A stretch of DNA of 64,000 nt, taken from contig CM001633.1 of NCBI GenBank assembly GCA_000309945.1, forward strand, positions 3,250,199 through 3,314,198, in the 5' to 3' direction. The DNA is from Leptolyngbyaceae cyanobacterium JSC-12 (GTDB lineage: Bacteria; Cyanobacteriota; Cyanobacteriia; Leptolyngbyales; Leptolyngbyaceae). Positions 1-64,000 of the stretch are shown here, piece by piece (within the stretch, counting starts at the first letter, position 1; every line of letters begins with the position of its first letter). The notes beneath the pieces are model-generated. The model was given only the letters and a program-made list of their open reading frames with translations, was not told the origin of the DNA and did no database searches. The position numbers and the translations under genes are program-made.

Positions 1-1
1 G

Positions 2-547
2 CCCGTGATGATCGCAGCGAACCGTCTTATGGTAGAGCGCATGGATGCTTTGGGCATGGATTACCCATTGCATTTAGGGGTGACCGAGGCAGGTGATGGA
101 GAATACGGTCGGATTAAATCCACTGCTGGGATTGGAACTCTCTTAGCAGAGGGGATTGGTGACACAATTCGGGTTTCGTTGACGGAAGCACCCGAAAAAG
201 AAATTCCAGTTTGCTACGGCATCTTACAGGCTCTGGGATTGCGACGCACGATGGTTGAGTATGTCGCCTGCCCCTCCTGCGGACGCACCCTCTTCAATCT
301 TGAAGAAGTGTTGCATAAAGTTCGAGAAGCAACAAAGCATCTGACTGGGCTGAACATCGCCGTTATGGGTTGCATTGTCAACGGTCCTGGCGAAATGGCA
401 GATGCCGACTATGGCTATGTTGGCAAGCAAGCAGGCTACATTTCTCTCTACCGGGGGCGGGAAGAGATCAAACGGGTACCTGAAGAGGAAGGTGTTCAAG
501 AGTTAATTAACTTGATTAAGAGCGATGGACTCTGGATTGATCCTTAA
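2..547 (+). CDS. ispG: 4-hydroxy-3-methylbut-2-enyl diphosphate synthase, C-terminal part (IspG/GcpE)
   Basis: This is the 3' part of a gene that starts before the window. IspG reduces methylerythritol cyclodiphosphate to HMBPP in the MEP isoprenoid pathway in the cytosol, using a [4Fe-4S] cluster. The C-terminal domain shows the cluster ligands: a CPSCGRTLF motif and the [16 protein letters not shown] motif, both hallmarks of the family. The reading frame is open from the window edge, so the GTG and ATG near base 5 are internal codons. A Ctp protease gene follows 79 bases downstream on the same strand, a neighbourhood I remember from other cyanobacteria. Identification is secure; only the N-terminal part is missing from view. 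Confidence 0.96.
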
Positions 548-626
548 CAGAGTTTGCCTGGCTGGAACGAATTGCCTGTGCTAGATTGGGCATAATCTCC
601 GTAGTCACTTCTCTAAGTTTATTGAC

Positions 627-1994
627 ATGGCTATTAACAAACGCGGGCTTGTCCTTGGTGCAACAGCAGTTGCCGTTTCTACAGTTGCGATCGCCGGTAC
701 CGGATTGCATTTTTATCGAGGGCAAGCCTTTTTGCGTAGCGACTCTAAAGAAGTTGCTGACCCAGGAGCGCTGCAGCCGATGTCTGTCTTATCTTTGCAG
801 GCATTCTTTCGTCAAAGTCCTAAAGAATTAGTTGATGAAGTCTGGCAAATTATCGACCGCACATACGTAGATGCTACCTTTAACCAGGTGGACTGGAAGA
901 AGACACGCACTGAATATTTGAAGCGGAACTACACCAGCCGGGAGGATGCCTACAAAGCGATCCGTGAGATGTTGAAGAAGCTGAATGACCCCTACACTCG
1001 CTTCATGGATCCACAAGAGTTCCGCAATATGCAGATTGATACGTCTGGTGAGTTGACAGGGGTTGGTATTCAGCTTGCGGCTGACGAAAAGACCAAGAAA
1101 TTGACAGTAATTGCGCCGATTGAAGATTCTCCAGCCTTTGCAGCCGGAATTTTAGCCAAAGACATCATCCTCAAAATCGACGATAAGAGCACTGAAGGGA
1201 TGGATGTGAACAAAGCTGTGACGCTGATTCGGGGACCCGTCGGGACTCAAGTTAAACTTACTATTCAACGGGGTGACAAGCAGATTGATTACGTCATCAA
1301 ACGGGCAAAGATTGAGATTCATCCAGTGCGGGTGAGTGAGCAACAAACTCCTCAAGGGAAAGTTGGCTATATTCGCCTAGTGCAATTCAGTGCAAATGCC
1401 CCAGCGGATATGCAGAAAGCGATTGAGAAACTGGAAAAACAGCAAGTGGCTGGCTATATTCTGGATTTGCGAGGAAATCCGGGGGGGTTGCTATACACCA
1501 GTGTTGACATTGCCCGGATGTGGCTTCAGAAAGGAGCAATTGTTTCAACGGTCAATCGTCAAGGAGAACAAGATCGCGAACGCGCTAATGGACGGGCATT
1601 AACCAATAAGCCACTGGTTATTTTGGTGGATGGTGGTTCTGCCAGCGCTAGTGAAATTTTGTCAGGCGCATTGCAAGACAATCGGCGTGCAGTGTTAGTT
1701 GGAACCAAGACCTTTGGTAAAGGATTGGTGCAATCAGTTCGGAGTGTGGGAGATAATTGTGGACTGGCTGTGACGATCGCGAAATACCTGACTCCAAGTG
1801 GACGCGATATTAACAAGCACGGCATTAATCCAGATATTTCTGTGCAACTGACTGAAGCTCAACGCAAAGAATTGAGTGCAAATCGCGATAAAGTCGGTAC
1901 TCCTGAAGATCCTCAATTTGCGAAAGCGCTAGAAGTGCTAGGTCAAAAAATTGTTGAGTTTCGGCAATCTCCCCGAGCAGGTGTTACTCAGTAG
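627..1994 (+). CDS. ctpC: Carboxyl-terminal processing protease (S41 family, Ctp)
   Basis: A 455-residue periplasmic or lumenal serine protease that trims C-termini of proteins. A hydrophobic N-terminal segment (about residues 7-27) is a signal peptide or anchor. It is followed by a helical region, a PDZ domain (about 140-220) and the S41 catalytic domain. The catalytic Ser/Lys dyad fits S340 in GGSASASEI and K365 in TFGKG, with the 25-residue spacing known for plant D1 protease. The conserved LRGNPGG strand is at about 281-287. Cyanobacteria have CtpA (D1 processing), CtpB and CtpC. I favour CtpC from the N-terminal sequence and from remembered position next to ispG, but the paralogue assignment is inference. 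No key residue is missing. Confidence 0.9.
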   Translation: MAINKRGLVLGATAVAVSTVAIAGTGLHFYRGQAFLRSDSKEVADPGALQPMSVLSLQAFFRQSPKELVDEVWQIIDRTYVDATFNQVDWKKTRTEYLKRNYTSREDAYKAIREMLKKLNDPYTRFMDPQEFRNMQIDTSGELTGVGIQLAADEKTKKLTVIAPIEDSPAFAAGILAKDIILKIDDKSTEGMDVNKAVTLIRGPVGTQVKLTIQRGDKQIDYVIKRAKIEIHPVRVSEQQTPQGKVGYIRLVQFSANAPADMQKAIEKLEKQQVAGYILDLRGNPGGLLYTSVDIARMWLQKGAIVSTVNRQGEQDRERANGRALTNKPLVILVDGGSASASEILSGALQDNRRAVLVGTKTFGKGLVQSVRSVGDNCGLAVTIAKYLTPSGRDINKHGINPDISVQLTEAQRKELSANRDKVGTPEDPQFAKALEVLGQKIVEFRQSPRAGVTQ

Positions 1995-2025
1995 CTAAGA
2001 GCTAGCAAAGCCCCTGGCTAGTTCA

Positions 2026-2226
2026 TCAAGCTGGCTCACACTTGCCTGCTCGGATTAGTCCAACGCGGCGAGCGATCGCTTCAGCTTGAGAATTAAATGG
2101 ACCCCATTTCTCTGCAGGCTCTGTTGGTGAATTGTCTACATTACTGATTTGAAGCTGACTTGCAGACAACACGGTGCATTGGCCATTTGTCAGCTTAATG
2201 ACGTACCATTCTTCAGTCTTGCTCAT
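2026..2226 (-). CDS. Small conserved cyanobacterial protein of unknown function
   Basis: A 66-residue protein with no signal peptide or membrane segment. It starts MSKTEEWYVIKLTNG and has a conserved-looking C-terminal block, EKWGPFNSQAEAIARRVGLI, resembling small hypothetical proteins I remember from many cyanobacteria. Two cysteines (in GQCTV and GKCEP) are present without a metal-binding pattern. It is convergent with the Ctp gene (31 bases between the ends) and stands alone on its strand. I do not recognise a function. Confidence 0.7.
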   Translation of the reverse strand: MSKTEEWYVIKLTNGQCTVLSASQLQISNVDNSPTEPAEKWGPFNSQAEAIARRVGLIRAGKCEPA

Positions 2227-2539
2227 CTTGTTTAGTGCTTGGAAGTCGCTTTCAATAGGTTTTTAGGGTTGTTCCTGAAGCGTTTTTGCATCAGTTGATA
2301 TACTAAAAGTCAAGTGCTTTAGTCTAAAGCAATAGGCTAACTGTTGCCTCAAAAGCTTTTGGCAATAGTTTTAATTGAATCATTGCAGGTTTTGGCGGCA
2401 CTCAGTTCAGCGAAGTAGCTTAATCCAATTGGCATCAGGGGATTGAATTATTTGTTCAAAGGCAATTGTGTGTTGGTACGCAAAAGCATGTGGATTTTTG
2501 ATTTAGGAAATCTCTACATCAGGTATTCCTGAGGTTTTT
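2227..2539. other. Intergenic region between divergent genes, with a hairpin before the 2540 gene
   Basis: About 310 A+T-rich bases separate two divergent genes and should hold both promoters. I see no additional gene. A small perfect hairpin, TCAGG-TATT-CCTGA, lies at 2519-2532 and overlaps the probable ribosome binding site GAGG (2531-2534), five bases before the ATG at 2540. It could affect translation of that gene, but the stem is only 5 bp. Confidence 0.4.
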
Positions 2540-2971
2540 ATGCAAGACCATCAACATTCTTATCGGCATTCTGAAGAGCCTACATCCTTTCCTCGCAAAA
2601 AGAGACTGGGTGGTTACCTGGTTGAAGCAGGGTTGTTAACACCTGCTCAAGTTGATGTGGCGTTGAATGACCAAAAGATGACAGGAATGCGATTTGGCGA
2701 AATTTTAGCTGCACGGGGTTGGGTAAAGCAACAAACAATTGAATATTTAATGCAAAAGGTGATTTTGCCTGAACAAGAATCTATGCGAAACCAGCAGGAA
2801 AGTCATGAACGCGATGCAAAGCTGGTGAGAAATAAGCAGGTCGAGGAGTCGCCAATGCTTCAGGATAATGAACTGGCTCCGATTGAGCAATCCCTTCACC
2901 GAGAATTGCCCAACTCAAAACCAGTCCCTTCAGTGACTTCATCTGAGGATGAGGTGAGCTGGGTTGGATAG
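2540..2971 (+). CDS. Small protein with a GspE/MshE N-terminal-like domain
   Basis: A 143-residue soluble protein. Residues of about 22-75 (LGGYLVEAGLLTPAQVDVAL, then RFGEILAARGWV) match the pattern of the N-terminal domain of type II secretion/type IV pilus ATPases (GspE/PilB/MshE N-terminal), a module that binds c-di-GMP in some members. No ATPase domain follows; the rest is a polar, probably disordered tail ending EVSWVG. The start is supported by GAGG five bases upstream of the ATG. The domain call is from memory of the family pattern; nucleotide binding is only a possibility. Confidence 0.65.
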   Translation: MQDHQHSYRHSEEPTSFPRKKRLGGYLVEAGLLTPAQVDVALNDQKMTGMRFGEILAARGWVKQQTIEYLMQKVILPEQESMRNQQESHERDAKLVRNKQVEESPMLQDNELAPIEQSLHRELPNSKPVPSVTSSEDEVSWVG

Positions 2972-2981
2972 AATCCTTTGT

Positions 2982-3896
2982 CTAGCCCAATATCCATAAC
3001 CAGATTGGTAGGGTTGCCAGTAAGGTTAAGCATCCTACGGCGATCGCGGTTACTGCCATGTCTGGGTCTAGCTCATAGGCTTCTGAGATAACTAGCGTTG
3101 CAAAAGCAGGGGGCATTGCCATTTGGAGCAAAATGACCCGGTGTATCTCTCCAGTAATATTGGCCAGTCGCAGGCAACTGCCTACAAGCAGCGGCACACA
3201 CAGCATTTTGATCATTAAACTTAAGGTGGCAGGCTGAATATTCTTGAAAGAGGTCAGTTGGCTTAGCCGTATCCCAATTAGCACCAGCGACAGTGAAACC
3301 ATCATCCAGGCAAAGGTTTGCAAGCTAGCATCGACCCAACTGGGCAAGGGAATGTCGCGTCCTACTAATCCAACCCCGAAGCTCCACAAAGCAGGATTGC
3401 CTGCCAACGTGGGAATTGACTGCCACCAGCGGTATCCTGCTTGTTTTGAGCGTGCAGCTAGAGCTACGCCTAACCCATAGGCACCAGGTGTTGAACCTAG
3501 CAGGTCATAAAACACGGCCCAGGCGAAGTATTCCGGTCCAACTAGAATGAGTGAAACGGGGAAGCCGATATAGCCTGTATTGCCCACCATTGAGGTGAGC
3601 ATAAAGCTAGTTTGAGTGTGAGGCTGCCAGCGCGATCGCGTTTGGTGCAAATACAGTCTTGCCAGCGTCATTCCCAGCAAAATTGCAACCCAGGCGGTAG
3701 TAGGTGCTATCCATAGTGCCCAGGAAATTTGAGCATGGCGCAAAAATGCCCCAATCCCAATTGGGACACCCACCCAAAATAAACTCTTGCCTAGATATTT
3801 AGGGATTGCAGCAGGTAAGAATTTGCCAATGAGCCAGCCGAGGCTTGTCCAGCCAGTTAGAGGCAGATAGATTGCAAGGAGTTTAGAGAGGAGCAT
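2982..3896 (-). CDS. AEC-family (auxin efflux carrier-like) membrane transporter
   Basis: A 304-residue, very hydrophobic protein with about 8-10 predicted membrane helices, starting MLLSKLLAIYLPLTGW. The length, the N-terminal GKFLPAAIPKYLGKSLFWVG region and the C-terminal MPPAFATLVISEAYELDPD segment fit the AEC family of permeases (related to bacterial malonate/organic-acid carriers and plant PIN/PILS proteins). The substrate cannot be told from sequence. It is convergent with the 2540 gene (10 bases between the ends). No Shine-Dalgarno sequence is obvious before the ATG. Confidence 0.85.
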   Translation of the reverse strand: MLLSKLLAIYLPLTGWTSLGWLIGKFLPAAIPKYLGKSLFWVGVPIGIGAFLRHAQISWALWIAPTTAWVAILLGMTLARLYLHQTRSRWQPHTQTSFMLTSMVGNTGYIGFPVSLILVGPEYFAWAVFYDLLGSTPGAYGLGVALAARSKQAGYRWWQSIPTLAGNPALWSFGVGLVGRDIPLPSWVDASLQTFAWMMVSLSLVLIGIRLSQLTSFKNIQPATLSLMIKMLCVPLLVGSCLRLANITGEIHRVILLQMAMPPAFATLVISEAYELDPDMAVTAIAVGCLTLLATLPIWLWILG

Positions 3897-4028
3897 GGAG
3901 GGATGGGGAAGAATGGGTTTCCGGGTATGAGGGTAGGGTGGAATCTGGAAAATTGCTGTGCGGCTCAGGGGCGGAATGTTAAGATGTTGCTCGACGGACG
4001 CAAGTGTGGTCGAGAACAGGAGTGAGAC

Positions 4029-4844
4029 TTGGATAAGGTTACTACACCCGATGGTTCAATCAATTCGATCTCTCGTGAAATGGATGATATTCCGATCGCT
4101 CAGCGAGAAACTCCTGCGGTTGTGCCAACATCAAAATTCAAAAAGTCCTACTTAATCGGGGGCTTGGCGGCAGTTGGTACAGTTGCCTTAGCAACAGGTG
4201 CCTTTGTTTCAGTGCAGCTTCAGCGATCGCAAATTTCGTCTGCCAGTATGGCATCAGTTGTTGCGAAATCAGGGAATGCAACCGCTTCTCCTGCTCCCGT
4301 TGCTAGTCCAGCGTCAAAAAATCCAGTTGAAGATACGGTTTTAGGACACTACCGTTATCCAGAAGCACCTCAATCGTCTCTAGTGCCTATCGTTGCTGAT
4401 GGCAGTATTAAAATGCGTAAAACTGCTGCCAAAGCGTATCAGGAGATGGAGGCGGCAGCGCGGCGAGATGGAGTTATTTTGGTGCCTATTTCTGGGTTTC
4501 GATCACTGACGGATCAGAATTATTTGTTTTTTGGCAAGAAGGCAGAACGCGGGCAGGCGACGTCTGAGCGGGCAAAGGTGAGTGCACCTCCAGGCTACAG
4601 CGAACATCACACAGGCTACGCGATCGATATCGGGGATGGAAATGCGCCTGCAACCCATCTCAGCCCAGCATTTGAAAATACAGCAGCGTTCAAATGGCTA
4701 AAGGCAAATGCAGCGTTTTACAGCTTTGAACTTTCTTTCCCGGAGGGAAACCTGCAGGGGGTAATGTATGAACCCTGGCATTGGCGCTATGTAGGCGATA
4801 GTCATAGTCTGGAAACCTTCTTCAAAGCTCGCCCCAAAAAATAG
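4029..4844 (+). CDS. D-alanyl-D-alanine carboxypeptidase family protein (M15B, VanY-like)
   Basis: A 271-residue, membrane-anchored zinc peptidase that should cleave terminal D-Ala from peptidoglycan stem peptides in the periplasm. A cytoplasmic N-terminus of about 40 residues precedes one membrane helix (about 42-62), a proline/alanine-rich linker, and the M15 domain. Zinc ligands are visible as SEHHTGYAID (H193, D200) and EPWHWRY (H251), with the usual ISGFRS motif before them. The start is a TTG at 4029, supported by AGGAG at 4018-4022; the next in-frame ATG (encoded Met18) would lose part of the N-terminus but not the anchor. Confidence 0.9.
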   Translation: MDKVTTPDGSINSISREMDDIPIAQRETPAVVPTSKFKKSYLIGGLAAVGTVALATGAFVSVQLQRSQISSASMASVVAKSGNATASPAPVASPASKNPVEDTVLGHYRYPEAPQSSLVPIVADGSIKMRKTAAKAYQEMEAAARRDGVILVPISGFRSLTDQNYLFFGKKAERGQATSERAKVSAPPGYSEHHTGYAIDIGDGNAPATHLSPAFENTAAFKWLKANAAFYSFELSFPEGNLQGVMYEPWHWRYVGDSHSLETFFKARPKK

Positions 4845-4896
4845 TGCAAAGTGCCAAAAGAATAGGGGATAGTGAATAAAGTGATTCACGATTTCC

Positions 4897-5586
4897 ATGA
4901 ACCAACTTTCCCTGAATCTTGTTGCCATTTCAGTGTTTGTTATGACTATGTCAGCGCTGTTGGGACCGTTGATTGATTTGTCTCCGGTTGTGCCAGCGAT
5001 CGCGACGGCTAGCATTCTGGGCTTGGCTGCAGTAGACACGTTTAACTGGCAGGGAAAAGGTTCTACACTCCTGCTGGACAGATTAGCAGGGTTTTCAGCA
5101 GATCACCGCGATCGCGTAGTGCGGCATGAAGCTGGACACTTTCTCGTTGCCCATCAGCTCAACATTCCCGTCACTGGCTACACCCTCAACGCCTGGGAAT
5201 CTTTTCGACGGGGGCAAGCTGGACAAGGGGGCGTGCAGTTTAATACGCAGGAACTGGATGCTGAACTGCAACAGGGTACTTTGTCCGCTCACTTGCTCGA
5301 TCGCTACTGCACGATTTGGATGGCAGGAGCCGCTGCTGAACATTTGACCTATGGCAACGTGCAAGGGGGAACGGATGATTTTCAAAAATTACGACTGATT
5401 TTAAGTCGCTTGCAATTTTCACCTGCTGCGATTCAACAAAAAGAGCGATGGGCAGCCCTGCAAGCAAAAACCTTATTGCAAGAGCATTGGGAAACTTATG
5501 AGTCCTTGATTGCCGCCATGCAGCGGCGTGCTTCGGTCGAAGAATGCTTGCAGGTTTTAGAGCAGCGACCTGCTACTGAGTCATGA
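4897..5586 (+). CDS. Stand-alone M41-like (FtsH-type) metalloprotease domain protein
   Basis: A 229-residue protein with two N-terminal hydrophobic stretches (about residues 5-25 and 28-45), then a domain resembling the peptidase part of FtsH. The zinc motif is intact as VRHEAGHFLVAHQL (H77, E78, H81), and GGTDDFQK (D160/D161) sits where FtsH has its third, acidic zinc ligand. No AAA+ ATPase module is present, so it cannot unfold substrates like FtsH. Such orphan domains occur in cyanobacteria and plastids, where they may be accessory or ATP-independent. It lies 52 bases after the carboxypeptidase gene and may be cotranscribed. The function is unproven. Confidence 0.8.
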   Translation: MNQLSLNLVAISVFVMTMSALLGPLIDLSPVVPAIATASILGLAAVDTFNWQGKGSTLLLDRLAGFSADHRDRVVRHEAGHFLVAHQLNIPVTGYTLNAWESFRRGQAGQGGVQFNTQELDAELQQGTLSAHLLDRYCTIWMAGAAAEHLTYGNVQGGTDDFQKLRLILSRLQFSPAAIQQKERWAALQAKTLLQEHWETYESLIAAMQRRASVEECLQVLEQRPATES

Positions 5587-5764
5587 GGAATTGGAATCAA
5601 ACGTTGCGCAAATCTCGTCTCGCTTTTGAAAAGAGCGGTAAAGTGAATTAAGTAAAATTGTAACCATTGCTGATTGCTCACTTCGCCAGTCAACTTAGTT
5701 CAGCTTTAAACTGAATGAGGCAGTAAATAAACAGTGAACAAAGAAGTCAAGCTTGAGGGAGTTT

Positions 5765-6169
5765 ATGACAATGCACACCATGGTAGTAACAGCAAAATCT
5801 ATGTCTCGTGCTGTGGTCGGCATAATCTTAGGAACTGGGTTGCTGGTATCGGTGGCTCAATTGCCAACTATTGCTCAAACTACTCGACCCAGCCCGCTTG
5901 AAGATTTGCAAACGAAAGATGGTACCGACTTTTTCAACGGTCGTGGCAATGGCCAGGCAAGTAGCGTTATGAACTTTATCCAAAATGCGATCATTGGAAC
6001 GCCTCGCAGTTCGGAAGAATTTGCTGCTGATCAACAAGAAAACTTTAATGAAGCAACGGCTCGCTTCCGGCAGCAGCAAGCGGAACGGTTGCGCAAACAG
6101 CAACTTCAGACAACTCCCAATTTACAGGTGACTCCCCTGCCAGCGAGGGTATCTCCTGCAACTCCTTAG
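5765..6169 (+). CDS. Secreted or periplasmic protein of unknown function
   Basis: About 134 residues. A signal peptide (hydrophobic core about VVGIILGTGLLVSVAQL, then likely cleavage after TIAQ) is followed by a mature region of about 100 residues. That region holds a PSPLEDLQTKDGTDFFNGRG motif and a Gln/Arg-rich helical stretch with proline at the end. The ATG at 5765 or 5771 is preferred over an upstream in-frame TTG (5753), because the AGGGAG sequence at 5756-5761 would then act as ribosome binding site. I do not recognise a family; similar small exported proteins are common in cyanobacteria. It is convergent with the kinase-receptor gene. Confidence 0.65.
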   Translation: MTMHTMVVTAKSMSRAVVGIILGTGLLVSVAQLPTIAQTTRPSPLEDLQTKDGTDFFNGRGNGQASSVMNFIQNAIIGTPRSSEEFAADQQENFNEATARFRQQQAERLRKQQLQTTPNLQVTPLPARVSPATP

Positions 6170-6207
6170 AGACCGCATTTTTAGATACTGTTTAGATATT
6201 GCATTTT

Positions 6208-8586
6208 TCAATTGCTTTTGGCTGGTTTGAGGGGAAGAGGGACGAACTCGTATTGTTGTCCTTTACTCCCTGCGACAGGAGCGATTGTGACATAGGCAGG
6301 CGCTTTGTTGCGATCGCCTTCGGATTGAAAATTAACCATGCCTGTTGCGCCTGCTGCCTCAAAATCAGGGTGGGAGAGTGCACGTCTGATCCCTGTTCTG
6401 CTATTATCTTTGGCAATTCCTGCGGCAAGGGCTTGAGTAGCATCGTAGGCGAGGGCAGTCCGCCAGCTTGCTGCATTTTTCCGTCCCCAAACGGTTTGAA
6501 CATTTTGGAGAAAGGGTGAACCAGTCAAATCTACTGGAACAGCCAAGACCACGCCAACTGCTGCACTTCTACCAAATTTTGGCAGACTAGGATTAAACAT
6601 GCTGTCTCCGGCGAGCACTGGTAGTTTTCGATTGTTAACCTCAATCAAACGAATCGCTTTATCCATTACTTCAGTATTGGGTATGACGATGAGAATATCT
6701 GCTTTTTGCGCGATCGCCTGGCTGAAGCCTGCCTCTGGTTCAAAATCAGGACGAGCCAAATCTATCTCACCAACAACACGCGCATCTTTCACACCGCTAT
6801 AGATCAGTGCCCGCTCAATCTCCTGTTTTAAGGATTGGCTGTAGCGACTTTTAGAGTTGTGAAAAATCGCAGCCTTACGCTTTTTTAGATGATTTACCAT
6901 GTAATCTTTCAACGCATTTGCGGTTTGCTGATCACTAGGCATGGTGCGGAAGATGGAATTGCCTACGGTTGACAACTCCACAGCTGAACTAACAGGCGTG
7001 ACCATGACGATGCCCCGGTCCTGATAAATTTTGGCAGCGGCAAGGCTAGTATCGCTTGTCCCATGCCCAACGACTGCCAGAATTGCCGATTCGTTTACCA
7101 GTTTTTTGGCCACTTGCTCAGCCGCTTCCCGCTGGTTGCTATCGTCAGCAATCCACACTTTAAGAGGAACGCCGTTGATGCCACCAGCATGGTTAATTTC
7201 ATTCTGCGCCTGGGCGACTCCCCGCAAGAGTTCCAGTGCGGATGTGAGAGAGCCACTCAGAGGGGTGACAACAGCAATCGCGTGGGATTTGCCAGTGCCA
7301 ATTCGGGCATTGTTGAGATAGATTAACAGCTCTGGATCATCCAGATGAGCTTGCCGAGCAGCTTCTAAAATTGGAATTGCTTTGTCGTAATTGCCTGCTG
7401 CAAGGTGATCAATCGCTTCTTGCTTTTTGGGATCAATTTGCCACGTAATCAGGGATTTTTCGCCTGCACTAATGCGATCGCTGTTTGCCAGGTTGGTGGG
7501 TTGGTCATTTGCTGTGGGCAACGGCAAGATTGATTGGAAACCAGAATCTGAGAAGCTTCGCACCAAAATTGCAACAGCAAGGGTTCCTGCGATTGCTAAC
7601 CCAATTCGAGTCAGTGACCTGCTCGCAGGAAGGAGCGAGCGCGTCCTGGTTTGGCTGAGGGGTTCCATCAAACCAAGAGAGGTTTGCTCAGTGAGCGTTG
7701 TAATGCCTGAATTGTCTAAGGTTGGAGCAATGACTGTTTTGTTCGTGAGCAGTGTTGGTGCGGTTGCAATGACCTGACGCAAGGCATAGAGTGCATCACT
7801 AGCAGATTGATAGCGCTCGTTGCAGTGGTAGCGGGTCATTTTATCTAACACATCCGCCAAATCTGGACTGACGTTTCCGCGATCCCGCCAGATCACTTCT
7901 GAGGTGTTGTAGTCATGAGGGAGTTGGGCAGGATGCAACCCGGTTAACGCCTGAATGCCGACCATACCCAATGAATAAATATCACTGCAAAATCTCGGAC
8001 GCCCCATACACTGTTCACTAGCAGCATATCCAGAGGTGTAAACGGGCATACTGAGGCTGGTTTCGCCAGTTGCTTCGGCAATCGTATTGCCAATGAGCTT
8101 CACGGCACCAAAATCGATTAAAACCAACTTGCTGTCTTGACGGCGGCGGATCAAATTCGCAGGTTTGATATCTCGATGAATCACACCTTGAGCGTGCACA
8201 AATTCCAAAATACTCAGCACATCTTCTAGCACAGGAATCACTTCATCTTCTGGTATTGGACTGCCTCTTACCAGTTCTTCATTGAGCGAATGCCCTTCGA
8301 TAAATTCCTGGACCAGATAAAATTGATGGTTTTCTTCAAAATATGCCAGCAGTCGAGGAATCTGGTCATGCCTGCCGAGTTGTTCAAGGGTTTCTGCCTC
8401 CGCCTGGAACAACCGCCGTACCTGCTGCAAAATTGCTGAGTCCTGGCTGCTGAAGGTTAAGTGCTTCAATACACACCGAGGATTTCCTGGACGCTGGGTA
8501 TCCTCCGCAATGTAGGTATGACCAAACCCCCCGGAGCCTAGAACGTTGATAACCTTGTAGCGTGCACCGATCAGTTCGCCTATCAT
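6208..8586 (-). CDS. Serine/threonine protein kinase fused to a periplasmic amino-acid-type binding protein
   Basis: A single-chain membrane receptor kinase of about 792-795 residues. Numbering from the ATG at 8595, the Hanks-type kinase domain spans about 10-275 with GSGGFG, K44, HRDIKPAN (D142) and DFG (161-163) all present, so it should be active. A membrane helix (about 330-347) follows, then a short TPR-like stretch, then a branched-chain-amino-acid-type substrate-binding domain (Peripla_BP_6 fold, about 440-790; motifs SGSLTSALELLRGV, GHGTSD). The binding domain would face the periplasm and the kinase the cytoplasm. The second ATG (8586), giving MIGELIGARYKV, matches usual kinase starts better. 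Fusions of this kind are known in cyanobacteria; the ligand and targets are not. Confidence 0.9.
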   Translation of the reverse strand: MIGELIGARYKVINVLGSGGFGHTYIAEDTQRPGNPRCVLKHLTFSSQDSAILQQVRRLFQAEAETLEQLGRHDQIPRLLAYFEENHQFYLVQEFIEGHSLNEELVRGSPIPEDEVIPVLEDVLSILEFVHAQGVIHRDIKPANLIRRRQDSKLVLIDFGAVKLIGNTIAEATGETSLSMPVYTSGYAASEQCMGRPRFCSDIYSLGMVGIQALTGLHPAQLPHDYNTSEVIWRDRGNVSPDLADVLDKMTRYHCNERYQSASDALYALRQVIATAPTLLTNKTVIAPTLDNSGITTLTEQTSLGLMEPLSQTRTRSLLPASRSLTRIGLAIAGTLAVAILVRSFSDSGFQSILPLPTANDQPTNLANSDRISAGEKSLITWQIDPKKQEAIDHLAAGNYDKAIPILEAARQAHLDDPELLIYLNNARIGTGKSHAIAVVTPLSGSLTSALELLRGVAQAQNEINHAGGINGVPLKVWIADDSNQREAAEQVAKKLVNESAILAVVGHGTSDTSLAAAKIYQDRGIVMVTPVSSAVELSTVGNSIFRTMPSDQQTANALKDYMVNHLKKRKAAIFHNSKSRYSQSLKQEIERALIYSGVKDARVVGEIDLARPDFEPEAGFSQAIAQKADILIVIPNTEVMDKAIRLIEVNNRKLPVLAGDSMFNPSLPKFGRSAAVGVVLAVPVDLTGSPFLQNVQTVWGRKNAASWRTALAYDATQALAAGIAKDNSRTGIRRALSHPDFEAAGATGMVNFQSEGDRNKAPAYVTIAPVAGSKGQQYEFVPLPLKPAKSN

Positions 8587-8595
8587 TGCATTCAC

Positions 8596-9026
8596 GGAGC
8601 GCAGCAGAACTCTCTAGCCAGAAATGTGCAATTGTTACCTTTGACTCTATCGCGATGCTGCCTATCCTGCCAGACTTGGATTAACCAGGGGGTGATGGGA
8701 GCAGGGCGATCGCTTTGCTTCAGGGTCTAAGGAAGGGCAATTGTGATGATTGTAGTACTGAACCTTTGATCAGATTAAAACTGATTAAAATTGAGGACGC
8801 GATCGCTTGTCTGCAATCTGTGAATTAACAGCAAAACTAACAAAACTAAACAGTACAATCACCCGTCCATCATTTCCCACAAGGTTTCTCAACTGAAGAT
8901 AGTAGGATGTTTAAGGGTTTTCCAAAGGTGACATCTTCGTAGATCTGTTCTAGATCTGTTCAATTGGGACGCTGAAACCACTCCCCTCGAACCTGATCCC
9001 GTGAGAGGGCGGATCTTGGTGGGCTA
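8596..9026. other. Intergenic region upstream of the receptor kinase
   Basis: About 430 bases between two minus-strand kinase genes. It has HIP1 sites and A+T-rich stretches that could hold the promoter of the 6208-8586 gene. I found no open frame with protein-like composition, tRNA or hairpin terminator. A perfect tandem 11-mer, TAGATCTGTTC twice, occupies 8940-8961; its role is unknown. Confidence 0.4.
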
Positions 9027-10778
9027 CTAGTTTCCAGAGGTTTGAGGTTTCAGCTTGTTAAGTTCTTCTTCTGCCAGAGCGTACCACACCTGCCCAAAGG
9101 TTTTGGGATTGAGGGATTTGCCCTTTTGATCGGGGAAAAGTTCGGCAAAGCGATTGTTGACCAACACGTTGAGTTCCCGACTGGTGAGACTGGCTCCGCT
9201 ATCAGGAGCCGTCCAGCGATCGTAGGTGGCGCGATCGTAGCTCCCCAGTTTGCTGAGAACTTCTGGACTTAAACGACTTAGTTTGATTTCCACATCGCTA
9301 GCTATCGCTTTCCACTCAGCCTGCAAGTCTTGCTGGTCTGCTGTCAGCTTTTGCCCCTGCAGGTCAGGGTGCCTAGCGTAAAACAATTCATCGGTTAGGT
9401 TGGAGAGAAATTGGGCATCGATCTCCACGGATGGGCGATCGCGATAGACCCCAGACTCCCGTGTAGGCATGGAGGGCGAAGGGCTTGCTTCCGGGGAAGG
9501 TTGGGAAGTTGAGTCAGTAGAAGATGAAGTACTGGCGGGATTGGCATCTGGACTTGCCACTGTATTTGCAGGGGAAGGCGATTTGACCGGTCCCGTTTGC
9601 ACCCAGGAAAGTGCGCGAAATGACACAACAGATACCAATAGCGCCACACTCATAACTAAGATTGCGGAAGCTTTAAAGTCCGCTTTGGAGCGTGCTGATG
9701 GCTTTTGAGTGATTGAGGCAGTGGGATGAGGTTGGTTCCGAGATGCTTGATTGAAGTGCTCTGGCGATCGCAGTGGTGCTGACTGACTAGAGTCCGTCGC
9801 TGCAGCAGTTGGGGGTGCCAGCGGAACGGTGAGAGAAGACGATCCAGGTTTGTGCCGGGAAGTGGTTTTCCCAGCGATCACAGAGTGCTGCTGCCCTATT
9901 GGGTGAGCCTGTGGCACAGGTGATACCGAATGCAAAACCAGGTTTGCGATCGGTTCTAGCGCTCTTAATACCTGGGAAGCAGAGACAAAGCGCTTTTGCG
10001 GATTTGGATGCAGCATCCGCTTTAGAATGAGCGCAAAGTCGCGATGGAGAGTGAGTTGTGCATCCCAATCAGGCGATCGTGTCCAGTGGTGAGCAGGTCC
10101 ATGCGGCTCTTTCCCCTTCAGCAGGGCGATTGCAACTGCCCCAAGAGAATACAAGTCACTACAAGGAAGAACTTTTCCCCCATGTTCCTGTTCTGGCGAT
10201 GCATAACCAGTTCGCCCAATTAGACTGTCGGGTGATACTGGATGGAGTTGTAATCGAGCAACGAGGCGTTTGATCAACCCCAAATCAATCAGGACTGGAA
10301 TCGATGTTTCCTGGCGAACAATAATGCTTTGAGGCGAGAGATTTTCGTGAACAATGCCAGCCCGATGCAAATACGTCAACCCTGGGAGGACTTGTAATAA
10401 CAGTTGCATGACTTCTGCTTGGGAAAACGCCCCACTTTCAGCCCGACGCTCGTTGAGCATGGCTGCACAACTTTTGCCCATGATGTACTCTCGCACTAAA
10501 TAAAGGCGATCGCCGTGGATAAACATAATGCGGTAATGGGGCAATTGCTCATGTTTCAACTCGTACAGCACGGCTGCTTCTTGATGAAAACACTGCCGCA
10601 TCATCTCCAACAGGGTTGGATCTTGCTGGAGCGGGATAAACTCTTTCAGAATGCACAATTCATCGAACCGCTTTTGATCCTGAACCAGATACGTCAGCCC
10701 AAACTCCCCCTGTCCTGCTAAACCCACAACACAGTAGCGATTGAAAACCAGCGTTCCAGGAGGTAAAGGAGAAATCAT
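9027..10778 (-). CDS. Membrane-anchored serine/threonine kinase-like protein, probable pseudokinase
   Basis: A 583-residue protein. Residues of about 12-275 form a Hanks-type kinase fold: glycine loop GLAGQGEFGLTY, K45, an APE-like YASPEQE and a conserved SDLYSLGAV helix. The catalytic loop is degraded: HRDLKPxN reads HENLSPQS (144-151), so the catalytic Asp, the Lys and the Mg-binding Asn are replaced. DFG is DLG (165-167). A long Ser/Pro-rich linker leads to a membrane helix (about 369-390), a second Pro/Ser-rich linker, and a C-terminal domain (about 450-575) rich in Trp and acidic residues that I do not recognise. Phosphotransfer is doubtful; a scaffold or sensor role is more likely. Confidence 0.85.
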   Translation of the reverse strand: MISPLPPGTLVFNRYCVVGLAGQGEFGLTYLVQDQKRFDELCILKEFIPLQQDPTLLEMMRQCFHQEAAVLYELKHEQLPHYRIMFIHGDRLYLVREYIMGKSCAAMLNERRAESGAFSQAEVMQLLLQVLPGLTYLHRAGIVHENLSPQSIIVRQETSIPVLIDLGLIKRLVARLQLHPVSPDSLIGRTGYASPEQEHGGKVLPCSDLYSLGAVAIALLKGKEPHGPAHHWTRSPDWDAQLTLHRDFALILKRMLHPNPQKRFVSASQVLRALEPIANLVLHSVSPVPQAHPIGQQHSVIAGKTTSRHKPGSSSLTVPLAPPTAAATDSSQSAPLRSPEHFNQASRNQPHPTASITQKPSARSKADFKASAILVMSVALLVSVVSFRALSWVQTGPVKSPSPANTVASPDANPASTSSSTDSTSQPSPEASPSPSMPTRESGVYRDRPSVEIDAQFLSNLTDELFYARHPDLQGQKLTADQQDLQAEWKAIASDVEIKLSRLSPEVLSKLGSYDRATYDRWTAPDSGASLTSRELNVLVNNRFAELFPDQKGKSLNPKTFGQVWYALAEEELNKLKPQTSGN

Positions 10779-10944
10779 AGAACACCAATCCAGCTAATCT
10801 TCCCAGGTTAAAACTGAAAGAATTATAGAACATTTGTATTATGCCCGTCATTTCTATGACACCAGTATCAGGAAGCCAAGTTTAGTGATGATCGAAGCCC
10901 TTGCCGCTAATGTAGAGTTTCTGTGACGCAGAAACGTTTACGCT

Positions 10945-10974
10945 TTGACACTTTCCTTAATATCTATTTACAAT
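10945..10974 (+). promoter_or_regulatory. Sigma-70-type promoter of the hli gene
   Basis: TTGACA at 10945-10950 and TACAAT at 10969-10974 are separated by 18 bases, close to consensus for the main cyanobacterial sigma factor, and lie about 35 bases before the hli start codon. Nearby TTTAC motifs resemble parts of the HLR1 element bound by RpaB at high-light genes, but I cannot confirm a full HLR1 site. Confidence 0.5.
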
Positions 10975-11009
10975 GTAGGTGTAGGTAGGAATGACTTGGA
11001 GTAATCACT

Positions 11010-11186
11010 ATGCAAGACGCACAAAAGATGGCTGCTGCAACCGAAGATCGCAACGCTTGGAAGTTTGGCTTTACCCCCCAAGCTGAGTTGTGGAACGGTC
11101 GCTTTGCCATGATCGGGTTTGTTGCTGCTCTAATTACTGAGCTGATCACCAATCAAGGTGTTCTGCATTTCTTAGGTCTGCTGTAA
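11010..11186 (+). CDS. hli: High-light-inducible protein (one-helix CAB/ELIP/HLIP family)
   Basis: A 58-residue thylakoid membrane protein that binds chlorophyll and carotenoid and protects photosystem assembly and chlorophyll synthesis under strong light. It begins [20 protein letters not shown], then has the chlorophyll-binding helix [20 protein letters not shown], which carries the family signature ExxNGRxAMxGF, and a short C-terminal tail. GGAG (10998-11001) lies eight bases before the ATG. The gene is a single unit with its own promoter and a rho-independent terminator, as expected for a stress-induced gene. The paralogue (HliA-D) cannot be assigned. Confidence 0.93.
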
Positions 11187-11220
11187 TTTCTCCCAGTAAG
11201 TTCTAATTATGGCTAGGCGA

Positions 11221-11251
11221 ACGGACTTTTCATTGTGAAGAGTCCGTTTTT
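11221..11251 (+). terminator. Rho-independent terminator of hli
   Basis: A stem of ACGGACT (11221-11227) with AGTCCGT (11241-11247) encloses a 13-base loop and runs into a T tract ending at 11251. It lies 34 bases after the hli stop codon. Confidence 0.75.
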
Positions 11252-11558
11252 CCTTTTTGGCGTAAACTAGACGCGAATGCGAAAACGATGACCGGGAACT
11301 TAGGAGATTAGAGATCAACTTAGTTCAGTTTGAAGATGGGAAAAGATGGAAACTTGGCTAAGAATGAGAACAATTTGAGCATTGATAGAGATTATTTTGC
11401 TTAATTCTGCTTCAAGAAACCTGAAGTTTTTATAAAAAATCTCCGTTTTTCCCCTATATTTAGTACATTTAGGCGTTCAGATGGTATTTTATTGATGCTT
11501 AAACGCTAGATGTAGGGTTTCACAATTTCGAGTCCAGCAGAGCTCGCGGAGGTAAGTC

Positions 11559-14081
11559 ATGAAAAAGTGGACATTTCTCTTGCAAAAAGATGGCGATCGC
11601 TCCTGGTTGCCGCTGGACTCGCCAGATGTCGAGATTTTAGAAGGGCGTTACCGCATCGTTGCCCAAACCGATCAGCCAAATACTGACATCAGTATCCGGA
11701 TTTGTCATCTAGCCACGGAAGAGAACCCGCCCAAGCGACGTATTCAAAAGCGAAATAATCGCACCAACGACAGCGGGTTGATGGTTGTCATCCCATTCAC
11801 CCATTTGCAGTCAGGGTGTTGGGAGCTATCTTGTTTCTTGACTGATCCCTTGTCTGATCTGGTGGGCGATACATTGCACCATGCTGTGCGGTTGCGAGTG
11901 TCTTCTCCAGTTATGACTGATGAAGCGGAAGACTGGGAGATTGCTCCATCGAACTCAACCCAGTTGCCAGAGGACGGTGCTTGTATTGAGCCGAAAAATA
12001 CTCAGGTGGCTATATCACCAGCGGTGTCGGTGCCTTCAAAAGCCCCAACGGCCCATGACCTAGCCGTGTTGAATGTGGAAATTGCTCAGGCACTAGGGGT
12101 TTCTATGGATCGTCTGGTTGAAATGACTGATCAGTTATCGCACCAGTTAATTGCAGAGATATTTAAAGAGTTTAAGTTGGCTCCAGAGATTGTTGGGGCT
12201 GATGATACCCCAAGGGAACCCCTCACCTTGACAGTGGGTGAAGCGCCGGTAGAGCCAGCGGAGGGTGGACAGGAAAATTCTGAGCAAGCTAATTCTGAGA
12301 GATTCGATCTGCTGGAGTCTGTGGATGTGGCAGCGCTGCAAATCCAGTTAGAGCGGGCGGTGTGGATGGCGAAACGGGGAGAGTCGCTGGCGATCGCAGG
12401 ATATATGCAGCTCACTGATACACCAAGTTTGGAGCCGCTTTCGACCCTGGAATGGTCAGAGTCCGATTTAGCAGGAGCGGTTCCCCGGGAAATCCAGATG
12501 CAACTCCGCGATCCTCAAACTTCTGAGATTGTGTTTCATGCTTGCCAGTCTTTTCCAACGAAAAGCCTCCCGTTTCCATTCAGTTTTTTGTGTCGTTTAC
12601 CCGAAGATCTCACGACCCATCTGCTTTTAGGGGAAGTGCTGGTTGCAGGAGCTTTACCCGGTGCGGATACCGTCCTGGTGACATTGAAGACGTTTAACTT
12701 TACTGTCACAGTTGATCCAGAAGCTTTGGTCGAAGAACTGCACAAGGTGACATCAGCCCTAGAGGAAAGTTCTGATTCTGAGGAATTGACTGAAGCAATG
12801 GTGCAACTCTCCAGTCGATTACAGAAGGAGAAAGCGCGACAAGGGCTGGATTTGTCATTCTTAAACTTGGCTCCTGCGGTAACCGAGCAATCTCCCAAAG
12901 TATCAGGGACTCCTGTGCCAGTAAGAGCAACGGTTGCAGCTGGGCAGCAAATTTTACCTCCGCAGCTTTACCAGCCAGACGCTAATTCGGAGAGCAAACG
13001 CAAACTGGAACTTCCCAGATTCGTTAGTATCAGGGGGCAGACAGCAACCGCGATCGCGGAACCTGCTGCTGCGATCGCGGAAGAGGCTGTCTTTAACCTC
13101 GCTGAATCTGGGCTAGATTTGATGCTTTCATCCGATGCAGATTTGTCGGCGTCTGAGCCTGAGAGTCAAAGTTTGGATTCAGTGGCATCGTTGCTTGAGC
13201 AATCTCTTCTATCGGAAGCATCTACCAATGACAACCATGCCTATTCAGCACCTGAACCATCTGCAATACCGGAACCATTCTCTAATTCTGAGGCAAAGCC
13301 ACAGTCACCAGACTGTAATACAGAAGACCTATCCTTGTTGGATGAATTATCTTTTCCAGTTCGTTCGGCATTTCAAGCGCTAAATTTGCAGGAACGGTTT
13401 CTGAATCGACTGAGTGCGATCGCGGCTGATACAGAACTGGCAATGTTGTTGAAACAAGCAATGCCGCCAACTGAAGAATCTGACACTCAATCACCAATAA
13501 CGGTAGATCCGGGTACGGAAGCAGCAACGCCTGAACTGGTGCAAGGTTTGCCAACTGATGAAATTGTGGTGGAGGATGATCCATCCTGGCGAGAGTGGCT
13601 AAAGCGGGCTGGCTCACGCACAAAACGAGTAGAAACCACTGAACCAGAGGGCAGCCACGTCGATGCTTTAATATCTGCGAATCCAATGGTCTTACCGAAA
13701 GATGAACCGGTACCAGTACCCACGTTAGAGATTTTGGCGGATGAGATTGTTGCTGGCAGGCTACTTCAGGTTCGGGTCAAGTTGCCAGATATTGCTCCTA
13801 AAATTTACGTGAAGCTATGGGTCAATGACCGCCAAACTCGCTCACTTCTAGATGGTCCTCGCTGGCTTGTTGATTTCTTGCCCAATGGATTTGGCGAACT
13901 AGAAGCCAACACGCAACTGATCGCGCCACTTGGTACTTTAGCAATGCGAGTGGAAGCGATCGCAGTGGAAATGCAAACCCAGCGCGAGAGTCAAAAAGTA
14001 AGTCTAGACCGGGAAGTGCTTCCGGCAGATATGCCGGATGATGTGTTTGGAGATCTCGATTTACAGGGACTCAATTTTTAA
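11559..14081 (+). CDS. Large acidic protein of unknown function, cyanobacterial
   Basis: An 840-residue soluble, acidic protein, started at an ATG with GGAGG upstream. I do not recognise the family. A folded-looking N-terminal domain (about 1-115, beginning MKKWTFLLQKDGDRSW) is followed by a low-complexity linker, a second compact region (about 255-410, with WMAKRGESLAIAGYMQL), long Glu/Ser/Pro-rich disordered stretches, and a C-terminal beta-rich domain (about 725-840, starting VPTLEILADEIVAGRLLQVR). The N- and C-terminal parts look like Ig- or beta-sandwich modules, with no catalytic motif and no signal peptide. It lies 121 bases upstream of the Trypco1 gene on the same strand, so a shared transcript is possible. 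Confidence 0.75.
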   Translation: MKKWTFLLQKDGDRSWLPLDSPDVEILEGRYRIVAQTDQPNTDISIRICHLATEENPPKRRIQKRNNRTNDSGLMVVIPFTHLQSGCWELSCFLTDPLSDLVGDTLHHAVRLRVSSPVMTDEAEDWEIAPSNSTQLPEDGACIEPKNTQVAISPAVSVPSKAPTAHDLAVLNVEIAQALGVSMDRLVEMTDQLSHQLIAEIFKEFKLAPEIVGADDTPREPLTLTVGEAPVEPAEGGQENSEQANSERFDLLESVDVAALQIQLERAVWMAKRGESLAIAGYMQLTDTPSLEPLSTLEWSESDLAGAVPREIQMQLRDPQTSEIVFHACQSFPTKSLPFPFSFLCRLPEDLTTHLLLGEVLVAGALPGADTVLVTLKTFNFTVTVDPEALVEELHKVTSALEESSDSEELTEAMVQLSSRLQKEKARQGLDLSFLNLAPAVTEQSPKVSGTPVPVRATVAAGQQILPPQLYQPDANSESKRKLELPRFVSIRGQTATAIAEPAAAIAEEAVFNLAESGLDLMLSSDADLSASEPESQSLDSVASLLEQSLLSEASTNDNHAYSAPEPSAIPEPFSNSEAKPQSPDCNTEDLSLLDELSFPVRSAFQALNLQERFLNRLSAIAADTELAMLLKQAMPPTEESDTQSPITVDPGTEAATPELVQGLPTDEIVVEDDPSWREWLKRAGSRTKRVETTEPEGSHVDALISANPMVLPKDEPVPVPTLEILADEIVAGRLLQVRVKLPDIAPKIYVKLWVNDRQTRSLLDGPRWLVDFLPNGFGELEANTQLIAPLGTLAMRVEAIAVEMQTQRESQKVSLDREVLPADMPDDVFGDLDLQGLNF

Positions 14082-14202
14082 GTTGTGATTTGAGATGACA
14101 CCTCTAGGAAGGCGATCGCAGCGATGGATTAAGATCAGTGAGGTTTTGGTCAGTGAGGTTTTGGTTTAAGCGATTCATTCAGTTGCAGGAAATACATTAC
14201 TA

Positions 14203-14523
14203 ATGACCTTTGCAGAATCTCACAGTGATACCGTTCCCGTTCAGCTTCCCAATGGGGCTGTCGTCAAAGTCGAAGTTGCCAGTACGGGGCGAGAAGATGT
14301 GGGGTTTGATGTGAAGCAGTTTCAGCCAGTTGCCGATGCGATCGAGGGGGTGGTGCAGATGATTGTGGCACCCATTCAGAAGGTGAAACCGAAGAAGGCG
14401 ACGGTGAAATTTGGCATGGAACTGGCGCTTGAATCAGGTCAACTGACGGCAGTGATTGTCAAGGGTTCTGGCAAAGGAAATTTAGAGATTACACTGGAGT
14501 GGGAAGCGCCGACAAAGGAGTGA
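14203..14523 (+). CDS. Trypsin-co-occurring domain protein (Trypco1, CU044_2847 type)
   Basis: A 106-residue single-domain protein with pattern VPVQLPNGAVVKVEVAS at the start, then a central helix (QFQPVADAIEGVVQMI) and a C-terminal beta section (KATVKFGMELALESGQLTAV). This matches what I remember of Trypsin-co-occurring domain 1, which is encoded beside trypsin-like proteases fused to NTPases in predicted conflict or signalling systems. The next gene starts eight bases after its stop codon and encodes exactly such a protease-NACHT protein; AAGGAG for that gene lies inside the end of this one. It is intact although its partner is broken. The molecular role of the domain is not established. 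Confidence 0.8.
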   Translation: MTFAESHSDTVPVQLPNGAVVKVEVASTGREDVGFDVKQFQPVADAIEGVVQMIVAPIQKVKPKKATVKFGMELALESGQLTAVIVKGSGKGNLEITLEWEAPTKE

Positions 14524-14530
14524 GTAAGCC

Positions 14531-17083
14531 TTGCCCCCATTAGAGGATCTGCTGCAACAGTGTACAGTCAAGATCAACGTCCCTGGTGCTTGGGGGACGG
14601 GCTTTTTTGTGGCTCCGGGGTTGGTTTTGACCTGTGCCCATGTGGTGCGGAAAGCGGCTGATTTGCAGGTCACTGTGGTTTATCCAGCACGAGAATCGCC
14701 TCTGTCGGCTACCGTGAAGGCACAAGCAGACGATGGTAAAACGCTTGATCTGGCTCTGGTTGAACTCTCTGAGCCGTTGCCCGATCATCCCTGTGTATTG
14801 TTAGGTGAGGAGTCGGTGGCGATCGGTCAGGCACTGTATGGCTACGGCTATTTAGAGTCCTACACCCATGCAGCCCCGGTGCGTTCGGTCAATGAAGGGT
14901 TGACGGGAGATACGCCACCCTTACTCAAACTTCAAAGCGCGCAAATTGAAAAAGGGATTAGTGGTGCTGCATTGCTGAATCTGAAGACGGGCGAGGTGTG
15001 TGGCATGGTCAAGGAAACCCGTGCCGCTGGGTTTGATCTGGGGGGTGGGGCGATTCCGACTCGTGTAATTTTGGAGCAGTTTCCGGAGTTGCGGCAGCTT
15101 CAGCGGCAGTTTCATGGGGGCGATCGCCGTTGGGTAAACCTGATTACGCAACCTGGAATTGACTTTCAGCCCTATTTACAAGCCATCCTTACTAATGAAG
15201 ATTATCGGGAATGGCAAGAGGTCTACACACCTACAACGGTCGAAGATCGGCGACGAATATCAGTGCAAGATACCCCGAGTGTTTCCCAACCGCGGTTTTC
15301 ATCGCGGTTAAAGTTGCGGGCAGAGACGGTAAAGCTCGACAAGCAGGAGCAGGACGATCGCCCCGGTGAATCATCAAAACCACAAGAGTGGGTTGAGCAA
15401 TGGGATGTGTTGGCAGGGCTGCGAAACTATGCAGTGGAGCATGTGGTGCTGGTCGGCAAGCCCGGATCGGGAAAATCTACTGCGCTGGAACGGTTGCTTT
15501 GGGAAGAGGCGGAGAAGGCGTTGCAAGATCCTAAGGCTCGAATTCCGGTGTTGGTGAAGTTACGACGTTGTACGGTCACGATTGAGGCACTGATTCGAGA
15601 TTTCCTGGTGGGTCATCAGGTCGCCCTAGAGCTTGTCCAGATTGAGGAACTGCTGCGTCAGGGCAGATTCCTGTTATTGCTGGATGGCTTAAACGAATTA
15701 CCGAAAGCCTTTGAGACGGAGTTGGCTAACTTCCGCGATCGCTATCGTCGCACCACACCGATGATTGTCTCGATGCGGGACTTGAGTGGAGGTGGCACCC
15801 TGGGCATTGAGAAAACCCTGAAAATGTTGCCCTTGACGGAACCCCAAATGCGCGAGTTTGTGCGGGGATATCTAGGAGCGAAAGGCGATCGGCTATTCCA
15901 GCAACTTCAGGGTGACAGACTCCGGAAGTTTGCCGAAACACCACTCCTGTTGTGGATGCTCTGTCGGGTATTCGCTCACAATGGCGAGGTGCCTGACAAT
16001 CTCGGACTCGCATTTCGAGAGTTTGCCCAACTCTATGACCAAGAACTCCAGGAAGATGCCCCAGCAGAGTCTAGGGATCAATGGCATAAACTGCTGCGTC
16101 ATCTGGCTTTTGTCATGATGCAGGGAAAAACCGCGCTCGACCCTCAGCTATCAATACCCAGGGAGGAAGCAGAAGACTGTTTAACAGCGTATTTGCGGCA
16201 AGAAGACCGGGCTAATCCTAGAGGGAATGCCGAACAATGGCTTAAGGATTTGTTGAAATATCACCGATCCAACCCGTTATTCAACCCAATCTTGAGGAAC
16301 ACATTGAGTTTCGCCACCAACTGATCCAGGAATATTACGCGGCGGAATATCTGCTCCGACGGTTGCCAACCCTGACCGATGACCAACTGAAGCGAGATTA
16401 CCTCAACTATCTAAAGTGGACAGAGCCAGTAGCATTGATGCTGGCGCTGGTGGAGGAGGGAGACCAGGCCCTGCGAGTAGTGAAGCTGGCAATGGACGGC
16501 GTGGACTTGATGCTAGGAGCCAGACTGGCAGGGGAAGTCAAGGACTCTTTCCAATCTCAAACCGTAGACTGGATTAATGCCCGGGAAATCCCAAACATTC
16601 TAAAAGTGGACTGTTGGGCCACCAGCCACAGTGATGAGGCGATTCCGGACTTGCTCCAGGCGCTCCAACACCCGGACTCGGAGGTTCGTAGGAGCGCGGC
16701 TGCGGCGTTAGGGAAAGTGGGGAGTGGGTTGGCGATTCCGGGCTTGCTCGAGGCACTCCAAGACCAGGACTCGGAGGTTCGTAGGAGCGCGGCTGCGGCG
16801 TTAGGGAATTTGGGGAGTGAGGCGGCGATTCCGGGCTTGCTCCAGGCGCTCCAAGACCAGAACTGGTCGGTTCGTGAGAGCGCGGCTGCGGCGTTAGGGA
16901 AAGTGGGGAGTGCAGCCACAATAACTGATTTGTGGCAGTTGCATCTGCGACAACCTGCGCCCTACCTGAAGAATGCGATTGCCGCTATCCAAAACCGCTG
17001 CCAGTTCTACAATCCAGTTCTACAACGATGAAATCTGGCAAGCCCAAATCTCAAACGGCTGTGGGGAGAAGCAAATGCTATAG
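14531..17083 (+). pseudogene. Trypsin-like protease-NACHT-HEAT repeat protein, broken by two frameshifts
   Basis: A TTG start (AAGGAG ten bases upstream) opens a trypsin-like domain with catalytic H37 (TCAHVV), D73 (LDLALVEL) and S144 (KGISGAALL). A NACHT NTPase follows: Walker A GKPGSGKST (309-317) and Walker B FLLLLDGLNEL. This frame stops at 16324 shortly after losing homology. The expected continuation (EFRHQLIQEYYAAEYLLRR) is in another frame just downstream. Restoring one C near 16261-16270 would join both parts. HEAT repeats follow in that frame (to 17031), then a 13-base tandem duplication (17001-17026) shifts the frame again. Skipping it gives a QFYNDEIWQAQ end at 17083. Such proteins are predicted to sense an insult through HEAT repeats and activate a protease. 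Two independent lesions suggest decay; an assembly error could explain only one comfortably. Confidence 0.82.
16639..16917 (+). repeat. Three tandem 93-bp units encoding HEAT repeats
   Basis: Units begin at 16639, 16732 and 16825, each with GCGATTCCGG and a period of exactly 93 bases (31 residues, pattern AIPxLLxALQxxxxxVRxSAAAALGxxGS). The copies are nearly identical at DNA level, far more alike than needed for protein function, which points to recent duplication or gene conversion. They lie in the pseudogenised protease-NACHT-HEAT gene. Confidence 0.9.
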
Positions 17084-17136
17084 CCCTGGCACTTGAGCTA
17101 CAAACCGATGAGTTGCTCATTGCACTTCACCGTTAG
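17041..17136 (+). pseudogene. Fragment resembling the C-terminal part of a DUF3368/PIN-like toxin
   Basis: In the same frame as the HEAT part, after its stop codon, the translation reads LKRLWGEANAIALALEL followed by [11 protein letters not shown] and a TAG. The pattern GEAxAIALALEL-x-x-D-x-LLI is characteristic of DUF3368 (PIN-fold, VapC-like) proteins, in which DER normally follows. No start codon or N-terminal half is present, so it is at most a remnant. Its end overlaps the stop codon of the MoaD-like gene on the other strand. The similarity is short and judged by eye. Confidence 0.4.
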
Positions 17137-17408
17137 CCACCTGCGATCGCTGGGATAATACTAACCTCATCCCCATCCTTGAGAGGGGTATCAACCCCTT
17201 GCAAAAACCGAATATCTTCGCTGTTCACGTAGAAATTTACAAAGCGACGCAATTCACCATTATCGTCACATAAGCGTCCTTTAATTCCGGGACAGTTGCT
17301 TTCCAGCGATTCTAACAAAGCAGCAACTGTCGAGCCTTCGCACTCAACCGTTGCCTGGTCATTCGTCAATTTTTGCAAAGGAGTTGGAATCAAAACTTTA
17401 ACAGCCAT
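17133..17408 (-). CDS. MoaD/ThiS-family sulfur-carrier protein
   Basis: A 91-residue beta-grasp protein starting [15 protein letters not shown] and ending in AIAGG. The C-terminal Gly-Gly is the residue pair that is adenylated and thiocarboxylated in MoaD, ThiS and CysO-type carriers, and [10 protein letters not shown] precedes it as in the family. The ATG at 17408 is chosen because an upstream start would add a hydrophobic segment unlike the family. It lies about 145 bases downstream of thrC on the same strand. I recall this pairing in other cyanobacteria; it may hint at a CysO-like role in sulfur amino-acid synthesis rather than molybdopterin synthesis, but that is inference. Confidence 0.85.
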
Positions 17409-17553
17409 AGAGTGAACTTTGAGGAATGCGTAAAGAACAAAACAAATAGCCACCAGCAAGCAAGGCGTTAATGACCACAAACGATTTAGCTGATTTGCCG
17501 ATGCCTGACGGCTATTCTAAATCAGACCGAATCGGACCAAAAAACAGCCAGAC

Positions 17554-18855
17554 CTAGACCAACACTTGTTGCCATTCCAGGCGATCTAGAGTGCGGGAAC
17601 GTTCCAGTGCCCGTTCAAAACTATCGAGTTTCGGCTCAATGGTGAGCGGTTCACCCACATAGCCTTGCACGGCTTCCTGCGTTTTTAACCCATTGCCTGT
17701 GATGTAGACAACCGTAGTTTCATCAGGGTTAATTTTGCCTGCGTCTACCAATTTCTTGAGCACTGCAATCGTAGTACCACCAGCCGTTTCAGTGAAAATG
17801 CCTTCGGTTTCTGCCAGCAGCTTGATACCGTCTATGATTTCAGCATCCGTCACAGATTCAATGTTGCCGTCGGTTTTACGAGCAATGTCTATAGCATAAA
17901 CGCCATCAGCTGGGTTGCCGATCGCAATGGACTTAGCAATAGTATTCGGTTTCACAGGCGAGATGAAGTCCCGTTTTTCTCGGAAGGCTTGGGCAATAGG
18001 AGAGCATCCCTCTGCCTGAGCACCACTGAAGCGAACGGGTTTGTCTTCCACCAGTCCAACTTCTACAAACTCGCGGAAACCTTTGTAAATCTTGGTAAAC
18101 AGAGAGCCAGAAGCCAGCGGTGCCACAATATGATCCGGCAATTGCCAGCCTAGTTGCTCTACCACTTCGTATCCCAACGTCTTAGACCCTTCGGAATAGT
18201 AGGGACGCAGGTTGATGTTGACGAAACCCCAACCGTGGGTGTTTGCCACTTCCGAACAAAGGCGATTCACCTGATCGTAGTTGCCCTGTACAGCCATCAC
18301 GGTGGGACTGTAGATCAAGGTACCCATAACTTTTCCTGCTTCCAAGTCAGCCGGAATAAAAACGCAACAATCCAAGCCTGCATGGGCTGCGATCGCCGCT
18401 GTTGAATTCGCTAAGTTGCCTGTGCTAGCGCAAGAGACTGTGGAAAAACCTAATTCACGAGCACGAGTCAATGCTACGGAAACCACCCGATCTTTGAAAC
18501 TGAGGGTAGGCATATTAACCGCATCATTTTTGATATAAAGCTTGTTCAACCCTAGCCGACGCGCCAACCGCTTAGCTTGTACTAAGGGAGTTAACCCCGT
18601 TCCAACATCAATCGGCTGTTCCGACTCAACAGGTAAAAACGCCCGGTAGCGCCAGATGGAATAAGAACCTGCCTGAATACTTTCGCGAGTAACAGTGCGG
18701 CGGATGGCGTCATAGTCGTAGGCAACTTCCAACGGTCCAAAACAAAATTCGCAAACGTGAATTGCTTTCGGTTCGTACTCTGCACCACATTCCTTACATT
18801 TCAGAGCACGGAAGGTTGCTACTGATTGAGGTTTGAGTTGGGTTACCTGGGTCAT
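17554..18855 (-). CDS. thrC: Threonine synthase
   Basis: A PLP enzyme of about 433 residues that converts O-phosphohomoserine to threonine. The N-terminal zinc-ribbon-like segment (FRALKCKECGAEYEPKAIHV, then CEFC) is typical of cyanobacterial and archaeal-type ThrC. The PLP lysine lies in LSFKDRVV and the phosphate-binding loop follows (CASTGNLANSTAAIAAHAG). GNPADGVYA and TGNGLKTQEA are also present. The frame is open further upstream to an ATG at 18912; I favour the MTQVTQ start at 18855 because family members start close before the FRALKCKECG motif. It is followed by the MoaD-like gene. Confidence 0.94.
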   Translation of the reverse strand: MTQVTQLKPQSVATFRALKCKECGAEYEPKAIHVCEFCFGPLEVAYDYDAIRRTVTRESIQAGSYSIWRYRAFLPVESEQPIDVGTGLTPLVQAKRLARRLGLNKLYIKNDAVNMPTLSFKDRVVSVALTRARELGFSTVSCASTGNLANSTAAIAAHAGLDCCVFIPADLEAGKVMGTLIYSPTVMAVQGNYDQVNRLCSEVANTHGWGFVNINLRPYYSEGSKTLGYEVVEQLGWQLPDHIVAPLASGSLFTKIYKGFREFVEVGLVEDKPVRFSGAQAEGCSPIAQAFREKRDFISPVKPNTIAKSIAIGNPADGVYAIDIARKTDGNIESVTDAEIIDGIKLLAETEGIFTETAGGTTIAVLKKLVDAGKINPDETTVVYITGNGLKTQEAVQGYVGEPLTIEPKLDSFERALERSRTLDRLEWQQVLV

Positions 18856-19128
18856 GGGTTGAGTCTCTCGCGTCTTTACATCGGGTTGTTTCATTATGTC
18901 GGATGCTAACACGTTGAAAAATCCACAGCAAATATACCCGATTAAAAAAGTCGGGATTGATTTCGCCCAACTTTTTGGGGTGGTTTAGCGCGAGAACCAT
19001 ACGAGTGGTAGCTCTTGTCCCAATCAACAAACATTAGAATGCGCCTTTGCTCTGGCACCATCTGGTTGGAGTTACATTGGATAATTGGCGAAGGCAGACA
19101 GGAAATGAAGCAGAAAGGAAGAAGATCC

Positions 19129-20619
19129 ATGCAGGAAAATCAAAAGCAGCGGATTGTGAAGATTGTTGCGGTGGGATTTTCGCTATTAGCAATCCCGTTA
19201 ATCCTGCTACTGCTGACGTTTGTGCTACCAGTCCAAAGTGCCACTCCCAAGCACTATACGGATTTAACTTTTCCGCCATTACCAGAAATTACCGTCCCCA
19301 AGTACACCCAGTTCAAGTTGGCGAATGGAATGTCGGTGTATTTGATGGAAGACCATGAATTGCCCCTGGTCGGTGGAACGGCGCTAATTCGGACGGGCGA
19401 TCGCTTTGAGCCAGGAGATAAGGTGGGGCTGGGAGACATTATGGCGACGGTGATGCGAACTGGGGGGACACCCACCCGATCTGGGGATGAAATCAACCAG
19501 TTTCTGGAACGTCGTGCGGCATCGGTTGAAACGGGCATGGGAGAAACCTCTGGTAGTGCAGGTTTTAGTGCTTTGGCGGAAGATTTAGAACCTGTATTCA
19601 AGCTGTTTGCAGACATTTTGCGGAATCCAGCATTTCCTGACGATAAATTGAAGTTGGCAAAGATGCAGCAGCGGGGTGCGATCGCTCGTCGGAATGATGA
19701 TCCGAATGCGATTGCCGGACGGGAATTCAGCAAACTGATCTATGGCGAAACAAGTCCCTACGCTCGCACTGTCGAGTACCGCACATTGGATAACATCTCA
19801 CGGGCGGATCTGGTGCAGTTTTACCGGCAGTACTACGTGCCACAGAATGTATTGTTGGGGATTGTTGGGGATTTTGATACTGCCAAAATGCGCCAACTGG
19901 TAGAAGCAACCTTTGGCGATTGGCAACAAGTTCCAACAACTAAGCAACCACTGCCGCCCGTAACTCAAGCCAAAACCAGTGGCATTTTCTTGGTAGATCA
20001 ACCGCAACTTACCCAAAGCAGTGTCCAGATTGGACATCTGGGTGGGCAGCTAAATAGCCCAGATTATGCTGCTTTGTCTGTAATGAATGGTGTGTTGAAC
20101 GGCTTTGGCGGACGCTTGTTTAACGAGGTGCGATCGCGACAGGGACTCGCCTACTCCGTTTATGCTTCCTGGCGACCCAGCTTTGACTATCCTGGGATAT
20201 TTGTCGCTGGTGGGCAAACGCGATCAGATGCCACAGTTGATTTCATCAAAAGCATCTTTGCCGAAATTGAAAAAATTCGCACAGCTCCCATTTCTGCAAA
20301 AGAATTGGCTTATGCCAAAGACACCGTTTTGAACTCCTTCATTTTCAACTTCCAGGATCCGGCACAAACTCTATCACGGGTGCTGCGCTATGACTATTTC
20401 GGTTATCCCAAAGACTTTATCTTCCAATATCGCAAAGGGGTTGAAGCCACAACGATCGCAGATGTGCAGCGTGTTGCCAAAACCTACCTCAAACCAGAAA
20501 GGTTAGTGACTTTGGTCGTTGGCAACTCCAATCAAATTCAACCGCCACTGTCTAGTCTCAGTCCTGATGCACGGGTAACTGCGATCGATATCACCATCCC
20601 GCCACCCAAACAGGGTTAG
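19129..20619 (+). CDS. M16-family (insulinase/processing-peptidase-like) protein without zinc motif
   Basis: About 496 residues from the ATG at 19129, which has GGAAGAAG just upstream; the frame is open to 19015. A membrane anchor or signal (IVAVGFSLLAIPLILLLLTF) precedes two M16 domains. The first should carry HxxEH, but the equivalent site reads GLGDIMATVMRTGGT, so all zinc ligands are absent. The second domain keeps the substrate-pocket pair in RSRQGLAYSVYASW. Bacterial M16B enzymes often work as an active/inactive pair, and this resembles the inactive subunit. No active partner is next to it in this window. It is probably periplasmic. Confidence 0.87.
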   Translation: MQENQKQRIVKIVAVGFSLLAIPLILLLLTFVLPVQSATPKHYTDLTFPPLPEITVPKYTQFKLANGMSVYLMEDHELPLVGGTALIRTGDRFEPGDKVGLGDIMATVMRTGGTPTRSGDEINQFLERRAASVETGMGETSGSAGFSALAEDLEPVFKLFADILRNPAFPDDKLKLAKMQQRGAIARRNDDPNAIAGREFSKLIYGETSPYARTVEYRTLDNISRADLVQFYRQYYVPQNVLLGIVGDFDTAKMRQLVEATFGDWQQVPTTKQPLPPVTQAKTSGIFLVDQPQLTQSSVQIGHLGGQLNSPDYAALSVMNGVLNGFGGRLFNEVRSRQGLAYSVYASWRPSFDYPGIFVAGGQTRSDATVDFIKSIFAEIEKIRTAPISAKELAYAKDTVLNSFIFNFQDPAQTLSRVLRYDYFGYPKDFIFQYRKGVEATTIADVQRVAKTYLKPERLVTLVVGNSNQIQPPLSSLSPDARVTAIDITIPPPKQG

Positions 20620-20747
20620 ACGGGTAAACAGCAGGTTAAGGATAGTGGGCAATTGTAGTTTTGCTGGGCATATTGGAAGTACAAAGAGGAAGTACAAAGA
20701 GATGAGTTGAAACCCTCTTTCTGCAGCAAAGTTGCCATCTCCCTCCC

Positions 20748-22871
20748 ATGACACCTGCGAACTTTGTCCAGTCCGATCAGCACACGTTGCACTCCAGGAT
20801 TGAACAGCATTCTTTAAACGCTTCTATTTCTTCTCATTCGTCTGATTCGTCTGATTCGTCTGCTGGGCGCTTTTTAGTTTGTGGATTGGGCAGTTTAGGG
20901 CAGTTTTGCGTTTCTTTGCTCAAAGAGTTTGGTGTGCCAGTTTGTGCCATTACGCTCACACAACCCTTGAGTTGGGAAATTCCTAATCTGCCGGATTTGG
21001 TGGATGATTTGTTGATTGGGGATTGTCGCCAGCCTGATTTATTAGAAAAGGTTGGAATTCAAGCCTGCCGTGCTGTCTTGTTGGTTGCCAGTGATGAACG
21101 GGTGAATATTGAGGCGGCGTTTGCAGTGCGGTTGCTGAATCCGACAGTGCGATTGATTGTGCGTTCAGCAAAAGAGAACTTGAATGAATTGGTAGGAGAT
21201 CGCCTGGGAAACTTTGTTGCTTTTGAAGCGACTCAACTGCCTGCACCAGCGTTTGCGATTGCTGCACTCAGTAGCGAGATTCGGGGCTTTATTACACTAG
21301 GCGATTACACCCTGCGAGTGGTCAAAGTTTCAATTACGAAAGAGCATCGCTGGTGCGATCGCCGCGTGTTGCATGAGTTGAATACTCAAACGCGGCGGGT
21401 GCTGAGCTATATCCCTTATGGTTCACCCTTGCCTACTGAATTTTATCAATGGAATCCAGATGCTCTAGTGCAAGCAGGCGATTTAATTGCCTATATTGAG
21501 CTATCTGAAACTCTGTCAACGCAACACAGACAAGCCAGTTCAACAATTGCTCAGACTAAAAAATCAAAGAATCGCCAGTCTGTAGAGACTTGGACTCGTC
21601 AGGTTGTTTCAACCCGGTATTGGCAGCAGCGATTAGCTAGCGTTTGGCGATCGACTGCGCAACAGCAATCAAAACGGGTTGTCGCACTAGTTGGAGCAGG
21701 CATTTTGACTTTGCTCATGCTAGGAACAATCATACTCAAGTTAACCCAACCGGACGCTAGCATTTTTCATGCCTTTTACGTGTCAGGTGTGATGTTGCTT
21801 GGCTCCTACGATACTGTCTATGGTGCTCTCAGCCTTCAAGATACGATTCCTCTATGGATGCGGCTGATGAACCTGAGCTACATGCTGGCAGGAACCGCTT
21901 CGATCGCTGTCTTATATGCTCTTTTAACTGAAACTCTGCTGGCTGCCAAATTTCAACTACCGAAAAAGCGCCCTCCTGCGCCAGAAGAAAATCACGTTGT
22001 TTTAGTGGGGCTAGGGCGAGTTGGGCGACGAGTGGCAGCCTTTCTTCAGCAACTCAAGCAACCTGTAGTGGGAGTGAGCAATATCCCATTGGAACCCACA
22101 GTGCTACCGCAGTTGTCCGTGGTAGTTGGCGATTTAGCTAGCAGCTTAGAGCGAGTAAATTTGGAATCTGCCAAGAGTGTTGTGGTTGCAACCGATGATG
22201 AAATGGCCAATTTGGAAATTGGATTGATGGCGCATCGGGTAAATCCCAACTGTGCTCTAGTTATTCGCACCTTTGACCCACGGTTTAGTAGCAGTGTGGC
22301 GCGATTGCTGCCCTATGCCAAGGTTCTGTGTGCCTATGATTTAGCGGCAGAAGCGTTTGTTGCAGCAGCATTTGGCGAAAATATTTTGAATCTGCTGCGG
22401 TTGAATGAACAAACGGTGTTAACGACTGAGTATATGGTTGCGCCGAACGATACATTAAATGGGCGGTTATTGAGTGAGGTATCTTACGGGTATGGCGTGG
22501 TGCCAATTCTCTATGAACATGCGGATAAACCGATTCGGTTAATGCCTTCGGATGATACACGGTTGGAGATAGGCGATCGCCTGGTTGTGTTAGCAACAAT
22601 TGAAAGTTTGCAGCGAATTGAACGCGGTGAACTGCTTCCAAAAAGCTATCGAGTCCAGATTGAGCAGGCGCTCTCAACGGATTCAGTGTTTGATGGAGCC
22701 AACGCGATCGCCCGTGTGTCTGATTGCAGTATTCAACTTGCCCGGGACGTAATGAACAATCTGCCTGCTCAATTTCCCAATCTGCTGTATAAACACCAAG
22801 CCCTACGCCTGGTGCGGGAACTCACAAAAGCACAAGTCATTGCTCACGTTGCCTCCATCAGTAGCAAGTAA
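20748..22871 (+). CDS. Membrane protein with two TrkA-N/RCK NAD-binding modules (potassium-channel-like)
   Basis: A 707-residue protein. A first Rossmann module (about 41-165, FLVCGLGSLGQFCVSLLKEF) with its TrkA-C-like part precedes a membrane region of about two or three helices (ALVGAGILTLLMLGTIIL; FYVSGVMLLGSYDTVYGAL; LAGTASIAVLYALLTETLL). A second Rossmann module (about 415-540, VVLVGLGRVGRRVAAFLQQL) and another TrkA-C part finish the protein. The layout resembles ligand-gated K+ channels or castor-type channels, but I see no TxGYG selectivity filter, so ion conduction is uncertain. It opens a run of seven plus-strand genes; the next gene starts 18 bases after its stop. Confidence 0.85.
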   Translation: MTPANFVQSDQHTLHSRIEQHSLNASISSHSSDSSDSSAGRFLVCGLGSLGQFCVSLLKEFGVPVCAITLTQPLSWEIPNLPDLVDDLLIGDCRQPDLLEKVGIQACRAVLLVASDERVNIEAAFAVRLLNPTVRLIVRSAKENLNELVGDRLGNFVAFEATQLPAPAFAIAALSSEIRGFITLGDYTLRVVKVSITKEHRWCDRRVLHELNTQTRRVLSYIPYGSPLPTEFYQWNPDALVQAGDLIAYIELSETLSTQHRQASSTIAQTKKSKNRQSVETWTRQVVSTRYWQQRLASVWRSTAQQQSKRVVALVGAGILTLLMLGTIILKLTQPDASIFHAFYVSGVMLLGSYDTVYGALSLQDTIPLWMRLMNLSYMLAGTASIAVLYALLTETLLAAKFQLPKKRPPAPEENHVVLVGLGRVGRRVAAFLQQLKQPVVGVSNIPLEPTVLPQLSVVVGDLASSLERVNLESAKSVVVATDDEMANLEIGLMAHRVNPNCALVIRTFDPRFSSSVARLLPYAKVLCAYDLAAEAFVAAAFGENILNLLRLNEQTVLTTEYMVAPNDTLNGRLLSEVSYGYGVVPILYEHADKPIRLMPSDDTRLEIGDRLVVLATIESLQRIERGELLPKSYRVQIEQALSTDSVFDGANAIARVSDCSIQLARDVMNNLPAQFPNLLYKHQALRLVRELTKAQVIAHVASISSK

Positions 22872-22889
22872 AAATCTTATTGATTCCTT

Positions 22890-23804
22890 ATGGTTAAAAA
22901 AGTAAAAGCACCATCGCCTATTCCTTATGTTGCTACTGCGATTGCTCTGCTGTCAGGTGGCTACTGGTGGTTCAACCCAGGAAAAATGCCATCACAATTA
23001 CTCAAAAAATTGGCACAGGAGTCGATTGGTTTGGAGAACTCTCGCCGACCTGCGATCGCGTTTCCCATGCCGCAATCAGTTCCAGCCAATACTGTAGTCG
23101 ATATTGACGGCTCAACCAGCATGGTGACAATTAACCAGAGCTTGAAACGAGCATTTGAGCAAAAGTTCCCTGGGACAGAAGTTCTTGTCGCGGCAAATGG
23201 TTCAAATCGAGGGATTCAAACCTTGCAAACTGGAATGATTGATATTGCAGCAATCTCGCGTCCCTTGACAGCGCAAGAACAGGCGCAGGGGTTACAGGCT
23301 GTTGAAATCACCAATGATGCGATCGCGATCGTTGTAGGCAACACGAATCCCTTCAAAGGCAGCTTAACATCGCAACAGGTGCAGGGAATTTTTCAGGGGA
23401 CGATCGTCAACTGGTCACAAGTAGGCGGTCCTAACAAAATGATCCGTGTAATCAACCGACCACCTGCAAGCGGCACCCATCAAGCTTTCAAAGATCAAGT
23501 ATTGAAGGGTGGCAATTTTGGCAGCACACTCAACATCACTACTCTGCCACGAGATGCTACAACTCCATTGTTGCGATCGCTGGGGACGGATGGCATTGGC
23601 TATGCAACGGATGCTCAGGTCGTGAATCAAACAACAGTTCGAGTCGTTGCCATTGATGGCTTGCGACCAGATCAGCCAGCCTATCCCTATCGCCGCACCT
23701 TGTTCTATGCCTATCAAGCTCCAGCCAGCAGCGTTGTCCAAGCTTTTTTAGGGTTTGCTCTTTCCGCTCAAGGTAAACAGGCAATGTTGAGGGACGTGCC
23801 ATGA
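22890..23804 (+). CDS. Membrane-anchored PstS-like substrate-binding protein
   Basis: A 304-residue protein with an N-terminal membrane anchor (about 12-28, no lipobox). It is followed by a phosphate-type periplasmic binding domain: DIDGSTSMVTINQSLKRAF, then GSNRGIQTLQTGMIDIAAIS, GTIVNWSQVGG and RPPASGTHQAF. The layout is that of PBP_like_2/PstS. No ABC permease or ATPase genes are nearby, so it more likely senses or presents an anion such as phosphate than feeds a transporter. The next gene overlaps its end by four bases (ATGA), which means translational coupling. Confidence 0.87.
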   Translation: MVKKVKAPSPIPYVATAIALLSGGYWWFNPGKMPSQLLKKLAQESIGLENSRRPAIAFPMPQSVPANTVVDIDGSTSMVTINQSLKRAFEQKFPGTEVLVAANGSNRGIQTLQTGMIDIAAISRPLTAQEQAQGLQAVEITNDAIAIVVGNTNPFKGSLTSQQVQGIFQGTIVNWSQVGGPNKMIRVINRPPASGTHQAFKDQVLKGGNFGSTLNITTLPRDATTPLLRSLGTDGIGYATDAQVVNQTTVRVVAIDGLRPDQPAYPYRRTLFYAYQAPASSVVQAFLGFALSAQGKQAMLRDVP

Positions 23805-24418
23805 ACAATCGATTAACCCCAGAACAGCTACGCAAAATTGTGGCAGAAGTTGGTGAACTGAATCTCCAACGCCAAAAAGAGTTGGAGCCAGACCAGGTGA
23901 GAGAGATTTTGATGGAGTTGGATCTGCCGCCAGAATTGCTGGAAGATGCGATGGTTCAGCTACAACGGCGAGAAGCATTAGCGGTTCAGGAACGGCGACA
24001 ACGGTGGATTGTGGGGGGGGCGCTCACAGCGTTGATGATTGCGATTACTGGGATGGGATTTTGGATGTATCAAGGGCAGCAAGCACTGAATCGAGTTACC
24101 TCTCAACAAGCCCGCATTACCCTGGTTCAGGATGACAGCAACAGTTTAAGCAGCGTGAACCGCCCTGCTGAAGTCGTGTATCGCGTGACGCTACGAGATG
24201 CTCCCATAGGCAAAACGCTGACTCTGCGTTGTGATTGGGTAAATCCATCTGGGCAAGTCGTCAAGCAGGTGCAATACGAAACTCGCACGATTACGACACC
24301 CATTTGGGATACTCGCTGTCGTTACCAGTTAGGATCTGGAGCGGCAACTGGCACCTGGCAGGTAATGATGTCGATGGGCAATCGTCCGCTGAGCAACACA
24401 AGGTTTGAAGTGAGGTAG
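23801..24418 (+). CDS. Membrane protein with N-terminal helical region and C-terminal beta domain
   Basis: A 205-residue protein. Residues 1-65 are helical and charged (LTPEQLRKIVAEVGELNLQR), one membrane helix follows (about 68-90, WIVGGALTALMIAITGMGFW), and the outer part (about 105-205) is a beta domain with LTLRCDWVNPSGQVVKQ and a paired-looking DTRCRY. It may be a DUF3859-like domain, recalled only vaguely. It is coupled to the PstS-like gene by a four-base overlap and lies three bases before the asparagine-synthetase-like gene. The function is unknown. Confidence 0.75.
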   Translation: MNNRLTPEQLRKIVAEVGELNLQRQKELEPDQVREILMELDLPPELLEDAMVQLQRREALAVQERRQRWIVGGALTALMIAITGMGFWMYQGQQALNRVTSQQARITLVQDDSNSLSSVNRPAEVVYRVTLRDAPIGKTLTLRCDWVNPSGQVVKQVQYETRTITTPIWDTRCRYQLGSGAATGTWQVMMSMGNRPLSNTRFEVR

Positions 24419-24421
24419 CCG

Positions 24422-26167
24422 ATGCCATCACAGCCCTCCCCCCCAGCAGCTATGATTCTCAAGTCAGCTCAGTTTCTGGGCTATTGGGGTTCGGGGCACT
24501 TGCCAGAATTGGAAACCCAGTTGGATATCCTATCGGCGGCGATGGATACGTTTGGGGTGGTGAAACGGAGATCGTCCCCAATTGGAGGTGATTTGCCCCA
24601 GGCGGTGTGGGGAGTGGCGACAACGGAAGCTGGGGGCACTGATGCCTGGATTAAGCTGGAACCTAAGCATCTGACCTTAAGACGGGATGCTTTTGGGCGA
24701 TCGCCGTTGTATTGGATGCAAATTGACCAGGTGATCTGGTTTGCTTCCCGGTTGCAATGGTTGCTGCCATTGAGCGATCGTGCTGTCTATGTGCCAGCCG
24801 TATATGGCTATGCCTGTTTTTCCTACGTACCTACCCCCCTAACTCCGATCACAGGTATCTTTAGCCTTGCGGCTAGCACTGCGCAAACCTGGAACCAATT
24901 ACCAGATGGCACCCTTTCTCAACCGATTCAGACTTGCTGGCAGGAGTGGCAAGAATCGCCGGAACAACTGAACGACGAAGCGATGGCGATCGCTCAACTG
25001 CAAACCCATCTGAAAAACGCTGTTCACCAACAAATTGCTGACCTGACGGATCAACCTGTGGGGGTATTTCTATCTGGCGGATTGGATTCTTCTGTAGTAG
25101 CAGCGTTGTTAGTTCAAGCTGGTTTAAAGGTTCAAGCTTATACGCTGAACTTTGGTGAACCAAACCTGTCTGAACACTGGTATGCCGAACAGGTTGCTCA
25201 ATTTCTAAACATCCCATTGCACATCGTTAATGTCACGCCCAAACAAGTTCGGTCTGCTTTAGTTCCCACAGCTCAAGCCCTGGATTTACCCTTTGGCGAT
25301 GGGGTAACTGTGCCCCTGTTTTTGCTGGCGCAGGCTGCCAGTCAGGAAGTTCGCGTAGTGTTCAATGGGGAAGGGGGGGATCAACTGTTTGCTGGATGGA
25401 CGAATAAACCACTGATTGCCGCAGGCGTATATCAAACTGAGCAGCCCCAGACAGAATCTTTTACGCAGCAGTATCTCCGCACCTTTCATCGTCTTTGGGG
25501 CTACGAAGCGCAGGTGTTTCAGTCAGAGATATACGCTCAGGTGCAAACGCTTGATCCGCAACAATGGCTAGAGATGGCACTTGCTTCTCAAGGCTGTCCT
25601 TCTTTGCTGCATCGGTTGCGTCGTGCCACGTTGATGCTCAAAGGTGCCCAAAATATCCATCCTCGCGCGATGAATATTGGTAGTGCTCACAGGCTTGATG
25701 TGCGATCGCCTTTTTGTGATCTGACTTTGGCCCAGTGGGCGTTTCAGATTTCGAGTCGTTTGCACCTGCAAGGTGCCTGTGAAAAGTACATCTTGAAGCG
25801 GGCAGTAGCCGATTGGTTGCCGCCAGAAATTGTGTGGCGTACCAAGCGCGGCATGGGGGTTCCATTAACCAATTGGTGCTTCAATGACCTCTGGCATGAT
25901 CTGGGGCAATGGCTAAATCCAGCTCGCTTACGACGAGAAGGTCTCTGGCATCCTAATATTGCGGCTCAACTCGTTTCTGGGCAACTTGGCACCATTCAGG
26001 GGCGACGCATTGGGGAATGCCTATGGCTACTGCTAATGTGGCAAGTTTGGCGCGAAGTTTATCAAGATTGCTCTAGGTCAGTTTATTCCTTCGACCATCC
26101 CTTCTGGCTTCCATCCTGGCTTGGACGTTCCTACCTGCGTTTACGAAAAGGTGTTCACCAATGGTAG
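24422..26167 (+). CDS. Asparagine synthetase-like protein lacking the glutaminase cysteine
   Basis: A 581-residue protein. The C-terminal half is an ATP-pyrophosphatase-type asparagine synthetase domain with the PP-loop SGGLDSS (218-224), FNGEGGDQLFAGW and a later DVRSPFCDLTLAQWAFQI. The N-terminal half resembles the class II amidotransferase fold (RDAFGRSPLYW at about 89-98), but the chain starts MPSQPSPPAAMILKSAQFLG. There is no Cys at position 2, so glutamine hydrolysis is not expected. Related Cys-less enzymes activate carboxylates (for example lasso-peptide or beta-lactam synthetases). It may adenylate an unknown acid. It overlaps the next gene by seven bases, which argues for a joint function with the decarboxylase-fold protein. 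Confidence 0.85.
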   Translation: MPSQPSPPAAMILKSAQFLGYWGSGHLPELETQLDILSAAMDTFGVVKRRSSPIGGDLPQAVWGVATTEAGGTDAWIKLEPKHLTLRRDAFGRSPLYWMQIDQVIWFASRLQWLLPLSDRAVYVPAVYGYACFSYVPTPLTPITGIFSLAASTAQTWNQLPDGTLSQPIQTCWQEWQESPEQLNDEAMAIAQLQTHLKNAVHQQIADLTDQPVGVFLSGGLDSSVVAALLVQAGLKVQAYTLNFGEPNLSEHWYAEQVAQFLNIPLHIVNVTPKQVRSALVPTAQALDLPFGDGVTVPLFLLAQAASQEVRVVFNGEGGDQLFAGWTNKPLIAAGVYQTEQPQTESFTQQYLRTFHRLWGYEAQVFQSEIYAQVQTLDPQQWLEMALASQGCPSLLHRLRRATLMLKGAQNIHPRAMNIGSAHRLDVRSPFCDLTLAQWAFQISSRLHLQGACEKYILKRAVADWLPPEIVWRTKRGMGVPLTNWCFNDLWHDLGQWLNPARLRREGLWHPNIAAQLVSGQLGTIQGRRIGECLWLLLMWQVWREVYQDCSRSVYSFDHPFWLPSWLGRSYLRLRKGVHQW

Positions 26168-27450
26168 ATATGCTTAGTTCAATTTCCAGTTCCCCTTATA
26201 CATCGCTCCTTCTCAGTCCTGAAGTTGTAACAGAACTCCTTCAGCTTTATGGTTCTCCTCTATATGTATACAATGGCGATCGCTTACGCCAAACCATTGA
26301 TCACATTACCCAGGCATTTCCCTATCACAATACCCACTTTCACTTTGCTACAGTCACTAATGGCAACCTCTCCCTGTTGCAGATCTTTGGTGATCGTGGT
26401 TGGGGCATCCATGCCAACACCCCTGGCGATATTTATCTAGCATTGCATGCTGGCTTTCAGCCTAGCCAAATTGTTTACAGTGGCAGCAACCTTAACCGTG
26501 ACGAAATGCATCAAGTCCTGGATTGGGGCGTAGCAACCTTGAATCTGGATAGTCTGGCGCAACTGCAATTGCTCTGTTCCCTATCGTTCCCATCTTCCCC
26601 AGGCTCCCTTCCTCGCATTGGTCTCCGCCTTAACCATCCCTTGCTGACAGGTGACAGCCGCATTGGAGTTCGTCCACAGGAGTTTGCAAGGGCGATCGCT
26701 ATAGCACACCAGGCAGGATTCCAGATTAGCGGCTTGCACTTTTATCGAGGGACGGGCACGAACGCAACAAAAGCGTTTACGCAAGTGATTGACGAGGTAA
26801 TCACGATCGCTCAACAACTTCCTGATTGGCGCTACCTCGACTTTGGCGGTGGGTTTGGCTATCCCTATCACCATGATGGGTTGTCCTTTAACTGGCAGGA
26901 GTTTGGAGCCGCAATCAGCCAGCGCATCAGTCAATTGCGGCAACCGATTGAGCTAATTATTGAACCCGGACGAGCCGCGATCGCGGGTTGTGCCGCCTTA
27001 CTCTGCCAGGTGATTTCTGTGAAATGGCAGGACGATAAACAAATCGTCGGCACCGATACGACCGTCGCCAATCTCTCCGTTCCAGCCGTGCATGGAGGCT
27101 ATCGGGAAATCGTCGTTGTCAGAAGGCAGAAGGATTTAAGAGTGTCGATGGAAGATCCTGGATTGGAGAACTCAGAATCCCTCCTTTTCCCCACTGATAT
27201 CTGTGGCAACACCACCTATTCCCGCGATTATCTCGGGCGCAATTGCCAACTTCCAGTAATGCAACCGGGAGATGTGCTGGCAGTGCTAGATGTAGGGGCT
27301 TATGGTTATGCGATGTCATCCCATTTTTTGCATCGTCCCCGTCCAGCGGAGGTGCTGTTGGAGGGAGATTCTCATCGATTAATTCGGCGGCGAGAAGATT
27401 ACAGTGTGTTGTTGGCAAACCAGGTTTTTACAGGAGGCGAGGGTGCATGA
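26161..27450 (+). CDS. Alanine racemase/diaminopimelate decarboxylase-fold protein without the PLP lysine
   Basis: A 429-residue protein with the fold-III decarboxylase layout: TIM-barrel GGGFGYPYHHDG (229-240), EPGR (268-271), and C-terminal GAYGYAMSSHF (379-389). In LysA-type enzymes the PLP lysine sits in AxKAN. Here the strand reads FATVTNGNLSLL, with V65 in place of Lys. The active-site CESxD motif is also changed to GNTTYSRD (349-356). It therefore cannot form the usual internal aldimine, so a decarboxylase label would be misleading. Residues 318-345 contain an insertion related to a dispersed repeat also found in pyrB. Its start overlaps the asparagine-synthetase-like gene, and its stop overlaps the next start (ATGA). 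Confidence 0.85.
   Translation: MVDMLSSISSSPYTSLLLSPEVVTELLQLYGSPLYVYNGDRLRQTIDHITQAFPYHNTHFHFATVTNGNLSLLQIFGDRGWGIHANTPGDIYLALHAGFQPSQIVYSGSNLNRDEMHQVLDWGVATLNLDSLAQLQLLCSLSFPSSPGSLPRIGLRLNHPLLTGDSRIGVRPQEFARAIAIAHQAGFQISGLHFYRGTGTNATKAFTQVIDEVITIAQQLPDWRYLDFGGGFGYPYHHDGLSFNWQEFGAAISQRISQLRQPIELIIEPGRAAIAGCAALLCQVISVKWQDDKQIVGTDTTVANLSVPAVHGGYREIVVVRRQKDLRVSMEDPGLENSESLLFPTDICGNTTYSRDYLGRNCQLPVMQPGDVLAVLDVGAYGYAMSSHFLHRPRPAEVLLEGDSHRLIRRREDYSVLLANQVFTGGEGA
27127..27168 (+). repeat. Copy of a dispersed coding repeat (shared with pyrB)
   Basis: These 42 bases match 30859-30900 at 35 of 42 positions without gaps and in the same reading frame (peptides QKDLRVSMEDPGLEN and [15 protein letters not shown]). 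The two host proteins are otherwise unrelated, so this is a mobile or copied sequence element and not shared ancestry of the genes. Confidence 0.8.
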
Positions 27451-28706
27451 GATGTATTCACTGTGGAACGGACAATAATCGACAAGACCGCTTGCGGCAT
27501 CAGGGACGCTGCAAATCCTGCCAACATCCTTTTGTGTTCGACCCTCCTGTGTTCGACCCTCAAAGCATGGGACAACCTCGGCTCACGGATCGATATTTTC
27601 AGAGCTTAATCAACAAACTCTCATTCAATAACACATTATATTTTACCCAACGGCAATTGATGTACTGCTTTCAGCATCGATACTATGGTCGTCCGCAGGC
27701 ATACTTTCGTCCACGCTTACAGTTGCAACTACCGCCCAGAGGGCTATTAGGAAATTTGGGTGTTGGTCTGGTGCTTGGTAGCTTTTTGCTAATGATTCTG
27801 GCTAGCAAGGGCGTGATTCCGCCATTGTTTGGGCTAAGTGGGTTTCTGATTTTTCCAGGTATCGTATTGATTAGTCGAGATCTGAGCCAGCGCAGACGAA
27901 TACGTGACGATCGCCAGCGAGTAGTAGACCGGGAATGGGAAGCCCAGCGCCAGCGACAAAAAGCTCCTGCTGCTAGGTTGCAGGTTGCAGAAAGTCAGAT
28001 CGAGGGGTGGTTAAAACGTTGGCAGGCAGTAAATGGCGCAATTGAGAAATTACTGCCGCCGCCCAAAAGAATTGAGGAACCAGTCGCAGTTCAGCCAGAT
28101 GTAGCGCAGTACAGTTTTGATCGATTAGTGATTTGCGATCGCGACAGCATTGCCCAACTCTTGATTGCCAACAACTTTCACTTTGAGCGGAATTGTGCCA
28201 TTGTCAGCATCACAGGCTACCCACCTCGAATTTTTGACACGGTGATGGCAATGGTACGGCGCAATCCAGAACTGAAGGTGTATGTCTTGCATGATTGCAC
28301 TGCTGCTGGAATTGCCTGTGTGGAACAAGTTAGAACAGAGCCGCAGTGGTTTCAAAACAATCCAATCCCAATTGTGGATGTGGGCTTGCTGCCAACCCAA
28401 GTTTCACAAAGCCAGATGTATTTTTATACATCATTTGCTGCTAGACAGTATGCTGCTCCGTATTTAGATAGGATTCGTTCTCGCCTGACTGAAGAGGAAC
28501 TTGATGATATTGCATCGGGGCGATATCTGGAGTTGGAGGCATTTACACCACGACAGGTAATTCAGATTTTGAACTCAGCTATTCAAGCAAATGAAAGAAG
28601 AGATGTCAACTTAACAAAATCTAACTTACCCAATTTAGTCACCCTGGAGGAGCAAGATTGCTTCTACATTTATGAAAGTTCTGCAGAGATTGCAAGTTTT
28701 GGTTAA
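27447..28706 (+). CDS. Zinc-ribbon membrane protein with TOPRIM-like C-terminal domain (paralogue 1)
   Basis: A 419-residue protein whose ATG overlaps the previous stop (ATGA), with AGGAGG-like sequence upstream. Four cysteines, C3-x2-C6 and C22-x2-C25, form a zinc ribbon. A conserved block follows (RLTDRYFQSLINKLSFNNTLYF), then two membrane helices (about 100-140), a charged linker, and a C-terminal domain (about 215-330). In that domain DRLVICDRDSIAQLLIANNF, then IVSITGYPPRIFD and VYVLHDCTAAG follow the order of a TOPRIM fold as in topoisomerase VI A, with HDC in place of the usual D-x-D. The family is unknown to me; the paralogue follows directly. Confidence 0.75.
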   Translation: MRCIHCGTDNNRQDRLRHQGRCKSCQHPFVFDPPVFDPQSMGQPRLTDRYFQSLINKLSFNNTLYFTQRQLMYCFQHRYYGRPQAYFRPRLQLQLPPRGLLGNLGVGLVLGSFLLMILASKGVIPPLFGLSGFLIFPGIVLISRDLSQRRRIRDDRQRVVDREWEAQRQRQKAPAARLQVAESQIEGWLKRWQAVNGAIEKLLPPPKRIEEPVAVQPDVAQYSFDRLVICDRDSIAQLLIANNFHFERNCAIVSITGYPPRIFDTVMAMVRRNPELKVYVLHDCTAAGIACVEQVRTEPQWFQNNPIPIVDVGLLPTQVSQSQMYFYTSFAARQYAAPYLDRIRSRLTEEELDDIASGRYLELEAFTPRQVIQILNSAIQANERRDVNLTKSNLPNLVTLEEQDCFYIYESSAEIASFG

Positions 28707-28722
28707 CTTAACCTGAAAGCGT

Positions 28723-30030
28723 ATGAAATGTATTCAATGTCAGACTGATAACACCTTAAAGGATCGGACAAATAATTATGGTCGCTGTAAGCAATGTCAG
28801 CATCCATTTGTGTTTGAGCCAACCAGCATGGGTACTCTGAAAGTGACGGATATGATGTTCGCGAAAGCGATCGCTGATTTGTCTGCCAATAACACGCTGT
28901 ATTTCACACCCAAGCAACTCCTTTACCTGTTAGATAAGCGCCTGCAAGCAAAATCCGCTTCCAGTCCAATCAAATCGCTGGGTAATTGTATAGCGTTAAG
29001 CATTTTCACCTTTTTTATTTTTGTGTCACCTGGTTTGGCTAAAGGTAATCTCTCTTTATTGTTCATTCCAGTAGCGATTAACCTCATTTTTCTGTGTGTT
29101 CTGTGGTTCCAAAGTGTAGATAAATCAGCTTCAGTTAAGGCACGTCGGGTTGCCGCACAATGTTTGCGATTTCAGGGAGCTTTTGTTTTCATTTTTGGAA
29201 TTATATTAAGTCTGAATACTCAGCTTTTTTCATTGTTTGCCTTCGCTGTTCTCTTTGGTATTTTGTCTTTTTATTTGGGTACATGGCAGCACAAAGTACA
29301 GAAAAACACTACTCAAACCTTGCTGCTAGAAGTAGGCAAGTTTCAAGAATGGTTAGCTGCGTGGCAACGAATTAACCCAATCGCTAAGCTGCTGCCCATA
29401 CCCAATGAAACGTCACTGCCTATGACCATGAACCCCGATGTGACAGCATATAGCTTTGATCGGTTAGTGGTGACTGATAGTGCTGCGATCGCTCAATTCC
29501 TGATTGCCAATAACTTTCACTTTGAGAACAACTGCGCCATTCTCAGCATTACTGGCTACCCACAGGGAATTTTTGACACTACGATGGCAATGCTTCAGCG
29601 CAATCCAGACCTGAAGGTATATGCCTTTCACGATTGCAGTGCTACAGGAGTTAATTTAGTCCATCAGCTACGAACCAGTCCCCAATGGTTTCAAAATAGC
29701 AGCGTTGAGATTTTTGATGTGGGCTTACTACCGCGCCAGGTTATCGCAATGCCAACGTTGCTTGTACAACGATCATCAAAGTTTGCTGATATGGCTAAAC
29801 AACTAGCAGTTCCAGTGCGGCAACAATTCACAGCAGATGAACTGGCATGGCTCGACGATGGCAATGCTGTCTTGCTAGAGTCACTTCCCCCCCAGAGATT
29901 GATTCAGGCATTGCATCGAGGAATTGCTGCCAGCCATAGAATCCTGGAGGAAAACAGCCTTAGCGATAGTGACTTGATTTTTGTAGAAGACAATAGTGGT
30001 TCCTACTATTTTGTTGAAAGTTTTGGGTGA
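28723..30030 (+). CDS. Zinc-ribbon membrane protein with TOPRIM-like C-terminal domain (paralogue 2)
   Basis: A 435-residue protein, a tandem paralogue of the preceding gene and 16 bases behind it. It has the same zinc ribbon (C3, C6, C22, C25), the same block (SANNTLYFTPKQLLYLL), and a membrane region with about four helices instead of two. The C-terminal domain is the best conserved part: SFDRLVVTDSAAIAQFLIAN, then ILSITGYPQGIFDTTMAML and VYAFHDCSATG. Both copies keep NNFHF-x-x-NCAI-x-SITGYP and HDC(S/T)A-x-G, so these residues are likely important. The putative TOPRIM acidic residues are only partly kept (E to D, D-x-D to DC-S/T). It ends the seven-gene run. The function is unknown. Confidence 0.75.
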   Translation: MKCIQCQTDNTLKDRTNNYGRCKQCQHPFVFEPTSMGTLKVTDMMFAKAIADLSANNTLYFTPKQLLYLLDKRLQAKSASSPIKSLGNCIALSIFTFFIFVSPGLAKGNLSLLFIPVAINLIFLCVLWFQSVDKSASVKARRVAAQCLRFQGAFVFIFGIILSLNTQLFSLFAFAVLFGILSFYLGTWQHKVQKNTTQTLLLEVGKFQEWLAAWQRINPIAKLLPIPNETSLPMTMNPDVTAYSFDRLVVTDSAAIAQFLIANNFHFENNCAILSITGYPQGIFDTTMAMLQRNPDLKVYAFHDCSATGVNLVHQLRTSPQWFQNSSVEIFDVGLLPRQVIAMPTLLVQRSSKFADMAKQLAVPVRQQFTADELAWLDDGNAVLLESLPPQRLIQALHRGIAASHRILEENSLSDSDLIFVEDNSGSYYFVESFG

Positions 30031-30062
30031 CGTTTTGCTGCGATCGTCCTGAAATGTCATCC

Positions 30063-30106
30063 GCATAAATGAAGGAAAAAGGATATCAATTTCTCCGCAT
30101 TTATGC
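30063..30106 (+). repeat. Inverted repeat upstream of pyrB
   Basis: GCATAAATG (30063-30071) pairs perfectly with CATTTATGC (30098-30106), leaving a 26-base loop that contains AAGGAAAAAGGA. The 3' arm includes the ATG at 30103, one of the two possible pyrB starts. It may be an operator or an RNA hairpin affecting pyrB expression; there is no T tract, so it is not a terminator. Confidence 0.45.
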
Positions 30107-30180
30107 TGCTTGATCAAAATCCATCCACTCTAAATAACCAAGTCGTGTACGCTGAAGGCGTTCCCTTTTCATCCTTTGGC

Positions 30181-31299
30181 ATGGCTACAAGCACCTGGAC
30201 ACGTCGTCACATTCTGTCTCTGGCTGACTTTACCCCATCCGAATACGATACGGTTTTGCAAACAGCGGTCAGCTTTCAGGAAGTGCTCTCTCGACGGACG
30301 AAAAAGGTTCCCACCTTGCAAGGATTGGTGGTAACCAATCTATTTTTTGAATCTTCAACCCGCACTCGCAGCAGTTTTGAACTGGCGGCAAAACGCTTGT
30401 CTGCCGATATTCTCAACTTTGCACCGGGTACGTCTTCTCTCACAAAGGGGGAGACGATTTTAGACACAGCAAAAACCTATCTGGCAATGGGTACAGACAT
30501 GATGGTGATTCGGCATCGGGAAGCTGGGGTTCCACATGCGATCGCTGCCGAAATGGATCGCTTAGATGTCAGAGTGGGAGTACTGAATGCAGGGGATGGC
30601 CAACACGAACACCCCTCCCAGGCACTGCTGGATTTATTTACCATCTGCACCTTACTCGATCCCGAACGCCCACGACTGTCGCTGCTGGAAGGGAAAAAAA
30701 TCGCGATCGTCGGAGATATTTTGCATTCTCGCGTTGCCCGTTCTAATATCTGGAGCCTCACCGCCAGTGGAGCCGAAGTGCATCTGGCTGGTCCACCCAC
30801 GTTATTGCCGAAGTGGTTTGGGGAATTTGTGCAGGGCAAGGAGTCAGGAACCAGGAATCAGAAGGATTTTAGCTTGTCGATTGTTGATTCTGGATTGGAG
30901 CAACCGGATATGCCTCAATCGCCAATCGCTAATCACCCACCACTCACCATCTCATCTCCTCCGTTCTCGCGTAAACTTTTTCTCCACTGGCATCTGGAAC
31001 CTGCTTTGAAGGATGCGGATTATGTAATGACGCTGCGGCTTCAGAAGGAACGGATGACGAGCCATCTCCTGCCCAGTTTGCGGGAATATCATCAATTGTT
31101 TGGCATTACCCGCGATCGCCTGCAACTGTGTCAGCCAGGCGTAAAGATACTGCATCCGGGTCCAGTGAATCGTGGCGTGGAAATTAGTTCTGATTTGATG
31201 GATGATCCACAGTTCAGCTTGATCTCGCAACAGGTGACAAGCGGGGTGGCAGTACGCATGGCGTTGTTGTACCTGATGGGTGTGAGTAGGGGATTATGA
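30181..31299 (+). CDS. pyrB: Aspartate carbamoyltransferase catalytic subunit
   Basis: Catalyses carbamoyl phosphate + aspartate to carbamoyl aspartate, the first committed step of pyrimidine synthesis, in the cytosol. Carbamoyl-phosphate loop [13 protein letters not shown] (usual form FFEPSTRTR), [14 protein letters not shown] and the aspartate-binding HPGPVNRG region are intact. The ATG at 30181 gives the usual N-terminus [14 protein letters not shown]; an in-frame ATG at 30103 would add 26 residues. An insertion of roughly 35-40 residues (about 30835-30975) lies between GEFVQ and LHWHLEPAL, where homologues run nearly straight through. Part of it (30859-30900) matches a repeat in the 26161-27450 gene. 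The insert probably forms a surface loop. Confidence 0.94.
30859..30900 (+). repeat. Copy of a dispersed coding repeat inside pyrB
   Basis: It matches 27127-27168 at 35 of 42 positions with no gap, in the same frame. The surrounding insert (CAGGAACCAGGAATCAG before it; runs of CACCCACCACTCACC after it) has the low-complexity look of cyanobacterial short dispersed repeats. Confidence 0.8.
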
Positions 31300-31305
31300 A
31301 ACGCT

Positions 31306-32121
31306 TCACGGGTCAAAATTCAGAATCGGGTTATCCAGTGAGGAGGGCGACGCAGGATTTGAAGTCGTCGCTTCAGATGAAAGAACTCTGTTATCAGCGA
31401 TTGAGGGTTGGGATGCCACACTGGTTGGTAACGGGCGATCGCTGAAATTGGGTAAATTGGGAGCTTCCCACGGTTGAGATTTTTCCTGGGATGGTTCGGC
31501 AGTTTTTGTAGCAACCCAGGCTTCTTTCTGAGTGTCGGGTTCTGGTGGTCTAACAGCGACGTAAGCTTCTACAGCTTTCACCTGCGCAGCCGGATCAATG
31601 GGCGTGAAATCATCGCCTTGTTTGCGCAGCAATTCAAAATGTAAGTGAGGTCCAGTGACACCTCCGGTACTGCCTACTTTGCCAATTACCTGTCGCGGAC
31701 GAACGGCTTCTCCATCTCGCACCAAAATTTCCGACAGGTGAGCGTACAACGTTTGATATTTGCCATCAGCATACTCTACAATCACCATCTTGCCGTAACC
31801 ATCCCCCCAATCGGCATAGCGCACATAGCCAGAATGGGCAGAGAGCACAGGCATTCCCTCCGGCGCACCCAAATCTATCCCAGAATGCAGCCGCCGATTT
31901 CCGTAAATTGGGTGAATGCGGTATCCAAATGGGCTAGTAGTCTCAACCACTTCTGGTAAGGGGTAGTAAAAGTTGATATCGTTTGGGTCGGGGATGTAAC
32001 CGGATATTTTTGGTGCAAGCTCCCATGCCCATCTGCCGGATTGATTGCCCACACTCCAGGCTGCGCCCACCCCTATCAGGAGGGCTACGCTGATTCCAAT
32101 CAGTAAAGGGTTTAGCTTCAT
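31306..32121 (-). CDS. M23-family murein endopeptidase-like protein (LytM domain)
   Basis: About 271 residues from the ATG at 32121; start codons at 32148 and 32160 are also in frame. A membrane anchor (MKLNPLLIGISVALLIGVGA) precedes the peptidase domain, with SPFGYRIHPIYGNRRLHSG then IDLGAPEG (H-x3-D zinc ligands) and GPHLHFELL (H-x-H). These are all the LytM catalytic residues, so it should cut peptidoglycan cross-bridges in the periplasm. The C-terminal 80 residues are Pro/Ser-rich and disordered. It is convergent with pyrB, with only six bases between the ends. Confidence 0.9.
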   Translation of the reverse strand: MKLNPLLIGISVALLIGVGAAWSVGNQSGRWAWELAPKISGYIPDPNDINFYYPLPEVVETTSPFGYRIHPIYGNRRLHSGIDLGAPEGMPVLSAHSGYVRYADWGDGYGKMVIVEYADGKYQTLYAHLSEILVRDGEAVRPRQVIGKVGSTGGVTGPHLHFELLRKQGDDFTPIDPAAQVKAVEAYVAVRPPEPDTQKEAWVATKTAEPSQEKSQPWEAPNLPNFSDRPLPTSVASQPSIADNRVLSSEATTSNPASPSSLDNPILNFDP

Positions 32122-32284
32122 TGGTTCTATCGAACAAAGCGATCGCATCTCTCTGCCCAAGCTCTTTTAACAAGAACTTCAACAGTTACGCTCAGTTAGT
32201 ATAGAACATCTGTACTATTTAGACGACAAGAAATGGAACACATTGGAGGAATATTGTTGGCAATATTCCTCCAGCCGCACACGA

Positions 32285-33334
<1,050 letters not shown>

Positions 33335-33522
33335 TTAATCGACTTAATATTTAGATATGAAAAGCAACTACCGTTCTTAAATAGTCTTTTTGCTTGGGGA
33401 CTTTTTGCTCCGGTGAAGGCCAGATGATGGGCTGAAGACCCTTGGTTTATCTAGAGTTGATCTGCTTTAGTCGATTGAAAAATGTTGAAAGTTGTGAGTG
33501 CAGATAACGATAACGATTTAAG

Positions 33523-34221
33523 TTACTGAGAAAATTTTTGTAGTATATCTCGTCGCCCAGGTTGCGCCATCTGCAAGTCACAGGTGAGTCGGGTTGAAAG
33601 GGTGGTTTGGGTCTTCACTATAATCGCAGACTCGGTTGGAGAACTAGGCTTTCTAGGAGGGGCTTGCAGAATCTCCGCTACTCCAGGGCTGAAGTCACAC
33701 ACATAGACTGCAATTGGAGGGCGATCTGGACTATCAAACACACGGGTGTTATAACCAAAACTGCGAGCCGTTGAACTAAACTTGCTGACGAATTCATAGC
33801 GTTGAACATAGTCTAATAGGCTCCAATGCTGCCGATTGACCAGCAAATCAACTTGCCCAGGTTTGCCTGCTTGACGTGGCAAGGCGACCCAATCCTGAAT
33901 AAATTTGCTACCGAACTGCTGTAGATCTGCCAGTTGCTGTGTGATCCACCATAGACTGGGAATCGATAACTGAATCGGTGAGGGAGATCGGGAATTGACT
34001 GTGCCAGGCAGCGATCGCCCGATTGAGAGCAACCTCAGCCCAGGGGAGGTTCTTTCCTGGGCTGCCTCGGTCAGAAGACGGATTGTCCTGGGAGGAGAGA
34101 CGGGGACTGCCTCTGTTGCTACCGAGGGAGCAAGCCAGATCCCAGCCAGCACTGCTCCAGAGAATGCACATACCAGCGTTGGAATCAGTTGCTTGGTGAA
34201 GCGTCCACAATATACATTCAT
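33523..34221 (-). CDS. Exported or membrane-anchored protein of unknown function
   Basis: A 232-residue protein with an N-terminal signal or anchor (LIPTLVCAFSGAVLAGIWLA), then a periplasmic part. A segment beginning QVDLLVNRQHWSLLDYVQRY, followed by EFVSKFSSTARSFGYNTRVF, looks like the conserved core, and C-terminal Cys residues (VYVCDF, LTCDL) could form a disulfide. The start codon lies two bases after the comFB stop, so the genes are cotranscribed. I do not recognise the family. Confidence 0.7.
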   Translation of the reverse strand: MNVYCGRFTKQLIPTLVCAFSGAVLAGIWLAPSVATEAVPVSPPRTIRLLTEAAQERTSPGLRLLSIGRSLPGTVNSRSPSPIQLSIPSLWWITQQLADLQQFGSKFIQDWVALPRQAGKPGQVDLLVNRQHWSLLDYVQRYEFVSKFSSTARSFGYNTRVFDSPDRPPIAVYVCDFSPGVAEILQAPPRKPSSPTESAIIVKTQTTLSTRLTCDLQMAQPGRRDILQKFSQ

Positions 34222-34223
34222 AT

Positions 34224-34721
34224 CTACAGGATGTAACGGTTATCTTGCCAACCCTGACCTTCACTCACTGTACTGCCTCGTTTGCGCCAGGCAATCTCCC
34301 CGCGTGCTGTGCGAATCAGCATTCGTTCAACAGTATCCACCACATTATGCCAGGATAAATCATCAGTCTTGAGCAATTCTTTGAGCCCTTGTAGAGCTTC
34401 ATCTGCATCTCGATCTTCATCTAACCGGAGCGGCGAATTAGACCGAATCGGGTCTCGTTGAACAGCAACTAATGCCTGACGCACCGCCGCTGTAATTTGC
34501 AATTGCATTTCTCGGCTTGCTTTTGCTCGTTGCTGCTCCCATCCTCGTTCACTGGTGGCATAGAGAGGGGGTAAACGATTCAGGGCGTAGGCGATCGCCT
34601 CAGTTTTATTAAAGTATTGCAGCACTTTCGGTGGCAACGACATCATCTGCCGTTCAACTTCTTCCACCACCAACGATTCCATGACGTTTCGATATGTGTA
34701 AGCGGGCTTTGCAGCAGACAT
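34224..34721 (-). CDS. comFB: ComFB-family protein
   Basis: A 165-residue protein with the ComFB core: NVMESLVVEEVERQMMSLPP, then KVLQYFNKTEAIAYALNRLPPLYATSERGW. The name comes from the B. subtilis competence operon; cyanobacterial members have been reported as cyclic dinucleotide receptors linked to natural competence and pili. The C-terminal 70 residues are more variable. It is first of a two-gene minus-strand unit with an exported unknown protein two bases downstream, which makes that protein a candidate partner. Confidence 0.88.
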   Translation of the reverse strand: MSAAKPAYTYRNVMESLVVEEVERQMMSLPPKVLQYFNKTEAIAYALNRLPPLYATSERGWEQQRAKASREMQLQITAAVRQALVAVQRDPIRSNSPLRLDEDRDADEALQGLKELLKTDDLSWHNVVDTVERMLIRTARGEIAWRKRGSTVSEGQGWQDNRYIL

Positions 34722-34960
34722 AACTCATCCTGTGAAGTGGGAGTGAAACAGCAACGCAGAACCATCAACCCTGGTAAACACACTTTCAGTCCCTAAAGCA
34801 CCCTGATGAAGCTGTAGATGTAGCGTTCTACTTTGAACGATTGGCTTTAACGTCTAAAGGCGGCGTTACTCTGCACCTCTGGCTTTTTTCCCCAAGTTTA
34901 AAGACTTATTCTTCAGTTAAAGCCTTTCATAGCGTTTCGTCAAGCTTCCAAGCGCTATTG

Positions 34961-36091
34961 CTACTCCCACAGACGCCGCCGAGCCTGCCCATTGAGACGG
35001 TGATGCGTATCTCGCAGGAGATCAGGAATATTAAGGGCTTCAGGACAACGGGGTAAACAGTCTCCACAGTCGGTGCAACGGTTCGCTTTGTTCCCTGGAA
35101 ACCAGTGTCCGGCATTTTCAAACATGCGATAGCGGTATTGTCCGTAGGTCGTCATGTCATAGGCTAGGGTCAGGTTTCGCAGGCGCAGTACCTCCGGAAT
35201 GTGAATCCCTTCAGGGCAGGGCAAACAGGCGTAACATTGGCTGCATTGATCAGTTCCCAGTGTTTGAGAGGCGTGATGTTGTAACCGCTCGATAATTGTA
35301 TGCTCTAAATCTGTGAGTGGGGTGTGTTGATCTGCGATCGCGCCTAACCCTTCCAACTCGCCTGGATGGGCTGGACCGAGGCTGAGTGTCGTGATGTGGG
35401 GATTACTTAACAAAAACCGATAGGTAAGTTCCAACGGTGAAAAAGGGGCACACAAACGACACAGACGTTCAGGTGGAGTGTATAGTAAACCACCTTTATC
35501 TGCAGGAGAAATGATGAATACCCCAAGGTCTTTCTGGTGAGCCAGGGCAATCGCTGAGGCATGGCGTTGGAAGAAGAAGTAATAGTGCAAATTAACAAAT
35601 TCAAACAAATCAGTGGCGATCGCCCGCAAAATAACCTCTAAAAAGCCATGCGTAGAAAACCCCACATGCCGTACTCGTCCATCCGCGATCGCGGCATGAA
35701 CGGCTTTCATACAGCCATTGGCTGCTTCCACCCAGGCAACATGCTCCCACGTATTCAACCCATGAATCGCCAGCGCATCTATGTAATCAACCCCCAAGCG
35801 CTGCAACGACTCATCAATCTGCTGATCCATCTCAGATGCATTCGATGTCGGCGGAATTTTCGTTGTGATAACGAGTGCTTCCCGTGGCAACGCCAGCCCA
35901 GACTGCAATGCAGCGCCCAAAAACTGCTCACTGTTGCCATAGCCACGTGCCGTTTCTAAATGATTAATCCCCAGCGCGATCGCCCGCTCAATGGTCTGGT
36001 ACGCAACCTCTTCAGAGGCTAAACAGCGCATCGTACCCAGCGAGAATACCGAGAGTTTCAGATTCGTTTTTCCAAAGCGACGATATTGCAC
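34961..36091 (-). CDS. Aldo/keto reductase with C-terminal 4Fe-4S motifs
   Basis: About 376 residues from a GTG start at 36091 (AGGAAGG about ten bases upstream), giving (M)QYRRFGKTNLKLSVFSLGTM; an upstream ATG at 36133 is also in frame. The N-terminal barrel is an aldo/keto reductase: ETARGYGNSE and the IHGLNTWEH region occupy the usual catalytic positions. The C-terminus carries cysteine clusters CSQCYACLPC and CTDCGDCLPRCPEALNIP, typical of ferredoxin-like cluster binding in this oxidoreductase subfamily. The substrate is unknown. Confidence 0.87.
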   Translation of the reverse strand: MQYRRFGKTNLKLSVFSLGTMRCLASEEVAYQTIERAIALGINHLETARGYGNSEQFLGAALQSGLALPREALVITTKIPPTSNASEMDQQIDESLQRLGVDYIDALAIHGLNTWEHVAWVEAANGCMKAVHAAIADGRVRHVGFSTHGFLEVILRAIATDLFEFVNLHYYFFFQRHASAIALAHQKDLGVFIISPADKGGLLYTPPERLCRLCAPFSPLELTYRFLLSNPHITTLSLGPAHPGELEGLGAIADQHTPLTDLEHTIIERLQHHASQTLGTDQCSQCYACLPCPEGIHIPEVLRLRNLTLAYDMTTYGQYRYRMFENAGHWFPGNKANRCTDCGDCLPRCPEALNIPDLLRDTHHRLNGQARRRLWE

Positions 36092-36191
36092 AATAAGGAA
36101 ACCTTCCTGACTTTGCCAAAACTTCAAGCTCACTATGCGGTTTTGCTATGCAATTTCCTGAATTCGTTGGTGTAGGTTTGGGAAATGTCCG

Positions 36192-36353
36192 ATGCCGCTA
36201 TCATTGCTTTATCAAGTTGCAGGGACATCCATCATTGTGATTGGGTTGCTAATTTCCTCCTTGCTGCCCGGATTATCAAACATTTGGATATCTCTCCTAT
36301 TGGTTGGAATTATGTTGCTGCTCCTGGGACGCTGGATGCTTGAAGAAAAGTGA
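36192..36353 (+). CDS. Tiny membrane protein of unknown function
   Basis: A 53-residue frame starting MPLSLLYQVAGTSIIVIG with two predicted membrane helices (about residues 8-25 and 30-48) and ending LGRWMLEEK. There is no strong ribosome binding site. The support is the membrane-protein composition and a strong rho-independent terminator 40 bases downstream on the same strand, which has no other gene to serve. I do not recognise a family. Confidence 0.5.
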   Translation: MPLSLLYQVAGTSIIVIGLLISSLLPGLSNIWISLLLVGIMLLLLGRWMLEEK

Positions 36354-36392
36354 TCTTAGGGATGATAGTTTTCACCTAGAGGTACCCCTAGG

Positions 36393-36450
36393 GATGCCCC
36401 CCAATTCCATCATTGCGCCTCCCAGTTCCATAAAGGGGGGCATCTTTTTT
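36393..36450 (+). terminator. Strong rho-independent terminator
   Basis: GATGCCCCCC (36393-36402) pairs perfectly with GGGGGGCATC (36435-36444) across a 32-base loop, and six T follow (36445-36450). The T tract is only on the plus strand, so it ends plus-strand transcription, most simply that of the 36192-36353 frame. Confidence 0.75.
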
Positions 36451-36696
36451 AAGGAGATAAGGCTTAAAAGAATAAGCTCCAAGATATCAAAATCTGCAAA
36501 GAAAGGCTGCTCCTAAAGGCTGAGGTAACGTGGTGTTGATTAAACTCTGCCTAGACTTAAGAAATGAACGAATGAATCATTGAATTACTCTTCAAATACA
36601 ACAAGATAGATACGCAACAAGATAGATACAAATTTCGTCAATTTGCCTGTGGTGTTGCGCGATCGCCCCTGGCTACCCACCCAAAGGAGCACAACC

Positions 36697-37896
36697 ATGA
36701 TAAGACCCAGTAGAAGATCAGGTTGGATTGGTTCTCACCAGACCTCCTGCATTTGTTCCATTTGCTGCATCGTCCCTCCTCACATCGCCGAACAGATTGT
36801 CCGAAATGGCAATGAACACCAGCGAGAATGGGCAATGCAAACCCTGATCACATCTGAACAGTTCCGTGGACGACGAGAAGCCATCGGCGGGATTGCCACC
36901 TTTACCGCTCCAGCGGGTGAAAAGCGACGGACAGTGTTTGATGCTAGAAATGGCATTGAACTTCCAGGAACTCCAGTACGGCATGAAGGGGAACCCCCCA
37001 CAGACGATATTGCCGTCAACGAAGCATATGATGGCGCAGGGGCAACCTATGACATGTTTGACCAGATCTTTGAACGTAGTTCCATCGATGATCGCGGCTT
37101 GCGACTAGATTCTACTGTTCATTACAGCCAAAAGTACGATAACGCCTTTTGGAATGGCAATCAGATGGTATATGGAGATGGGGATGGCGAATTGTTTAAT
37201 CGCTTCACAATTGCTATTGATGTGATTGGGCATGAATTGACGCATGGAGTCACTCAATATGAAGCAGGACTCATTTACTATGGCGAATCGGGTGCTCTTA
37301 ACGAGTCTATGTCCGATGTATTCGGCATCATGGTGAAACAATGGGTGAAAAACCAAAAAGTAGATGAATCGGATTGGATTATTGGTGCAGGGCTTTTAAC
37401 CGACAAGGTAAAGGGAGAGGGCATCCGCTCTATGAAAGCTCCTGGCACTGCCTATAACGATCCTGTTTTAGGAAAAGACCCCCAACCTGCTCACGTTAAG
37501 GATATGTACAAGGGCACAGCCGATAATGGCGGTGTTCATATCAATTCTGGGGTACCAAACTATGCTTTTTATCTAGCCGCAATGGAAATGGGCGGGTATG
37601 CCTGGGAGAAGGCAGGCAAAATTTGGTACATTGCCCTGCGCGATCGCCTACGTCAACGCTCAAACTTTAAGCGGGCGGCCAGCCTTTTAGTCACGATTGC
37701 AGGCGAACTATACGGGGTGAATAGCCAAGAACAAAAAGCCGTCCGCAATGCCTGGGAAAAAGTCGGTGTGCTAACTCCAGTCAAACCATCTGCCCCACCC
37801 AAAGCAGTTGCGTCTGATGGAGATGCCCAAACATCATCTGCAACGAGCAGTGAAGAACCAACTAAGAAAGCTCCTAAATCTGACAAGACGAAGTAA
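36697..37896 (+). CDS. M4-family neutral metallopeptidase (thermolysin/protealysin type)
   Basis: A 399-residue zinc endopeptidase. The ATG at 36697 has AAAGGAG upstream. The first 55 residues (CICSICCIVPPHIAEQIVRN) match the short propeptide of protealysin-type enzymes, in place of the long thermolysin propeptide. Catalytic residues are present: HELTH (H179, E180, H183), GALNESMSDVFG (E203) and NGGVHINSGVPNYAFY. No signal peptide is seen, so it may act inside the cell or be exported by an unusual route. The last 45 residues are disordered and lysine-rich. It is convergent with the histidine kinase gene. Confidence 0.92.
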   Translation: MIRPSRRSGWIGSHQTSCICSICCIVPPHIAEQIVRNGNEHQREWAMQTLITSEQFRGRREAIGGIATFTAPAGEKRRTVFDARNGIELPGTPVRHEGEPPTDDIAVNEAYDGAGATYDMFDQIFERSSIDDRGLRLDSTVHYSQKYDNAFWNGNQMVYGDGDGELFNRFTIAIDVIGHELTHGVTQYEAGLIYYGESGALNESMSDVFGIMVKQWVKNQKVDESDWIIGAGLLTDKVKGEGIRSMKAPGTAYNDPVLGKDPQPAHVKDMYKGTADNGGVHINSGVPNYAFYLAAMEMGGYAWEKAGKIWYIALRDRLRQRSNFKRAASLLVTIAGELYGVNSQEQKAVRNAWEKVGVLTPVKPSAPPKAVASDGDAQTSSATSSEEPTKKAPKSDKTK

Positions 37897-37902
37897 TTTG
37901 CT

Positions 37903-37940
37903 AAAAACCCAACTTGCTAGGACCGTGTAAACTAGTTGGG
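37903..37940 (-). terminator. Terminator-like hairpin at the histidine kinase end
   Basis: CCCAACT (37908-37914) pairs with AGTTGGG (37934-37940). Read on the minus strand the stem is followed by TTTTT, so it can end transcription of the kinase gene, whose stop codon lies within the stem. It sits between two convergent genes. Confidence 0.6.
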
Positions 37941-40220
37941 ATTGACTCCATTCAGTACGCAGGTAGGCTGCTCAGCTAATTCAGACTCAGCCGGTGATGG
38001 GGCAGTCGCTGAAAACTGACGAATGGGAATTTCAATCATGAACTCTGCCCCCAATCCTGGCTCCGAGTAAAACTTGAGCTGACCTCGGTGTTGATTCACA
38101 ATAATCTGGTAACTGACTGTCAGTCCTAGTCCGATCCCTTGCCCAACCTCTTTGGTAGTGAAAAAAGGATCGAAGATTTTGGACTGAATCTCATGAGGAA
38201 CCCCGGGACCGTTATCTGTAATCACAATTCGAATCATAGGTTCTTGGATGTCTGCATCTGTTATCAAGTCGGTACAGATGGCGATCGCTTTATCTGCTCG
38301 ATCCCAACTATTCAGAGCATCCAATGCATTCATCAGAATGTTCATAATGACCTGATTCAGTTGACGAGGGTAGCATTCAATTAAGGGCAGCTCGCCATAA
38401 CTGCGGATGATTCTCACGTCCTCCGGAATATTGCTGCGCAACACTAGCAGCGTACTATCAATCCCTTCATGGATATCAACAACTTTGCACTGAGATTCGT
38501 CCAGTCGGGCAAAGTTACGCAGAGACAGGACAATTTCACGGATGCGATCAGCCCCTGCCTTCATAGAACTCAAAATTCGAGGCAAATCTGCCATCAGAAA
38601 ATCAAGTTCAATGTCATTGGCAAGCACTTGCAAATCTGGTGAATCAACAACTGGGTAGTGAGTCTGATAGACCTTGAGCAAACTCAACAAATTTTGAATG
38701 TAGAGTTCCACATAGGGAAGGTTGCCAAAAATGAAATTAATTGGATTATTGATTTCATGGGCAATCCCTGCCACAATTCTCCCCAAGCTAGACATTTTCT
38801 CACTCTGAATCAGTTGAGCCTGGGTAAGCTGAAGTTCTTGCAAGGTGGCTGCTAGATGTTGCGCCTGCGCTGCGCTTTCGGCTGCCTGTTGCTGAGTTTG
38901 GGCATAGAGATGCGCCTGTTGAATTGTAATTGCCAATTGATCAGCCACTGCCTGAGCTAACTTTTGGTCGTCCTTCGACCAATCGCGTACATGCGAACAT
39001 TGGTTAAGGTACAGAATCGCGTACAAATTTTCTTTAGTTTGCACGGGAACCACAAGCGATGATTTGATTTCTGCCTGCTGATATTCTGCATTGTTAGAAC
39101 CAATTCGCTCGTCATTAGAAACATCTGAAATAACAACGCGACGGCGATAATCAACCACCCAACGGGTTATTGGACCGCTGGTATCGAATGCATCAATGGA
39201 TGGTTGAAACGGAGGACGGCACACTTCATACAGGTGCTTTTCGCGGGAAGCGGATTGTCTGGCATTGAACATATCTGACGCCCAATCCAGCGTCGCAGAG
39301 GCGTTGCCTTGATTGGGATCTTCTACCAGGTGCACAAGGCAGCGATCAACCTGGAGGGCATCTAGCAATTGGGCGATCGCGCCGCGCAAAATTGTTTCTA
39401 ATTCAAAGCTCTGACGAGTCTGCGTGATGATCTGGTTAACTAATCGTTCGCGCTGGGCTTGCTTTTGAGTTTTTTCATACAACTGCGCCTGTCCCAGGGC
39501 GATTTCGATCTGTTGAGCAATTGCCTGGAGTAGCTCTATCTCGGTCACCGACCAGCGACGGGGGTGCTTAGCCAGGCAGGCAATAAACCCCACTGACCCA
39601 TCTTGAGATTTCAGGGGAACCAGCATTGCTGCGATACTTCCCAGTATTCCTGGTTCAGCTTGGGGACGTTGAGGCAACAACCGAGCATACCAACTCCCCA
39701 ACCAGCGCTTTATTCCTAACTGAGTTGCTGTGCCGTGATGCACTACTAGTTCACCTCGGGCGATCGCGGGTGCAAGTGTACCAAACGATTCCACAGGGTA
39801 ATAGCCCAACCTGGAAGAGCATGGATCATGCGCACCATCAGCTTGATCCCAAACAAGCTGTGCTGGTTGAGAATAGCTTTCACATATGACTTGAATGCGA
39901 TGCGTGTCGTGAAAATACCAAAAGAAAACGCAGCGATCTACTTTTAAGAGATCTGCCACCTCATCTACAGCTGTTTGCAAAACAACTTTCGATTCCAGCG
40001 AGTTGCGAACCCGATCTACAACATGCCTTAGCAAAGCAGTTTGCTGACGGTTAGACCGAAACCAAGTAACCAATGATTTCAATTCCTTTCGAACAACAGG
40101 GAAAAACTGATACAACCAAGCGACTATCTGATGGGCAAACTCCCTGATTGCAAACCCTGACAAACCATTTTTATCAAAGGATGCGCAACACTGCGGTAGC
40201 GCGCTTAACCGACATAGCAT
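37932..40220 (-). CDS. Cytoplasmic sensor histidine kinase with two GAF domains
   Basis: A 762-residue protein. Two GAF domains (about 75-245 and 272-435) are followed by a coiled coil, a HisKA domain with phosphorylatable H488 (GIAHEINNP), and a HATPase domain with DNGPGVP and FTTKEVGQGIGLGL. No membrane helix is seen except a weak stretch near residue 35. The GAF domains lack an obvious bilin-binding Cys-His pair: the cysteines in VDRCVFF and VDRCLVH are at the wrong position. Small-molecule sensing is therefore more likely than light sensing. No response regulator gene is adjacent. The N-terminal 50 residues may be over-extended; the true start is uncertain. Confidence 0.88.
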   Translation of the reverse strand: MLCRLSALPQCCASFDKNGLSGFAIREFAHQIVAWLYQFFPVVRKELKSLVTWFRSNRQQTALLRHVVDRVRNSLESKVVLQTAVDEVADLLKVDRCVFFWYFHDTHRIQVICESYSQPAQLVWDQADGAHDPCSSRLGYYPVESFGTLAPAIARGELVVHHGTATQLGIKRWLGSWYARLLPQRPQAEPGILGSIAAMLVPLKSQDGSVGFIACLAKHPRRWSVTEIELLQAIAQQIEIALGQAQLYEKTQKQAQRERLVNQIITQTRQSFELETILRGAIAQLLDALQVDRCLVHLVEDPNQGNASATLDWASDMFNARQSASREKHLYEVCRPPFQPSIDAFDTSGPITRWVVDYRRRVVISDVSNDERIGSNNAEYQQAEIKSSLVVPVQTKENLYAILYLNQCSHVRDWSKDDQKLAQAVADQLAITIQQAHLYAQTQQQAAESAAQAQHLAATLQELQLTQAQLIQSEKMSSLGRIVAGIAHEINNPINFIFGNLPYVELYIQNLLSLLKVYQTHYPVVDSPDLQVLANDIELDFLMADLPRILSSMKAGADRIREIVLSLRNFARLDESQCKVVDIHEGIDSTLLVLRSNIPEDVRIIRSYGELPLIECYPRQLNQVIMNILMNALDALNSWDRADKAIAICTDLITDADIQEPMIRIVITDNGPGVPHEIQSKIFDPFFTTKEVGQGIGLGLTVSYQIIVNQHRGQLKFYSEPGLGAEFMIEIPIRQFSATAPSPAESELAEQPTCVLNGVNPN

Positions 40221-40968
40221 CGCGATCAGCGAGTTCTCTTTCTAAGATTGATATGTCTTTGGAGATCTTTATCAACAGCATTCTCTAAAACCATAGGGAA
40301 AAGACTCAGAAGTGTTTGTATAAAAAAATACCAGATTTGTTTGGGAGCAGATTTTCAACGCTGCTGAAATCTTGAGCTAAATCTTGCTTAAAGAAAGTCT
40401 TTCCTGATTAGGAAAAATCTATTTTACCAAGTGGCGCAAGATGGTTTTATTTTCCTTTTAAGAACCTTTTTGCCTCCTTCAAAAGCCATGATGTAACTTT
40501 ATCAGGAGAGGCAATTCACTTTACAGAATTGCTATCTTTCTGAAGAATTTCTATTCTGATTAGATGCGTTTCATACCAGTATTTGAAAGTATTTGAAAGT
40601 TGGCGCGAATAACAGTCTGGCAACCCTCAAGTCCAAATGGTCAGCCCTGTGAAGGAGTCCTAGCTCATGGTAAAGGCTTCTTGTTCGAGAAATATGTTGC
40701 CAGCCTTCTCATGGTAGTGCATATTTTAACTCTGTATAGGTCAAGGAATGTGTTCGCATGAAATTCTGATCTAAAAGCTGATCTGCAATCAGCCGAGAAG
40801 AAAGAATATTTTGAGATCTTTCATGGATTTTCAGAGTAGTATTTATTCGAATTTGCATTTTGCTTTCTTGCGAGGTGAAGAAAGCACTGAGGAAAGTGCC
40901 CAACAATACCCAATTAATTCAGTTAAAAACTCCATACCGGTAAATATACGTAAGATTCCGAAGAGAGA
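40221..40968. other. Long intergenic region (about 750 bases)
   Basis: A+T-rich region between two minus-strand genes. I found no convincing gene. It contains a direct repeat GTATTTGAAA twice (about 40579-40599). It also has a 16-codon frame with a good ribosome binding site (AAGGAG at 40652-40657, ATG at 40667, TAG at 40715-40717), which reads MVKASCSRNMLPAFSW. That peptide could be a leader or the broken 5' end of a gene. A further weak plus-strand frame overlaps the end of the next gene. Confidence 0.4.
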
Positions 40969-42399
40969 TTACAAGTTCCGCATGAATAGATAGATGCCAT
41001 CCTGGTGGAATTGCAACTTGAAGCGAGGATCTTGTTGCAATTGGACAACCAATGCTTGCTGAAATTCGGGTGTGCTCATCCAGCCTGGATGACGAGTATT
41101 CAATAAAATATCATTAAACTGGCTCAGGTCTTGCTGCTCACTTCCTGCAATCGCCACTTTGACCATAGGGCGATGGGTAACATGGGGCACGATCCATGCC
41201 GTTGTCAGGATGCTATCTGCTGGTGACACGTGAGTCAGTGCAATCCGGGTAGCATGCCAGGTATCGAGCGACTTGAGGTAGCGATCGCTAAAATAACCGA
41301 CTTTTGCTAAGGCAACAAAGCTGACCAATGCGAAGAGTCCGATGCGTCGGGGATGCTGAATCAACCCTTTGCCGTCTGCTAGAGAAGCAATCACAGCAAT
41401 GAACAAAAACGGCAATGCAGGTAGCGAGTATTGATGCAGCAAGTCTTTCTGACTCTCCATTGTACTTAGCAGGTTCATTGCCAGCGTGGGGGCGATCGCC
41501 ACTAGCGGAGCTAGATGCACAACAGACAATCCCCACACAAATGGGAGAAACAGTAACGCCAGGTATTCCAGGTTCTTGAGTGTGAACAGTGCTGATATAG
41601 CCAGGTGTGGCTTCAAGATTAGATTTAGAGTGATTTCTGTCAAAGAGTTACCTAAATACGCAAATCGCCAGACCGACTCTACTCCACCTGGACGAAACAT
41701 TGGAATAATTACTTGAGTAGCAATGAGCAGCCAAGTGATACCCAGTACTATCGCGATCCCGCCATATACCCGCCGTTGTTCAAATAGCAGTAACCACAGA
41801 CCCATTGCGGCAACTGTGAGGGATAGCGCATCTCGACATCCCAGGATCAACACCAGGCAGAGGGTAAACCACCCGATCTGCTGGCGTCGAGCTGCCAGCA
41901 CACCTGCCAATAAAAGGGGCAGGGCAATCACCTCAGGATGAAAATCAAACAGGTTCAGATTAAAAATCAATGGATGGAGCAGATATGCTACTACGATCGC
42001 TGTCGCCTGATTAGTTTTTAACCCAGCATCCCGTGCTAAGTAGTAGAGCGGAACTGCTCCTAAGGACAGTGCGATCGCCTGAATTGCTAACAGCCAGTAC
42101 ACACTGGGGTAGAGTTTATACAGCAGCGCAATGGGATACATAATCCAGTCAGCATGACCACCCATGAAATGGAAGCCCCAGAAGGAAACAATGGGGGGGA
42201 GTCCACGGCTGATCAAATAGGTTGCCTGGTCGAAATAACCCAGGTCAAATGCTGTGGACTGAAATAGCAGATGCCGCAGGCTGCTGCACACAAACAGGAT
42301 AATTGCCGCTGCAGCTATCATCCAGGTGAGGAGGGGCGGCTGCGATCGCCTGAACCATTTGAAGATTCTCTGTACTGAAACCCGGAATATCTCTGCCAT
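40969..42399 (-). CDS. DUF2079 polytopic membrane protein
   Basis: About 476 residues from the ATG at 42399 (MAEIFRVSVQRIFKWF), with roughly ten membrane helices. AFDLGYFDQATYLISRG, then PPIVSFWGFHFMGGHADWIM, is the signature of DUF2079, a family resembling GT-C glycosyltransferases such as DolP-mannose-type enzymes; a conserved FDFHPE follows at about residue 165. The activity is unproven. It starts five bases after the end of the DUF2854 gene and belongs to that transcription unit. Confidence 0.87.
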   Translation of the reverse strand: MAEIFRVSVQRIFKWFRRSQPPLLTWMIAAAAIILFVCSSLRHLLFQSTAFDLGYFDQATYLISRGLPPIVSFWGFHFMGGHADWIMYPIALLYKLYPSVYWLLAIQAIALSLGAVPLYYLARDAGLKTNQATAIVVAYLLHPLIFNLNLFDFHPEVIALPLLLAGVLAARRQQIGWFTLCLVLILGCRDALSLTVAAMGLWLLLFEQRRVYGGIAIVLGITWLLIATQVIIPMFRPGGVESVWRFAYLGNSLTEITLNLILKPHLAISALFTLKNLEYLALLFLPFVWGLSVVHLAPLVAIAPTLAMNLLSTMESQKDLLHQYSLPALPFLFIAVIASLADGKGLIQHPRRIGLFALVSFVALAKVGYFSDRYLKSLDTWHATRIALTHVSPADSILTTAWIVPHVTHRPMVKVAIAGSEQQDLSQFNDILLNTRHPGWMSTPEFQQALVVQLQQDPRFKLQFHQDGIYLFMRNL

Positions 42400-42403
42400 G
42401 AAC

Positions 42404-42961
42404 TCAGGAACTCGCTTCGGGGGTAGCAATTAATGCCAGATTCACCTGATCTTCCTGGGGTTGCTCAATTCCTACACGAATTCCAGGTCCAAAAAACGTA
42501 GTCAACTTTTCCTGTTTCTTCTGCCAGGTGTCCAGCGGAATCATGGGGGAGTCAAATTCCAGCACCAGCGTATAGGCTCCATCTGTCTCCACTTCTCGCA
42601 CCCCAGTTACTATTGGACGTTCTTCATCCGTTGGAGCTAACCCCAATGCTTCTAGAGAACTGTCTAGGTGTGCCCGTTGCCCGTAGCGGTAGCGAGTAAC
42701 ATCGTTCAGAATTTGCTTTTGGGTGGCGGTTGCCTGGCGATCGCGCAGAGCCGCAACCGACTCAGACGTAGGCTGAACCAGAGGAACAGGCTCCAACTCC
42801 GCCGCCTTCAACGCCAGTCCTCCCAGGAGTACTGGAATTCCGTAGAAAAAACCAATTAAATTTAAGGTGGCATTATCCAAGAAATAAGCAACAAACCCAA
42901 TCACAGTGAGGATACTGCCAGCAACGAGTCCTAACTTTGCCAGAGAAATTTGACGTAACAT
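42404..42961 (-). CDS. DUF2854 membrane protein
   Basis: A 185-residue protein with two N-terminal membrane helices (AKLGLVAGSILTVIGFVAYF and LNLIGFFYGIPVLLGGLALK) and a soluble C-terminal domain (about 75-185) containing RYGQRAHLDSSLEALGLAPT. It matches the DUF2854 family, found in cyanobacteria and plant plastids; the function is unknown. It is first of a two-gene unit with the DUF2079 gene. Confidence 0.87.
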   Translation of the reverse strand: MLRQISLAKLGLVAGSILTVIGFVAYFLDNATLNLIGFFYGIPVLLGGLALKAAELEPVPLVQPTSESVAALRDRQATATQKQILNDVTRYRYGQRAHLDSSLEALGLAPTDEERPIVTGVREVETDGAYTLVLEFDSPMIPLDTWQKKQEKLTTFFGPGIRVGIEQPQEDQVNLALIATPEASS

Positions 42962-43093
42962 AAGAGTAAAGGATTATACGCAGGACAATTTTAGTCAGCT
43001 TCCATTATCCCCGACTCCTGGCTTAGAAACGGGACAAGCATTTTCCAAGAGCCGCCCAATATTATCCCACTATCCCCTGTTGAGGCTTTCCCA

Positions 43094-43351
43094 ATGATTC
43101 ATGATGAACACCATCGCATGGCAACGGAACGCGCTTTACTCCAGCAAATTGACTCGCTTAGGCGAGAAGACGAGATGCTCCATAACATTTTGGCAGTGGA
43201 TATTTGGGCGATCGCCAAAACGATGGACGAGTTTCAGCCAGGATTTTGGGCAGCATTTATGAAGAATCGGGAACAAGCACTCAAACGCTTTTTAGATGAA
43301 GTGGTCAAGAGCAAACCCATCAAGTCCCAGCGTCCTCCCTTCTTGCGCTAA
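43094..43351 (+). CDS. Small conserved protein of unknown function
   Basis: An 85-residue soluble, mostly helical protein starting MIHDEHHRMATERALLQQID. It has a possible coiled coil (about 8-30), a conserved-looking AIAKTMDEFQPGFWAAFMKN segment and a basic tail. There are no cysteines and no membrane segment. A C/T-rich low-complexity stretch (about 43352-43430) follows, of the same style as repeats elsewhere in the window. The function is unknown. Confidence 0.6.
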   Translation: MIHDEHHRMATERALLQQIDSLRREDEMLHNILAVDIWAIAKTMDEFQPGFWAAFMKNREQALKRFLDEVVKSKPIKSQRPPFLR

Positions 43352-43475
43352 CTCCCCATCTCCCTATCTCCCTCCGCTCCCTCCTTCGATTCCCATACCT
43401 CTTTTTCCGCTTCCCCTTCTCTTGACTGGTCTAGAATAATTCCTGTTGGCTGATTGAACCCCAGCAAGGAGCAAC

Positions 43476-43664
43476 ATGATTGACCCCAAGGTGATGAAAG
43501 AGCAAATTGCCCAAATTGAAAGCAAGCGTGAATTCTTACTGAGACTACTGGAACAACCTAACCTTGGTACGCTTCGGATTGATGTGAATCAAGCCATTGA
43601 GGAAATAGATGATTTGTTGGAAGAATTTAAAGCGACCTTTCCAGAGACTCCTGATAGCGTTTAG
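43476..43664 (+). CDS. Small acidic coiled-coil protein
   Basis: A 62-residue protein, MIDPKVMKEQIAQIESKREF onward, with alternating hydrophobic and charged residues that suggest two short helices, and a final acidic tail. AAGGAG lies a few bases before the ATG. It starts 30 bases upstream of the DUF3124 lipoprotein and is probably cotranscribed with it. The family is not recognised. Confidence 0.6.
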   Translation: MIDPKVMKEQIAQIESKREFLLRLLEQPNLGTLRIDVNQAIEEIDDLLEEFKATFPETPDSV

Positions 43665-43694
43665 ACTATCATCCTGCGTTGTGGGCGGTAGACC

Positions 43695-44270
43695 ATGCGA
43701 ATCAAACTGATTGCGATCGCACTTCTCGTATGCATCGCCCTTTCGGCAGCCTGCACTAATGGGTCTTCAGGAACGGCATCCTCTGCGAACAGTCAATCTG
43801 GAACGGTTGAATCGCTAAAACCTATCCCTAAAAACGCAGAAACCGTTTCAGCAAACGCTGTACCCACAAAAATCAGTCAAGGGCAGATTGTCTACGTTCC
43901 GGTCTACTCTCACATTTACCACGGCAACGGACAGGAACAACTCCTGACTGTGACGTTGAGCATCCGAAACACTAGCTTAAAGTTGCCTTTGTTTATTCGG
44001 TCAGTTCGTTATTACGACTCTGCTGGCAACCAGGTCAAGGAATACACACAAGGAACTCTGCGACTTCTCCCCCTAGCCACCACAGAGTTTTTGATTCCCC
44101 AACAAGATGCAAGCGGTGGTTCTGGAGCAAATTTTATTGTGGAATGGGTCGCCGAGCAGCCAATATCTACCCCAATTATTGAAGCTGTAATGATTAGCAC
44201 CAGTTCTCAGCAGGGCATCTCCTTTGTTACGTCGGGTCGTGTGATTCAGGAAATTCCGCCTACTCCGTAG
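43695..44270 (+). CDS. DUF3124 lipoprotein
   Basis: A 191-residue protein with a lipoprotein signal (LIAIALLVCIALSAAC; lipobox LSAAC, lipidated Cys about 20). The DUF3124 domain follows: GQIVYVPVYSHIYHGNGQEQ, then LLTVTLSIRNTS, RSVRYYDSAGNQVKEY and a C-terminal block ending QGISFVTSGRVIQ. It should be anchored in the periplasm or on the outer membrane. The function is unknown. It is probably cotranscribed with the small gene before it and is convergent with the TPR gene. Confidence 0.88.
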   Translation: MRIKLIAIALLVCIALSAACTNGSSGTASSANSQSGTVESLKPIPKNAETVSANAVPTKISQGQIVYVPVYSHIYHGNGQEQLLTVTLSIRNTSLKLPLFIRSVRYYDSAGNQVKEYTQGTLRLLPLATTEFLIPQQDASGGSGANFIVEWVAEQPISTPIIEAVMISTSSQQGISFVTSGRVIQEIPPTP

Positions 44271-44376
44271 AGGTGCTTTACTCTAGCAGATTCGTCCAGT
44301 TCTCCATCCGGGATTTGTACCTTTTGTGCCTTGCGCCATTTGGTAGGGAAGCCGTTGTAATCGTGCTTTCCTTCTA

Positions 44377-45519
44377 CTACTTCAACTCTTTTAACAGAGA
44401 GTCAATTTCTGACAGGCGATCGCTCTGATCAGACTGCTGTTCCAAAAGCTGTTTTGCTTGCTGCAAAGAAGTTGCTGCTTCCTGTTTGCGTCCCATCTGC
44501 TTCATCGCCTTGCCCAGTTTGTAATGAATCTCTGGATCTTGGGGTGAGTAGGCGAGAGCCTGCCGATACAAATTGACTGCTGAGGAATAATTACTCTGCT
44601 CGAAATATATATCGCCGACTCCAGCATGGGCCTCTGCCAGTGTAGATTGTAACGAAATCGCCCGTTGAAATGCTCTCATTGCTTCATCCAAGTATCCAGC
44701 AGCTTGCAGGGCTTTGCCGATTTGCACCTGGATGTAAGGGTTGCGCGGCTCTAACTCCACCGCTTTTGAGAAGGCATTCATTGCTTTCTGGTAATCCTGA
44801 AGTTGCAGCCAACCTGTGCCAATGTGAACTCGAACGATTGCTTGCCTCGGTGCAATCCGAGCCGCCTGCTGAAGCGGGGTAAAGGCATCACGGGGACGCT
44901 TCATTTGTAGCAGAGCTGTCCCTTGCAATTCTTGCGCTTTGAAGTTCTGAGGCGCTATCGCGGCAACCCGTCGATACATCTCCAGTGCTTCTTCATATCT
45001 GCCCTGCCGTGCTAGCAGTACGCCAATTCCCAGGTTAGCGTTGACATGACGGGGATTAAGCTGAGTGGCTCGGCGGTAAGCCGCGATCGCGTCTGAGGTT
45101 CGACCCAAATTTGCCAGACTGAATCCGATCGCATAATGGAATTCAGCGTTATTTGGCTCAAGCGTTACGGCCTGTTGATAGGCACGAATGGCTTCTTCAT
45201 GGTTGCCTTGGCTAGCATACAAAAATCCAATGCCGGAGAAAATTCTGGGATTGGTGCGATCCAGTTCCGCTGCTTGACGATAGGCAGACAAAGCTCCTGG
45301 AAGATTGCCAGCATTAGCGAGTCTCCGTCCTTCCCGTAACAGTTGGCTAAGTGGGTCATTGTTGCGATGATTGGCAGCATTCACATCACTGCCTGGTGCT
45401 CCAAGAGGATCGAACGGTTGTTGTGATTGCGCCATTTCAGGAACGGTGGCGATCGCTCCAGCAGACATGAACAGGCTTGTAACCAGCATCACTGGCTTCA
45501 ACCAAACTGGCTTTCCCAT
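44377..45519 (-). CDS. Exported tetratricopeptide-repeat protein
   Basis: About 380 residues from the ATG at 45519 (MGKPVWLKPVMLVTSLF), with a signal peptide ending near TVPEMAQSQ. About eight TPR units follow from residue 65 (for example GNHEEAIRAYQQAVTLEPNN and GRYEEALEMYRRVAAIAPQN). The last 25 residues are a Gln-rich helix. It is probably a periplasmic scaffold for protein assembly; partners are unknown. An upstream ATG at 45564 would add 15 residues before the signal peptide. Confidence 0.85.
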   Translation of the reverse strand: MGKPVWLKPVMLVTSLFMSAGAIATVPEMAQSQQPFDPLGAPGSDVNAANHRNNDPLSQLLREGRRLANAGNLPGALSAYRQAAELDRTNPRIFSGIGFLYASQGNHEEAIRAYQQAVTLEPNNAEFHYAIGFSLANLGRTSDAIAAYRRATQLNPRHVNANLGIGVLLARQGRYEEALEMYRRVAAIAPQNFKAQELQGTALLQMKRPRDAFTPLQQAARIAPRQAIVRVHIGTGWLQLQDYQKAMNAFSKAVELEPRNPYIQVQIGKALQAAGYLDEAMRAFQRAISLQSTLAEAHAGVGDIYFEQSNYSSAVNLYRQALAYSPQDPEIHYKLGKAMKQMGRKQEAATSLQQAKQLLEQQSDQSDRLSEIDSLLKELK

Positions 45520-45687
45520 CGTTGATAACCTCACACCAAGGGCGAAACAGCTAACCTTCTTCAAGCAATCTCCTTCGAGTATGGTTGCAATGTCAATCGA
45601 ATAAGACGTTGCAAAAATTAACTCGAAAAAAGCCAGACACTAATTTCGCACATTTGGTGACATCCCACAATCGGGATCGGAAAAAAC

Positions 45688-48600
45688 CTAGGCACTAAAA
45701 TACTTTGCAGCTGGATGATAAGCCACGATCGCCGTGGTCGATTGCTCTGGGTAAAGTTGCTCGCTTTCATCCATATACATCCCAATGCGATCAGCACCCA
45801 GTAGTTCCAACTGCGCGTACTGGCACTGAATATCGGGACACGCAGGATAACCAAAGCTATAACGTGACCCCTGATAGCGCTGCGCCAGCATATCCCGAAT
45901 ATTTTCCGGTTCTAAATCGCCGTAGCCCAGTTCCCGCCGAATTCGGGCATGAGTCCACTCTGCCAGTGCTTCGGCAATTTGCACAGATAGCCCGTGGAAG
46001 TAAAGGTAGTCGGTGTAGTTATCCGCTTTAAACAAGGTTTGGGCGTACTCCGTTGCCTTGTGCCCAGCGGTTACTGCCTGCATTGGAAAGACATCCAGGT
46101 GCCCGGATTCTTTAGAGGCAAAAAAGTCGGCAATGCAATAGCGGCGTAGGGATTTTTGCCGGGGAAACTTCCAGGTGACAAGCGGAGTCAGGGAGTCAGG
46201 GGATGGGGGAATGGGGGAGTGGGAAAGGAGGACTGGATCGTAGATGTGGACAGAGTTTCCTTCTGATTGACAGGGGAAATAGCCGTAAACCACCTGTGGA
46301 TCAAGCAGATTGTCCTCTACGATGCGGACTTTCCACCGTTCCAGGATGGGGTATACTTTCTCAGCTAAAAACTGGTCGTATTCCTCTCGTGATTGCTCTC
46401 GCGGTTTGCGGAACTGCCACTGTCCGGCAATCAATGCCTGTAAATCCAGATGCCAGAAAACTTCTTCCCAGGGAATTTCTGAGTTCGTGAGAATGCGGGT
46501 GCCCCAAAAGGGTGGCGTAGGACGGGGAATGTCGGACGCGATCGCTTCTGAGCGAACGGTATCTTCTTCAGTAAATAGGGTTTTGGGGATAGGGGTTGGG
46601 GAAGATGAAGATAATGGGGAAGGTAAGGAAGAAAGAGCTTCCTCAACTGCCCTGTCCTCGGTATCTTCTCCACCTTCTGCCTGCGCTTCTCCCAAAAATC
46701 CCTTCAAATCATCCCACCGCCCTTCAGCTTTAGCAGACATGAGTTTGTCCATGAAGTGCAAATCAGCAAAGGCATCTTTGCCGTAAATTACCTGACCTTT
46801 GTAAGTATTCTGGCAGTCTTCATAGACAAATTTAGGGGTGAGTGCTGCGCCGCCTAAGATGACGGGAACGGTGATGCCGCGCTCGTTGAAGACTTCCAGG
46901 TTTTCTTTCATGAAGGCAGTAGACTTCACCAGCAAACCGCTCATGGCAATGCAGTCTGCCTGGTGCTCCTGATACGCTTCGATGATGTTTTCAACGGGTT
47001 GCTTGATGCCTAGATTAATGACCCGATAGCCATTATTTGTCAGGATAATATCCACCAGGTTTTTGCCAATGTCGTGAACATCTCCCTTAACCGTTGCGAT
47101 CAGGAAAACGCCTTTTGAACTACTGGTTTCGCTCTTTTCCATGAAGGGTTCCAGGTGAGCAACTGCTGCTTTCATCGTTTCTGCTGATTGCAACACAAAG
47201 GGAAGCTGCATTTGCCCAGAGCCAAACAAATCACCTACTACTTTCATCCCATCTAGTAAAAAGGTATTGATGATATCGAGGGGTTTGTAGAGTTTGAGTG
47301 CTTCGGTGAGTGCCTCTTCCAGCCCAATCCGTTCGCCATCGATGATGTGCCGCTTTAGCCGTTCTTCGATAGGTAAAGCTGTTAGGGAATCTTTAGAGCG
47401 GGCTTCTTGGGTGGAAACGCCTTCAAACAATGTGGTGAGTTGGGTGAGCGGGTCATAGATGCACACATCGCCTTCAAACTGGCGTTGGTCGTAGATTAAT
47501 TGACGGCAGACTTCCTGATGATGGGGATCGATTTTTGCCAGGGGTAGGATTTTTGCTGCGCTGACGATCGCGCCATCCATGCCTGCCCGCACTGCTTCAT
47601 GCAAGAACATGGAGTTCAGCACAATCCGCGCTGCCGGACTTAGCCCAAAGGAAATATTGGATACGCCCAGGAGAATATGACAACCAGGCAGGTTGTCGCG
47701 GATCATCCGAATCGCTTCAATCGTTGCCTTGCCATTTTCCCGATCTTCCTCGATCCCGGTGGAGATAGGCAACGCTAGGGTATCAAAAAATAGCTCGTGT
47801 GCTGGAATGCCAAATTCCAATGCCTGACGGTATGCCCGTTGGGCGATCGCAAACTTCTTCTCGGCAGTCCGCGCCATGCCGTCTTCATCAATTGTGCCAA
47901 CTACCACCCCAGCACCGTAGCGTTTTGCCAGTTCCAGCACTTTCAAGAACCGGGGTTCACCGTCTTCGTAGTTGGTGGAGTTGAGGATGCATTTGCCTCC
48001 TGCCACCTTTAACCCCGCTTCCATCTTTTCCCATTCTGTGGAATCCAGCATCAGCGGTAAGTTGACATTGGTCACCAGGCGAGATACGAGTTCATGCATA
48101 TCCCGTTCGCCATCTCGTCCCACATAATCCACGTTTACGTCCAGAATATGGGCACCTTCTCGCACCTGCGATCGCGCCACTGCCACCAGCCCATCCCAAT
48201 CTTCTGCATTCAGCAGTTCCCGCACCTTCTTGGAACCACTGGCATTTAGCCGTTCACCCACAATCAGAAACGAATTATCCTGGTCGTAAGGCTGGGTCGT
48301 GTAGATGGAAGCCGCCGAGGGGATGTAGCCAAGCGCAGGACGGGGGTTAGGAGGGATGGGGAGATTAGGAGATGGGGTGGGTTGTGTTTTCTCACCCTTC
48401 AACGCATCCACCTCTACCCCCTCCTGACTGCTGATTGCTGATGGTTGACTTCTCCCCCTTACTAATCTTTCTTTGGGTTTCAAGGTTTCTGCGATTTCTG
48501 CCAATTGATAAATGTGATCAGGGCGAGTTCCGCAGCAACCGCCAATCACCTGCACACCCAGATCTTCGACAAATCGCATTAATGCCATACGGAGTTCTAT

Positions 48601-49416
48601 GGGGGTCAGTTTGTAGTGGGCATGACCACCAATGTTTTCTGGGATTCCAGCATTGGGAATGCAAGAAATGACGAAGGGGGAATGCTGAGACAGGTATTTA
48701 ATGTGTTCTGCCATGCGATCCGGTCCGGTGGCGCAGTTCAATCCCAAAATGTCAATCGGATATGGCTCCAGAATCGTCAGCATAGCGGCAACATCGGATC
48801 CGACCAGCATTGTGCCCTGGATTTCCATTGTTACGGATACCATTAACGGACGACGCCCACCTTTTCTGGCAAATACGTCTTCAATCCCGTTTAGTGCTGC
48901 TTTGATCTGCAATACGTCCTGGCAGGTTTCCACAATGAATAAGTCCACGCCGCCATCCCACAGCCCTTCTGCCTGCTCAGCGAAGGATGTTTTCATGGTG
49001 TCATAGTCAATGTGTCCCAGCGTCGGTAGCTTGGTGGTAGGTCCAATGGAACCTGCGACGAAGCGAGGCTTTTCAGAGGTAGAAAATTCTGCTGTGACCT
49101 GTTTAGCCAGTTCGGCTGCAGCTTTGTTGAGTTCGTAAGCTTGGTCTGCCAAGTTATACTCTGCCAGAACAATGGAAGTTGCTCCAAAGGTATTGGTTTC
49201 AATCACGTCTGCGCCTGCCGCCAAAAAATCTCGATGCACTTTGGCAACGGCTTCTGGTTTGGTAAAGATCAAATACTCGTTGCAGCCTTCATACTCTGCG
49301 CCGCCAAAGTCTTCTGCGGTGAGGTTTTGCACCTGGAGATTGGTTCCCATTGCTCCATCGAAGACGATGACGGGGCGATCGGGATGATGAAGACGCTCAA
49401 GAAATGGGCTACGCAT
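45688..49416 (-). CDS. metH: Cobalamin-dependent methionine synthase
   Basis: A 1242-residue cytosolic enzyme that moves a methyl group from methyltetrahydrofolate via cobalamin to homocysteine. All modules are present in order: homocysteine domain with zinc Cys (C228 in GLNCATGP; C294, C295 in [10 protein letters not shown]), pterin domain ([12 protein letters not shown] onward), cobalamin domain (DVHDIGKN, then LGIKQPV), and the reactivation domain with GYPACPDIQ. Three low-complexity insertions are unusual: about 48330-48460 (before [12 protein letters not shown]), 46510-46690 (Ser/Pro/Glu-rich) and 46175-46240 ([14 protein letters not shown]). All keep the frame. The B12 gene cluster lies about 4 kb away. 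No B12 riboswitch is seen upstream. Confidence 0.96.
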
Positions 49417-49914
49417 TGATTGTTCTAGACGGTGGTTTAGGAGATGGGAGGAAAGATAGACAAGCGCGATCGCCTTGAATTGGTAGGTGTTACCAATCTT
49501 TGTGGCTTTGCACGGGTTCAGGTTAGTCTACTGAATGACGTTTGCTAGCCTGCCGATTGTGCAGTGTTTTTGCAAACGGTACAACTTACAGGATTTTTCA
49601 GCCAGAAGTTGCCCCTTGAGAGGAGTCTGGCTCCCATCTGTTCTAATTATGTAGCCAATCGGTTCTGAGAAGTAGGGGCCATATCGTTCGTAATCGTCTT
49701 CTTCATCCTCTATTCAAGTTTGCTCTCCCTTTGTGAGGATAGCCTGTGTGACTCTTTCTAAAGTTTCGCGATCGCAAAAACATGCGCTTTTTCGTCTTGT
49801 CTCAACAGTCATTGAACTTGAGGGATGTTTGGTAAATGACGATCAATCGGGCTGGGTTGAGGATTAGGAGTAATATCTTGGTTGGTACCACTCATCGGTT
49901 AGGCGATCGCGAAT
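49417..49914. other. Intergenic region upstream of metH
   Basis: About 500 bases between two minus-strand genes, expected to hold the metH promoter. No tRNA, terminator or riboswitch core is seen. One minus-strand open stretch (49528-49713) has protein-like content, with DYERYGPYFSEPIGYIIRTD in the middle, but no in-frame start codon. It may be a gene remnant. Confidence 0.35.
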
Positions 49915-51633
49915 CTAGCGAGGCGGATTTGCGTCAATGAAATCCAGTAAGCCCTGATACTTCGGTGCTTGCTTGGGGTCTTGGTTCTGGTATTCCATGG
50001 CACCCCAAAAGCCCCATTTGCTGGGTTTCGCCACATCAACAAACTGGTTAAACAATCCACCACCACTTTGTTTCCACTGGTTCAGATATTGACGATAGAC
50101 CTCGCGCATGCGGGGATGGCGGTTGACCTCAGCGAACAGGTTAGTAATTGGTTCAATTTTGTCTTCTGGAAATTGGTAAGCTGTGAGGTGCGGTCCTCCT
50201 TCGTAGGCATACAGTGGTAAGCCAAATTTTTGAGTGGCCATGGCATAGTTCTTGTCGAAGATCGACTTAATTTCAGTAGGAATTTCTTGCAGAATGTTGT
50301 TGATCGCCTGATCGGGAGTCATGCTTAACACCTTGTCTGCTGCTTTGGGATCATTCAGGTCGCTATTCCCATCGCCATCTAGGTCTGCTCCATCAAAGTA
50401 AGGGGCGATCGCATAGGCATCGGCTTGTTTATAAGCATCCTTCCAACTAAGAATTTGTTCACCTGTCCAGGGGTTTACAGCCTGCCCTGATAACACCCGG
50501 ATAATCCGGCGATCAGCATTCGCGCCAAACACCTCCCGTACAATCTTAAACACCTCAACCGAACGCTCTGAATAAAATCGCAATACTCCTAAGTACTCGT
50601 CTCCAGCACCCAGATTGCGAGCTTTTCCCTGCTCTAGGGCATAGCCAAACTGATCAAAAATAGTGTTCCAGACTTCATTGGAATATTCGATATAGATGGT
50701 TAGCGATGGATCAACGCGATCGCGCACCATTGCAGCAAACTGACGCACATAATCATCCGATGCTTTCGCTGGAATCGTAAACCACGGGTCAATCTTCAAC
50801 GTATTTGCCAGTTGAATCATGTACTCCAGCGCCACGCCATTATTCGACTGTCTAGCACTGCTTGGCGTAGTGCGGTCTGCCCAATTCACTACTTTAGAAT
50901 TATTCGTTCCACCCCAGTCCATAAAGCGTAATGCCTGGAATTTGGAGAGTCGCTCTAAAAAGAGAGGATGGAAAGGCTGGGTTTGATAAGTCTTTTCAAA
51001 CCCTGGCATGATAAAGCGAATATTGCGAATTGGATTGCTAGGATTGGTTTCGCGAATTTGCAGAAACACACCAGAGCCATCCGCCTTCACATCAACAATC
51101 ATTCTGCCTGGAGACTCACTAGCAATTTCAGCATTCCTCAAAACAATCTTGCCTTCACCCTCATACAGCAACGTGTACTTTCCAGAGGGATAGTGGGGCG
51201 TATCAATCATCATGATGGTTTCGGCAAATTGCCCTGGCGCAAGGGAGGCTACCCAACCCTCTGGTGTAAGCTGCAACGGCTCTCCTTTGCCCCAATCGGC
51301 TCCCTCACGTTGTGGTATCCATTCCCGCGAAGTCTTAAACAGATCCACAAAGGGCCACTGCGTTGCCCAGTCTGCAATGCCTCCAATGTTGATACCAATT
51401 TTGGCTTCAGAGCGCACTTGCCGATTTGCCATAGCCATTTTGTCGGTTGAGTCAGCAGCAGAGACTGAATTCATTTCCATTGCGGTATTTCCCCGAATCC
51501 TCTTGATCGCTGTGTTCCAAAAGTCGCGATTGGTCAGATACACCAGCCCAGCTAAAGTGGCGAGAATCGCGCCTATCTGGATTGCTTTGCTGAAGGCGAC
51601 GGTGCCAGGTCGGTTAGGTTTGAGATTTGCCAT
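49915..51633 (-). CDS. Membrane-anchored glycoside-hydrolase-like protein
   Basis: About 572 residues from the ATG at 51633 (MANLKPNRPGTVAF), with one N-terminal membrane helix (IQIGAILATLAGLVYL) and a large outer part. Conserved features include FMDWGGTNNS, a central IEYSNEVWNTIFDQFGYALE (an acid in NE could be catalytic) and YAYEGGPHLT, all typical of TIM-barrel glycosidases or cellulose-related proteins. An EF-hand-like calcium loop DLDGDGNSDLND is inserted after YFDGA. The substrate is unknown; exopolysaccharide is plausible. I place it in no named GH family. Confidence 0.7.
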   Translation of the reverse strand: MANLKPNRPGTVAFSKAIQIGAILATLAGLVYLTNRDFWNTAIKRIRGNTAMEMNSVSAADSTDKMAMANRQVRSEAKIGINIGGIADWATQWPFVDLFKTSREWIPQREGADWGKGEPLQLTPEGWVASLAPGQFAETIMMIDTPHYPSGKYTLLYEGEGKIVLRNAEIASESPGRMIVDVKADGSGVFLQIRETNPSNPIRNIRFIMPGFEKTYQTQPFHPLFLERLSKFQALRFMDWGGTNNSKVVNWADRTTPSSARQSNNGVALEYMIQLANTLKIDPWFTIPAKASDDYVRQFAAMVRDRVDPSLTIYIEYSNEVWNTIFDQFGYALEQGKARNLGAGDEYLGVLRFYSERSVEVFKIVREVFGANADRRIIRVLSGQAVNPWTGEQILSWKDAYKQADAYAIAPYFDGADLDGDGNSDLNDPKAADKVLSMTPDQAINNILQEIPTEIKSIFDKNYAMATQKFGLPLYAYEGGPHLTAYQFPEDKIEPITNLFAEVNRHPRMREVYRQYLNQWKQSGGGLFNQFVDVAKPSKWGFWGAMEYQNQDPKQAPKYQGLLDFIDANPPR

Positions 51634-51715
51634 AACGGGGATTGGGGGGTGGATGAAAACATGAATATGCCCGAACCCATCATAGCCAGCGCCTTCTCCA
51701 ACTACCAAGAGCACC

Positions 51716-51770
51716 ATAGCGGTAGCCCTGTGATCCTGGCAAAGGCGAGTCAGAACACCTACCCAGAATC
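51716..51770 (+). promoter_or_regulatory. B12-box-like sequence, possible remnant of a cobalamin riboswitch 3' half
   Basis: CCTGTGATCC is followed by GGCGAGTCAGAACACCTACC (51745-51764). The last part resembles the conserved B12 box at the 3' end of cobalamin riboswitches (AGTCAG-x-x-x-ACCTGCC). I see no matching 5' aptamer core before it and no plus-strand gene after it, so it would be a relic. Support is by eye only. Confidence 0.3.
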
Positions 51771-51869
51771 AGGTTTTCAGGAATTCGCCTTGTCCTGAGC
51801 ATTCTGACTAACGACTCTTTTGGTTTCTCTCATTTCCACAGGTCTAGTCCACTACCGAATCGAGGTTCC

Positions 51870-52058
51870 CTAGCGAATCTTCCTGGATGCAAAGTTCCCC
51901 TTAATATGTTCGTTAAAGTGCTTCCCTAATGACCCTCCGGTTTGCTCCAATCCGTCTAAGTTATGTTTGCCTTCCAAAGGCACTTCATAGTATTCGTAGA
52001 CTGTTCCACCAGAGAACTCAATCGTTAAAATCTTTTCTCCTGAGTTGTCATCTAAATT
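51870..52058 (-). pseudogene. KTSC domain cut off from lysS by an in-frame TAG
   Basis: Directly after the lysS stop codon, in the same frame, translation continues NLDDNSGEKILTIEFSGGTV, then YEYYEVPLEGKHNLDGL and KHFNEHIKGNF to a TAG at 51870-51872. This is the KTSC domain (short, with a central YxY motif, found at the C-terminus of some lysyl-tRNA synthetases; suggested to bind RNA). Its first strand, SSVI, is still in the lysS product, so the TAG lies inside the domain. There is no own start codon. Expression would need UAG readthrough; otherwise it is a nonsense-mutated tail. Confidence 0.75.
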
Positions 52059-53603
52059 CTAAATAACACTACTCTCCGGCTTCAACAGCGGAAACGCAAT
52101 CACGTCCCGGATGCTAGGGCTATCGGTGAGCAGCATCACGAGGCGATCAATGCCAATGCCCAACCCTCCTGTAGGCGGCATCCCATGTTCCAGCGCTGCC
52201 AAAAAGTCCTCATCCACGCTATGTGCTTCCAGGTCTCCAGCTTCTTTACGAGCAGCTTGTGCTTCCAGGCGTTGACGTTGGTCAATAGGATCGGTCAACT
52301 CAGAAAAGCTATTAGCAGTTTCCCGCCCCACAATAAATAGTTCAAACCGCTCCACCAATCCAGGCTTGCTGCGGTGGGGCTTTGCTAGCGGCGAAATCTC
52401 AACTGGGTAATCGAGAATAAAGGTTGGCTGCATCAGCGTTTCTTCTACAGTTTGCTCAAACGCTTCGTTCAGCAACTTGCCAATGGAGTCACATTTCTCC
52501 ACCTCTTGTAGCCCCACTTCTGTGGCAGCGGCTTTTGCCTCTTCCAGAGTTTGAAACTGGCTGAAGTCAATCCCTATTTTTTCTTGCACGGCCTCGTGCA
52601 TGGTGATTCTGGGCCAAGGAGGGGTGAGGTCGATCGCTTGTCCCTGGTAGGTAATTTGTAAGGTGCCCAACACCTCTTGGGCTGCAGTTGTGATGATGGT
52701 TTCCGTCAGGTTCATCATGTCGTAGTAGTCAGCATATGCCTGGTACACCTCAATTGTGGTGAACTCTGGGTTGTGTCGAGTCGAAATGCCTTCATTGCGA
52801 AAGATGCGCCCCAGTTCAAACACCTTCTCAAATCCGCCCACAATCAGCCGTTTGAGATGCAACTCTGTGGCAATCCGCAGGTAGAGATTCATTTCCAGCG
52901 TGTTGTGGTAAGTAATGAAAGGGCGGGCTTCGGCTCCTCCCGCTTCCGATTGCAACACTGGCGTTTCAATTTCAATAAAGCCTTGCTGATCCAGGTAACG
53001 CCGGATAGAAGCAGTGATCAGGGCACGACGACGAAAGGTTTCTCGCACATCGGGATTAACAATCAAATCTACGTATCGCTGACGATAACGCTTGGCAACA
53101 TCGGTTAAACCATGCCATTTGTCGGGCAGCGGCAATAAGGATTTAGTCAACATGGTGTAGTTGTTGACGTAGATAGAAAGTTCGCCTTTTTCCGTGCGCT
53201 TGATCGTGCCGTTGACTCCAATAATATCGCCGACATCAGTGAGTTGCTTTAGATGATCAAACGCCTCCGGGTCGGCTGCTGCCATATGTTCCTGGATGCG
53301 TTTTTTCTCCAGGTAAAGTTGAACAGTCCCCGTTTCATCCTGAAGTGTAAAAAATGCTAGTTTGCCAAAGACTCGCTTTGCCAAAATCCGCCCTGCCAGC
53401 GAGACTGCGATCGCGACTTCTTCCCCATTCGGTAAATCTTTGTATTTTGCTTGCAAATCGGCGGCATGGTGGGTAGTTTCCCAACGGTAAGCATAAGGGT
53501 TTTGCCCAACCTGCTTGAGTTGTTCTACCTTTTCTAATCGGGTGGCACGAATTTCTTCCAGAGTACTTTGAGGTTCAGGCTGATTGCGTTGTTCGCGAGG
53601 CAT
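52059..53603 (-). CDS. lysS: Lysyl-tRNA synthetase (class II)
   Basis: A 514-residue class II synthetase that charges tRNA-Lys. The OB-fold anticodon domain (about 60-165) is followed by the catalytic domain with motif 1 ([20 protein letters not shown]), motif 2 ([18 protein letters not shown]) and motif 3 ([13 protein letters not shown]). The family's usual end, [11 protein letters not shown], is followed here by SSVI and a TAG; beyond it the KTSC domain continues in frame. The catalytic part is complete, so the enzyme should work without the tail. It is monocistronic, with about 230 bases to the cbiET gene. Confidence 0.95.
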
Positions 53604-53764
53604 AGAAATGGTTGGGTGAAATGATGATTCAGGAGAAATGGCAAAACTGGGAAAACCTGATGCGGGTTCCTCTGCTGCAAACCTTCATTATAAGAAGGTT
53701 TGGACATTGAGAAGTGTTTCCTGTGTCAGGGCATTCCCTCGAAATATCGCTTTAGGAGCGTGGA

Positions 53765-53836
53765 TCAAAAATCAATCGCCGTCGCTATGCCGCGATTGAA
53801 GCCATCAAACTTGGATACGGAGGGCAAACTTATTAT
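53765..53836 (+). pseudogene. Short remnant resembling an ISAzo13-type transposase
   Basis: A plus-strand frame reads INRRRYAAIEAIKLGYGGQT, which fits the conserved N-terminal pattern of ISAzo13-family transposases (RRR-x-AA-x-EA-x-x-LG-x-GG). Only about 24 codons remain, ending at the stop end of the cbiET gene on the other strand. It is judged by eye. Confidence 0.4.
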
Positions 53837-55050
53837 CCCTTCACTACAGCCCACTGGGTAACGGGTGCCATTGCTTTCCAGCCCAGGAATTTACCGATGG
53901 GTTCTGCCCGCTGAATTGCAATGCGGGTTAGGGTTCCTCCCAGCTTACTTTGCCACTGAAAGAGGAGGTGTTCACTCTCGACGGTGACCGCATTGGCAAC
54001 CAGGCGACCACCTGGCCGCAGCGATTGCCAGCACGTCTCGAACAGGTCTGGTGTGGTGAGTCCACCGCCAATGAAAATGGCATCTGGTTCTGGTAGATCT
54101 TGGAGACGGCTTGGGGCTTCGCCAGCCACGATCTTGAGATGGGGAACGCCTAAAGCCGTTGCATTATCGGCAATATATTGCAGGCGAGTGGGATGGTGCT
54201 CGATGGCGATCGCACGACATCGGCGATCGCTGCGTAGCCATTCAATCGCGATCGACCCACAGCCTGCCCCCACATCCCACAGCAGTTGTCCGGGGAGGGG
54301 GGCAAGGGTAGATAGGGTGACAGCACGGACTTCTTGCTTAGTCAGTTGTCCGTCATGGTGGTAGGCGGAGTCGGGCAGGCCGGGCGTGTGAGGGGAAAGG
54401 GGCGATGGGGTGGAGAGAGTGGACGATTGGGCATGAATAGCAAGGGTGTTGAGGTCTGCGAGTTCGGTAGTTGTCCAGGTGGAGGCGGTGCCTGTGATGA
54501 TCCGTTCGTGAGGGCCACCCATGCGTTCTAAAACGGTGATGTGACTGTTGCCATACCCCTGTTGGGTCAGCTGTTGGGCAACGGTTACGGGGGTGGTTTT
54601 GTCGGCGCTGAGGACAAGGATTCTGGCACCTGGGTAAAGTACGGCGTTTAAGAGGGCTGGATCGCGTCCGCAGAGGCTGAGGGTTTCGATATCGGTGAGT
54701 GACCACCCCAAACGGGCACAGGCCAGGCTAAAGGCGGAGGGCGCAGGAACAATGGTCATTTCTGCTAGGGGAATCTGTCGGCTCAGGGTGATGCCAATGC
54801 CGTAGCACATTGGATCGCCGCTGGCTAATACACAGACTGCCTGTCCTCGCTGCTGCATGAGTTGCTGTACTGAGTCGGTAATTGGAGAAGTCCAGAGCCG
54901 TTTTTCCCGTCTATCGTCGGTGGGTAATAGGGCAAGATGGCGTTCTCCGCCAATGATGACGGTTGCTTGGGCTAAGAGCGATCGCCCCACCGGACTCACT
55001 CCCTCCAGCCCATCTTCGCCAATTCCCACAATTGATAGCCACTTTTGCAT
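53833..55050 (-). CDS. cobL: Precorrin-6Y C5,15-methyltransferase (decarboxylating), CbiE-CbiT fusion
   Basis: A 405-residue two-domain enzyme of corrin ring synthesis. The N-terminal CbiE part (about 1-200) is a tetrapyrrole methylase with WLSIVGIGEDGLEG and VLASGDPMCYGIG. The C-terminal CbiT part (about 225-405) is a SAM methyltransferase with LTKQEVRAVTLSTLAP and LLWDVGAGCGSIAIEWLR. The linker (about 205-225, STLSTPSPLSPHTPGLPD) is a low-complexity insertion like those in metH. GAGG precedes the ATG. It is transcribed divergently from cobG. Confidence 0.94.
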   Translation of the reverse strand: MQKWLSIVGIGEDGLEGVSPVGRSLLAQATVIIGGERHLALLPTDDRREKRLWTSPITDSVQQLMQQRGQAVCVLASGDPMCYGIGITLSRQIPLAEMTIVPAPSAFSLACARLGWSLTDIETLSLCGRDPALLNAVLYPGARILVLSADKTTPVTVAQQLTQQGYGNSHITVLERMGGPHERIITGTASTWTTTELADLNTLAIHAQSSTLSTPSPLSPHTPGLPDSAYHHDGQLTKQEVRAVTLSTLAPLPGQLLWDVGAGCGSIAIEWLRSDRRCRAIAIEHHPTRLQYIADNATALGVPHLKIVAGEAPSRLQDLPEPDAIFIGGGLTTPDLFETCWQSLRPGGRLVANAVTVESEHLLFQWQSKLGGTLTRIAIQRAEPIGKFLGWKAMAPVTQWAVVKG

Positions 55051-55104
55051 AGTCCCCTCGCTCTAAGAAACCCTTCGCTTTAAGAAAGATTTGCAACTCT
55101 AAGT

Positions 55105-55190
55105 TTTGTGCGTTCAATGTGGTACGCTACGCTGGCTTGATGCTGGGAAAGTCCGGTGTGATTCCGGCACTGTGCCGCAACTGTAATGCA
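55105..55190 (+). promoter_or_regulatory. Cobalamin riboswitch, apparently lacking its 3' end
   Basis: The aptamer core is clear: TGCTGGGAAAGTCCGGTGTG, ATTCCGGCAC, then GCCGCAACTGTAAT (55141-55188), matching the GGGAA / GGTG / TCCGGCACTG / CCGCAACTGTAA order of B12 riboswitches. It lies upstream of the cobG-cobH-cobI operon, the expected target. In a normal aptamer a B12 box (AGTCAGGA-x-ACCTGCC) follows within some tens of bases; here a short A+T-rich repeat starts immediately and the cobG ATG comes 38 bases later. Control by cobalamin may therefore be lost or altered. Confidence 0.7.
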
Positions 55191-55221
55191 ATTTTAGATT
55201 GGCGATTTTAGATTTTAGATT
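55191..55221 (+). repeat. Short tandem repeat (TTTTAGATT family)
   Basis: TTTTAGATT occurs at 55192-55200 and 55206-55214, then TTAGATT follows. This resembles the short tandemly repeated repetitive (STRR) sequences of filamentous cyanobacteria. It lies between the riboswitch core and cobG, where the 3' part of the aptamer would be expected. Confidence 0.7.
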
Positions 55222-55227
55222 GAAGCC

Positions 55228-56805
55228 ATGCCATACAATCCGAAATCTCAAATCTCCAATCGCACGAGTCAGAATGCCAGTCTCAAGTACGCTCCGAATG
55301 AGCGTGATCTGCTCAACTCTCTGCGTCGCACGGAGGAGGATACTGTGACTTGGCTGCTTGAACCGAATGGTTGTCCGGGCTTATTTTATGGCACTTTAGC
55401 CCAAGACGGGTTTTTGATCCGTATTCGCACCCCTGGTGGGTTACTGAATGCTCAGCAAGGATGGGCGATCGCCACTCTGGTGGAACGGTGGGGGAGTGTA
55501 TCGCTTCAAGTGACGAACCGAGCCAACTTACAAATTCGTGCCGTTCACGATGCCCCAACTGCCGACATTTTCCAGACCTTACAGACCCTAGGATTAGCTG
55601 CCCAAAATCCAACCGTTGATCATCTCCGGAATGTGATGACCAGCCCCACAGCGGGCATTGATTTCCAGGAACTGATCGATACTCGTCCCTTCGTGCAAGG
55701 GTTGGATGCTTACATTCAAAGTCATCCAGAACTCGTTGACTTGCCTGCTAAATTCAGCATTGGGATTGATGGGGGAGGTACCGTTGGGATTGGGACGCGA
55801 TCGCCCAAGCCCTGGGAGCATCGTTATAACGAGATTCAGCTTGCGGCGGTAATCGAGAATGGGGCGGTGTATTTTCGGCTGGCTTTGGGGGGCGATAAAC
55901 AGTTGTGGGATACACAGGTTGCGATTCGGCCTGATGAATGTGTGCCTGTCGTCGCCGCCTTGGCAACGGTCTACTGCAACTATGTGAATCAGTTTCCCCA
56001 CCGATCGAAAAAGCCCAGGATGAAGCACCTGTTACACGATTGGGGCATCGAGCGATATCTTCAACAGGTGAATCAGCACCTACCGCGTCCCCTGGGGTCA
56101 GTCTCAGCCTGTTCCAGCCCTGCTCCCAGTCAGCCCTTTGCTCATATTGGAGTCCATCCTCAACGGCAATCTGGATTATCCTATATCGGCATTCCACTGC
56201 AATTAGGGCTACTGACCGCAACCCAACTGCGGGAATTGGTGCGACTGTCTCAAACGTTTGGCCGTCACCATTTGCGCCTGACTCCCTGGCAAACGATTGT
56301 GCTACCAGACATTCTGGATGAACAGGTGCCTGAAGTCTTGCAACACCTCTCGGCAGCAGACTTGTCAGTATCCGACAATCAGGTTGATGCCGCGATCGTC
56401 GCGTGTAGCGGCAAACCGGGCTGCGCTGGCTCAAAAACGCAGACTCAAACTCATGCGATCGCCCTTGCCAGTTACCTCAAGCAACACCTGATGCTGACAT
56501 CTCCTGTCAACATTCATCTCACTGGCTGTCCAAAATCCTGTGCCCAGCCCAGCCCAGCGGACATTACCCTACTGGGAACCCAACTGCCTGCCCCACAGAA
56601 CGCAGATTCACAGGGCAATGCAGCCATTGAGGGGTATCAGGTCTATGTCAATCCGGGTCAGCATCATCTGTGTGATGTAACGGCGGCTGAACTTCCATTA
56701 CGGATCACACAATGGTTGAACCTATACCAACATCATCGGATCAGCCCAAACGAATCCTTTGGAGAATTTGCAAAATGGTTTTGGGAGTCAGGTGTGGAGA
56801 GATGA
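55228..56805 (+). CDS. cobG: Precorrin-3B synthase
   Basis: A 525-residue iron-sulfur monooxygenase of the sulfite/nitrite-reductase family that makes precorrin-3B in the oxygen-dependent cobalamin route. The siroheme-reductase-like halves are visible, with TNRANLQIRAV in the N-terminal half and cluster cysteines in the C-terminal half (ACSGKPGCAGS and LTGCPKSCAQPSPADITLLG). Cluster spacing and length fit CobG better than sulfite reductase, and the operon partners confirm it. cobH overlaps its stop by four bases. A riboswitch core lies upstream. Confidence 0.9.
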   Translation: MPYNPKSQISNRTSQNASLKYAPNERDLLNSLRRTEEDTVTWLLEPNGCPGLFYGTLAQDGFLIRIRTPGGLLNAQQGWAIATLVERWGSVSLQVTNRANLQIRAVHDAPTADIFQTLQTLGLAAQNPTVDHLRNVMTSPTAGIDFQELIDTRPFVQGLDAYIQSHPELVDLPAKFSIGIDGGGTVGIGTRSPKPWEHRYNEIQLAAVIENGAVYFRLALGGDKQLWDTQVAIRPDECVPVVAALATVYCNYVNQFPHRSKKPRMKHLLHDWGIERYLQQVNQHLPRPLGSVSACSSPAPSQPFAHIGVHPQRQSGLSYIGIPLQLGLLTATQLRELVRLSQTFGRHHLRLTPWQTIVLPDILDEQVPEVLQHLSAADLSVSDNQVDAAIVACSGKPGCAGSKTQTQTHAIALASYLKQHLMLTSPVNIHLTGCPKSCAQPSPADITLLGTQLPAPQNADSQGNAAIEGYQVYVNPGQHHLCDVTAAELPLRITQWLNLYQHHRISPNESFGEFAKWFWESGVER

Positions 56806-57431
56806 TGGACTACCTTCGCAACGGCGATGACATTTATCGCAAGTCCTTTGCCATCATTCGTGCAGAAGCGAATTTAGAACATTTATCCAATGATTTGGCG
56901 CAGGTCGCAGTGCGGCTGATTCACGCCTGCGGCATGACGGATATCGTGCAGGACATTATGGCTTCACCCAATGCAGTACAAGCAGGGCGAGAGGCTCTGA
57001 GCGCGGGTGCGCCCATATTGTGTGATTCACAAATGGTGGCCAATGGCATTACACGCAAGCGACTTCCTGCGAATAATCAGATTATTTGCACGCTCAATCA
57101 GCCTGACGTTTTAGAGATGGCTCAGCGCATTAACAATACGCGATCGGCTGCTGCGGTAGACCTGTGGCAGCCTCACCTCTCTGGAGCCGTCGTTGCGATT
57201 GGCAATGCCCCCACGGCATTATATCGGCTGCTGGAACTGCTGGATGAGGGATTTCCCAAACCTGCGCTGATTTTGGGGTTCCCGGTTGGGTTTGTCGGTG
57301 CGGCGGAGTCGAAAGCAGAACTGGCAAACACCAATCGCGGTGTTCCTTTCATCACACTCCACGGTCGGCGAGGGGGGAGTGCGATCGCTGCTGCTGCTGT
57401 CAATGCCTTAGCCAAGGAGAACGAACTATGA
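56802..57431 (+). CDS. cobH: Precorrin-8X methylmutase
   Basis: A 209-residue enzyme that moves the C11 methyl to C12, giving hydrogenobyrinate (CbiC/CobH family). The ATG at 56802 overlaps the cobG stop (ATGA). The start MMDYLRNGDDIYRKSFAII, then ACGMTD, the catalytic-region CDSQMVANGI and the C-terminal GFPVGFVGAAESK and GRRGGS motifs are all present. An ORF extension upstream inside cobG is not used. It overlaps cobI by four bases. Confidence 0.94.
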   Translation: MMDYLRNGDDIYRKSFAIIRAEANLEHLSNDLAQVAVRLIHACGMTDIVQDIMASPNAVQAGREALSAGAPILCDSQMVANGITRKRLPANNQIICTLNQPDVLEMAQRINNTRSAAAVDLWQPHLSGAVVAIGNAPTALYRLLELLDEGFPKPALILGFPVGFVGAAESKAELANTNRGVPFITLHGRRGGSAIAAAAVNALAKENEL

Positions 57432-58129
57432 ATACGGGTAAACTCTATGGGTTAGGGATTGGCCCTGGCGATCCGGAATTGCTGACGCTGAAGGCACACC
57501 GAATTTTGACTTCTGTTCCTGTGATTGCCTATCCGACTTTAGAGAACGGTAAGGTTTTGGCGCGGGCGATTGTGGCTGATTTCATTCGTCCCGACCAGAT
57601 TGAGATTCCAATGCCGTTGCCCTTTAGTGTGGAGCGATCGTCTCAACCCTACTACGACATCGCTGCTGAGAAAATTGCTGCACATCTGAGCATGGGGCGC
57701 GATGTGGCGGTGCTATGCGAGGGAGAACCAATGCTGTATGGCACCTTCATGTATCTATTTCAGCGACTCGCGCCACGATTTCCCACCGAAGTGGTGCCGG
57801 GTATTTCTTCTACCATGGCGAGTGCGGCGATGTTGGGGGTGCCGATTACGTTCCGCAATGATGTGTTGAGCATTATGCCAGCAACCCTGGATGCAGAGAC
57901 GTTGCGCGATCGCCTCTCTGGGGTGGATGCGGCAGTGATCATCAAACTAGGGAGACACTTTGCTAAAGTTCGCACGATTCTGGAGCAACTGGGACTCCTT
58001 GATCGCGCCCTCTACATTGAGCGAGCCACCCAACCCAATCAGCGCATTGTCGCCATTACCAAGCTTGACCCAGCCGAAGTGCCCTACTGGTCACTGATTC
58101 TGATTCCTAGCCGAACGCAGCCTCAGTGA
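57428..58129 (+). CDS. cobI: Precorrin-2 C20-methyltransferase
   Basis: A 233-residue SAM-dependent tetrapyrrole methylase (CobI/CbiL). GLGIGPGDPELLTLKAHRIL is the first family motif; LCEGEPMLYGTFMYLF and VVPGISSTMASAAMLGVPIT follow in the usual order. It is coupled to cobH by a four-base overlap and ends the cobG-cobH-cobI operon. All expected motifs are intact. Confidence 0.94.
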   Translation: MNTGKLYGLGIGPGDPELLTLKAHRILTSVPVIAYPTLENGKVLARAIVADFIRPDQIEIPMPLPFSVERSSQPYYDIAAEKIAAHLSMGRDVAVLCEGEPMLYGTFMYLFQRLAPRFPTEVVPGISSTMASAAMLGVPITFRNDVLSIMPATLDAETLRDRLSGVDAAVIIKLGRHFAKVRTILEQLGLLDRALYIERATQPNQRIVAITKLDPAEVPYWSLILIPSRTQPQ

Positions 58130-58362
58130 GGGAAGAGGGAGTATGAGAACGATTTTCTATCCTTAACGTCTCACTCAGCTTAACCTGGATTATTCATGAC
58201 TTTTTGCCGAAAACGTTCAGCCTTTTCACCCTTGAGCCATAGACTCACCCTATGGAAAGTCCTATGCTTAGACCCTAAATCCCTCTCCCAAGGAATCACG
58301 TTTGTCGTGCGAACTGCAGTCCATACTGTGAGTCTAGCCTAGTTGATCAATACTGCACGCTC

Positions 58363-59100
58363 ATGTCTCACTCAGACACTTTCACCCCCAATGATGCCAT
58401 GATGTCCACTTCTGCGTACCTCCGGTCTCAAATTCCTCCGCTGGCAAATGGCGATCGCCTGACTCGCCTCGAATTTGAACGCCGGTATAACGCCATGCCA
58501 GAAGTCAAAAAAGCTGAACTGATTGAAGGAGTGGTCTACATGGCATCGCCGTTACGCTTTAAACCCCATGCCGAACCTCATGGGCGTTTGATAACTTGGT
58601 TAGGTGTTTATCAAGCCGCTACACCTGGCGTAGAAATGGGAATCGAGCCAACGGTGCGTTTGGATATAGAGAATGAACCACAGCCAGATGGAATTTTACG
58701 GATCAGTTCAGAGAGTGGTGGGCATTCGACGTTAAGTGATGATGGTTATCTGGAGGGATCACCGGAATTGATTGCCGAAATTGCAGCTAGCAGTGCAGCC
58801 ATTGATCTAGGGGATAAGAAACGTGCCTATCGACGTAATGGCATCCAGGAGTATATCGTTTGGCAGGTGTTTGATCAGACGATCGATTGGTTCACCTTAC
58901 AAAACGGGGATGATTATGTTTCGCTGCAACCCAATCAACAGGGGGTGATTGGCAGTCAGGTCTTTCCGGGCTTGTGGTTGGATGTACCGGCAATGCTACA
59001 AGGCAATATGCAACAAGTGTTGACAGTGCTCCAAGCGGGAATCAGTTCAACCGATCATCAAATGTTTGTTCAACAATTACAGTCCCCTTCATCTGAATAA
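58363..59100 (+). CDS. Uma2-family (DUF820) endonuclease-like protein
   Basis: A 245-residue protein of the PD-(D/E)xK-fold Uma2 family, very abundant in cyanobacteria, often near mobile DNA. The core shows KAELIEGVVYMASPL, then NEPQPDGIL and PELIAEIAASSAAIDLGDKK, giving E-x-D-x-E-x-x-K-type acidic residues, followed by YRRNGIQEYIVWQV. Biological roles are poorly known. It sits between two parts of the cobalamin locus and seems to have entered it, since corrin genes flank it on both sides. An internal ATG pair about 12 codons downstream is another possible start. Confidence 0.85.
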   Translation: MSHSDTFTPNDAMMSTSAYLRSQIPPLANGDRLTRLEFERRYNAMPEVKKAELIEGVVYMASPLRFKPHAEPHGRLITWLGVYQAATPGVEMGIEPTVRLDIENEPQPDGILRISSESGGHSTLSDDGYLEGSPELIAEIAASSAAIDLGDKKRAYRRNGIQEYIVWQVFDQTIDWFTLQNGDDYVSLQPNQQGVIGSQVFPGLWLDVPAMLQGNMQQVLTVLQAGISSTDHQMFVQQLQSPSSE

Positions 59101-59330
59101 TTCCTATCTCACTATTTTACCGCTTCATCCCATCAGAGCTGTGCAAAAGCTGTCACTCAACAATAGACCTCTTGCATATTAGGCTGTACCATAGCTGTAC
59201 CACAACAGTCTTCCCCCTTCATCCTCATCCCCCAGCCCCTTTTCCCAATTATGGGAGAAGCGGAGTTTGAGAGGTTATTTTATTTGAGAGGATATTTTAT
59301 TTTAAAAGTCCGGTTTCCAGTGACTTTGAG

Positions 59331-59408
59331 GACTAAAGTCGTCACTACAAACCTAAAAATATGGATAAATAGGGCTGTTTTTTGGGGTTTGTAGTGATGG
59401 CTTTAACC
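59331..59408. repeat. Intergenic inverted repeat of a cyanobacterial type
   Basis: CACTACAAACC (59343-59353) pairs perfectly with GGTTTGTAGTG (59386-59396), and the arms extend to 23 bases with 19 matches. The 5' arm starts GACTAAAGTCGT, and the same word occurs at 61138-61149 next to a gene remnant, so this is a dispersed element. The rest of 59101-59519 is C/T-rich low-complexity sequence without a gene. Confidence 0.65.
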
Positions 59409-59549
59409 ATCTCCACACTTTTCAAACCTCCTCTGAGAGTCCCTCTCCCTACTTGGGAGAGGGATTTAGGCTGTAGCTTGCTCCCCGTAGGGTGGGCAAA
59501 GATCGTTGCCTTCTGATAATTGACTTTCATGCAATGTGCAAGAGATCTG

Positions 59550-61037
59550 ATGAATTCACCTGCGATCGTCATCCTAGGAGAATCTAGTATTCCCGTCGCC
59601 CGTCAGATTCAGACCGCCATTCCTGAAGCGGTCATCTATGGTTTAGCCAACCGGACGCGATCGGCAGAGGTCACCTACGACAACTTTGGGGACACTGTGC
59701 GGGAATTATTTCAAGCAGGCACTCCCATCCTCGGCATGTGTGCTGCTGGCATCTTGATTCGCACGATCGCCCCCCTGCTGACCAATAAATGGCAAGAACC
59801 TCCAGTCCTGGCGATCGCGGAAGATGGTAGTACTGTTGTGCCACTCTTGGGTGGATTGCAGGGAGTCAATCACTTAGCCCGTCAGATTGCAGCCGTTTTG
59901 CACATCTCTGCGGCAATTACCACCACAGGTGAACTGCGCTTTCAGACAGCACTCCTATCACCACCCGCAGGATATCAATTAGTCAATCCTGATGATGCCA
60001 AAACCTTCATTTCAAATCTATTGGCAGGAGCAACGGTTCAACTGATCGGGGAGGCACCCTGGCTCGAACAGAGCCGATTACCCATTGTGAAAAAATTAGA
60101 GCATGGGGAATGGGGAGTGGGAAGCCCAGAAAACAATCTCGATGCACTAACTCTCACCATTCAAGTTGTGCCAAAGAGCAGTGTTGAACCCATGCAAACG
60201 CCCAGCACCAATTGTCTGGTGTATGAATTTAATCCAGACCCTACCACACCCCACACCCCATGCCCCACACCTAATCCCCAACCTGGAAAGCTGGCGATCG
60301 TGGGCACGGGGCCTGGCTCCGCTAATTGGCTGACTCCCGAAGCCAAAGAGATTCTGCAATCTGCCACCGATTGGGTGGGTTACAAAACCTATCTGGATCT
60401 GGCAGAACCATTGCGACCCTCTCACACCATTCGACACGAATCGGATAATCGGGTCGAACTTGCTCGCGCCCATTCTGCCCTAGACTTAGCAGCCACCGGA
60501 CGAACGGTGGCGATCGTCTCATCCGGTGATCCGGGGATTTATGCCATGGCAGCGGCTGTGTTTGAAGTGCTGGAACGAGAGGCAAAACCAGAGTGGGCAC
60601 AGATTGAAATCCAGGTCTGTCCTGGAATTTCCGCGATGCAGGCCGCCGCTGCTGAGGTGGGCGCTCCGTTAGGCCATGATTTTTGCGCCATTTCCCTCTC
60701 CGATATTCTCAAACCCTGGGAGGTAATCGCCCAACGGATTGCCGCCGCTGCCCAGGCAGATTTCGCGATCGCCTTCTACAATCCCGTTTCCCAACACCGC
60801 ACTTGGCAACTGGAAAAAGCAAAAGAGCTGCTATTGCAATGGCGATCGCCCCAAACGCCAGTTGTGTTAGCCCGTAACCTGGGTAGACCAGGACAAACCG
60901 TGACGGTTAAATCACTGGAGCAGTTAGCGATCGAGGATGCTGATATGCGAACGGTGATTTTGATCGGCTCCAGTAAGACTCGAACTGTGCAACAGCGATC
61001 GGGGAAACAATGGGTCTACACTCCACGGCACTATTGA
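59550..61037 (+). CDS. cobJ: Fusion of CbiG and precorrin-3B C17-methyltransferase (CobJ/CbiH)
   Basis: About 495 residues from the ATG at 59550 (MNSPAIVILGESSIPVARQI); an in-frame ATG at 59520 is possible. The N-terminal half is a CbiG-type domain (GMCAAGILIRTIAPLL; GGLQGVNHLARQIA). The C-terminal half is a tetrapyrrole methylase that methylates C17 with ring contraction (KLAIVGTGPGSANWLTPEA; IVSSGDPGIYAMA). Two low-complexity insertions lie in the linker (about 60095-60140, EHGEWGVGSPE; and about 60235-60290, PDPTTPHTPCPTPNPQPG). It completes the corrin methylases of this locus. Confidence 0.93.
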   Translation: MNSPAIVILGESSIPVARQIQTAIPEAVIYGLANRTRSAEVTYDNFGDTVRELFQAGTPILGMCAAGILIRTIAPLLTNKWQEPPVLAIAEDGSTVVPLLGGLQGVNHLARQIAAVLHISAAITTTGELRFQTALLSPPAGYQLVNPDDAKTFISNLLAGATVQLIGEAPWLEQSRLPIVKKLEHGEWGVGSPENNLDALTLTIQVVPKSSVEPMQTPSTNCLVYEFNPDPTTPHTPCPTPNPQPGKLAIVGTGPGSANWLTPEAKEILQSATDWVGYKTYLDLAEPLRPSHTIRHESDNRVELARAHSALDLAATGRTVAIVSSGDPGIYAMAAAVFEVLEREAKPEWAQIEIQVCPGISAMQAAAAEVGAPLGHDFCAISLSDILKPWEVIAQRIAAAAQADFAIAFYNPVSQHRTWQLEKAKELLLQWRSPQTPVVLARNLGRPGQTVTVKSLEQLAIEDADMRTVILIGSSKTRTVQQRSGKQWVYTPRHY

Positions 61038-61135
61038 ACCAGGGGAAACGAATTGACCATCACCACCTGCTCAATCTGCTCCAATGCCCAATCGAGTCGC
61101 GATCGCGTGATCACCAGTGGCGGCGCAAAGCGTTG
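61031..61135 (-). pseudogene. C-terminal remnant of a class III aminotransferase (acetylornithine/ornithine type)
   Basis: On the minus strand about 34 codons read QRFAPPLVITRSRLDWALEQ, then IEQVVMVNSFPL, to a TAG at 61031-61033 that overlaps the end of cobJ. The RFAPPLxIT-x(4)-D-x-AL pattern is the usual end of ArgD-type aminotransferases. The frame loses similarity at about 61136, where the dispersed word GACTAAAGTCGT begins. The rest of the gene is absent. Confidence 0.6.
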
Positions 61136-61243
61136 GACGACTAAAGTCGTTACTGTCAATCTGTCGCCGATTTCGGCTGAACATCGAACCATCAGCTATT
61201 CTGATAGGAAGCTCTTTGCCTGGGTCAACCCTTTACGTCTGCT

Positions 61244-61591
61244 ATGGATTTACAAGCTGTTATCTCTGGAACCCAAGAAAATCGGGTTGAGGCGTTGCGG
61301 CAGATCCTTGGTTATCCCATAAAGCAGCGTGACCCAGGCGGTTCTCGCTTCTGGTTTTTGCGACCGGGGGCGGATGCAGACGAAGCAGCAGACACTTGCC
61401 CGATCGCCGTGGGCTTCTACTCTGAACTGGCTGGCTTGAGCAATGATGAGATCAAGCAGTTTTTAACCGCGGATCAGCAGCAGCGCGAGATTAGCGGTCA
61501 CTATACCGGGCGCATTATGCCCAACCAGCTGGTGATGTACCTGCTATTGCATGTGAATAGGTTGTTAGGACATCCTAGGAAAGGAAGTTAG
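61244..61591 (+). CDS. Unrecognised protein, possibly truncated by an IS
   Basis: A 115-residue frame, MDLQAVISGTQENRVEALRQ onward, with a compact middle (RFWFLRPGADADEAADT; then PIAVGFYSELAGLSNDEIKQ) and a C-terminal helix. Composition is that of a real protein, but I recognise no family. The last codons run into the left edge of the IS630-type element (TA at 61589-61590 fits an IS630 target), so the natural C-terminus may be lost. Confidence 0.45.
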   Translation: MDLQAVISGTQENRVEALRQILGYPIKQRDPGGSRFWFLRPGADADEAADTCPIAVGFYSELAGLSNDEIKQFLTADQQQREISGHYTGRIMPNQLVMYLLLHVNRLLGHPRKGS

Positions 61592-62097
61592 TCCTGATCC
61601 AGCCCCATGGCAACAAGTTATCCAATTGAACTCAGGCAAAAAGCCGTCGCTGCTGTTGACCGTGGTGAAAAGAAAAGCCACGTCAGCCGGATGTTTGGCA
61701 TCAGCACCTACGGCGATTGCCCTCGCTCAGAGCGCTTTCATGCGCTCAAGTTGGGTCATCGCACCGAGCATATCAGTATGGTCGCTGCATGGTGGGAACG
61801 TCAGGTTCTGGCACCGATGACCTTCCAAGGTCACTGCGATACGGTGCTCTTTGAGGCGTAGGTCGAACAGTTCTTGGTGCCAGTCCTACAACCCGGTCAA
61901 GTCGTTGTCCCAGACAATGCGAGCTTTCATCAATCTCAGCGCACTCAAGAGTTGATTGAGCAGGCGGGATGTCGAGTCTTATTTCTACCCCCGTATTCTC
62001 CGGACTTGAACAAGATTGAGAAGTTTTGGGCGCGGTTGAAACATTACCTGCGCAAGTCCCTCCATCAGTTTCCAATGTTGTGGGATGCTGTCGATGA

Positions 62098-63554
62098 CAC
62101 GACTTGGCAAGTTACCCAGAAAGGAAAAAGATAAGCAGAAAATGTAGGAGACGTTAGCCGTAGCCGTATCATGCTGCCCTTTGTCGCTGTGCCATCGACG
62201 ATTGCTCAAGAGTTTGGGAAATATCGAGACCTGTTCTGCCGAGGCGCAGGCTTTGAGCAGGTGAGTCGCTATGTGACCGGATTGCTGTTGAGTGAGAACA
62301 AAACCTTGCAAGGGATTGCCGGACAATGGGTAGCAGGTGGGGAGGTCGGCGGACGAAGAGCGATGCACGCAGCGGTGTTTGAGGCGGGCTGGAGGAGTTC
62401 AGAGTTAATGTCCCATCATCGTGCTGTGATAGCCAAAGAGCATCAGGGGCGAGGGCGAGAAGTCATCAGTCTGGATTGGACGCTCAGCCATCACGATTGG
62501 GGCAAGCAGATCTTTGGGGTGAAGCGATCCTATGATTATGTGGAACATCGGATGAGTTGCTTTCAAACGGTGGTGACGGCGACGATTGCGAACCGCCACC
62601 TAATTGATGGGATTGACGTGGTGGTGCAGTTTCCAGATTTTTCAGTGGCAGAACGGGAGTATCTGAAGGTGACGGCAAAATCCCCACTATGACGATTTAG
62701 ACCAAGTGCGAGAACGACTGATTGAGATGTTGCATTATCACAAGAATCGATTGGAGTATCGCAAACGCACCGAGATTGCCGTCGAGATTGTGCGCCAAGT
62801 GGAAGCGGAAGGACAATTTCCCACCGCCGATTATGCGTTTGACAATGGGGTGTTGACTGTTGAGTTAACCACCATGATTGAGTCCGCAGGAAAACACTGG
62901 GTGAGTGAAGTTGAAAGTTCTCGCAACATCTTGTGGAATGACCAATGGCAACGGGTAGATGCGATTGGTTTAGAACTCAGAATCCATCACCCAGAGAGCT
63001 TTCGCCCGATTCAAGTCACTTGCCGCAACGGCGAAACGAAACCGATTTGGGCATTTACCAAAGTCGTGCGCCTCAAGAAGTTTGGACGCAAGCGATTGGT
63101 CATCGTCCACGAGCAAGCAGATTTACAAGACCCACCTCGCTTCCTGCTCACCGATGCGTTGCATTGGGAAAGTGGGCGAGTCATGCAGACTTGGAGTTAT
63201 CGATGGTCCTGCGAGGTCTTTCATGAGGTGAGCAAACAGCACACCGGGCTAGAGTCGGCTCAGGTGCGGAACGAGGAAGCGGTCAACCGTCACTTCCGTC
63301 TTAGTTGCGTGGCGCAGTCGATTCTGCAACGGACTGCCTGTTCTGGCGCACAATCTGAACGATTTGAGTTTGCTCAAGGCAAGCAAACGGTGGGACAGAA
63401 GCTCTATACCCTCACTCGTCAAGCCTTTGATGATTTGCTGCAATTCATTGTGACGCGATGTTCTCACGGACATACAAATGAACAGATTTTACAAGCTCTC
63501 CTCCCCAGTTGATTGGCGATCGTTTTTTCTACTTCGGTAACTTGCCAAGTTGTG
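62098..63554 (+). mobile_element. Insertion sequence (IS701/IS4-like DDE type) nested in the IS630 element
   Basis: A 1457-base element. The left end CACGACTTGGCAAGTTACC (62098-62116) and the right end (63536-63554) are inverted repeats matching at 18 of 19 positions. The 7-base sequence TCGATGA flanks both sides (62091-62097 and 63555-63561), a clean target duplication. Removing the element and one copy restores the IS630 reading frame through its normal C-terminus, which fixes the boundaries. It carries one transposase gene with a frameshift. The family name is from memory of similar cyanobacterial elements. Confidence 0.85.
62171..63512 (+). pseudogene. DDE transposase of the nested IS, frameshifted
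   Basis: The first frame (62171-62692) starts MLPFVAVPSTIAQEFGKYRD and contains SLDWTLSHHDWGKQIFGVKR, probably the first catalytic Asp. It ends soon after a run of four C (62683-62686). The second frame continues directly (HYDDLDQVRERLIEMLHYHK) with YAFDNGVLT and RWSCEVFHE. Dropping one C restores a single protein of about 446 residues. It could be a mutation, a sequencing error in the homopolymer, or programmed frameshifting as in some IS elements. Confidence 0.8.
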
Positions 63555-63654
63555 TCGATGATGTCTTCAGAAAACTGTCCTGACTACCCCTTCATCTGCA
63601 ATAGGGGGATTAATCCCTGATCCTTCTCCAGGACTAGAGGATATGCAGTCCAAT

Positions 63655-64000
63655 TCACAAGCTATTCCCAATCAAAATAAAGGGTGCCCAATAGTAAGGG
63701 TGAGAGAAGGCAGATCTCGCTTGGTTTGCACGGCTTCCTGGCTCGACTCGCACTTCTACATCGATTCGTGCTGGGGCATCTTTGGCAGTAGCATTCTCCT
63801 TTAGGAAACTCAATTGTGCCTGACGCAGGGCTTCCGCCTTAGTCATTTTGCCTGTAGCCAGGTGTTTGTAAAACCGCTGCATCAGCAGACTGGTGCTGGC
63901 GTCGTTCACTAACCAGAGCGAGGCGATGACGGATTTGACATTCTGGGTGAGAAAGTAATAGCTCAGCCCTGCGACTTCAATCCCTTCCTTGTCCTGGCCG
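63655..64000 (-). CDS. CHAT-domain protein, C-terminal part
   Basis: The frame is open to the window edge, so the gene starts outside. It reads EVAGLSYYFLTQNVKSVIAS, then LWLVNDASTSLLMQRFYKHL, KAEALRQAQLSFL and the typical end HPYYWAPFILIGNSL. This is the C-terminal part of a caspase-like CHAT peptidase domain. The catalytic His-Cys region would be upstream and cannot be judged. In cyanobacteria such domains usually follow TPR repeats and act in signalling or defence. The tail between the last helix and HPYYW is longer and more charged than usual (KENATAKDAPARIDVEVRVE). Confidence 0.85.
   Translation of the reverse strand, partial: GQDKEGIEVAGLSYYFLTQNVKSVIASLWLVNDASTSLLMQRFYKHLATGKMTKAEALRQAQLSFLKENATAKDAPARIDVEVRVEPGSRANQARSAFSHPYYWAPFILIGNSL

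Follow-up and report, generated by a model that had tools for sequence, protein, structure and literature searches.

A LysA-fold protein with valine in place of the pyridoxal phosphate lysine belongs to a co-inherited cyanobacterial gene set

Across many cyanobacterial genera, a protein with the fold of a pyridoxal phosphate (PLP) decarboxylase, here called C, is fixed in a form in which the defining lysine is replaced and a new pocket is present. This loss of the PLP lysine is securely a trait of the family and not decay. C is encoded in the window, the 64,000-nucleotide stretch of the Leptolyngbyaceae cyanobacterium JSC-12 genome that was analysed, and is one of five associated parts, A to E. 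We give about an even chance that C has been re-tooled to bind a substrate or ligand as the partner of a pathway that forms amides independently of ammonia. The conserved neighbours, and with them the membership of C in a co-inherited gene set, go beyond the sequence-only reading of this DNA that preceded the analysis.

Lost catalytic residues and the rebuilt pocket

The C gene occupies positions 26161 to 27450 of the forward strand, begins with ATG and encodes 429 amino acids without interruption. Its start overlaps the 3' end of the upstream AsnB-like ORF (B) by 7 nt, and the ORF that follows, a copy of D, starts with an ATG at 27447 that overlaps the stop of C as ATGA, so that the gene is indeed intact and coupled on both sides, as had been claimed. 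The D ORF can also be listed from an earlier TTG at 27243; the start at 27447 was chosen since that of the homologue in genome G002 agrees with it.

The sequence-only reading had seen valine in the place of the Schiff-base lysine and had proposed an alignment with LysA at the AxKAN column as a check. Val65 (codon gtc, 26353 to 26355, forward strand, computed from the residue number) turned out to fill the lysine column in all 35 C rows, the strand being F62-A-T-V65-T-N-G-N69 in C versus YA[ST]K in 13/13 LysA-type rows. The CESxD motif is likewise replaced: C348-G-N-T-T352-Y353-S-R-D356 aligns to A-G-K-H-C-E-S-G-D of LysA (residues 350 to 356, NTTYSRD against KHCESGD, at 27208 to 27228 of the forward strand), with Thr352 for the cysteine, Tyr353 for the glutamate, and Ser354 and the final aspartate retained. 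The triplet Thr352-Tyr353-Ser354 is present in every C row. Two further substitutions, His to Tyr195 and Asp to His84, had not been noticed before. Altogether, V65, H84, Y195, N304, T352, and Y353 are found in 35/35 C rows, where the 13 LysA-type rows all have K, D, H, D, C, and E. In LysA, we take the histidine to stack on the ring, the aspartate to lie near the lysine, and the cysteine to be catalytic.

The 35-row alignment omits three loci: L043 (genome G007), which has no usual in-frame start codon and also has valine at the lysine site, L089 (G330), and L033, which lies on the same contig as G002. Among the 48 carrier genomes, valine was found in all 43 in which the site was read; the others are G330, where the N-terminal half is missing, and G365, G273, G298, and G264, where the site was not read. 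A search of the C family alignment for a replacement lysine gave none, the sole invariant lysine being K288, which 90% or more of the 49 rows have, LysA rows included.

The GGGFG, EPGR, and GAYGYAMSS motifs, described earlier as retained, are all found in C, with Ser386 of the last replaced by alanine in 5/35 rows. G229-231, G233, E268-P-G-R271, D356, and Y381 are common to all 35 C and 13 LysA-type rows. The kept phosphate cup and E268 could equally mean that C still binds PLP, and C might then be a PLP enzyme in which the cofactor is held non-covalently by the phosphate cup, Glu268, and Tyr381 and forms external aldimines only. ColD, a lysine-less PLP dehydratase of another PLP fold, offers an analogue. 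The K69A mutant of trypanosome ornithine decarboxylase was solved with difluoromethylornithine (2tod, mentioned in PMC2217671), and the fold therefore stands without its lysine. Against such an enzyme, the histidine, aspartate, and cysteine columns and the aspartate at 304 are replaced as well, which is beyond the need of lysine loss alone, and valine provides no general base; we consider it unlikely.

The polar residues His84, Asn86, Tyr195, Thr200, Asn201, Asn304, and Tyr353 are invariant in 35/35 C rows, and VTNGN, YRGTGTN, and CGNTTYSRDYL are nearly all invariant. This would suit a PLP-free enzyme that takes a phosphorylated substrate into the old phosphate cup and draws on new residues, for example His84, Tyr195, and Tyr353. 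Such an enzyme appears distinctly improbable, however, since Arg355 in the same motif is glycine in 2/35 rows and none of the searches suggested a substrate; we know of no precedent for PLP-free chemistry in a LysA fold.

Fold and selection

The AlphaFold model of C (pLDDT 85.4) predicts a complete two-domain LysA fold, which superimposes on 2yxx with a Z score of 39.4 and an rmsd of 2.2 over 369 residues; identity to 2p3e is 28-29%. C scores above the gathering thresholds of PF02784 (82.3 bits versus 23.4) and PF00278 (54.7 bits versus 23), below the cut-off of the NCBIfam lysA model TIGR01048 (250.4 bits versus 297.9), and far below that of the XrtA-associated decarboxylase model TIGR03099 (120.6 bits versus 478.45). 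The expectation that C would be annotated as a diaminopimelate (DAP) decarboxylase thus held for the Pfam calls, which recognise the fold, but not for the lysA model, and the Gloeothece orthologue is labelled only "decarboxylase".

A further protein, distinct from C, exceeds the lysA cut-off in each of the four genomes tested, and the JSC-12 genome has one. Since Val65 is fixed, no new invariant lysine has arisen (K288 is shared with LysA), and a separate LysA is present, C is not expected to decarboxylate DAP. The central inference of the sequence-only reading, that C has no usual PLP internal aldimine and does not carry out this reaction, is thus well supported by the fixed replacement.

C evolves under purifying selection, with dN of 0.074 and dS of 0.75 against the G002 orthologue, compared with 0.086 and 0.92 for the nearby pyrB; dN in the same comparison was higher for A (0.15), B (0.143), and the two D copies (0.176 and 0.282). 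The absence of the canonical catalytic residues might by itself suggest a decayed lysA copy or a sequencing artefact. That explanation is contradicted by the conservation and by dN/dS: the replacements are identical in 35/35 rows from many cyanobacterial genera, dS is about 10 times dN, and the neighbouring genes overlap C. We regard it as hardly credible. A phage origin was also considered and dropped, as C gave no PHROG match; two peptide patterns retrieved no relatives from viral contigs.

The co-inherited gene set and a proposed role for C

Upstream of C lie A (23801 to 24418, forward strand), a small and probably membrane protein with one hydrophobic segment by eye and no family above cut-off, and B (24422 to 26167, forward strand), an AsnB-family amide synthetase of 581 amino acids; A immediately precedes B in 32 of the 35 loci. 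Downstream are two tandem copies of D: the second copy, which comes first in gene order and whose start overlaps the C stop (27447 to 28706, forward strand), and a 435-amino-acid protein (28723 to 30030, forward strand) with a CxxC zinc ribbon, long helices that are probably membrane-embedded, and a Topo VI A-like Toprim domain. Read as one of five components, D would be a Toprim-like protein of the membrane whose metal ligands have apparently changed. E is a second AsnB-type amide synthetase. As judged from their sequences, B and E keep the synthetase motifs (SGGxDS with GExGD in B and GEGGD in E) and a late lysine, and no conserved N-terminal cysteine was found in 34 rows of B (some with an uncertain start) and 20 rows of E (one of them a fragment of 81 aa).

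Among 388 cyanobacterial genomes, C was found in 48, B in 47, D in 47, and E in 51, at E-value cut-offs of our own choice, 1e-110 for the two synthetases and 1e-60 for the other two proteins. All 47 B and all 47 D genomes also carry C, and E shares 47 genomes with C, co-occurring with it even when megabases distant; the hypergeometric p values range from 1e-54 to 5e-60, with shared ancestry ignored. E occurs without C in four genomes, two of them with partial matches only. In genome G285, an internal TGA splits the B match into two ORFs while C is whole. One Gloeothece plasmid carries A, B, C, D, and E together, with a PEP-CTERM-domain gene directly upstream of A. No further family of at least 60 aa recurred in more than 5 of 54 loci near A to D or an unlinked E.

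C could also be a non-catalytic regulator or scaffold that tunes or stabilises B, E, or D or pairs with LysA, by analogy with antizyme inhibitor among the ornithine decarboxylases, which is detectable as a relative in the PDB. Missing catalytic residues, a fully retained fold, and constant partners fit such a pseudoenzyme. The near-invariance of VTNGN, YRGTGTN, and CGNTTYSRDYL nevertheless argues for a ligand in the pocket, and LysA is generally independent of C, since lysA was matched in 13/14 control genomes versus C in 48/388; we consider a scaffold quite unlikely.

In the reading of C as a re-tooled binding partner, its ancestor would have been a fold-type-III PLP decarboxylase that gave up Schiff-base chemistry, and the old active site would have become the strictly conserved pocket, with the phosphate cup kept and the reactive residues replaced. 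C would bind an amino-acid- or phosphate-bearing substrate and present it to B and/or E, which would have lost the cysteine needed for taking ammonia from glutamine. B and/or E would activate a carboxylate with ATP and then join it to the substrate amine, giving an amide or lactam made at the membrane. Adjacency and co-inheritance of A to E are no proof of contact. There is also no pointer to an amino acid as the ligand, since the arginine at 307 and the glutamate at 353 of LysA, which presumably face the far end of DAP, are both lost in C.

Tentatively, and at less than an even chance, A to E may form a cyanobacterial module of five components that is undescribed, moves horizontally, and serves biosynthesis or signalling. 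These components, descended from metabolic enzymes, would each have swapped their signature chemistry; together they may make a new product containing an amide or a lactam, the LysA fold serving either as a substrate carrier or as a PLP site without lysine. A defence system was considered and rejected: in PADLOC, A, C, and D matched nothing, and B and E matched only QueC, and weakly. A hunch of a link to calcium-carbonate-forming cyanobacteria was dropped after the open-access literature searched yielded nothing relevant.

C offers a natural test of what this fold can do without Schiff-base chemistry, and C and its partners point to an undescribed pathway. The set A to E is tightly co-inherited and hidden by the gene-by-gene labels "decarboxylase", "asparagine synthetase", and "hypothetical"; being small, complete in single loci, and once on a plasmid, it is movable and testable.

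Comparison with known systems

In the part of the open-access literature that was searched, we found neither the C family nor the A-E set described. PMC12910592 reports on Rv3778c, which lacks the lysine and is related to other PLP enzymes.

C shares with LysA (TIGR01048; 2p3e, 2yxx) both domains, the fold, the GGGxG phosphate loop, EPGR, and GAY..M.S; unlike LysA, it is without the Schiff-base lysine, the cysteine, the histidine of HIGS, and the glutamate and arginine of the presumed DAP side.

XrtA/PEP-CTERM systems combine an AsnB-like and a LysA-like protein, and their amidotransferase model TIGR03108 is among the best family matches of B and E. B nevertheless reaches only 183.8 bits, far under 816.9, and C, unlike the XrtA/PEP-CTERM-associated decarboxylase, has lost the lysine. 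The SGGxDS/GExGD synthetase domain of B and E is that of AsnB (1ct9), CarA (1q15), beta-lactam synthetase (1jgt), and 7ylz. CarA and beta-lactam synthetase also are without an N-terminal cysteine. The top scores of B and E were to the hydroxyamidotransferase 7ylz and to asparagine synthetases, despite the lack of a conserved N-terminal cysteine; of the features of a glutamine-hydrolysing asparagine synthase, they thus have SGGxDS and not this cysteine. Both fall below the lasso cyclase cut-off of 525 (NF033535; 64.3 bits for B, 181.4 and 174.7 for E), and no constant neighbour beyond A to E, such as a lasso precursor or leader protease, was found among ORFs of at least 60 aa.

Lysine-less relatives of C occur in rhizobia (Mesorhizobium WP_280515984.1, Sinorhizobium WP_015241380.1). 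They have methionine in the lysine column and G[NR][ST]T[YF]SRD instead of the CES motif, as C has GNTTYSRD. Unlike C, they are encoded next to radical-SAM genes, and no AsnB-like gene is among the listed features of the two annotated loci, so that amide synthesis is not tied to the lysine loss itself. The cyanobacterial and rhizobial lysine-less proteins group in the full tree (99/97), whereas without the motif columns the rhizobial proteins group with lysine-bearing proteins of Tritonibacter and Paracoccus (98/93); given the long branches and this disagreement, a shared and a separate origin of the loss both stand.

Antizyme inhibitor (4zgz, 3btn) has a decarboxylase fold without decarboxylase activity. 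It is eukaryotic and distant from C (E 8.3e-9), whereas the pocket of C itself is strictly conserved.

The lysine site and pocket of the decarboxylase-fold protein

The gene of the LysA-fold protein lacking the PLP lysine (C; window 26161-27450, + strand; residue numbers are those of C) is, as the sequence-only reading held, intact and coupled on both sides, being a complete ORF of 429 aa that overlaps each neighbor by a few bases. C matched both halves of the ornithine/diaminopimelate (DAP)/arginine decarboxylase fold in Pfam (82.3 bits against a cut-off of 23.4, and 54.7 bits against one of 23) and scored 250.4 bits with the NCBIfam lysA model, under its cut-off of 297.9. Its closest solved relatives are diaminopimelate decarboxylases, Aquifex 2p3e first. 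Structure modelling, which that reading had proposed as a check, predicted a LysA-like fold across both domains (pLDDT, 85.4; pTM, 0.86), with a Z of 39.4 and an rmsd of 2.2 over 369 residues against 2yxx and a Foldseek E of 2.8e-32 against 2p3e. Some relatives, one of which (L047) reaches 546 aa, have long stretches of low-complexity sequence inserted in the loops around 141-150 and 322-342; in others these insertions are absent.

We then aligned the pocket in 49 rows, comprising 35 C proteins, 13 cyanobacterial LysA-type proteins, and one other lysine-bearing paralogue. The claimed replacement of the Schiff-base lysine by Val was borne out in 35/35 C rows (Val65), versus Lys in 13/13 LysA-type rows, and the active-site Cys, also reported missing, is Thr352 in every C row. 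Equally fixed in all 35 are Asp to His84, His to Tyr195, Asp to Asn304, and Glu to Tyr353, while the LysA Arg at position 307 is Val in 30 and Ala in 5. In ornithine decarboxylase and LysA the residues replaced here would include the stacking His and the catalytic Cys. Val was found at the lysine site in all 43 of the 48 carrier genomes in which it was read (the readings exclude G330, whose N-terminal half is lost, G365, G273, G298, and G264) and, beyond these, in the genomes of Stenomitos frigidus and Gloeothece verrucosa. The only invariant lysine of C, K288, is shared by 90% or more of the 49 aligned rows and is therefore no replacement for the lost one.

The motifs said to hold phosphate and substrate are indeed kept: G229-G231, G233, and E268-P-G-R271 are present in every C and LysA-type row, as are D356, Y381, M385, and S387. 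Since the rebuilt pocket motifs are almost fully invariant, a ligand is expected there, and it would be gripped by the old phosphate cup. The same cup bears on the main rival explanation, a lysine-free PLP site: the phosphate grip is present, and the lysine, the stacking His, and the Cys are gone. Because of these three losses, ordinary PLP decarboxylation by C is not expected on the known mechanism. A further rival, ranked third, is that the fixed replacements would support new chemistry.

C is not a decaying gene. Relative to its orthologue in G002, its dN is 0.074 and its dS 0.75, compared with 0.086 and 0.92 for pyrB, a few genes downstream, and with dN values of 0.14 to 0.28 for the neighboring A, B, and D copies. 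It is also distinct from the cell's own LysA: another protein above the lysA cut-off is encoded elsewhere in all four genomes tested (its own, G005, G029, and G032), and the matches listed in the relatives search include a second one, about 30% identical, in 13 of the 16 other carrier genomes, the remaining three being G005, G029, and G032. The second-ranked rival explanation is that C would be a regulatory pseudoenzyme. A third decarboxylase-fold match in the JSC-12 genome (G000:C1:445308-446201; 98.9 bits to lysA; 688-aa frame) is possibly an arginine decarboxylase.

A patchily distributed five-gene set

C lies in the order A-B-C-D over 35 loci, where A is a small protein (23801-24418, +), B an AsnB-family protein (24422-26167, +), and D a zinc-ribbon/Toprim-like protein (28723-30030, +). 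Adjacency was seen in 32 (A-B), 33 (B-C), and 31 (C-D) of the 35, two of which stop at contig ends, and E, a second AsnB-type protein, is encoded on the opposite strand past D, at most 1.9 kb off, in 18. A-B is placed elsewhere in G030 and G380, and D in G026 and G029; in G004 no A turned up next to B. The E gene of JSC-12 is at 1.09 Mb, some 2.2 Mb away from the operon. D is present in JSC-12 as two tandem copies (27447-30030, the second at 27447-28706) and as three in G031 (L039:10291-14340).

Among the same 388 cyanobacterial genomes, C occurs in 48 (29/160 genera), B in 47, D in 47, and E in 51, the B and D counts including some partial matches and the B of G285 having an internal stop. 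The sole C genome without B is G001 (84% complete), that without D is G027, whose C is near a contig end, and that without E is G330; E without C was found in G057, G254, G255, and G317 (partial matches in G057 and G255). Hypergeometric p values for co-occurrence, with relatedness ignored, were 1e-54 to 5e-60. The set is patchy, and within the organism's own family genera g3, g4, g7, g15, and g17 each mix carriers and non-carriers. In G330, B and C are apparently fused (L089:7103-8959), and the fusion lacks the end of B as well as the N-terminal half of C; as E was not found there either, this locus looks like a broken remnant.

All five genes stand together, A-B-C-D plus convergent E, on plasmid Cy782202 of G. 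verrucosa PCC 7822 (L099; NC_014534.1, 319329-326147), where we assigned them from gene order and sequences; the annotation calls C (WP_013335014.1) a decarboxylase, gives B and E as types of asparagine synthetase, and leaves A and D hypothetical. Typing classes the plasmid as conjugative, and its record gives it as linear; a gene of the protelomerase family is nearby, and a gene with a PEP-CTERM domain immediately precedes A.

Relatives without the PLP lysine on rhizobial plasmids

Rhizobial plasmids encode relatives with Met in the lysine column and G[NR][ST]T[YF]SRD where the CES motif would be. They were found in Mesorhizobium huakuii (100% identical to an M. loti copy), Sinorhizobium meliloti GR4, and S. 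medicae. Such proteins at L100:5965-7155 and L101:6941-8044 are annotated as alanine racemase or diaminopimelate decarboxylase. In the two annotated loci the gene adjoins two radical-SAM genes, of which, in S. meliloti, one has a SPASM and the other a B12-binding domain; a PqqD-like protein below the Pfam cut-off (20.8 versus 23.4) is also nearby, and the cluster could make a modified peptide. The rhizobial proteins joined the cyanobacterial family in the all-column tree (support, 99/97) and no longer grouped with it once the motif columns were removed. The lysine may have been lost once, long ago, or twice with the motif arising by convergence.

Partners of C and comparison with known systems

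B and E conserve SGGxDS, GExGD, and a late Lys; no conserved N-terminal Cys was seen across 34 rows of B or across 20 of E, of which one is an 81-aa fragment. As the requirements for ATP-dependent amide synthesis are kept and the Cys for glutamine-derived ammonia is absent, the amine in any amide formation by B or E should come from the substrate. C would bind or present this amine-bearing substrate, which is the economical reading; we infer contact, ligand, and product alike. A gave no family match above cut-off in Pfam or NCBIfam.

D has two invariant CxxC pairs and several predicted long helices. Its C-terminal domain resembles the topoisomerase VI A Toprim domain (Pfam scores of 22.9 and 19.7 bits, under the 24.1 cut-off; Foldseek E of 3.9e-4 against 1d3y), with metal ligands that look altered by eye. 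For B and E, the top-scoring solved relatives by profile are the hydroxyamidotransferase 7ylz and asparagine synthetases, with CarA and beta-lactam synthetase ranking below them; for E alone, CarA slightly outscores some asparagine synthetases. Full-text searches of an open-access library, which leaves out most subscription papers, gave no description of the C family or the five-gene set. C is a form of the known decarboxylase fold that has lost the PLP lysine, and the five genes may represent a pathway of a new type.
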